Of a stretch of DNA of 28,777 nucleotides, positions 1 through 28,777 are shown in pieces. The notes under the pieces were generated by a model. It had not been told where the DNA came from. It did not search any database and saw nothing but the letters and a program-made list of their open reading frames with translations. Location: the IMG/VR virus record IMGVR_UViG_3300045975_000133, positions 1 through 28,777 of that record; one strand, written 5' to 3'. The translations under genes and the position numbers were made by a program. Origin of the DNA: a virus. Positions within the stretch are counted from its first letter, which is position 1. Every line of letters starts with the position of its first letter.

Positions 1-885
1 TTCCACCGCGAGGAGTACAACGCACCGGTGCCGGCCGGCGTGGATCTTTTAACGTTTGGGGCAGACACGCACCCGGATCGCCTCGAGGTGGAGGTATTGG
101 GGTGGGGCGCCGGCGATGAAACCTGGTCCATTGACTATCGCGTGTTTTGGGGTGATCCGAACAAATATCCCGGCACGGTGTGGAGTGAGTTCGAAGATTT
201 TTTATTGACGCAATGGGATCATGAATTGGGTGTGACCATGACGATCAGCGCCGGCGCGATCGACTCGCACGGTGGTTGTTCTGATGGTGTCTATAAATTC
301 TGCAAGGCCAACCAGCGGCGCCGGTGGTTTGCGATCATTGGTGCCAGCAAACCAGGCAAACCAATCGTGCCGAAAAAGTTTTCATTGGTTGGACCACGCA
401 CCAAACTGTTTACGGTGGGCACGGAGCAAGCGAAAGACAAAGCGGCCGCGGCGTTGCGCATTGAAGTGCCGGGACCGGGTTTCTGCCACTTCCCGATCAT
501 CTACTCTGACGATTATTTCAAACAGCTGACCAGTGAGCATCGCGTGCGAGCGGTGCGGTTGGGGTTTTCGGTTTGGCGTTGGGTGAAGAAAAAAGCTGGC
601 GCGCGAAACGAGGCATGGGATTGCCGCGTGTATAACATTTTCGTGAAAGAATTTTTGCGGCCGAACTATGAAAAACTCCGCGCGCGGTTGCTCGAGCGAG
701 TGGCCGCGGCACAAGACCAGGAGCAACCGCAAGCGCCAACCGCGGCAACCGATCAGCAAACTAAACGCGAGGCCACGGATCAGGGTGTGGGCAATACACC
801 GGAACGATTGCCACGCGCCTGGCGGTTGCCGCGGCGCCGGCCAGGTGGTGGTGGCCGCGGTGGTGGTTTTGTCGGTAACTGGTAA
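1..885 (+). CDS. Phage terminase large subunit, GpA family (C-terminal part, 5' truncated)
   Basis: The frame is open from the first base and gives 294 residues ending at a TAA. It is the nuclease half of a lambda gpA-type packaging ATPase, which cuts concatemeric DNA and docks on the portal. The seen motifs match the family: GADTHPDR (Asp22 of the partial protein) opening an RNase H-like strand, then LEVEVLGWG, IDYRVFWGDP, and IDSHGGCSDGVYKFCK (Asp88), equivalent to the usual DSGGH..VY.FC block. The ATPase domain is missing only because the window starts inside the gene. The last roughly 60 residues are low-complexity (Gln/Ala/Thr, then Arg/Gly-rich) and look like a variable tail. The identification is strong; the true start lies outside the window. 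Confidence 0.93.
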   Translation, partial: FHREEYNAPVPAGVDLLTFGADTHPDRLEVEVLGWGAGDETWSIDYRVFWGDPNKYPGTVWSEFEDFLLTQWDHELGVTMTISAGAIDSHGGCSDGVYKFCKANQRRRWFAIIGASKPGKPIVPKKFSLVGPRTKLFTVGTEQAKDKAAAALRIEVPGPGFCHFPIIYSDDYFKQLTSEHRVRAVRLGFSVWRWVKKKAGARNEAWDCRVYNIFVKEFLRPNYEKLRARLLERVAAAQDQEQPQAPTAATDQQTKREATDQGVGNTPERLPRAWRLPRRRPGGGGRGGGFVGNW

Positions 886-889
886 CGGT

Positions 890-902
890 TGTCCACGGTT
901 GA
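890..902. promoter_or_regulatory. Near-palindromic motif TGTCCACGGTTGA, copy 1
   Basis: This is a one-mismatch variant of the dyad TCAAC-G-GTTGA. It lies just after the terminase stop and 15 bases ahead of the next start. Exact copies occur in two other intergenic spaces (12088-12100 and 26430-26442). Copies 1 and 2 are both followed by TAG, extending the match to 16 positions. It could be an operator or a promoter element; the function is inferred only from placement. Confidence 0.3.
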
Positions 903-917
903 TAGACTGTTTCACCT

Positions 918-1280
918 ATGACTGAGGAGCGGCATTCGTGCCCGGCGTGCGGTTATGGGCTGATGAACAATTGTCCAGTGGCGGCGCGCGATCGCCGGCG
1001 CGCCAATCTAAGGTTGGTCACAATGACAAGCGAATTGCACCGGCCGGATCTGCACCTGGTAACGATTGCACCAGGCAAAGCACCGGGCGGGGTGTGGGTG
1101 CGGATCTGCACTGATGATCGTTTGCTCAGTGAATACGCGATCACCAATCTGCAACAGCTCGAGGCACAGATCGATTGTGACGCGGCGATCGTGGTCGAGG
1201 CCGGCCACGTGCGGGTGTGGACACGGTTTTATGATGGCGACACCGGCGCATGCATGCGCACGATAATCAAGGATCCATGA
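918..1280 (+). CDS. Hypothetical phage protein with N-terminal CPxC motif
   Basis: The reading frame gives 120 residues and I do not recognise its family. Residues 8-19 contain C-P-A-C and another Cys, a possible half zinc knuckle. Residues from about 36 on look like a compact alpha/beta domain (HLVTIAPGK, VWVRICTDD, AAIVVEAGHVRVWTRFYDGD). The start is uncertain: ATG 918 has no clear Shine-Dalgarno, while an internal ATG at 1023 (MTSELHRPDL) has AAGG about 9 bases upstream and would drop the Cys-rich segment. The stop overlaps the next start by ATGA, so the two genes are translationally coupled. In lambda-like phages small genes at this site are often poorly conserved. It is likely a real gene of unknown role. 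Confidence 0.6.
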   Translation: MTEERHSCPACGYGLMNNCPVAARDRRRANLRLVTMTSELHRPDLHLVTIAPGKAPGGVWVRICTDDRLLSEYAITNLQQLEAQIDCDAAIVVEAGHVRVWTRFYDGDTGACMRTIIKDP

Positions 1281-1477
1281 CGCAATGCGAGAAAATCACC
1301 TGGGTGGTTTGTGGTCCAGATCCTTACCTGGCCACCTGTCAACGGTGCGGCCAACACGTGGCCAAACCACCACTGCCGGCGCCGATTGATGCCTTTATTC
1401 GCTACCTGCAATATGCGTGCGAGCTGCACCGTTACTGTCAACCAACCAGCAAAAAAAAACTCGCAAAGCACCGTTAG
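1277..1477 (+). CDS. Small zinc-ribbon-like protein (66 aa)
   Basis: ATG 1277 overlaps the preceding stop as ATGA, and this coupling decides the start over an in-frame ATG at 1250 inside the previous gene. The product has C21-x2-C24 and, after about 23 residues, C48-E-L-H51-R-Y-C54, arranged like a small zinc ribbon. The C-terminus is basic (KKKLAKHR). It sits between the terminase and the adaptor/gpW gene. No specific function can be given; nucleic-acid or protein binding through a zinc site is the reasonable guess. It is one of several small Cys-rich proteins in this phage. Confidence 0.55.
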   Translation: MTQCEKITWVVCGPDPYLATCQRCGQHVAKPPLPAPIDAFIRYLQYACELHRYCQPTSKKKLAKHR

Positions 1478-1508
1478 TGCCGTTTTGGTGGGGCAGTGCA
1501 CGCGCGGT

Positions 1509-1536
1509 TTTTTTGCTTCTAACAGGCTGCACAAAA
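1509..1536 (+). repeat. 28-nt direct repeat, copy A, upstream of the adaptor-gpW gene
   Basis: This segment (six T, then GCTTCTAACAGGCTGCACAA and two more A) recurs without a mismatch at 3643-3670. Copy A ends 30 bases before ATG 1567, which has no recognisable Shine-Dalgarno. The same arrangement is seen at copy B. It may be a phage promoter or a 5'-UTR translation element. It is noncoding in the surrounding frames. Confidence 0.75.
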
Positions 1537-1566
1537 GCGATCCAGCTTGGCTAATATCCGCGGCCA

Positions 1567-2097
1567 ATGCCGGCGCCAACGCAAACAAAAGATCCCGCGA
1601 CAACCGGAAGCTACACGCTTGATTGGACACCCTACCTGGCGCCAAGCGTAAACATTCAAACTTCAGTCTGGGAGATTCCTACCGGATCTGATCTCACGAT
1701 CGTGACTGAATCCAAGACCACCAAAACCACCAACGTGCGGATCGGTGGCGGCACCAGCGGCAATGAGTATGCGATCTATAACACTGTCACAGACGACAAC
1801 GGCATGATTGCCGGCCGGCGTGGTTTTGTGTTGCGGGTGTTAGACGCTCTCTTAATCCACGAAGAAAGCGATCTCGAAAAACAGTTGAGTGCGTTGCGCG
1901 TGGCGCTTGGCGCCAAAGCGGCCAGCGATACGCAGGAGTACCAGATCGCCAACCGCATGAAGCAACGATACAGTTTCGAAGATCTGCTAGCGTGGGAGAA
2001 ACGGTTGTCAGAGTTGGTCAACCAGGAGCGCCGGCAAGCGGGTGGACCAGGGTTTTTCAGAAACGTTTACGTGCGGCCAGTGGAACCGGGACCATAA
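1567..2097 (+). CDS. Fusion of a fiber-tail-adaptor-like domain and a gpW-like head-tail joining domain
   Basis: The 176-residue product has two parts. Residues 8-92 (YTLDWTPYLAP, TSVWEIPTG, VRIGGGTSGNEYAIYNTVTDDNG, RRGFVLRV) match the small beta-domain found in phage fiber-tail adaptor proteins. Residues 100-176 (LEKQLSALRVALGAKA, RYSFEDLLAWEKRLSELVNQERR, GGPGFFRNVYVRP) follow the gpW pattern: two helices around a beta hairpin, then a basic tail with GP-F-V as in lambda gpW. Lambda gpW (68 aa) plugs the filled head below the portal, and this gene lies immediately before the portal as expected. The fusion in one frame is unusual because the two domains are normally separate proteins. No Shine-Dalgarno precedes the ATG; the 28-nt repeat lies 30 bases upstream. 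Confidence 0.72.
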   Translation: MPAPTQTKDPATTGSYTLDWTPYLAPSVNIQTSVWEIPTGSDLTIVTESKTTKTTNVRIGGGTSGNEYAIYNTVTDDNGMIAGRRGFVLRVLDALLIHEESDLEKQLSALRVALGAKAASDTQEYQIANRMKQRYSFEDLLAWEKRLSELVNQERRQAGGPGFFRNVYVRPVEPGP

Positions 2098-2102
2098 CAG
2101 AA

Positions 2103-3632
2103 ATGCAATCTCTCAACCTCGAGCTACCAACATTCCGCGAGATCGAACGCGCCAGGTTGAAAAGGCAACGCGCGCAACACTGGCGCGCGATGCAGCAACG
2201 GCGCTTTGAGGCCGCAGTACAAAACCGCTTGACCAATGATTGGGTGGCGCCGGTTACTTCGATCAATGCGGAGTTGCGCCAGGGGTTGCGCACCATGCGC
2301 GCGCGCGCTCGAGAGCTGGCGCATAATGATGGCTACATGAAAAAGTTTTTGAGCATGTGCCGATCGAACATTGTTGGACCACGCGGGATCCGCTTACAGG
2401 TGCGCGCCACCAACGGGGGCGACGAACTGGATTCAGTATTGAACGCACAGATCGAGGCGGCCTGGTCCAGGTGGTGCCATAAAGAGAGCTGTACGGTATC
2501 GCAAAAACTCACCTGGTTGGATGTGCAAAACCTGGTAGTCACTCAACTATTCCGCGATGGTGAGTGCCTGGTGCGCAAGGTAACGGCCGCGAATGGTTTT
2601 GGGTTTGCGCTCAAGCTGATCGATGTGTCTTACCTGGATGAAACGTATAACGAGCAATTGGCCAACGGCAACCGGGTGTTAATGTCGGTGGAGGTGGACC
2701 AGGATGAACGGCCGGTGGCTTACTACCTCACGACACCATACGGTTTCACACAAACGCAAAGTAGACCAATGGAACGGGTGCGGGTGCCGGCCGCGGAGAT
2801 CATCTATTTGCCGTTCTGGTTGGATGATGAATCGGCCACGCGATCGGCGCCGGCCGCGCACGCGGCCATGCGCAATTTGCGCGAGTTGGGCGCCTACATT
2901 GAAGCAAAGGTGGTTGCCTCGAGGATCGAAGCTTGTCAAATGGGTTTTCTTATTCCACCGGAAACAGACGAACCACCAGCGCTTGGCGAGGAACAAGCGA
3001 TCCCACCGGAGGTGGAGGCCGAACCGGCGATCTTTCCGGTGTTGCCACCTGGCTATGACATGAAGATGTTTGATCCGAAAAATCCCAACGGCCAGGAGGG
3101 TGAATTTCTCAAGGCCATGCTGAAAGGGATCGCGGTGGGTTTCGACGTGGATTATTCAACCTTTGCCAGTGATATGCGCGAGGTGAATTTCTCGAGCATT
3201 CGCGCCGGCATTATGGAAGTGCGCGAGGTGTGGAAAGCCTGGCAACAGTGGATCATCGAACATCTACACCGCGAGGTCTATATGCCCTGGTTGAGATCTG
3301 CACTGATGGCCGGGGCGCTCGAGGGGGTGTTGCCGCGTGATATTGATCGGGTGATCAATGCGCGCTGGTTGCCGCGCGGGTGGGGTTATGTAAATCCGTT
3401 GCAGGATGGCCAGGCTGATGCGTTGCGCGTTCACAGCTCATTCACCACGCGCACCGCGGTGGCCGCGGATGAAGGGGAAGATCTCGAGGAGATTTTTCAG
3501 ACGTTGAAAGCGGAAACGGAGCTGGCGGCAAAGTATGGGATCACCCTCACGGCCGGACCACCAGGGGCACAACCACCAACCAACAACACTCAAAACCAAC
3601 CAACCGATGCCACGGACCAGGCCGGCGCCTGA
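2103..3632 (+). CDS. Portal protein, lambda gpB family
   Basis: This 509-residue protein is close in length to lambda gpB (533). Such portals form the dodecameric ring at one capsid vertex through which DNA enters and leaves. Diagnostic segments are the long basic N-terminal helices, KKFLSMCRSNIVGPRGIRLQ, LFRDGECLVRK, AEIIYLPFW, AYIEAKVVASRIEACQMGF, then FPVLPPGYD, GIAVGFDVDYSTFASDM, VNFSSIRAGIMEVRE and MPWLRSAL. I chose ATG 2103 because it is the first start after the preceding stop (2095-2097); an in-frame ATG at 1992 would lie inside the gpW-like gene. The last roughly 25 residues are Pro/Thr/Gln-rich. It stands between the gpW-like gene and the protease-capsid gene, the usual lambda order. 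Confidence 0.95.
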   Translation: MQSLNLELPTFREIERARLKRQRAQHWRAMQQRRFEAAVQNRLTNDWVAPVTSINAELRQGLRTMRARARELAHNDGYMKKFLSMCRSNIVGPRGIRLQVRATNGGDELDSVLNAQIEAAWSRWCHKESCTVSQKLTWLDVQNLVVTQLFRDGECLVRKVTAANGFGFALKLIDVSYLDETYNEQLANGNRVLMSVEVDQDERPVAYYLTTPYGFTQTQSRPMERVRVPAAEIIYLPFWLDDESATRSAPAAHAAMRNLRELGAYIEAKVVASRIEACQMGFLIPPETDEPPALGEEQAIPPEVEAEPAIFPVLPPGYDMKMFDPKNPNGQEGEFLKAMLKGIAVGFDVDYSTFASDMREVNFSSIRAGIMEVREVWKAWQQWIIEHLHREVYMPWLRSALMAGALEGVLPRDIDRVINARWLPRGWGYVNPLQDGQADALRVHSSFTTRTAVAADEGEDLEEIFQTLKAETELAAKYGITLTAGPPGAQPPTNNTQNQPTDATDQAGA

Positions 3633-3642
3633 GTTCTAAAAA

Positions 3643-3670
3643 TTTTTTGCTTCTAACAGGCTGCACAAAA
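3643..3670 (+). repeat. 28-nt direct repeat, copy B, upstream of the protease-capsid gene
   Basis: This copy is identical over 28 bases to 1509-1536, starts 10 bases after the portal stop and ends 29 bases before the GTG start at 3700. As at copy A, the downstream gene lacks a Shine-Dalgarno. The word CGATC follows both copies after one or two variable bases. The fixed position relative to two different head genes argues for a regulatory element. Confidence 0.75.
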
Positions 3671-3699
3671 ACCGATCGCGCAAAGTAACTTGCGCGAAC

Positions 3700-5667
3700 G
3701 TGACCACGCCACGCACCAACACAACACAAAAAAGCGAAGCTGAGATCATTCGAGAGTTGATCGGGCAGCGCCAGGATCGCACGTTTGTGATCGTGGACCA
3801 GCAGCGCGCGATCGATGAGGAGGCGCGCACGGTCCAGGTGGCGTTTGCCTCAGAGACACCGATCGAGCGGTGGTACGGCACTGAGGTGTTGCGTTGTGAT
3901 CCAGGGTCAGTGATGTTGGAGCGCCTCAACAACGGGGGCGCGCTCCTGGCCGATCACAACACGCGCAACCAGGTGGGTGCGGTGGTCCGCGGCACAGCGC
4001 GCGCTGATGGTGATCGCATTTGCCGGGCTACCGTGAAGTTTTCCCAACGCCGCGCGGGTGCTGACGAATTCCAGGATGTGAAAGACGAGATCCGATCGCA
4101 AATATCCGTGGGCTACGTGGTCCACGAATACACGGTTGATAAAGACACGGAAACCTACACGGCCACGCGTTGGGAACCGTTAGAGATCTCCACCGTTTCG
4201 ATCGCGGCTGATGTGGTGGGTGCCGGCGTTGGCCGTGACCACCCGGCCGCAGTGCCAACGCCACCAGCAACACCCACCACGCCAACAGCAACACCAACCA
4301 CAAATAATTTGGAAAGAGGTGCCGCAACAATGGAACCAAACATAGAGCAACCAACCGCACCGGCGATCGTTTCGGAGGTTGCGCGCGCAACCGAGATCAT
4401 GGATCTGGCAAAGGTGATCGATGCACCTGGCGAAACGCTCGCGCAGGAAGTGGCGCGGGATGCGATCGCCGGCGGCAAGACACTGGCAGAATTCCGGCAA
4501 ATGGTTTTTGACAAGCGGCGCGAACGCGAACAGCGCAACCAAACACCGGTGACGGTCCAGGGCAACGTGATCGATCTCACGGAGCGCGAGAAAAAACAGT
4601 TTTCGATCCGCAACGCGATCCTGGCCGATGTGAACGTGCGCATGGGGCAAAGATCGGAAAACAGTTTCGAGTTGGAGATCAGCGAGGAGATCGCCAAGCG
4701 GTTGCCGGCCAATCACCAGCGGCATGGCGGCATTCTGATCCCGACCACGATCGCCTTGCGAGGGGGACCGGAATTCTTAGCACGCCGCGCGCCGGCGCAA
4801 GTGCGCGCCGGGTTGGACACCAAGACCAGCACCAAAGGCCAGGAGCTGGTTTTTACTGAATTCGGATCCTTCATTGATCTGCTACGCAACCGCGCGTTGG
4901 TGATCGCGTTGGGGGCCACGGTGTTGCCAGGGTTACAGGGCAACGTGGCGTTTCCGCGGCAGACCGGCGCCGGCACGTTGGTGTGGGTGACTGAGAATCC
5001 GGGATCCGATGTGGCCGAGTCCAACCTGACGTTGGACCAGGTTGTCTTATCACCCAAAACCGCGCAAAGCACCACTAGTTATTCCCGGCAGCTCCTGGCA
5101 CAAAGTGCGGTCGATGTTGACGGGTTGGTGATGAACGATCTTTCAGAGATCACGGCACTAGGTATTGATCTGGCGGCACTGCACGGCACCGGCGCGCCGC
5201 AACCAACCGGCATCTACACGGCCACCGGCGTTAATTCGGTCGCGTTTGGGGGATCGGTTACTTATGAAAAGTTGGTGGCAATGGAAACGGAGGTCGCCAG
5301 CGATAATGCCGACATCGGCACAATGGCATACCTGGCCACGCCGCAGGCTCGAGGCAAAGGCAAGATCACACCGGAGCTGGCCGGCGAACTATCGCAACCG
5401 ATCTGGCGCGGCAATGAGGTGAACGGCTACCGCGCGGAAGTTACCAACCAGCTGAAGAAAAATCTTGGCGTGGGCACCAACGAGCATGGTCTAGTGTTTG
5501 GTGTCTGGTCGCAATTGATGATCGGTGAGTGGGGCGTGTTGGAGATCATCACAGATCCTTACGCCAAAAAGAAACAGGGCATGATCGAAGTGACCAGCTT
5601 TATCATGGTCGATGTGCAATTGCGGCATGGCGAAAGTTTCTGCAAGGCCACCGGCTTGATCCCGTAA
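3700..5667 (+). CDS. Prohead protease - HK97-fold major capsid fusion polyprotein
   Basis: The 655-residue product begins with an S78/U35-type prohead protease (about residues 20-180). Candidate catalytic residues are His86 in LLADHN, Ser136 in QISVGYVV and Glu162 in PLEISTVSIAAD. A Pro/Thr-rich linker (about 185-205) leads to a helical, charged delta/scaffold-like segment (about 211-310). An HK97-fold capsid domain follows (about 320-655), with IPTTIALRG, VLPGLQGNVAFPRQTG, VWVTENPGS, LSPKTAQSTTSYSRQLL, AALHGTGAPQPTGI and IEVTSFIMVDVQLRHGESF. It would supply protease, scaffold and shell, with the protease released by self-cleavage. The start is a GTG with no clear Shine-Dalgarno. A strong internal ribosome site before Met211 suggests separate capsid synthesis. 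Confidence 0.93.
   Translation: MTTPRTNTTQKSEAEIIRELIGQRQDRTFVIVDQQRAIDEEARTVQVAFASETPIERWYGTEVLRCDPGSVMLERLNNGGALLADHNTRNQVGAVVRGTARADGDRICRATVKFSQRRAGADEFQDVKDEIRSQISVGYVVHEYTVDKDTETYTATRWEPLEISTVSIAADVVGAGVGRDHPAAVPTPPATPTTPTATPTTNNLERGAATMEPNIEQPTAPAIVSEVARATEIMDLAKVIDAPGETLAQEVARDAIAGGKTLAEFRQMVFDKRREREQRNQTPVTVQGNVIDLTEREKKQFSIRNAILADVNVRMGQRSENSFELEISEEIAKRLPANHQRHGGILIPTTIALRGGPEFLARRAPAQVRAGLDTKTSTKGQELVFTEFGSFIDLLRNRALVIALGATVLPGLQGNVAFPRQTGAGTLVWVTENPGSDVAESNLTLDQVVLSPKTAQSTTSYSRQLLAQSAVDVDGLVMNDLSEITALGIDLAALHGTGAPQPTGIYTATGVNSVAFGGSVTYEKLVAMETEVASDNADIGTMAYLATPQARGKGKITPELAGELSQPIWRGNEVNGYRAEVTNQLKKNLGVGTNEHGLVFGVWSQLMIGEWGVLEIITDPYAKKKQGMIEVTSFIMVDVQLRHGESFCKATGLIP
4311..4332 (+). 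promoter_or_regulatory. Internal ribosome-binding site and ATG for a free capsid protein
   Basis: GGAAAGAGGT (4311-4320) stands nine bases before an in-frame ATG at 4330 (Met211 of the fusion). It falls just after the Pro/Thr-rich linker and before the delta/scaffold-like segment. Translation from here gives a 445-residue scaffold-plus-capsid protein without protease. The Shine-Dalgarno is better than that of the upstream GTG start, which fits the need for far more capsid than protease. Confidence 0.6.
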
Positions 5668-5713
5668 GTTGGACCAGGCGGGCACACTTTTTTTCTTCGA
5701 GGAGGGTTGACCA

Positions 5714-5971
5714 ATGCCACCGGTGGAAATACAAAACGAAAAGGGACCAACCACGCGGCTGAAGTTTATCCGCAACACCGCATACAACGGCGCGGATTAT
5801 GGTCCAGACTATGAAACCGACACGTGCGAGGTTGACTCACGCTATGCACCGCAGTTTGTGGCTAACGGGCGCGCGGTGGAGGTGGGCGGCAAAGGTGGAC
5901 CAAAGACCGGCGAGGCGCAAACGCGAGATCCCGAACCGGAGAACCGCGATCCCGAACTAAAAAAAAAGTAA
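5714..5971 (+). CDS. Small head protein of unknown function (85 aa), ending in a slippery A-run
   Basis: ATG 5714 follows a clear Shine-Dalgarno (GGAGG at 5701-5705). The product starts PPVEIQNEKGPTTRLKFIRNTAYNGADYGPDYE, a short beta-rich domain, and ends in a low-complexity charged tail with two RDPE-type motifs and three lysines. It lies between the capsid and the FII-like joiner, where lambda has gpFI and other phages have decoration or head-completion proteins. I do not recognise the family. The last codons lie on nine consecutive A bases immediately before the TAA, creating a candidate -1 frameshift site that would add a lysine-rich tail. Confidence 0.7.
   Translation: MPPVEIQNEKGPTTRLKFIRNTAYNGADYGPDYETDTCEVDSRYAPQFVANGRAVEVGGKGGPKTGEAQTRDPEPENRDPELKKK
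5962..5968 (+). other. Candidate -1 programmed frameshift site A_AAA_AAG
   Basis: In the zero frame the codons are AAA (5963-5965), AAG (5966-5968) and then TAA (5969-5971). The heptamer A AAA AAG is the E. coli dnaX slippery sequence and is in the correct phase. A -1 slip bypasses the stop and enters a frame open to 6054. Frameshifting is inferred; a homopolymer sequencing error would give the same picture. Confidence 0.5.
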
Positions 5972-6054
5972 AGCGAGGCGCACGCGTTAAGCAATTGATC
6001 TTGCCGGTGAAAAAAACGAAAAAGGCCAGCAGCAAAAAGGCGCCAAAAAAATAA
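5968..6054 (+). CDS. Lysine-rich frameshift extension of the small head protein
   Basis: Read in the -1 frame, this stretch begins VKRGARVKQLILPVKKTKKA and continues SSKKAPKK before a TAA at 6052, 28 residues in total. It has no convincing start of its own (only in-frame TTG and GTG codons without a Shine-Dalgarno). It fills the otherwise empty space up to the next gene at 6058. About half the residues are Lys or Arg, so it could contact DNA or the negatively charged inner shell. If no frameshift occurs this is simply intergenic. Confidence 0.4.
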   Translation, partial: VKRGARVKQLILPVKKTKKASSKKAPKK

Positions 6055-6057
6055 GGA

Positions 6058-6375
6058 ATGCTGATCGAAAGTGCAGCGGATCGACTCGAGTTCTTTGACA
6101 CTGATGATTTTGCCGTTAATTGCGCTTTGGTGGGGCCGGACTATACGAAAACGATCGCGGTGATCATGAACGCGGTTAGCGAGGCAGTAACGATTTACGA
6201 CACCAACATTGAAGCACCGCAACCGCATTTCCTTTGCCTGGTGGAACAGATAAACGATCTCAACCGGCGCCTGGTAAAGCAATTCACGGCCACGATCGAA
6301 GGTGTTAGTTACCAGCTCGAGCGGATCAGTGATGATCAGGATGGCTTGATTGCCACGGTGTATTTGAAAAAGTGA
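6058..6375 (+). CDS. Head-tail joining protein, lambda FII-like
   Basis: The 105-residue product starts LIESAADRLEFFDTDDFAVNCALVG, the typical opening of small FII-type head-tail joining proteins. It continues with a beta-rich body (KTIAVIMNAVSEAVTIYDTNIEAPQ) and ends with GVSYQLERISDDQDGLIATVYLKK, like the usual 'g..Y.v..i..d..g...l.L'. Members bind the gpW-completed head and form the platform for the tail. The size is close to lambda gpFII (117). The ATG follows AAGGA by only one base, so initiation may rely on coupling to the upstream reading frame, which in its -1 extension ends at 6054. Its order after capsid genes and before the tail terminator agrees with the role. Confidence 0.75.
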   Translation: MLIESAADRLEFFDTDDFAVNCALVGPDYTKTIAVIMNAVSEAVTIYDTNIEAPQPHFLCLVEQINDLNRRLVKQFTATIEGVSYQLERISDDQDGLIATVYLKK

Positions 6376-6851
6376 TGGTTGATTCTATCCGGCAACAGAT
6401 CGTTGACGAGATCAAGATCCGGTTGGCGGCAATCACACCGGCAAACGGTTACGAAACCGATCTTGGCGAGGGGTTGATCCTCGAGGATCCACCAGCTTTC
6501 CAGGAGGAGGAGTTGCCGGCGCTTGGAGTTTTTGATCTGGTCAATCAAATGGCGAAGGACAGCGCCGATCAAAAAGCGATTCCCAATCAGTTGGCCATGC
6601 AGGTGCGGATATTTCTCAAGCGGGAAACCAACCTGGCCACCGCGCGCAAAATGATTGCCGATGTAAAGCGAGCAATCATCAGGGATCCGGGCAGCGGCGC
6701 AATTGATCCCCGACTTGGACCAGTGAACGCGGTGGACACGTTGCCGGAGGAGGATGCAATTATCCGGGATCCCGACACGTACCAGGTGGACGGGGCTTAT
6801 GTTGGTTTCGTGGTCCAGTTTTTGACCGAACCGTTCAACGCTTACCAGTAG
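6375..6851 (+). CDS. Tail terminator / tail completion protein
   Basis: This protein has 158 residues when started at ATG 6375, which overlaps the upstream stop (TGATG); a GTG at 6372 is an alternative. The start IRQQIVDEIKIRLAAITPANGYETDLGEGLIL, followed by EEELPALGVFDLV, is a pattern common in phage tail terminator-type proteins encoded just before the tube gene. The C-terminal segment YVGFVVQFLTEPFNAYQ resembles the final strand of that fold, with the aromatic-rich end. These proteins cap the finished tail tube and connect it to the head joiner. The family assignment rests on pattern and gene order. Confidence 0.65.
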   Translation: MVDSIRQQIVDEIKIRLAAITPANGYETDLGEGLILEDPPAFQEEELPALGVFDLVNQMAKDSADQKAIPNQLAMQVRIFLKRETNLATARKMIADVKRAIIRDPGSGAIDPRLGPVNAVDTLPEEDAIIRDPDTYQVDGAYVGFVVQFLTEPFNAYQ

Positions 6852-6864
6852 GAGATCTCTAGCA

Positions 6865-7644
6865 ATGCTTCCACAATATTTCATTGGTGCCGGCGATATA
6901 AAGGTGGCGTTTCTGGATGCCAACGGCGATCCTACAACCTTTCGTGATGTGGGCGAGGTGCCGGTTTTTGAGTATTCACAGACAGCTGACTTTGTAGACA
7001 ATTTCAAGACCGGCAAAACTGGACCAAACTTGCAGGATCTCCACGTGTTGATCCGGCGCACCGGATCGCTAACGATGCAATTGAAGGAACGCACCGCGCA
7101 AAACCTGGCGTTGATCCTGCACGGCACCAGCTCGCAGGAGGCCGCGGGATCTATGTCCACGCCGGTGAATTTGCCCACCGGGATCGAACAAGGTGATGTG
7201 GTGTTAGTGCCGGGCAGTCATATGGGGATCACCGCGTTGGTGTTGAAAGATAGCGCCGGCACGCCGGTAACACTGACCGAAGGCACTAACTACACCTTTG
7301 ATGGTGACTCAAAGCTGATCACGTTTATGGTGGTGACCGGGTTGACGCAACCATTCAAAGTTTTCAGCTACAGTTACAAAGCGAGCGAGGGTGTGATCAT
7401 TGCCTCAGAGACGCCAGACAATTGTGCGGTGATCTTTGATGGGATCAACCTGGCAGTGCCCGATCAGAAAGTGTGGGCACGTTTCGACAATGTTTCGTTT
7501 TCACCCGCGGCCACGCATTCAATGAAAGCGGGCGGCGCCGGGGGCACGGCCAATGAGGTGGCCATGTATGAATTGACCGGCGTGGTCCAATTGAAACCAG
7601 GCAACGAACAGAGTGATGGCTACGGAGAGATGCGTACGTATTAA
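6865..7644 (+). CDS. Major tail tube protein
   Basis: The 259-residue product opens YFIGAGDIKVAFLDANGDPTTFRDVGEVPVFEYSQ, the strand pattern of siphovirus tail tube proteins. It continues with the loop TADFVDNFKTGKTGP and RRTGSLTMQLKERTAQNLALILHG. Residues about 107-175 (GDVVLVPGSHMGITALVLKD, GTNYTFDGDSKLITFM) look like an inserted Ig-like or strand-rich domain before the closing strands VWARFDNVSFSP and ELTGVVQLKPG. Tube proteins stack as hexamers around the tape measure. A good Shine-Dalgarno (AGGAGA, 6849-6854) lies upstream of ATG 6865. The gene stands between the terminator and the G/GT chaperones as in lambda. Confidence 0.85.
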   Translation: MLPQYFIGAGDIKVAFLDANGDPTTFRDVGEVPVFEYSQTADFVDNFKTGKTGPNLQDLHVLIRRTGSLTMQLKERTAQNLALILHGTSSQEAAGSMSTPVNLPTGIEQGDVVLVPGSHMGITALVLKDSAGTPVTLTEGTNYTFDGDSKLITFMVVTGLTQPFKVFSYSYKASEGVIIASETPDNCAVIFDGINLAVPDQKVWARFDNVSFSPAATHSMKAGGAGGTANEVAMYELTGVVQLKPGNEQSDGYGEMRTY

Positions 7645-7794
7645 CCGAAGATCTTAATTTTCCTTCCACCCTACACCCTACCACCGGCGCGCCAGCGCTG
7701 ACGAAAATTGAAACCACCACTGCCGAGCTGGACCAGGCGATCACCAACCAGGTGATCGCCAGGTGCCGGTTTATGGACCAAAGGAAAAGATCCA
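7645..7794 (+). other. 150-bp intergenic gap between tube and chaperone genes, with a perfect hairpin
   Basis: No credible gene is present. One frame is open across the whole gap and would end TNQVIARCRFMDQRKRSNE at 7802, but it has no ATG or GTG start with a ribosome site. A perfect 9-bp inverted repeat, GGCGATCAC (7736-7744) and GTGATCGCC (7752-7760), has a 7-base loop. It is not followed by a T-run, so it is not a standard terminator. It might be an RNA processing or attenuation element that lowers chaperone expression relative to tube protein. Confidence 0.5.
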
Positions 7795-8151
7795 ATGAGT
7801 AAAAAGATAGATCTCAAGCGATTGCAAAGCGGCAACAAACACACGGTGCGCGTGCAATTGGAATTTGAGGAAAACGGCCACAAGGAAACAGAAACCATGC
7901 GCGTGGTCTATCGCGGGATCACCATGATCGAAGCTGACGAATTAGAAAAGCGCATGACCGAAGGGATCAAAGAGGGCAACCACCGCGAGGTGTTGATCGC
8001 CTGGTTGGCTGAATCGGTGATCGAGTTGCCGGATCTGGTCGATGGCGATCAACCGGTGAAACCAAGCGTGGAATTTTTTGGATCGTTGGATACAAAGTTT
8101 TTGAGTCAGATCCACAAAACGATCGTGGATGATCGCGTGGGAAACGATTAA
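7795..8151 (+). CDS. Tail assembly chaperone, lambda G-like
   Basis: This 118-residue, charged protein (KKIDLKRLQSGNKHTVRVQLEF, RVVYRGITMIEADELEKRM) lies between the tube and the tape measure, the invariant place of the G-type chaperone that coats the tape measure during tail assembly. The zero-frame stop is preceded by GGGAAAC in correct slippery phase, and the -1 frame is open downstream for 68 codons, giving the GT-type product. Sequence similarity to lambda gpG itself is not obvious, so the call rests on position, length and the frameshift. AAAGGAAAAG 5-15 bases upstream serves as a ribosome site. Confidence 0.82.
   Translation: MSKKIDLKRLQSGNKHTVRVQLEFEENGHKETETMRVVYRGITMIEADELEKRMTEGIKEGNHREVLIAWLAESVIELPDLVDGDQPVKPSVEFFGSLDTKFLSQIHKTIVDDRVGND
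8139..8145 (+). other. Programmed -1 frameshift site GGGAAAC (G to GT)
   Basis: The zero-frame codons are GTG GGA AAC GAT TAA, so the heptamer G GGA AAC fits the X XXY YYZ rule (lambda uses GGGAAAG). After slipping, the next codon is CGA at 8145 and the reading frame stays open to 8351. Position and geometry match the conserved tail-chaperone frameshift of long-tailed phages. Confidence 0.85.
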
Positions 8152-8351
8152 ACCTGGACGCGCTGATCAAGTGGTATCGCACGGCCGGCCAACCAGTGCG
8201 CCAGGGTTTACCGTTCGAGGGCCAGGAGCTGATCGATCTCGCATTTGCGTTACATATGATGCCCGATCAGATTTTGCAAAGTGACACCACCTGGATCCAC
8301 AAAATGTTGGCCGCATATGCCGCGCGCGTGATGGCACACCGGCAAGACTAA
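8145..8351 (+). CDS. T domain of the GT frameshift tail chaperone
   Basis: This segment is read only after the -1 slip and gives 68 residues starting RLNLDALIKWYRTAGQPVRQGLPFEG. The segments LIDLAFALHMMPDQIL and IHKMLAAYAARVMAHRQ are helical, as expected for a T domain. The full G-T product would be about 185 residues (7795-8144 joined to 8145-8351). In lambda the GT form is made at a few percent of G and bridges the tape measure to tube subunits. The segment has no start codon with a ribosome site of its own, and the tape-measure gene starts six bases after its stop, both of which support the frameshift reading. Confidence 0.8.
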   Translation, partial: RLNLDALIKWYRTAGQPVRQGLPFEGQELIDLAFALHMMPDQILQSDTTWIHKMLAAYAARVMAHRQD

Positions 8352-8357
8352 AAAGCA

Positions 8358-11228
8358 ATGGCACGCCAGATCGAAGCATACCGACTCCGCACAGAATTGG
8401 CCGTGGATTCAAGCAAGGGATCCGCGGCCATGCGTGCGTTTCAAAAAGACGTTGACAACGTTGGCGCCAGCTTTAAAAAACTTGGACCACAGATCGACGC
8501 CTCATTAAAAGGCAAAGAAGCCGGAATGAAGTTTGGATCAAACTTTTCGGCCAGTGCCACCAGTGTGATCACGGCTTCTTTCGATTCATTGGGGCAAACG
8601 TTGGGATCGATTATCGGCACCGCAGTGGCGCCAGGGATTGGCACCGCGGTGGGCAGCATGATCGGCAGTGCGGTGGACACGGCCGTTAGCAAAGTAAGCG
8701 GTGTGATCGTGCCGATCATTAAGCAAGGGATCGATCTCAATAAAGAAGTGCGCAAAACGATCATCGAATTCAAAACCTTCACCGGCAGTGAACAGCAAGC
8801 GATCAAATACCTCGAGGATCTGAAAAAACTTTCCATTGATGCGGGGCAAGATTTTGGTTGGGTGTTGGACACCTCGGAAAAGGTCCAGGACCTAACCGGC
8901 AACCTCGAGCTGACCAATAAGATTTTGCGCGCGGCCACGGAGCAAGCGGCCGATTTTGGCGGCGAGGCAGAGACGATCACCAAAGTGGCCGAAGCGCTAG
9001 GGCTAATGGCTGAAAAGGGCGAGATCGCCAGCACTGAATTGCGCAAGCTTTTTAAGTTGGGGATCGATGCACGCCGGCTATTGAGCCAGGCCACCGGGCT
9101 GAGTGAAAAGCGGATCGAGGAGTTACAGAAGGCCGGCCGGTTGCGTGGTGATGTGGCCGCGCGCCTGATCTCTGAAGGCATCCTGAGAGAAAAGGGCGGT
9201 TTCGCCAAACAGCTGACGGATGCGGAGCGCCAGGCCGAACGCGGTCAGACATTGATTCAAATGCGATCAATGGAGGCCACGCAAACGGTAAGCAAAACGA
9301 TCAACGAAATGTGGGGCGAGTTCAACCGGGTGATGGCCAGCGAGGGCGCCAAAGGGTTTACCGAGTTTGTGGACCAGACTGCCAAAAAATTGATCGATCT
9401 CACCAAGACCGGGATCCAGGCCGGGATCAATGTTAGCAGTGGGTTTGCGGAGGGGTTGAGTAGCAATCCGGTTTTAAAAACCGTTGGCGAATCGATCAGC
9501 GATCTAAGCGATTACGTGGTGACCGGTTTTAAAAACTGGTGGGATGCGAAATCACCGTCTGAAGTAGCGAAGCTAGAGATCGGGGTGCCGATCGGCCAGG
9601 GCATAGGGTTGGGGATCCCGTTGGGGGTTGAGTCAGTGATGCCGGCGATCCACGGCCAGGTGTTTGGCATGATCAAAGGTGGGTTGCTTGGCGGCATTGG
9701 ACCAGGGATGGCACGCGGCCAGCTCGAGTCATTGATGGGCATGCCGCAGGTCCAGGCGCTACTGGAAACGATCAGGATCCATGAGGGTGGCCGGCCAGGC
9801 CGGATCGTTGGCACCAACAAAGACGTGGCCGATCTTTCCATGCACCCGTTTGCCACGCCGGCGCACGCGGCCGCGTTGGGGATCAAACCCTATCGTTACT
9901 TCGACAAGCAAAAAAATAAATGGCGCTCGAGCACAGCGAGCGGCAATTATCAGATCACCAAAAGCACCTGGGATGAATTCGCGCCAATGTTGGGGTTGAC
10001 TGACTTTAGCGTGCAGTCTCAACAAATGGTGGCGCTGGCGCTGATGATCCAATCCGGTGGGTTGCCGGCCATGTTAAGCGGCAACCTGGGGGGCATGATC
10101 GGCGCCGCGCGTAAACGTTGGACCAGCGTACCAGGATCCACGATCGGTGGTGGTGGACAAACGGCGCTTGGCGTCTGGTCCAATACATTCAAACAGCAGC
10201 TGGCCGCGATCAGCGGTGGCGCTCACCTACCGGGCGCCGGCGCGTGGAGTGCCGGCACTGACATACCAGACACGATCGGCGGGGCACGTTCAATTTTCGG
10301 CAAAGGCGCGGTGCCGGTGGTGGTGGTTGGCTCATATGGTGGCGCCGGCACCGGTGGCGGTTGGGATCAGGGTGAGGCGCAGGAACAGATCGTGGATCTA
10401 GGCGCGGCGATCGCGGAAACAACCTATGCCACAAAGGATCTGATCGAGGTGGACCACAAGCGCCAGGAGCAATTGGTAAAGATGGGGCGAATCGTGCCGC
10501 GCGCGGTGCAGGGGTTGTCTCGAGCTGAAGCGGTGCACGCGCAAACGGCGATCCAGCTGACCGACAATTATCAGGAGGCCGCGCGCAAACAATTGGTGGT
10601 GGGTGTCAGTTTCATTTCAAAGATGGCCGGCGCGATCGGCCAGATCGCCGGCATGGCGCCAACGCAACAGGTGGGAAAAAAGCGCGGGTTGTTTTCCAAG
10701 ATCCTGGGGGTGGCCGCACCGTTTCTTAATTTCATTCCGGTGGTTGGTCCAATCCTTTCCGCGGCCGCGGGGATCGCCAGCTCCGCGATCGCCGGCGACT
10801 ACGCCGGCGCAATCACCGGCGCCGCGGGTGGTTTCGCCAGTGGTGGGGTTTTCCGGCGCGGGGCACCGATCAGTAATTCCCTACCAGCGAACCGCGGGGT
10901 TGATCCGATCAGTTTGTTGCCGGGCACGTTGCCGTTTCCGCGCGCGCGTGGTGGTCCAGTGTATGCCGGTGGCCGTTATGTGGTGGGTGAGGATGGTTGG
11001 GAGATCTTCACGCCAACGCGCAACGGTTACATAACACCGCACGCGCAAAGCGCCGGCGAAATGGGATCGATTGCCCTGGCCGCGGCCGAGCTCCGCGCGG
11101 CCGTGCAACACCTCAACGCGATGCCGGCCAACCAGGTGGTGATGCGAGGCGCGCGCGGGTTGGTGCGGGCTATGGACCATGACGCGGGTTTGATCCGGTT
11201 GGTGTCGCAACGCCAGCGCCTGGCATAA
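8358..11228 (+). CDS. Tape measure protein with embedded GH104 (lambda R-like) muralytic domain
   Basis: At 956 residues this sets tail length (lambda gpH is 853). Residues 1-60 are charged helix. About 68-126 is a Gly/Ala/Ile-rich membrane-active stretch. About 130-345 is the tape-measure core (FKTFTGSEQQAIKYLEDLKKL, ELRKLFKLGIDARRLLSQATGLSEKRIEELQ). Around 390-425 is the SPSEVAKLEIGVPIGQGIGLGI repeat typical of tape measures. Residues about 470-595 form a lysozyme-like domain: IRIHEGG with Glu476 as candidate acid, HPF, STASGNYQITKSTWDEF, LGLTDFSVQSQQMVALALMI and WTSVPGS, the layout of lambda R transglycosylases (GH104). The C-terminus has a second hydrophobic stretch and GGPVYAGGRYVVGEDGWEIF. 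The domain would open the peptidoglycan during DNA entry. No strong Shine-Dalgarno is seen. Confidence 0.9.
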   Translation: MARQIEAYRLRTELAVDSSKGSAAMRAFQKDVDNVGASFKKLGPQIDASLKGKEAGMKFGSNFSASATSVITASFDSLGQTLGSIIGTAVAPGIGTAVGSMIGSAVDTAVSKVSGVIVPIIKQGIDLNKEVRKTIIEFKTFTGSEQQAIKYLEDLKKLSIDAGQDFGWVLDTSEKVQDLTGNLELTNKILRAATEQAADFGGEAETITKVAEALGLMAEKGEIASTELRKLFKLGIDARRLLSQATGLSEKRIEELQKAGRLRGDVAARLISEGILREKGGFAKQLTDAERQAERGQTLIQMRSMEATQTVSKTINEMWGEFNRVMASEGAKGFTEFVDQTAKKLIDLTKTGIQAGINVSSGFAEGLSSNPVLKTVGESISDLSDYVVTGFKNWWDAKSPSEVAKLEIGVPIGQGIGLGIPLGVESVMPAIHGQVFGMIKGGLLGGIGPGMARGQLESLMGMPQVQALLETIRIHEGGRPGRIVGTNKDVADLSMHPFATPAHAAALGIKPYRYFDKQKNKWRSSTASGNYQITKSTWDEFAPMLGLTDFSVQSQQMVALALMIQSGGLPAMLSGNLGGMIGAARKRWTSVPGSTIGGGGQTALGVWSNTFKQQLAAISGGAHLPGAGAWSAGTDIPDTIGGARSIFGKGAVPVVVVGSYGGAGTGGGWDQGEAQEQIVDLGAAIAETTYATKDLIEVDHKRQEQLVKMGRIVPRAVQGLSRAEAVHAQTAIQLTDNYQEAARKQLVVGVSFISKMAGAIGQIAGMAPTQQVGKKRGLFSKILGVAAPFLNFIPVVGPILSAAAGIASSAIAGDYAGAITGAAGGFASGGVFRRGAPISNSLPANRGVDPISLLPGTLPFPRARGGPVYAGGRYVVGEDGWEIFTPTRNGYITPHAQSAGEMGSIALAAAELRAAVQHLNAMPANQVVMRGARGLVRAMDHDAGLIRLVSQRQRLA

Positions 11229-11234
11229 ACAGTT

Positions 11235-11684
11235 ATGACGATCGCCACGCTCAACACTGAAGGATTTTTGTTCACCGAGATCGCCGGCGATTGGTCTGTA
11301 TTGAAAGCTGATTTTGGCGCCGGCTACCAGGCCGCGGCACTGGTGGGTGCACCAGCGGGCACCCGATCGTGGTCCATGCGCATTGATGCGTTGCCGGATA
11401 CTTATCCAATTCCGTTGGTGGAAACAAAAACGCGCGCGGCGTATCTCTGGCAATTTTTTCGCGCGCGCAAACAGGCAGACGATGAAGTTTTTTGGATCGA
11501 GGTGGAGGATCCAGAAACGGGCACGCGCCAAAACTACCTGGCCAGCTTCACCGATCACCGGCTTAGTTATGAAGTGTTTTGTGCAAAGGTTTACGGCACC
11601 GGGTTGCAGCTGAGAGAGCGGCGCCAGATCGGCACCGTTTCACCTACACCGATCGAATTGAGGAGGAGCAATGGCAACGTATAA
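11235..11684 (+). CDS. Minor tail protein with the LWQFFR/FWIEVEDPETGT domain
   Basis: The 149-residue product contains FLFTEIAGDWSVLKADFGAGYQ, SWSMRIDALPD, TRAAYLWQFFRARK, FWIEVEDPETGTRQNYLASF, LSYEVFCAKVYGTGLQLRERR. The same domain closes the repeat fibre encoded at 18289-19827 (its residues about 343-505), with 35 identical bases shared between 11490-11524 and 19651-19685. Placement directly after the tape measure suggests a lambda M/L-like distal tail or tip component. The last residues overlap the start of the next gene by 14 bases. The exact family is not certain; a structural tail-tip role is likely. Confidence 0.65.
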   Translation: MTIATLNTEGFLFTEIAGDWSVLKADFGAGYQAAALVGAPAGTRSWSMRIDALPDTYPIPLVETKTRAAYLWQFFRARKQADDEVFWIEVEDPETGTRQNYLASFTDHRLSYEVFCAKVYGTGLQLRERRQIGTVSPTPIELRRSNGNV

Positions 11685-12084
11685 CAAGTTCAATAGTTTT
11701 GTGGAGGCGATCGCGGAAAAGATCCACAACCTGGGTGCTGATGTGTTGACGGTGTTTTTGACCACCAACGCCAACACGCCGGTGGCCGGCAACACTCAAC
11801 TATCAAACATCACCCAGATCTCCTATACAAATTTAAGCACGCGCGTGATCGCTACCAGCTCGAGCGCACAAACTGGCGGCACCTACAAATTGATCCTCAC
11901 CGATCTGGTACTTACCGCCAGCGGTGCCGTGGCCACGTTTCGCATGGTAGGGATCTACAACGAAACGGCCACCAACGATGAACTGGTGTGCTGGTTTGAC
12001 TATGGATCTGATGTGACGTTAGCGAACGGTGAAACCTTTACGATCGATTTTGATGGCACCAACGGGTTGCTACAGATCGCGTAA
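11671..12084 (+). CDS. Conserved phage structural protein (MATYNKFNSF family)
   Basis: ATG 11671 has an excellent Shine-Dalgarno (GAGGAGGAGC) inside the end of the preceding gene. The 137 residues form an all-beta protein with helical start: NKFNSFVEAIAEKIHNLG, VLTVFLTTNANTP, LSNITQISYTN, LTASGAVATFRMVGIYNETATNDELVCWFDYGSDVTLANGETFTIDFD. This pattern, with the W-DYGS-LA-GE-F-FD ending, is a widespread phage protein of undetermined role, usually in head or tail structural operons. It is probably a virion component with decoration or adsorption function. It is well expressed judged from the ribosome site. Confidence 0.7.
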   Translation: MATYNKFNSFVEAIAEKIHNLGADVLTVFLTTNANTPVAGNTQLSNITQISYTNLSTRVIATSSSAQTGGTYKLILTDLVLTASGAVATFRMVGIYNETATNDELVCWFDYGSDVTLANGETFTIDFDGTNGLLQIA

Positions 12085-12087
12085 CAG

Positions 12088-12100
12088 TGTCAACGGTTGA
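12088..12100. promoter_or_regulatory. Palindromic motif TGTCAACGGTTGA, copy 2
   Basis: The core TCAAC-G-GTTGA is a perfect 5-bp dyad around one base. It begins four bases after the stop at 12084, within a 153-bp gap before the gene at 12238. It is identical over 13 bases to the copy at 26430-26442 in the control region, and 15 of 16 bases match 890-905. It could be an operator or a late promoter element. Confidence 0.3.
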
Positions 12101-12237
12101 TAGGAATTGATAGCAGTTGGAGGTTTTACGGTTTGCCGGCGCGCATTTGCCCTGTAACGCACCGGGCACCCGATCGCACACAACCGCACAGCTCGAGGCC
12201 GAAACGCCAGCGAGAGATAGGAAGGAATGAAAAACCA

Positions 12238-12735
12238 ATGAGAGATTACGAGGAGATCATGACGGAACGGCAAACGGCCGCGGAAAGTTACGCGGCGTTG
12301 GCTCAAGACGGTAACAGCTCACAAAAGGATCTGGCGGCCGCGGCGCAAAAGGTCAAAGAGCTTGGCGCGGAGCTGGCCGCGGCGATCAGTGAAGGCGCGG
12401 AGGTTTGCCAACAGTGCCAGGCGCCACCGTTGGGGATGGTGAAAACGCCGGCTTATGAAAACGCCGGCGTGGAGGTGCCGGCCGTTTTCGAGGTGGGTTG
12501 TATCCACTGCCCACCTTACCTGGTGCCGGATGAATTACGCGGCGCCGAAATTGTGATCGATGGCGTCAAACAAAAAGTGGCGCGGCGATCTTATTCCGCG
12601 CGCGCCAACACGCCGGCTGATGCGGTGGCCAGGTGGAACGCCGGGCAGTTTGTGCAAGACACGCTGATCGATCGGATCCCTGGTCTGGTGGTGCAAGCGG
12701 CGCCGGCACCAGCTGACGAACCGGCCAGCGAATAA
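12238..12735 (+). CDS. Zinc-ribbon protein with Lar-like C-x2-C ... AxxxWN pattern
   Basis: The ATG at 12238 is chosen because GGAAGG stands 12 bases upstream; an in-frame start at 12097 would add unsupported sequence. The 165 residues begin with a helical, Ala/Glu-rich segment (1-54, likely coiled coil). A four-cysteine zinc site follows: C57-x2-C60 and C88-x2-C91. The segment ADAVARWN (127-134) closes the domain as in Lar-type restriction-alleviation and related small phage zinc ribbons. Lar proteins modulate host type I restriction, but the helical leader and the tail-operon position are atypical, so this role is a hypothesis. The C-terminus is Ala/Pro-rich. Confidence 0.55.
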   Translation: MRDYEEIMTERQTAAESYAALAQDGNSSQKDLAAAAQKVKELGAELAAAISEGAEVCQQCQAPPLGMVKTPAYENAGVEVPAVFEVGCIHCPPYLVPDELRGAEIVIDGVKQKVARRSYSARANTPADAVARWNAGQFVQDTLIDRIPGLVVQAAPAPADEPASE

Positions 12736-12738
12736 AAG

Positions 12739-12756
12739 AAAACTCAGCTGAGTTTT
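12739..12756. repeat. Perfect 18-bp palindrome AAAACTCAGCTGAGTTTT
   Basis: The palindrome lies two bases after the stop of the zinc-ribbon gene and directly before the Shine-Dalgarno (GGAGGG) of the next gene. As RNA it can form a 7-bp stem with an AGCT loop ending in four U, a weak terminator or attenuator shape; as DNA it could bind a dimeric protein. Its location suggests expression control of the gene at 12770. Confidence 0.55.
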
Positions 12757-12769
12757 GGAGGGTTAAAAA

Positions 12770-13219
12770 ATGTCACGTTATAGCGCCAACGGCACGGCCG
12801 CGGCCGCGGCCAACAAAACACAAGTGGAGTTGCGAGGCACCACCGGGGTGCGCGCGCGGATCTATCACCTCTGGCTATCTTCGCCAAGTTCACCGGATGA
12901 TAACGTGGCCGAGCTGGTGCTACGCCGCACCACCACGGCCGGATCGGGTGGCTCAACCTTTACGCCGGCAGCGGTGGATCCGGCAGATCCACGCGCGGCG
13001 CTTTGCACGTTTCGCATGGCGCACACCAGCGAACCAACCTACACCAGCGGATCTGATCAGCTGGCGTTTGCGTTCAATCAAAGATCTTCACCGCAGTGGA
13101 TGGCTTACCCGGACGGTGAGATCTATTTACCGGCCGCGGATAACGGCGCCGGGTTGTTATGTGCCGCGGTGGCACCGAGCGGTTTCAACACGCGCGCACA
13201 AATGTTCTGGCAAGAGTGA
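12770..13219 (+). CDS. Small all-beta phage structural protein, function unknown
   Basis: ATG 12770 follows GGAGGG by seven bases, a strong start. The 149-residue product opens SRYSANGTAAAAANKTQVELRGTTGVRARIYHLWLSS and continues with strands VAELVLRRTTTAGSGG and LCTFRMAHTSEPTYTSGSDQLAFAFNQRSS, with PDGEIYLPAADNGAGLLCAAVAPSG near the end. The pattern suits a virion surface or adaptor protein with a jelly-roll-like fold and resembles other phage proteins in tail clusters whose role is undetermined. Its stop overlaps the GTG start of the following zinc protein, so the two are coupled. Confidence 0.65.
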   Translation: MSRYSANGTAAAAANKTQVELRGTTGVRARIYHLWLSSPSSPDDNVAELVLRRTTTAGSGGSTFTPAAVDPADPRAALCTFRMAHTSEPTYTSGSDQLAFAFNQRSSPQWMAYPDGEIYLPAADNGAGLLCAAVAPSGFNTRAQMFWQE

Positions 13220-13515
13220 TCGCCACGTTGGACCAACCACCATTAACAGATCACGGTGGGTTGTATTTGCCTGGCGCGCCTCGAGCTGATCGGCGCGCCG
13301 GTGGGGTGATCCTGGTCGATGGGGTGTGCGTGGCTGACACGATCAAATGCGTTCACTGTGGGCGGCACTGGATCGCGATCAAAGGTAGCGGCCGGGTGCG
13401 TGGTTGGTGTTTCAAATGCAATGGTCCGTTTTGTGGTCCAACCTGCACCGCGTGTTATCCGATCGAGCAACGGTTAGACGATTTTGAAAAAGGGATCTTG
13501 CCCGAGCTGAAGTAA
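13216..13515 (+). CDS. Cys-rich zinc-binding phage protein (99 aa)
   Basis: GTG 13216 overlaps the preceding stop (GTGA) and fixes the start; an in-frame ATG at 13159 lies inside the upstream gene. The C-terminal half has eight cysteines: C38, C45-x2-C48 (CVHCGRHW), C65-x2-C68, C73, C77-x2-C80 (GWCFKCNGPFCGPTCTACYP), enough for two zinc sites, followed by an acidic helix (EQRLDDFEKG). The CVHC...GWCFKCNGP...C pattern recurs in small proteins of tailed-phage structural operons and is of unknown function. It may be a zinc-stabilised connector or chaperone. Confidence 0.65.
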   Translation: MIATLDQPPLTDHGGLYLPGAPRADRRAGGVILVDGVCVADTIKCVHCGRHWIAIKGSGRVRGWCFKCNGPFCGPTCTACYPIEQRLDDFEKGILPELK

Positions 13516-13519
13516 AAAA

Positions 13520-14167
13520 ATGTTTGAGATCAAAACAGTGAAAGCGATCAGACCAGGGCGCGCCGGATTTTTTGCGATCCCTGGCGAGGCACCGGAAGGA
13601 CCACCGGCATTCACGGAGGCGCCGATCATTGACAATTTCAACCGCGCGAATGAAGGACCACCACCCTCGAGCAATTGGACCACCGGCATTGATGGCGGCA
13701 CGGTTGGGTTTTCCGTCAACAGCAACCAGGCGGCGCCGGCCGGTGATGGCGCTTCGATGTATTGGAACGCCGCGGATTTTGGTCCAGATCTGGACATCTA
13801 CGCCACGCGATCAAATTCTACCGCACCGATCAGGCTTTACTGGCGCATGGTTTCGGTTGGCAGTGGCGCGGTTGATGGCTATGCAATCCTGGCTTACACG
13901 GACGGAAATATCTACGTTTATAAAATGACAAATTGGGCCTACACGCAGTTGGGCGCCACGATCGCGCAAACGATGGCCAACGGCGCGAGTCTTGGCGTGC
14001 GCATGATCGGATCCACCATTGATGTGTATTACAAAGCGCCGGCCGGTAGTTGGACCTTGATCGGCACGCGCAGTGATTCAACCTACAGCGCCGCGGGAAA
14101 GGTGGGCGTGCAATTCTTTGACAGCACCTCGCACCGGCTTGACGATTTTGGCGCCGGCACGCTTTAA
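13520..14167 (+). CDS. Concanavalin/LamG-like jelly-roll structural protein
   Basis: This protein has 215 residues. After a short N-terminal segment (IRPGRAGFFAIPGEAP) the body from about residue 37 reads IDNFNRANEGPPPSSNWTTG, GTVGFSVNSNQ, ASMYWNAADFGPD, RLYWRMVSVGSGAVDGYAILAYTDGNIYVYK, ASLGVRMIGSTIDVYYKAPAGSWTLIGTRSD, AAGKVGVQFFDSTSHRLDDFGAGTL. The D-FNRA-G-W opening and D-F-A ending are typical of single-domain ConA-like lectin/glucanase folds (LamG, DUF1080-like). In a tail-tip cluster this suggests binding of host surface glycan. No catalytic acid pair is evident. There is no clear Shine-Dalgarno before ATG 13520. Confidence 0.6.
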   Translation: MFEIKTVKAIRPGRAGFFAIPGEAPEGPPAFTEAPIIDNFNRANEGPPPSSNWTTGIDGGTVGFSVNSNQAAPAGDGASMYWNAADFGPDLDIYATRSNSTAPIRLYWRMVSVGSGAVDGYAILAYTDGNIYVYKMTNWAYTQLGATIAQTMANGASLGVRMIGSTIDVYYKAPAGSWTLIGTRSDSTYSAAGKVGVQFFDSTSHRLDDFGAGTL

Positions 14168-14170
14168 GCA

Positions 14171-17134
14171 ATGCCACCAGCAACACCAACCAACACACCG
14201 CGCGGGCACCCGTTGGCGCCTAACCCGCACACCTCGATCGGCTTATTCTGGATTTACACAGATCCCAACACCGGCCGGCAATGGACCGGGGGCACCTACA
14301 AAGTAAAGCGATCGACCGGCGCCGGCACGACACCCACCACGGTGATCGCGTCTGGTCTGACAAATGCCGACTATCAGGACACCGGGTTATCGGCCAACAC
14401 AACCTATTGTTACCGGATCGTGGCCAATGACGGATCCGATTCTGGCGACTCGCCAACGGTGGAGGTGACTACCACCAGCGCAGCTGATGGCATGGTCCAT
14501 TTTCCTGACAGCACCTGGGCAAACTTACTTGGACCACAACCGGAAAAAAACACGATCCCGTTTCCCTGGTACAGCACCACGGTTGAATCGCAGGGGCTGA
14601 CACTGATCACCAAGTATCCCGTAGTTGCACCATGCAAATTGTTAGGCACCGGATCGATCAATAACGGATCTTCAGTGCTGACCGGCACCGGCACAAAATT
14701 CCGCGAACAGGTAGCGGCAAACAATCCCTATCCCCTCAACCATATTGCGATCAACGGGATCGATGCGGGCACTATTGCCAGTGTTGATTCTGACACGCTG
14801 ATCACGCTCACCTCGAGTTGGTCCAGTAGCAACCAGACCGGGGTGGTGCTTACCACGAACGTTTCCGGGGTGGGTGGAATTTACGATCCGTTGACCGATT
14901 ACGTGATCGGAAATCAGCTGATGTATTACGACTCGCCAATGGCGTTGTGGCAAGTTTACTTTCGCAGTGGGGATCCGCGTTTTTTGCGAGGAGCGATCCA
15001 GGGCAGTGAATCAGTATTTGCCGGGCTGATGTGGTTGGGTCGCAATCGCGGTTGGTACGATTTTTCAACGAGCGACAGCGCACCAGTTTTGCCACCGCGC
15101 AATTTTCAGTTTTCCGGGTGGGCGCTCCTGGGGGTGGCCGGCCACAACGGTGTTTGGGATCTCCTGGATAAATACCTGACTGATTTTTATCCGGCATGGA
15201 TCAGCAATTATCGCGGGGGCAATAACAATTTCACCTATGTGCGCGAAAAGGCATACATGATCCTTTTTACCAGCTGGTTTGTGCTGGCCGCACCGGATAG
15301 TTTTCCGCGGTCCAACGGCACCACCACCAGTTTGAATGGGTCCACCACGGTTGATGGTTCACTAGCAAGCGGCCGCAAAGGCTACTGGCGCGATCAGCTC
15401 AACCTCGATGTGCCGGGGTTTATTACTGATGATCAATTTCCCTCTGGTTTCTGGTTGGATATTGGCGGCAGCAATTCCACCGGTGATGGTGACTATCCTT
15501 ACTTCCAAACGATCGCCGGCGAATTCTGCACTGGACCAGCGCAACCATTTATCCAGGGTCTGACAGCTGATGCGCTTGGCTATTGTTGGCGCACGGCGGC
15601 GCTATCCACCGCGGCGCGCAACGCGGCGCGCCGGTGCGTGTTGCGATCGGCCGCGGCGATCGGACATATCGCCTACAACACCAACGTGATCCCCAACAAC
15701 ACCAGTTGCCGGCACCGCGCGCTCTGGTATTTCAATGAGGGCGGCAACCGGCTAAATCCGTTTGCCTTTCAGCACGGTGCCGACTCTTATGTCATGGACA
15801 ATATTCCTTATTCCAATTCGGCCAAGTTAAACCGCGAGGCCAATCCGTTGGCGTTGTCCACGTTTGGGTGGGCGTGGGAAATGGGGGGTGATCCCTGGTA
15901 CAAAAACACTCTGCTAGAAATGATGAATGCCTCATTTGCGGAGGTGGGCGAAAACGCCGGTGGCACTGGTGACGGTCTAAAGTGCCTGGCCGATAACACC
16001 GCGAATTGGAAAAGTTTTGGCCAGTGCTATCGGACCAGCGGCCGGGCTTATGGTCACTACCTGGCGAGCGCCAGTGCATTAAGTACGCCACCGGTGGTGA
16101 CGATGCCGGCCAACATAACGTTGACCGGGGGGATCAATCAGGCGCTATTGAGTGCGCTAGTCTCCTCGAGCAACACGCCGGTGGTCTATCGGTGGGTGTT
16201 AAAAGAATTCGCGCTAGTCAACAATCCGCGACACTGTGTGCAACCGGTGTTTACCGACAAAACCGCCCTAAGCACCAAACTGTGCGGGTTGGAACCAGGC
16301 ATATACAAGATCGTTTTTTATGCGGTTGACTCGCTTGGATTGCAGGGCAACGGATCAGTTTTGATCACGGTGGGTGATGGTGTTTTCCCACCAACCGGGG
16401 CGATCGGATATGGCGATCCACCGGCTGAAGAAATGAGTCAGTACTACACCACCAGTAGCACGCTAAACGGGGGGATCTATGCTTACTCAAAAGCGGGGCG
16501 CAGTCTCACGCATGCGCTAACGGCCACCAAACCAAAAGACAAAAGCGCGCCAACGATCACGCCAAGTGGATCGACCGGAAATCATATTTCCTTTTCGGTT
16601 TCGGGGTTGAGCGCCGGCGTCTGGTCCATAACAGATACGATCACCGATTCAGCGGGCGCGGTGCGCAAAGCGATTATGTATATCCGGCACACTGATGAGA
16701 CACAACCAAGCGCCGGGCATAACACGATCCCTGGGGTGTCGCAATGTGTCGATCATGTTTTACCGGATAGCTCAACCTCAACGCGCCTTTTTGTGGTGCC
16801 ACTGGATCCAGAAGGCATTTGCGGTTACACGGCTTCAGCTTCTGGCTATTTCCCAGACTTTAACGGGGGTGTCGCGGCCGGCGCTCGAGACATAGTTGGA
16901 CCACTGACGCATGCCTGGTCACAGATCAGTGGACCAACCAGCGCGGTGATTACTTATGGCGACACGATCAGACCAGACATAAGCGGGCTAACGGTGGCCG
17001 GGGTTTATGTTTTCCGTTACACCGGCACGGACCAGCAAGGTGATGTGGTCACAGCTGACGTTAGTGTGACAGTGACCGGCGAGGGTGGCGGGGGTGGTGG
17101 TGGCGTGGGTGAGTTGATCGCGGTGGCGATGTAA
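14171..17134 (+). CDS. Large tailspike-like protein: Fn3, helical alpha-toroid-like core, Ig-like repeats
   Basis: This protein has 987 residues. Residues about 15-105 form a fibronectin type III domain (SIGLFWIYTD, YKVKRSTGAG, DTGLSANTTYCYRIVANDGSDSG). About 110-240 is beta-rich. About 240-635 is a helical, aromatic-rich core with repeated helix patterns (FSGWALLGVAGHNGVWDLLDKY, YVREKAYMILFTSWFVLAA, LTADALGYCWRTAAL, ALSTFGWAWEMGGDPW), reminiscent of the (alpha/alpha) barrel of polysaccharide lyases and hydrolases. From about 640 on come two or more Ig-like segments and a poly-Gly linker near the end (GEGGGGGGGV). A glycan-degrading or glycan-binding tailspike is the likely role; the enzyme class is not established. 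The ATG at 14171 lacks a strong Shine-Dalgarno. Confidence 0.6.
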   Translation: MPPATPTNTPRGHPLAPNPHTSIGLFWIYTDPNTGRQWTGGTYKVKRSTGAGTTPTTVIASGLTNADYQDTGLSANTTYCYRIVANDGSDSGDSPTVEVTTTSAADGMVHFPDSTWANLLGPQPEKNTIPFPWYSTTVESQGLTLITKYPVVAPCKLLGTGSINNGSSVLTGTGTKFREQVAANNPYPLNHIAINGIDAGTIASVDSDTLITLTSSWSSSNQTGVVLTTNVSGVGGIYDPLTDYVIGNQLMYYDSPMALWQVYFRSGDPRFLRGAIQGSESVFAGLMWLGRNRGWYDFSTSDSAPVLPPRNFQFSGWALLGVAGHNGVWDLLDKYLTDFYPAWISNYRGGNNNFTYVREKAYMILFTSWFVLAAPDSFPRSNGTTTSLNGSTTVDGSLASGRKGYWRDQLNLDVPGFITDDQFPSGFWLDIGGSNSTGDGDYPYFQTIAGEFCTGPAQPFIQGLTADALGYCWRTAALSTAARNAARRCVLRSAAAIGHIAYNTNVIPNNTSCRHRALWYFNEGGNRLNPFAFQHGADSYVMDNIPYSNSAKLNREANPLALSTFGWAWEMGGDPWYKNTLLEMMNASFAEVGENAGGTGDGLKCLADNTANWKSFGQCYRTSGRAYGHYLASASALSTPPVVTMPANITLTGGINQALLSALVSSSNTPVVYRWVLKEFALVNNPRHCVQPVFTDKTALSTKLCGLEPGIYKIVFYAVDSLGLQGNGSVLITVGDGVFPPTGAIGYGDPPAEEMSQYYTTSSTLNGGIYAYSKAGRSLTHALTATKPKDKSAPTITPSGSTGNHISFSVSGLSAGVWSITDTITDSAGAVRKAIMYIRHTDETQPSAGHNTIPGVSQCVDHVLPDSSTSTRLFVVPLDPEGICGYTASASGYFPDFNGGVAAGARDIVGPLTHAWSQISGPTSAVITYGDTIRPDISGLTVAGVYVFRYTGTDQQGDVVTADVSVTVTGEGGGGGGGVGELIAVAM

Positions 17135-17154
17135 ACAAACGGAGGTGAACGGCA

Positions 17155-17577
17155 ATGGCTGACGATGTAACGCTACCAGGGACCGGAAACGTGGTGGCGA
17201 CTGAGGACATAGGCAGCGGGATCCAGGTGCAACTTGTGCGGCCGTTTGTGCGGTTGACGGAGGTTTTAAGCGAACATGTTGCGGCCACCACCGGCAACAG
17301 CACCAACCTCACCACGTTTGGCGCCTCAGCGGTCCAGCGAAATGCGATCGTTATGGTGATCGTTTACAACGACACCACCGTGAATGATTTTGTGCAATTG
17401 CGTGATGGCGCGGCCGGGGCGGTGCTGGCGACTATCCCGGCGCCGGCTAAAGGTGGCGCGGTGGTCCAATTCCCGTTGCCGTTGCGCACCAGCATGAATA
17501 CGGCGATCGCTTATGACATAGGCACGGGCGGCAGCACTATCTATCTAACGTTTATTGGTTTCAGAGAGAATGTTTAA
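17155..17577 (+). CDS. Phage structural protein, MADDVTLPGTG family
   Basis: ATG 17155 follows GGAGGTG by seven bases, the best ribosome site in this part of the window. The 140 residues open ADDVTLPGTGNVVATEDIGSGIQVQLVRP, a phrase shared by many phage tail-cluster proteins. They continue as an all-beta domain: NAIVMVIVYNDTTVNDFVQLRDGAAGAVLATIPAPAKGG, then AIAYDIGTGGSTIYLTFIGFRENV. The role is undetermined; high expression and location among fibre genes suggest a repeated virion component at the tail tip or a small adsorption protein. Confidence 0.65.
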   Translation: MADDVTLPGTGNVVATEDIGSGIQVQLVRPFVRLTEVLSEHVAATTGNSTNLTTFGASAVQRNAIVMVIVYNDTTVNDFVQLRDGAAGAVLATIPAPAKGGAVVQFPLPLRTSMNTAIAYDIGTGGSTIYLTFIGFRENV

Positions 17578-17583
17578 TCCTTC

Positions 17584-18285
17584 ATGCGCGTTCAGGTTTA
17601 CACAACCAGCTCAAGCACCTGGCCAACCACCTCGCCAACCGGCGCGCCGGTTTCCAGTATCAGGTTGATCGTGCGGTTGTGGGGTGGTGGCGGCGCCGGT
17701 GGTGGGGCTACCGGCAATCCGTCTGCCGGTGGTGGTGGCGCCGGTGGCCAATTCGCGGAGTCACGGATCACGATCACCGCAAACAGCACGCACACCATTG
17801 CGGTGGGCCAGGCCAGTACCGGATCAACTACCGCAACCGTAAACGGCAACGATTCAACCTGGGACAGCACGACGATCGTGGCGAAAGGTGGACCAGGCGC
17901 GGCCACTACAACCAGCACCGGCACCGGCGCAACGGGATCCACCACCGGTGGGGTTGGTGATGTGGTGCGCGCGGGTGGGTCTGGCGGCAATGCACCGGTA
18001 ACGGGCACCTCGGGCGGTGGTGGTGGTGGCGCCGGCACCACGGCCGGTGGGGGATCTGCAAGCGGTGCCACGCAAGGAACCGGAGGCGCGATCGGAGGTG
18101 GTGATGGTGCGGCCGGCCGGACCAGCGGCAACCAGGGCGGCAATGCGGGCACGGCCGCGGGTGGCGCTGGCAGTGGTGGGCGCGCCGGCACTACTTCAGA
18201 CCAGGCCGGGGGCAATGGTGCGGCCGGCCGTGGCGAGGTGCTTTGGTTGTTACAAAGTGATCTTCTGTGTCTAGGGTGCGGCTAA
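17584..18285 (+). CDS. Glycine-rich tail fibre/adhesin protein
   Basis: The 233-residue product has a short beta start (VQVYTTSSSTWPTTSPTGA, IRLIVRLWGGGGAGGGATG) and then is dominated by GGxGG motifs from residue 34 to about 225. This is the composition of phage glycine-rich fibre proteins, where poly-Gly II helices pack into receptor-binding sandwiches, as in the gp38 adhesin of phage S16. The end (GEVLWLLQSDLLCLGCG) is hydrophobic and Cys-containing, unlike the Gly-rich body, so a small frame change near the 3' end is possible. It precedes the repeat fibre by three bases and is probably co-translated. Receptor recognition is inferred from composition. Confidence 0.6.
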   Translation: MRVQVYTTSSSTWPTTSPTGAPVSSIRLIVRLWGGGGAGGGATGNPSAGGGGAGGQFAESRITITANSTHTIAVGQASTGSTTATVNGNDSTWDSTTIVAKGGPGAATTTSTGTGATGSTTGGVGDVVRAGGSGGNAPVTGTSGGGGGGAGTTAGGGSASGATQGTGGAIGGGDGAAGRTSGNQGGNAGTAAGGAGSGGRAGTTSDQAGGNGAAGRGEVLWLLQSDLLCLGCG

Positions 18286-18288
18286 AGA

Positions 18289-19827
18289 ATGTCACTGCTT
18301 TTATTATTCAACAGTGCACCGCGTGCGCTCACACTGACGGTTGATTATGGATCTTTTACGGCAACCGGCCAGGAGATCACGTTTCCAAGTGGCAAACGGT
18401 TGGATGCCGGCGCCGGCGCTTTCACCCTCACCGGATCGAGCTGCGATTTTTCTTATAGTGGCAGTGTGGCACCAACCGGTTTCTGGATCGACCAGGATCA
18501 GGTTGGCACGTTCAAGATCAAAAAACTGGTGGCGCCGGTGGTCCAACAAGCGATCATCGCACCACCAACCGCGGCGGCATATGTACTGGATGCCGGCGCC
18601 GGCGCGTTTACTCTCACCGGATCCAATACCAGCTTTTCCTACAGTGGCAGTGTGGCACCAACCGGTTTCTGGATCGACCAGGACCAGGTTGGCACGTACA
18701 AGATCAAAAAACTGGTGGCGCCGGTTTCGCAATATTCGATCCTGGCAACACCGGCACCAACGGCGCATGTACTGACTGCCGGCACCGGATCGTTTGCGCT
18801 CACCGGCGTGGCGCAAAACCTTTTGCGTGGCCGGCGCCTCACGGCACAACCAGGATCGTTTGTACTCAGCGGCCAGGCGATCACGTTTCCAAGTGGCAAA
18901 CGGTTGGTGGCCGGCACTGGATCGTTTGTGGTCAGTGGCCAGGCCACCGGCTTTTTGCGCTCGAGGGTGTTTGTCTGCAATCACGGATCGTTTGCGCTCA
19001 CCGGCGTGGCCACCAGTTTTTTGCGTGGCCGGCGCCTCACGGCACAGACCGGATCGTTTGCACTGACCGGCCAGGCGATCACGTTTCCAAGTGGCAAACG
19101 GTTGGTGGCCAGCTCGAGATCGTTTGTAGTCACTGGATCGATCGCCGGTTTCCTATCCCACCGGCAGTTGGAGGCCAGCGCGCGCGCGTTCACACTCACC
19201 GGCGTGGCCACCGGCATGCGGCGCAACCGTCTGACCGGCGCCGCGGGATTGTTTGTGTTGAGTGGCCGCACGGTGGTGTTGAGCTACGATCGATCCGCGG
19301 CTTATGAATTCCCGACACTCAACACCACTGGTTTTCTATTCACGGAGGTGGCCGGCACCTGGACCATTGCCAGCGCTGATCTAGGTGATGGTTTCTTACT
19401 CAGCAAAAATTTGGGATTGGCCGAAGGGCGCCGCAGTTGGACCATTCGGGTTGACGTGTTGCCGGGTGATTATCAGGGGGGTTTGATCGTGAATGACATA
19501 CAAGCGCCAGGATTTGTTTTGCTCGAGGCCGCGGCCGGTGGCTATGTACTCAACGAGCATGGCGGCCGGATCATCCTCGAGCGTGCGGCCACGCGCGCCG
19601 CATATCTCTGGCAATTTTTCCGCAACAGTAAAGCGCGCGGCGATCAACCATTTTGGATCGAGGTGGAGGATCCAGAAACGGGCACCCGGCAACAGTACGC
19701 GGCAAACTTTGTTGAGGATCGATTGAGTTACGAGATCTTATGCGCACAGATTTACGGCACCGGGTTGGAATTGATCGAGCGGCGTTTGCCACCTGTCACT
19801 GGCGCGCCGGCCAGGTTTAAGAGGTGA
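18289..19827 (+). CDS. Repeat tail fibre ending in a minor-tail-protein domain
   Basis: This protein has 512 residues. Residues about 20-335 consist of roughly ten 22-residue repeats of the type GSFALTGVATSFLRGRRLTA and GSFVLSGQAITFPSGKRLVA, interrupted by two copies of a longer insert (SYSGSVAPTGFWIDQDQ, KIKKLVAPV). The repeats suggest a beta-helical or beta-sheet stalk. Residues about 343-505 are a paralogue of the protein at 11235-11684 (FLFTEVAGTWTIASADLGDG, AAYLWQFFRNS, FWIEVEDPETGTRQQYAANF, YGTGLELIERR), with a 40-residue insertion (LIVNDIQAPGFVLLEAAAGG). The domain could be the dock to the tail, with the stalk in front of it. Repeat number is probably variable. Confidence 0.65.
   Translation: MSLLLLFNSAPRALTLTVDYGSFTATGQEITFPSGKRLDAGAGAFTLTGSSCDFSYSGSVAPTGFWIDQDQVGTFKIKKLVAPVVQQAIIAPPTAAAYVLDAGAGAFTLTGSNTSFSYSGSVAPTGFWIDQDQVGTYKIKKLVAPVSQYSILATPAPTAHVLTAGTGSFALTGVAQNLLRGRRLTAQPGSFVLSGQAITFPSGKRLVAGTGSFVVSGQATGFLRSRVFVCNHGSFALTGVATSFLRGRRLTAQTGSFALTGQAITFPSGKRLVASSRSFVVTGSIAGFLSHRQLEASARAFTLTGVATGMRRNRLTGAAGLFVLSGRTVVLSYDRSAAYEFPTLNTTGFLFTEVAGTWTIASADLGDGFLLSKNLGLAEGRRSWTIRVDVLPGDYQGGLIVNDIQAPGFVLLEAAAGGYVLNEHGGRIILERAATRAAYLWQFFRNSKARGDQPFWIEVEDPETGTRQQYAANFVEDRLSYEILCAQIYGTGLELIERRLPPVTGAPARFKR
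18402..18725 (+). repeat. In-frame 186-bp tandem repeat (two units, second partial)
   Basis: Unit 1 starts at 18402 and unit 2 at 18588, offset 186 bp (62 codons). The best-conserved part, 18457-18539 versus 18643-18725, differs at two of 83 bases. Because it is in frame and nearly identical, it is a recent duplication of one fibre segment. Confidence 0.85.
18787..19182 (+). repeat. In-frame 198-bp tandem repeat built from 22-codon units
   Basis: Blocks beginning at 18787 and 18985 share long identical runs, including one of 30 or more bases around AGGCGATCACGTTTCC. The offset is 198 bp, or three 22-residue repeats. A third copy of the inner element occurs near 18370. The repeats allow in-frame gain or loss of fibre length by recombination. 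Confidence 0.8.
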
Positions 19828-19834
19828 AACAAAC

Positions 19835-21937
19835 ATGACTGAAGAACTAGACGAAAAAATGTCAGAGTGGCCGTTGTCTGGTCCAGTGTTGCCAGGTGAT
19901 TACATGCCGATCTTGCGGGTGATCGGTGGGGTGCCGGTCAACATGCTGGCGCGCGCGATCGATTTTGCCGGGGGTGCCGGTGAGGCGCCGGCCACGCCGG
20001 TGTTGACTGCACCTGGCGCACTATCGGCCACCGAGATCGTTTTAGATCTTGCGGATCCGGTGGTGGGGGCGGTCTATAAGATCGAACGCAAAACTGGACC
20101 AGGCGGGGTTTATGCGGTGGTAGCAAATAACGTTGACACTTTTCCCTATTCTGATTCTGGTTTGACGCCGGCCACTGAATATTTTTACCGCATGATGGCC
20201 AGTAATGCCTGGGGTGCGTCTGAATATTCCAATGAGGTGAGCGCCAGCACCGATGTGCGGCCGGATACGATCGCCGGGCTGATGTTATGGCTCGAGGCCG
20301 GCGCGCTGGCGCTGGCGAACAATGATCCGGTGAGTGCCTGGCCGGACCAATCCACCAACGCCGCGAGTCTTTCGCAAGCAACCAGCGGCTACCAACCGCT
20401 TTTTAAAACTGCGATCTTCGCGGATAAGGCCGCGGTGTTATTTGATGGCGTTGATGATCGGATGCTAACGGCAAAGACGATCAATAATATTCTCACGCAA
20501 AGTGCCTACACCCTGATCGTGGTTTTCAAACCACTGGCGATCACCACCACGGCCGCGGTTAGTTATGCCAATCACGCGATTTTGCAGGAGGAGAGCGACG
20601 GCAACATGGGCATGACCATGCGCAGCAATTCCGGCAGATATTTGATTCAGGGTGACAATTATTCCGGCGTGGATAAGTTCACCGAACAGGAGATCATTCT
20701 GAATACGCCATACATTTTCACGCAACGGCATGGTGGTGGTAACACTTACTTGCGGGTGAATGGTGGTCCAGAAACATCCTTCGCGTTTGGTGATGCCACT
20801 TTTAATACTGCCAAAAAAATATCAGTGGGCGCCGGCAACACGGCCGCGGCCAACGGTTACCTGGGCGTGCTGATCGGCTACAACCGCAGCTTGACCAGCA
20901 CTGAATTGGATTCATTGATCGCGGCACTACGCAAAAAATATTTCTTTCTCAGCTCGCCACAACCTTTTCAATGCTTTCAACGCAGTGGCGCCACCGGCGC
21001 GATCGCGATCAGCGGGTGGAGTGACATAACCGGCGACATAGAAGCAAGCTTTAACGGTGGCGCCTATCAAACGATCGTGGCGCGCGCGGTGCCTGGTCCA
21101 TTCAGTGGGGTGTTGTCCGGGTTGACACCAGGCACCGGCACGTTGACGGTGCGCGCGAAAAGTGATCTCACAAAAACAACCACGGTGGGCAACGTTATGG
21201 TGGGTGACGTGTTTATCCTGGCCGGGCAATCTAATCCGTCTGGCCGCGGTGGCTCACTGCAAACCTACACGGCCAGCGGATCGTTGAAAGCGGCCGTTTT
21301 CAACAATGCTTACCGGTGGACCGAAATGAAAGATTGGGTGGACACCAATTTCAACCAGATCGATGTGGTGTCAAATGAAGATCCGGCCAGCTCGCCGGCG
21401 TTTGGTTCAGTCTGGCCACTGGTGGCCACGCGCTATTTGACAAACAAAGGGGTGCCGTTCGCAGTGGTGCCGGCGTGCCTGGGATCGACTTCGATCACGC
21501 AACATTTGCCGGGTGCCAATCACCAGGACCGGGCGACACTTTATGGATCGTTGGTCTATCGCGCGTTGCAGGTTGGAGGATGCAAAGCGGTTTTATGGTG
21601 GCAGGGTGAAACGGATATGGCGGCGGGCATGGCACAAGTGAATTACAGCACCCATCTAAACACGCTGGCCAATGCTTTATTTGCTGATCTGGGCGTGCCG
21701 TTAATTCCCTGCAAGTTGCAGCATATTGACTCGAGAGCAACGGAACCGCAGCAAGCGGCGATCAATAACGCGATCGGCGCGGCGTGGGGCACCGGGCATA
21801 TTCTCACCGGACCAGATCTCAGCGGGTTGGATTGCACCAATCCGGCCGTTAGCAGTGATGGGGTCCACGTGACCACCAATGGTGGGTTGACCAGTGCGGC
21901 CAATCTTTGGGGGGCAATTCTCGAGGCGCTTACATGA
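19835..21937 (+). CDS. Tail fibre with Fn3, LamG-like and SGNH/acetylesterase domains
   Basis: This protein has 700 residues and starts after GAGGTG. Residues 1-45 (LSGPVLPGDYMPILRV) look like a virion-attachment peptide. About 52-140 is a fibronectin type III domain (YKIERKTGPGG, SGLTPATEYFYRMMASNAWG). About 145-370 is a LamG/ConA-like domain (GLMLWLEAGA, FDGVDDRML, YLRVNGGPETSF, GYLGVLIGYNRSLTSTELDSL). About 450-700 is an SGNH esterase: GQSN with Ser466, Gly in PACLGSTS, the WWQGETD block (588-594), and D675-G-V-H678, the Asp-His of the triad. This is the architecture of sialate O-acetylesterase/CE6-like enzymes. It would deacetylate a surface polysaccharide during adsorption, as the G7C-type tailspike does. 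The reaction is inferred from the conserved triad. Confidence 0.8.
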   Translation: MTEELDEKMSEWPLSGPVLPGDYMPILRVIGGVPVNMLARAIDFAGGAGEAPATPVLTAPGALSATEIVLDLADPVVGAVYKIERKTGPGGVYAVVANNVDTFPYSDSGLTPATEYFYRMMASNAWGASEYSNEVSASTDVRPDTIAGLMLWLEAGALALANNDPVSAWPDQSTNAASLSQATSGYQPLFKTAIFADKAAVLFDGVDDRMLTAKTINNILTQSAYTLIVVFKPLAITTTAAVSYANHAILQEESDGNMGMTMRSNSGRYLIQGDNYSGVDKFTEQEIILNTPYIFTQRHGGGNTYLRVNGGPETSFAFGDATFNTAKKISVGAGNTAAANGYLGVLIGYNRSLTSTELDSLIAALRKKYFFLSSPQPFQCFQRSGATGAIAISGWSDITGDIEASFNGGAYQTIVARAVPGPFSGVLSGLTPGTGTLTVRAKSDLTKTTTVGNVMVGDVFILAGQSNPSGRGGSLQTYTASGSLKAAVFNNAYRWTEMKDWVDTNFNQIDVVSNEDPASSPAFGSVWPLVATRYLTNKGVPFAVVPACLGSTSITQHLPGANHQDRATLYGSLVYRALQVGGCKAVLWWQGETDMAAGMAQVNYSTHLNTLANALFADLGVPLIPCKLQHIDSRATEPQQAAINNAIGAAWGTGHILTGPDLSGLDCTNPAVSSDGVHVTTNGGLTSAANLWGAILEALT

Positions 21938-24900
21938 TCCCGATCGATCCCGAACAGGCCACCAAGATCACCGGCTTGCGTGCGTTGCAAGCGGTGGGCA
22001 CCTCACCGCGCGTTGCGGAGCTGGTTTTGATCGAGTGGCCGGCGCCTGATGGTCCAATCTACTACGCCACCCGCATGGCCGCGGATCTACTCGAGAGCAA
22101 CACGATCCTGGATCAATTAGATGGTCCAATTGAACTACGTTTAGGCACCGGGGTGTTTTTGCAAACGCCGCATGATGTGGGGATCGGTGACGATACGATC
22201 TCGCTTGATTTTTGGGATGCTGACAATGAGATCACGCGCCTGATCTTGACGCATGGCGCCGGCGTGCGGGTGGAGGTCTTTTATTATTTTCCTGATGTGG
22301 ATCTGTTTTTGTCTGAATGGTGGGGGCACCTGCAACCACCAAAAGCGATCGGCGGCGATCGCCTGGTGACGGAGGCAGAGGCCGGCTTTAGATCCAGCAA
22401 TTTGCCTTTACCATCGCGCGCGTTTTTTACCGGGTGCCAGGCTGTGTTTGGTGGGTTGCTCGCCACACAAGCGGAGATCGACGAAGGCGATTGTCCCTAC
22501 AACCGGCACCTGGGTGCGGTGCTGGCCGGCGTGGTGCCCACCTGGATCAACAATGCCAACGGCACCGCGGGTGCCGGTGGTGAGTTTCTGAAAACCAGTG
22601 GTGGCACTGCCTGGAATTGCGGCGCCTCGCACAGCTCACCAGTGGCCAGTGGTGACGCAATGATGCGCGCTACGTTCGCCGGCGCTTATGCGGCGTTCGG
22701 GTTTTGGACGATCGCGGATCCGGTGAACGGCAACGAAAACTATGCCGCGATCCTGCAAGCTAATCCCGACGGATCGATCACTGCACGTGCGGGGTTGGTC
22801 TATTCGCGGCCGGCCGCGGCCACCTGGACCACCGGCGATACTTTCGAGATCCATTTACGTGGTGGGGTGTTTCATTTCTACAAAGGCGGCACGGAGATCG
22901 CCACCGATATGATCACGCCGGCGCCGGTTTATCCACTTTACCTGGGGGTGGCGATCATGGACGTGGGCGCCGGGTTGGCCACCTCGAGGGTGAGTGTTGG
23001 GGATGCCGGCGTAGCGCCGGCGTTTGGCAACCTGGATCCCGGCACTGGATTGCCTTACACGCATTGTCCACGCAACACGCCGGCCGTTTGCAGCGCGCGC
23101 CTGGGTGACTCGAAAAGTTACCTGGCATTTGACACGGTGGCTGAATCGCACGTGGTGCACGAAACCAAAGGACCAAACATAACTGTTACCTCACGCGGCA
23201 ACGAAAACAACCTCAAGCGGCCGTTAAGAGTGATCGCCGGTTTCCGGCATGTTAGTGATCTCGATCTCCTGGCGTTTGTGGTTGAGCCAAACACCAACCA
23301 CCCGGATGAAGGATCGGTGAAATGTTTATTTGCTTGCAGTGAGGGATCGATCCAGGCGATCAACGCCGGCAAGATCAACGGCGTAACGATCGGACCGCAG
23401 CATTACAATTATCGCAAGGGCGAAAAGCGCCAGGGGCAAACCTCATTTTCACCGAACATTCTCAACTATAGCGGCACCAGTTTGTTTATGGGTGTTGCGC
23501 AAGGTGACTTTACCAGCGCCGGCGCTGAAGATCTCCGCGGCGAGGTGGACATAGAAGGGCTTAACAATGTGCGTATCTACCGTGATCAGGAAAACTTCAG
23601 CGAGCAATACACCACTGAGCGGGGTTGGTGGTTGCTTCATTGTTTGCGCAATAAGCGGTGGGGTTACGGGTTGGACGTGGCGCGCGTCAACCTGGTGGAT
23701 TTTCTGATCCTCGAGGCGTGGTTGAAAGAAACGGTTGCGCAAAAAGACAAAGACGGAAACGACACCACCGGACCACGATCGCAATTCAATGCGGAGCTAA
23801 TCGATCGCACGGCACAGCAACAGATTGCCGACATATGCCAGGCCGGCCGCATTGGTCTGCCGTTTCCGCACCGCGGTTTTTTGCGGGTGGTGCCGTTGCG
23901 GCGTGCGGAGGAAATCTTTAGTTCACGGATCTTTACTGATCGGGCGTTTTGGGGTTGTCTGGCGCGCCAGGCAACGGGCAGCGAGGCCAGCACCTGGATC
24001 AATGCGCTCGAGGCCGCGCGCGGTGACAATGAGGCGCTACTAGCAGAGTGCCAGGATCGCATGTTTGATCTGTTTCACACCTCGGAATACACGGCGCGCG
24101 CGCGCACGGATGAAGAATTTGTGACTGACTGCTACCGGGCCTATTTGCGGCGCGAACCGGAACCGGCCGGTTTTGCCGCATGGTTGGCCGTGTTACCAAC
24201 GGTTGGCCGTGATGGCGTGCTTAACGGTTTCGGTGGCTCGCAGGAGTTCATGAGCGATTGCCAGGATGATGAGATCGCCACGTTCACCGATCGCGGTGAT
24301 CACCGGAACATTTGCCTGGACCAACCAGAAACGGAGGGTGGCAAAAGCACCCTCACGTTTTCTATGCAGGGTGATGCGGATCTCTGCAACCGGATCGTTT
24401 TAACGTTTGACGATGCCACCCAACAGCACCAGCAGATCCCGCTTACTTTTGAAGATGTACAGCAACAGTTGCGTGCCGGCCGATCGTTTGGTGACACCTC
24501 GAGGCGGGCAGTAGAAAGGCCGTTCAGTGCCTTTGGAGTGACCACGATCGGGGAGGCCGGGCGCCTGGGCAACCTCTTATTGGATCTGGGTGAGTTTGAC
24601 GAGGGTGGCTTGAAAAACAATTTGCGGGTGAATTTTATTTCCTGGTATCTCGAGGCCGTGGAGCTGCACAAGTACAAACTAATCAAGGTTGAATCTGACA
24701 AGTTGGACCAGATCAATGCCGCGCGCGAGGCGCAAGGCTTCGAACCGTTTGATTATTTCCGCATTCGATCGATCACCAGGCAATCGGATCTGACGGTGGA
24801 GATCTCCGCACAAGCTTATCCACTGGAATATTACGAAAGGCTCGAGTTGCTTACCGTTGGACCACCAGTAGATCCGACACCACCAGGCACCGGAGGTTTT

Positions 24901-25017
24901 GATCCTGATGATCCCAACGGACCAGCGCGCAACCGTTTGCCCTGGGATGTGACACTGCCGGAAATCAGCTATACAGCTGACACGATCGTTTTGCGGATTG
25001 GAAGTGAGGAGATCTGA
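21934..25017 (+). CDS. Tail tip / central hub protein with SPRY-like and DUF4214 insertions
   Basis: ATG 21934 overlaps the previous stop (ATGA), which decides the start. The 1027 residues contain a hub-like N-terminus (1-220) with Cys-bearing GCQAVFGG and CPYNRHLG. An inserted lectin-like (ConA/SPRY) segment follows at about 235-345 (MMRATFAGAYAAFGFWT, GDTFEIHLRGGVFHFYKGG). The conserved tip core comes next (CPRNTPAVCSARLGDS, SRGNENNLKRPLRVIAGFRH, NAELIDRTAQQQIADICQAGR, LPFPHRGFLRVVPLRR). DUF4214 sequence is at about 680-790 (EFVTDCYRAYLRREPEPAGFAAW, GGSQEFM). The core returns in GGKSTLTFSM, LTFEDVQQQLRAGRSFGD, LGNLLLDLGEFDEGGLKNN, YFRIRSITR. It probably occupies the lambda J position. DUF4214 is often linked to secreted or surface proteins. 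Confidence 0.72.
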   Translation: MIPIDPEQATKITGLRALQAVGTSPRVAELVLIEWPAPDGPIYYATRMAADLLESNTILDQLDGPIELRLGTGVFLQTPHDVGIGDDTISLDFWDADNEITRLILTHGAGVRVEVFYYFPDVDLFLSEWWGHLQPPKAIGGDRLVTEAEAGFRSSNLPLPSRAFFTGCQAVFGGLLATQAEIDEGDCPYNRHLGAVLAGVVPTWINNANGTAGAGGEFLKTSGGTAWNCGASHSSPVASGDAMMRATFAGAYAAFGFWTIADPVNGNENYAAILQANPDGSITARAGLVYSRPAAATWTTGDTFEIHLRGGVFHFYKGGTEIATDMITPAPVYPLYLGVAIMDVGAGLATSRVSVGDAGVAPAFGNLDPGTGLPYTHCPRNTPAVCSARLGDSKSYLAFDTVAESHVVHETKGPNITVTSRGNENNLKRPLRVIAGFRHVSDLDLLAFVVEPNTNHPDEGSVKCLFACSEGSIQAINAGKINGVTIGPQHYNYRKGEKRQGQTSFSPNILNYSGTSLFMGVAQGDFTSAGAEDLRGEVDIEGLNNVRIYRDQENFSEQYTTERGWWLLHCLRNKRWGYGLDVARVNLVDFLILEAWLKETVAQKDKDGNDTTGPRSQFNAELIDRTAQQQIADICQAGRIGLPFPHRGFLRVVPLRRAEEIFSSRIFTDRAFWGCLARQATGSEASTWINALEAARGDNEALLAECQDRMFDLFHTSEYTARARTDEEFVTDCYRAYLRREPEPAGFAAWLAVLPTVGRDGVLNGFGGSQEFMSDCQDDEIATFTDRGDHRNICLDQPETEGGKSTLTFSMQGDADLCNRIVLTFDDATQQHQQIPLTFEDVQQQLRAGRSFGDTSRRAVERPFSAFGVTTIGEAGRLGNLLLDLGEFDEGGLKNNLRVNFISWYLEAVELHKYKLIKVESDKLDQINAAREAQGFEPFDYFRIRSITRQSDLTVEISAQAYPLEYYERLELLTVGPPVDPTPPGTGGFDPDDPNGPARNRLPWDVTLPEISYTADTIVLRIGSEEI

Positions 25018-25283
25018 TGGCCAGTAATTACGCCGCATTCGAGGTGAAGATCGATAATGACGATGGCACCACCACCATGTGCCCGTTGCAAACAGTGCGG
25101 GTGTTTGATGTGACCAACCAGGCGGCACTGGCCAACGTGGTCAGTGATGCGAGCGGTATTGTTGCGGCCGGCACTGTCACACCAGGACCAGGCACCCTAT
25201 TGCGCTTCTCTTTTATTCGTGACTATGCGGCCGGCGATCCTGACGTGGGGGTGTGCGGTTATGCGGAGGTGTTTACAACATGA
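25017..25283 (+). CDS. Small tail-tip-associated protein (88 aa)
   Basis: Its ATG shares one base with the hub stop (TGATG) and its stop overlaps the next ATG, so all three genes are translated as a coupled unit. The product is one beta-rich domain: NYAAFEVKIDNDDGTTTMCPLQTVRVFDVTNQAAL, then GIVAAGTVTPGPGTLLRFSFIRDYAAGDPDVGVCGYAEVFTT. The opening resembles an Ig-like or carboxypeptidase-regulatory-like fold, which is often used at tail tips. I do not recognise a named family. Function as a tip accessory is inferred from coupling only. Confidence 0.6.
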   Translation: MASNYAAFEVKIDNDDGTTTMCPLQTVRVFDVTNQAALANVVSDASGIVAAGTVTPGPGTLLRFSFIRDYAAGDPDVGVCGYAEVFTT

Positions 25284-25708
25284 CACTGATCGCGCGCAAC
25301 AGTGGAGGCAACAACCTGGTGGGGCGCATTCAGGCCAATCGGCCGTGGTATCCCACCAACCGGGTGCGGCCAGTGCGCGTTGAGGTGTGGTGGCGTTACG
25401 CCGGCGAGGTGGCCGCAGCTGCACGCTACCTCGGCACCTATTCACCAGGCCAGGAGATCAGCTTTCCTTTCAATCCGGTGGTCGATCGGGATCTTATTTT
25501 CTCTACCGTTACGATCTCACCTAACGGCATTCGATCGGTGCGTGAGCTGGCAGACGCGCATGAGGTTTTGCTGACGTATACGCGCGCCGGCGCACAGCTC
25601 GAGCAACCGATCGACCAGCAAGCAAACAAACGCCAGCACGCACCAGGTATGCAGACGGTGGCCACCGGGGTGCGCTATCCAAACAACAACCAGAAACGAT
25701 CGCGCTGA
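25280..25708 (+). CDS. Tail-tip-associated protein (142 aa), last gene of the late block
   Basis: ATG 25280 overlaps the upstream stop (ATGA) and is preferred over an in-frame start at 25253. The product has a beta-sandwich-like first half: LIARNSGGNNLVGRIQ, RPVRVEVWWRYAGEVAAAARYLGTYSPGQEISFPFNP, DLIFSTVTISPNGIRSV. A polar tail follows, rich in Gln, Asn and Arg. This is likely a structural protein at the tail tip. It is followed by about 250 bases without genes, marking the end of the rightward structural operon. There is no sign of a holin or lysin after it. Confidence 0.6.
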   Translation: MTLIARNSGGNNLVGRIQANRPWYPTNRVRPVRVEVWWRYAGEVAAAARYLGTYSPGQEISFPFNPVVDRDLIFSTVTISPNGIRSVRELADAHEVLLTYTRAGAQLEQPIDQQANKRQHAPGMQTVATGVRYPNNNQKRSR

Positions 25709-25957
25709 TCAGAGTGTGGCACGCGGTACCATGCGCGCACCGTGGCGGTTGGTCCACCCTGGCGCGTATTCGTGACAGTGTTAAACACGGCGCCAGTGCG
25801 AAGGGGGGTGGGGGTGGTCTAGGTTCTTTTCGCCGGAAAAATTTTTGCAGGTAACGCGCGACTGAAAACGTTTTCTAGCGCCAGCAAAATATTTTCTTCA
25901 TCAACAACAAGGTTTTGTTTTGCGTTGGTCCAATCCGTAAATTTCCCATCCGTAAAA
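25709..25957. other. Gene-free spacer between the late operon and the leftward repressor
   Basis: No gene is supported here. The first half is GC-rich and has a G-run (GGGGGGTGGGGG around 25803). The second half is more AT-rich, with small dyads such as GAAAACGTTTTC (25864-25875) and AAAAATTTTT (25839-25848), and alternating A/T runs. The rightward late operon and the leftward repressor gene converge on it, so a bidirectional terminator is expected, but no clean GC stem followed by a T-run is seen. Confidence 0.5.
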
Positions 25958-26218
25958 CTACTGAGAAAAGCGCGCCGGCAGTGCCGCGCGATCATCGATC
26001 AGGGTGTCGATCGCCACGCCGCGGCCGGCGAGTTTCGCATATTGCGCCAGGGTGAATAGATCAGGTTGGCGCCGGCCGGTTTCAAAGGCTGAGATCACGG
26101 TGTAGCTAGTCTTGAGGTGCAATGCCCTGGCCATTTCCGATTGGCTGAGTTGTAGATAGCGCCGGATCGCCAACAATTTGCGAGCAAGCTTTTTAGGTTT
26201 GCGGCGTGCGGATCCCAT
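25958..26218 (-). CDS. XRE-family HTH transcriptional repressor
   Basis: This is the only gene on the minus strand. The 86-residue product has an XRE domain at about 12-66: ARKLLAIRRYLQLSQSEMARAL, then KTSYTVISAFETGRRQPDLFTLAQYAKLAG, with the SQ-E-A turn and the FETGRR..P recognition helix. The N-terminus is basic. Such single-domain proteins act as phage CI/Cro-type regulators. Its ATG has an AGGAG nine bases upstream, and both lie in a hairpin. Two 20-bp dyads about 50-100 bases upstream are the obvious operators. It is separated from the rightward integrase operon by the control region, as expected for a lysogeny repressor; a Cro-like role is the alternative. Confidence 0.85.
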   Translation of the reverse strand: MGSARRKPKKLARKLLAIRRYLQLSQSEMARALHLKTSYTVISAFETGRRQPDLFTLAQYAKLAGRGVAIDTLIDDRAALPARFSQ

Positions 26219-26240
26219 CAGTCAAAACTCCTCTGATGGG
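26214..26240 (-). promoter_or_regulatory. Hairpin enclosing the repressor start codon and Shine-Dalgarno
   Basis: An 8-bp perfect inverted repeat (CCCATCAG at 26214-26221 and CTGATGGG at 26233-26240) has an 11-base loop. In the leftward mRNA the 3' arm contains the repressor ATG and the loop contains AGGAG. Folding could therefore limit initiation. As DNA it may also be an additional operator. Confidence 0.5.
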
Positions 26241-26266
26241 TTGGGGAATGTGGCCGCGGTGGGTGG

Positions 26267-26286
26267 CTATATGCAGGTGAATATAG
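26267..26286. promoter_or_regulatory. Operator-like dyad 1: CTATATGCAGGTGAATATAG
   Basis: It contains CTATAT and ATATAG as perfect inverted half-sites separated by eight bases. It matches 19 of 20 bases of the site at 26297-26316, which lies exactly 30 bp away. It starts 48 bp upstream of the leftward repressor start. Its AT-rich halves could overlap a -10 element. Confidence 0.65.
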
Positions 26287-26296
26287 AACTGAATTG

Positions 26297-26316
26297 CTAT
26301 ATGCAGGTGTATATAG
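26297..26316. promoter_or_regulatory. Operator-like dyad 2: CTATATGCAGGTGTATATAG
   Basis: This second copy has the same half-sites and the same eight-base spacer apart from one base. The 30-bp pitch (about three helical turns) puts both sites on the same DNA face, which suits cooperative binding by a dimeric XRE repressor. The ten bases between them are AACTGAATTG. Confidence 0.65.
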
Positions 26317-26317
26317 G

Positions 26318-26396
26318 TTGGGTGCCGGTTTTTTGTTTTGCCCTGGTCTTGGAATTCCAGGGGCGGCGCGCATTCTCTAACCGTTAGACCACCCAA
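26318..26396 (-). other. tRNA-like or decayed tRNA-like element
   Basis: On the minus strand the 79 bases begin TTGGGTG and end CACCCAA, a perfect 7-bp acceptor-like pair. The next bases, GTCTAACGGTTAGAG, look like a tRNA D-arm. No standard anticodon arm or T-arm (TTCGA/TTCAA) follows; the 3' half contains an A-rich stretch and a CCTGG/CCAGG stem. It may be a decayed tRNA, a tRNA-derived attachment remnant, or a chance fold. Confidence 0.25.
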
Positions 26397-26794
26397 ACAT
26401 GGAAGCAACAATAAGCGAATGTAGGTATTTGTCAACGGTTGAGTGTTACGCAAACAAATTGTGAGCATTTGACAATGTTTCATTGCCGTTAGCGTCTTGA
26501 CGCGTGCGGTGACAGCAAACTAAGGTGTGCGAGCGCTGAGAAAAAAAGCTTTTTTGGAAATCGCCACCAGCGCGCGCGCGTTGTCTTTTCACAAGATTGA
26601 TCGCCACCAACGCCACGCACTACGCCAATCAAGCAAAGTCTCGCCGCGGTTTTTCCGCAGTAACGAAAAGGTCAAAAACAGACACCCTGGTTTCGTTGTA
26701 GTCTCCTCGTATTGATTTTTTTGCTGATGCGTGCGCACCCGTTGGCAGACGGATCGCACGTGTATCTACTTCTCAATTTTCAGAGGGGTGGCCA
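26397..26794. other. Roughly 400-bp control region without a supported gene
   Basis: It lies between the leftward repressor and the rightward regulator-integrase operon and should hold their promoters. Seen elements are TGTCAACGGTTGA (26430-26442), a TTGACA -35-like hexamer (26468-26473) without a clear -10, the dyad CAATGTTTCATTG, and a 14-bp palindrome AAAAAAGCTTTTTT (26542-26555). A TTGGCA (26742-26747) and TATCTA (26763-26768) pair is a weak promoter candidate for the downstream operon. A 62-codon GTG frame at 26527 was not accepted as a gene. Confidence 0.45.
26430..26442. promoter_or_regulatory. Palindromic motif TGTCAACGGTTGA, copy 3
   Basis: This is an exact 13-base match to 12088-12100 and a one-mismatch match to 890-902. 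Its dyad core is TCAAC-G-GTTGA. It lies in the control region between divergent transcription units, where an operator would be expected. It could link the control region to the late operon. Confidence 0.35.
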
Positions 26795-27022
26795 ATGCTG
26801 GAAGAAACGGAAATCAAAAAAATGGACCAACAATGGAAGCGGAAAAAGTTTTTGACCGATGCTGAGCTATGCGAAATGATGCGGGTGTCACCACAAACCA
26901 CCAGGCGTTGGCGCCAGACAAAAAAGATCACGTTCATCAAAACGCCAAGCGGGGCAATTCGCTATACACCCAAACACGTTGAGGAGTTCGAATCGAGGTT
27001 TGAACAAAGGGCGCGGCCATGA
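26795..27022 (+). CDS. HTH_17/MerR-like DNA-binding protein (excisionase-like), first of a pair
   Basis: This protein has 75 residues. ATG 26795 follows GAGGGG. Residues 18-45 (KFLTDAELCEMMRVSPQTTRRWRQ) are the helix-turn-helix of the excisionase/MerR-like HTH_17 group, and 46-65 (ITFIKTPSGAIRYTPKHVEEF) are the short wing and final helix. These small proteins bend DNA as recombination directionality factors or act as regulators. The adjacent gene encodes a parallel protein with the same layout, and their junction is coupled (ATGA at 27019). It starts the rightward operon leading to the integrase, which suits an excisionase role, but three such proteins in the operon leave the division of labour open. 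Confidence 0.78.
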   Translation: MLEETEIKKMDQQWKRKKFLTDAELCEMMRVSPQTTRRWRQTKKITFIKTPSGAIRYTPKHVEEFESRFEQRARP

Positions 27023-27279
27023 CCGGCGATCATGATGGCGTGGGCACGGTCAAACGCTACTACCAGGAGGAGGAGCTGGCCGAAGGTTTCAACGTTTCGC
27101 GGCGCACGATCGCGCGCTGGCGCCAGTTGGGTGCGATCGGTTATTTGCGTTTACCTGGTGGGCAAAAGCTTCTCTATTTGGCCAGGCATGTTTGGGATTT
27201 TCAAAAGCGCACGGAGCGGCCACGCAAGTTGGTGCCGGTACTGATCGGATCTTTGTTGCAGCTCCTCGAGGCGCTTTGA
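27019..27279 (+). CDS. HTH_17/MerR-like DNA-binding protein, second of a pair
   Basis: The ATG overlaps the preceding stop, so translation is coupled. Residues 13-45 (RYYQEEELAEGFNVSRRTIARWRQLGAIG) and 46-63 (YLRLPGGQKLLYLARHVWDF) align with the preceding protein (VS..T.RWRQ, P.G...Y...HV..F), indicating an old duplication. The C-terminal tail (RPRKLVPVLIGSLLQLLEAL) is hydrophobic and could mediate pairing. A heterodimeric regulator or a pair of excisionase-like factors is plausible. The function is known only at the DNA-binding level. Confidence 0.75.
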   Translation: MTGDHDGVGTVKRYYQEEELAEGFNVSRRTIARWRQLGAIGYLRLPGGQKLLYLARHVWDFQKRTERPRKLVPVLIGSLLQLLEAL

Positions 27280-27341
27280 ACGGATAACACGGCCGCACAG
27301 TTTTGTGCGGTGTGAACAAACACAGAAGGGACAAAACGACA

Positions 27342-27602
27342 ATGGAAGATCAAAAAGAAAACAGCTCGAGCGAAAAAGAAACCAATGCGGTGGATCGCAC
27401 ACCGCGGGATCCAATCACCGGTGGACCAGCGCATGTGACCGGAGGAGTGCACGGCGAAACGGCACCCGCGGTGCCTGATAACGTGCCGCGCGATCCAGTG
27501 ACCGGCGATCCGGCCGATGTGAAAACGGGATCGGTTGAGGAGCTGAAAGCGCCGGCCGCGGCCGACAGCAACGAGGAGACACAAACAGACGACAATGCCT
27601 AG
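27342..27602 (+). CDS. Small acidic low-complexity protein with PRDPxTGxPA repeats
   Basis: ATG 27342 is preferred over an in-frame GTG at 27303 because AGAAGGG lies about a dozen bases upstream. The 86-residue product is hydrophilic and acidic, rich in Glu, Asp, Asn and Pro. It contains two copies of a short motif, PRDPITGGPAHV and PRDPVTGDPADV. No hydrophobic core or known domain is visible, so it is probably disordered. It overlaps the next gene by eight bases. No function can be assigned. Confidence 0.5.
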   Translation: MEDQKENSSSEKETNAVDRTPRDPITGGPAHVTGGVHGETAPAVPDNVPRDPVTGDPADVKTGSVEELKAPAAADSNEETQTDDNA

Positions 27603-27810
27603 TGGCGTTTGTAAAGCTTTAGACGGTGCACCCATCGAAGGGACCAGCGAAACATTGAAGGCCAATCCACTGTGCGTGTGTATCACGGAAATGGCCGCAA
27701 TGTTTTGCCCGGTGGGTCATATGCTCGAGTGCCACTATCCGTTGCGGTGTAGCGTGGCGCGATGCAGTCACTACCAGCGCACAACATTGGCAGAAACCGA
27801 TCTGGAATAA
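27595..27810 (+). CDS. Small Cys-rich protein, possibly zinc-binding (71 aa)
   Basis: ATG 27595 lies inside the end of the previous gene, indicating coupled translation. The 71 residues have seven cysteines and three histidines: C6, C27-V-C29, C38-x3-H42-x3-C46-H47, and C52-x4-C57-x-H59. The grouping suggests one or two zinc sites. I do not recognise the family. It belongs to the operon that leads from the HTH pair to the integrase, so a regulatory or anti-host role is possible, but nothing in the sequence decides it. Confidence 0.55.
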   Translation: MPSGVCKALDGAPIEGTSETLKANPLCVCITEMAAMFCPVGHMLECHYPLRCSVARCSHYQRTTLAETDLE

Positions 27811-27814
27811 GGCA

Positions 27815-28081
27815 ATGAGCATTGACGAACAGATCATTTCCCTGGTGGCTGAAACCGTCAAAAAGACACTGGCCGAAAGTGGCAGTGGTCCAATCCTGTC
27901 AGAATTGTTGACTATTCCCGAAACGGCCAAACTACTGAAGGTTGACAAGTCCACTCTGTACACCTGGATCCGCGAGGGGCGCATAGCGGCGATCAACCTG
28001 GGTGGCGAGGGTGGCCAAAGCTTGCGTGTACACCAGGCAGAGCTGGCACGGTTTATCCGTGAATGTCCAAAGGGACACTGA
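27815..28081 (+). CDS. Excisionase-family (HTH_17) DNA-binding protein
   Basis: This protein has 88 residues. A helical N-terminus (1-30) precedes a clear excise-type domain: LTIPETAKLLKVDKSTLYTWIREGRIAAINLGG, then SLRVHQAELARFIREC. The pattern 't..e.A..L.v...tlY.wi..G.i.....g.....r....eL..fi' is the SinR/xis-like excisionase family signature. In prophages this type, lying just before the integrase, is the usual directionality factor. It starts four bases after the preceding stop. Confidence 0.82.
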   Translation: MSIDEQIISLVAETVKKTLAESGSGPILSELLTIPETAKLLKVDKSTLYTWIREGRIAAINLGGEGGQSLRVHQAELARFIRECPKGH

Positions 28082-28142
28082 GCCATTGGCTTGCCAACGA
28101 ATAGGCCGATGGCTTATAGTGTTGTCGGAGGACAAACACTAG

Positions 28143-28352
28143 ATGAAAGCGAGCAACAAACCTTTGACACCCGAACAACTAAAAAGCTGGCGCCAGGCGC
28201 GCGAGCTTTCCCAAAACGAATTGGCAGATCTGCTAGGCGTGGAGGTGGGCACGATCTCACGGTGGGAACGTGGCCAGCGAGTATCGCCGGCGTTTCTGCC
28301 ACTGGCGCTGAAAACGATTAGTGATGAACTGAACGGGGGCCGGCGCAAATGA
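28143..28352 (+). CDS. XRE/Cro-like HTH protein coupled to the integrase
   Basis: ATG 28143 follows GGAGG at 28126-28130. The 69 residues are almost entirely one XRE domain: LTPEQLKSWRQARELSQNELADLLGVEVGTISRWERGQRVSPAFLPLALKTI. The helix pair SQNELADLLGV and GTISRWERGQR is typical of Cro/CI-like proteins and of antitoxin-like regulators. Its stop overlaps the integrase ATG (ATGA), so integrase synthesis is coupled to it. It could act as a Cro-like switch partner for the minus-strand XRE protein or as an autoregulator of int. Confidence 0.82.
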   Translation: MKASNKPLTPEQLKSWRQARELSQNELADLLGVEVGTISRWERGQRVSPAFLPLALKTISDELNGGRRK

Positions 28353-28777
28353 AAAACCCATCCGGGATCAAAACGCTAGCTAACGGCAAATTTCAGGCGC
28401 GCTACTTTGCCGGTTTTGATAGCCAGGGAAAGCGCCAATATCCTTCGCAGACTTTCGACAAGCAAAGCGAGGCAATCAAGTGGCGCAACCAACAGATCGG
28501 GATCAAGCTGACCACCGGCGCCGGTGTGATCGAAAATCCTGATCTAACGGTGGCTGATTATTGTGCACAGTATCTGGCGAACAAACGCGGCCAGGTGCGG
28601 CCGAAAACGTTGGAGAACTACGGAAAAAACATTCGCCACTATATTGTGCCGCAAATCGGCGCGATCAAACTCTCACGGTTGCGACCGATTCACCTGGCAA
28701 CAATGCAAAGCAACCTGTTGAAAAAACTGGCGGGCAGCACTGTGCACTTGGTGCAATCGGTTTTGTGGGATGTGTTG
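28349..28777 (+). CDS. int: Tyrosine-recombinase integrase (N-terminal 143 aa, truncated by window end)
   Basis: The frame is open from ATG 28349 to the last base of the window. Residues 5-50 (GIKTLANGKFQARYF, GKRQYPSQTFDKQSEAIKWRNQQ) form the small AP2-like arm-binding domain of phage integrases. Residues 66-143 (LTVADYCAQYLANKRGQVRPKTLENYGKNIRHYIVPQIGAIKLSRLRPIHL) form the SAM-like core-binding domain. The catalytic domain with the R-H-R-Y residues lies beyond the window. The start overlaps the XRE stop. It catalyses site-specific prophage insertion; the attachment site is expected past the 3' end of this gene, also outside the window. Confidence 0.93.
   Translation, partial: MKNPSGIKTLANGKFQARYFAGFDSQGKRQYPSQTFDKQSEAIKWRNQQIGIKLTTGAGVIENPDLTVADYCAQYLANKRGQVRPKTLENYGKNIRHYIVPQIGAIKLSRLRPIHLATMQSNLLKKLAGSTVHLVQSVLWDVL

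Follow-up and report, generated by a model that had tools for sequence, protein, structure and literature searches.

Gene order and features of the locus

The window (the whole stretch of DNA analysed here, 28,777 bases) is the record of an uncultured virus, one of a group of such viruses of bacteria. A small head gene at 5714–5971 lies between the genes for a major capsid protein (phrog_617) and a head-completion protein (phrog_82), which is the place of FI in phage lambda. The features of the locus are as follows; the lineage counts refer to the eight lineages compared below.

3700–5667, plus strand: protease–major capsid protein fusion, directly 5' of the small head gene (phrog_617 major head protein, E = 5e-127).
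5714–5971, plus strand: putative small head gene of the gpFI type, encoding 85 residues in frame 0 (orthologues, model and fold matches).
5959–5967, plus strand: slippage-prone run of nine A's (A9 or A10 in 8/8 lineages).
5962–5968, plus strand: A_AAA_AAG heptamer, in phase (A_AAA_AAC in four lineages).
5969–5971, plus strand: frame-0 stop right behind the A run (present in 8/8 lineages).
5968–6054, plus strand: −1 frame with a 28-residue Lys/Arg-rich tail plus stop, giving a predicted extended product of 113 residues.
6058–6375, plus strand: Hc1-like head closure gene, next downstream (phrog_82, E = 3.6e-7).

The final codons of the small head gene are CTA AAA AAA AAG TAA and its frame-0 product ends in ...DPELKKK. 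The initial annotation had placed nine A's directly before the stop; the nine A's are present, with G5968 intervening before the TAA. Its heptamer A_AAA_AAG is in the correct phase, and a second in-phase heptamer, A_AAA_AAA at 5959–5965, overlaps it. Read from 5968, the −1 frame encodes VKRGARVKQLILPVKKTKKASSKKAPKK followed by a stop at 6052–6054, with 12 Lys or Arg among its 28 residues (43%). The stop is separated by 3 nt from the ATG of the Hc1-like gene at 6058, so that the basic tail fills the gap between the two genes, as had been described. Addition of one A to the run also leads to the 113-residue product.

The heptamer alone is not rare, as AAAAAAG occurs eight times on both strands of the window compared with 4.4 expected. 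Runs of at least nine A's are uncommon, with two in 28.8 kb. Contigs assembled from other metagenomes show the run at the same length and in the same register (L005 agrees with L006, and L010 with L011 and L015), which makes an assembly error unlikely. The other A9 run of the window, at 1451–1459, is located near the 3' end of a small Cys-containing open reading frame (1277–1477) and is read in frame as three Lys codons.

Predicted fold and assignment of the small head protein

Two AlphaFold2 models of the frame-0 product are well ordered over residues 11–50, and both match the head-binding domain of gpFI (2lsm) with Z scores of 5.6 and 5.5 over 50 of 61 residues. This is the only phage head protein among the top-ranking matches, where GINS and ribosomal L9 domains score about equally; YqbF, which we take to be a prophage-borne protein, is also among the matches (Z = 3.7). 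The matches from a viral-structure search were all weak and involved phage proteins that are unnamed or labelled DUF7210. At the sequence level, the gene had no DNA or protein matches in 50,697 phage records, the window protein had no matches in Pfam, and a profile search of PDB sequences gave no match to gpFI or its solved relatives; the family is very divergent. The fold match together with the matching gene position makes a gpFI-like chaperone the best assignment for this gene, with moderate support. For gpFI, a place on the gpE capsid lattice and an action that depends on non-specific DNA binding have been proposed (PMC4856287).

Conservation among related viruses

A search with the capsid protein identified 26 viral loci. 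The arrangement was compared across eight distinct IMG/VR lineages (window/L003, L004, L005–L006, L012, L007, L013, L009 and L010–L011–L015), in which the orthologous gene product is 60–68% identical. Each of the eight has a run of A9 or A10 and a stop directly after AAG or AAC, followed by an open −1 frame of 27–40 codons with a Lys/Arg content of 29–43%. In all eight, the tail stop closes at the Hc1 start codon, from 3 nt before its first base to 4 nt past it. The tail sequence itself has diverged among them while the arrangement has been kept. These lineages form one clade (support 100/100) and the arrangement corresponds to one change on the tree; they share ancestry, and counts over them are not independent events. 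Added scans with the small head gene and with Hc1 found no new lineage.

In the sister lineage L016 the run is missing, and the frame-0 product has a longer C-terminus similar to a Rho_N domain; this likeness comes from a weak Pfam match for a single member of the alignment. More than 40 more distant relatives also have no such run, and many of them have a short, basic frame-0 tail (for example L051, ...KSKAPPARKTTPPAARKTSATKSAPARKR). Since many relatives outside the clade carry a basic tail in frame 0, it is likely to be a genuine part of the protein. The initial annotation had suggested comparing homologues for the A run and the −1 frame: both are kept in the eight close lineages, and the frame-0 tails or missing runs that it would have counted against the proposal occur only outside the clade. 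In the simplest history suggested by these sequences, an in-frame basic tail was placed behind a slippage site once and has been retained since.

Bacterial genomes searched with the window capsid gave no matches, and a profile search of bacterial genomes yielded six distant loci, four of which are labelled Acidobacteriota or Terriglobia. The nearest cultured capsid relatives are ∼35–37% identical and include phages Arya and Persinger, the post-capsid proteins of which are longer frame-0 products whose C-terminal portion looks Rho_N/HeH-like by eye.

Two further features were noted among the eight lineages. A second, single-domain capsid-like gene is present between the protease–capsid fusion and the gpFI-like gene in L007 (8001–9192; an open frame of 382 residues, 50% identical to the capsid part), L013, L009 and L010, and is missing from the window. 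L004 contains a further A9 run (3646–3654) within its −1 tail.

Probable coding character of the −1 tail

The tails are short and low in complexity. The chance of an open frame is 0.37–0.74 for a single tail, which is weak evidence alone, and net charge does not discriminate, as frame 0 is equally basic. Both points would suit an untranslated −1 frame, with the segment serving the Hc1 gene as spacer or leader and the Lys content following from A-rich sequence. This explanation is very improbable given the joint properties of the tails: when pooled, the eight contain no stop (P = 0.002 against dinucleotide shuffles) and only three acidic residues in 262 (16.8 expected), and their mutual similarity reaches z = 16 in the −1 frame versus 7.5 and 3.4 in the other two frames. 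Furthermore, the tail stop falls at the Hc1 start in all eight lineages despite unequal tail lengths. The closest pair, L009 and L010, differ by ten substitutions, distributed 1/4/5 over the −1 codon positions. Compared with randomly placed changes, these spare the −1 protein (P = 0.025), an effect confined to that frame; the sole indel between the pair is 12 nt long.

Two other routes to a translated tail were rejected. ATG, GTG and TTG are all absent from four of the eight tails, and thus ordinary internal initiation, or a translation restart within the tail, cannot explain its expression. The tail cannot be an N-terminal extension of Hc1, as the two are in different frames in five of the eight lineages.

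The poly-A run and the −1 tail are very probably a built-in switch, not a pattern that arose by chance, in line with the original judgement that such a combination is unlikely to be noise, and from these sequence patterns we regard recoding at the end of the gene as highly likely.

Possible modes of recoding: polymerase or ribosomal slippage

Slippage of the RNA polymerase and slippage of the ribosome would yield an identical extended protein. Provided that recoding occurs, polymerase slippage is the mode that we consider somewhat probable, because four lineages have AAC instead of AAG as the last codon, conserved stimulators are lacking and the run always contains at least nine A's (nine or ten in each lineage), although six suffice for a heptamer. 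Neither a Shine–Dalgarno-like element nor a downstream structure is conserved in the eight lineages (downstream folding z scores of −1.9 to +2.0); such elements are usual, but not universal, stimulators of −1 ribosomal frameshifting. Selection against slippage-prone runs is visible from nine bases in many bacterial genomes (PMC1088944), and efficient slippage of bacterial polymerase in vivo is likewise seen at nine (PMC5009743). In Citrobacter rodentium tssM1, polymerase slippage on an A11 run produces a longer form at a level of ∼20% without ribosomal signals (PMC4256274). The third base of the codon preceding the run is A in all eight lineages, whether that codon specifies Leu, Glu or Thr; the product of the usage frequencies for this base is 6e-6, a value for lineages that are not independent. 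This A would also be required by the second heptamer, A_AAA_AAA, so the sequence fits both modes.

Alternatively, the ribosome could generate both products through programmed −1 frameshifting at either heptamer, A_AAA_AAG or A_AAA_AAA, in the manner of E. coli dnaX and the phage G/GT genes. As an account of the locus we consider this unlikely, and even with recoding taken as given ribosomal slippage has, in our estimate, somewhat less than an even chance. In-phase X_XXY_YYZ heptamers are present in all eight lineages, several phage G/GT genes use AAAAAAG (PMC3483164), and shift sites that immediately precede a stop are known (PMC3483164; in a few bacteria also in dnaX, PMC5009743). The ribosome may be slowed by the adjacent stop codon, which would help, and the G/GT-type gene of the window itself has an in-phase G_GGA_AAC shortly before its stop. 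The run length is compatible with ribosomal slippage, yet nine or ten A's where six would be enough, the AAC codons and the unconserved stimulators all count against this mechanism. The dnaX-type signal of the initial annotation is thus retained in part: recoding that would add a polycationic tail has a conserved basis in all eight lineages, and a ribosomal mechanism of the dnaX type is less certain.

Runs of A9 or A10 are also prone to slippage during replication, and phase variation, in which altered run lengths would commit each phage to either the short or the long protein, is highly improbable, as the 11 contigs examined, which come from several metagenomes, all share one register, with no long-form genome among them.

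Proposed model for two forms of a gpFI-like packaging chaperone

In the reading that we prefer (probability about 0.6), drawn from the conserved sequence features described above, the locus encodes a gpFI-like DNA-packaging chaperone in two forms, plain and with a DNA-binding tail, both made from one start codon. The majority of messages would stop right behind the A run, yielding just the head-binding domain, and a fraction would enter the −1 frame at the A9/A10 run to give the domain plus a polycationic tail of 27–40 residues. The frame change would most likely result from insertion of one extra A by RNA polymerase; −1 slippage of ribosomes on A_AAA_AAA or A_AAA_AAG would yield the same protein. 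The head domain would occupy the capsid lattice, where the minority tails may bind DNA non-specifically and help to bring DNA and terminase to the prohead. The DNA binding proposed for gpFI would then come from the polycationic tail, carried by a minority of copies. A narrower proposal, which we hold tentatively, is that polymerase slippage at the conserved run sets the share of chaperone with a DNA-binding tail, such that transcript-level control replaces the in-frame tail of the relatives.

If the model is correct, a packaging chaperone is split by recoding into plain and DNA-binding forms, the proposed DNA-binding role of gpFI becomes directly testable and a conserved phage head-assembly gene joins the few candidates for programmed transcriptional slippage. 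Such tails are overlooked by ordinary gene calling in one frame.

Comparison with known systems

We know of no recoding in lambda gpFI, which resembles the small head protein in its position between capsid and head-completion genes, modestly in fold as predicted for the latter, and in having a part that would bind DNA. It differs in that its head-binding domain is C-terminal, whereas in the window the corresponding putative domain is N-terminal and the basic tail would be reached by recoding. The tssM1 gene is similar in having a poly-A run before a stop, a longer minor form produced by slippage and no ribosomal stimulators; it differs in being a secretion gene with a long C-terminal domain and a stop 28 nt downstream, compared with the short basic tail and immediate stop of the phage head gene. 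Recoding extends virion proteins in T7 (10A/10B), T3, A2 and the Listeria phages PSA and A118 (PMC5009743). These cases share recoding at a gene end that leads to a minor, C-terminally extended structural protein, but it is the major capsid protein that is extended, often by Ig-like domains, through ribosomal shifting. Lambda G/GT and E. coli dnaX also have an in-phase slippery heptamer, and the window gene differs from them in that no conserved stimulators were found and the run is longer than required.

The literature searched contained no description of a gpFI-like gene recoded at its end, or of a phage head gene in which polymerase slippage is conserved; for a Campylobacter phage methylase, polymerase slippage has only been suggested (PMC2853527). 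The original statement that recoding is undescribed at the position between capsid and FII-like genes needs a qualifier, since fusion of the capsid protein with a gpFI-like protein by a −1 shift has been proposed for TP901-1 and Listeria phages (Popovic et al., cited through PMC4493119). This proposal likewise involves a gpFI-like protein, in a different arrangement: gpFI would be fused to the capsid protein, whereas in the window the shift would take place at the end of the gpFI-like gene itself.

Elsewhere in the window, 7795–8351 encodes a tail assembly chaperone pair of the lambda G/GT type, in which G_GGA_AAC at 8139–8145 is in phase, one codon before the stop, and the −1 frame is open to about 8351.
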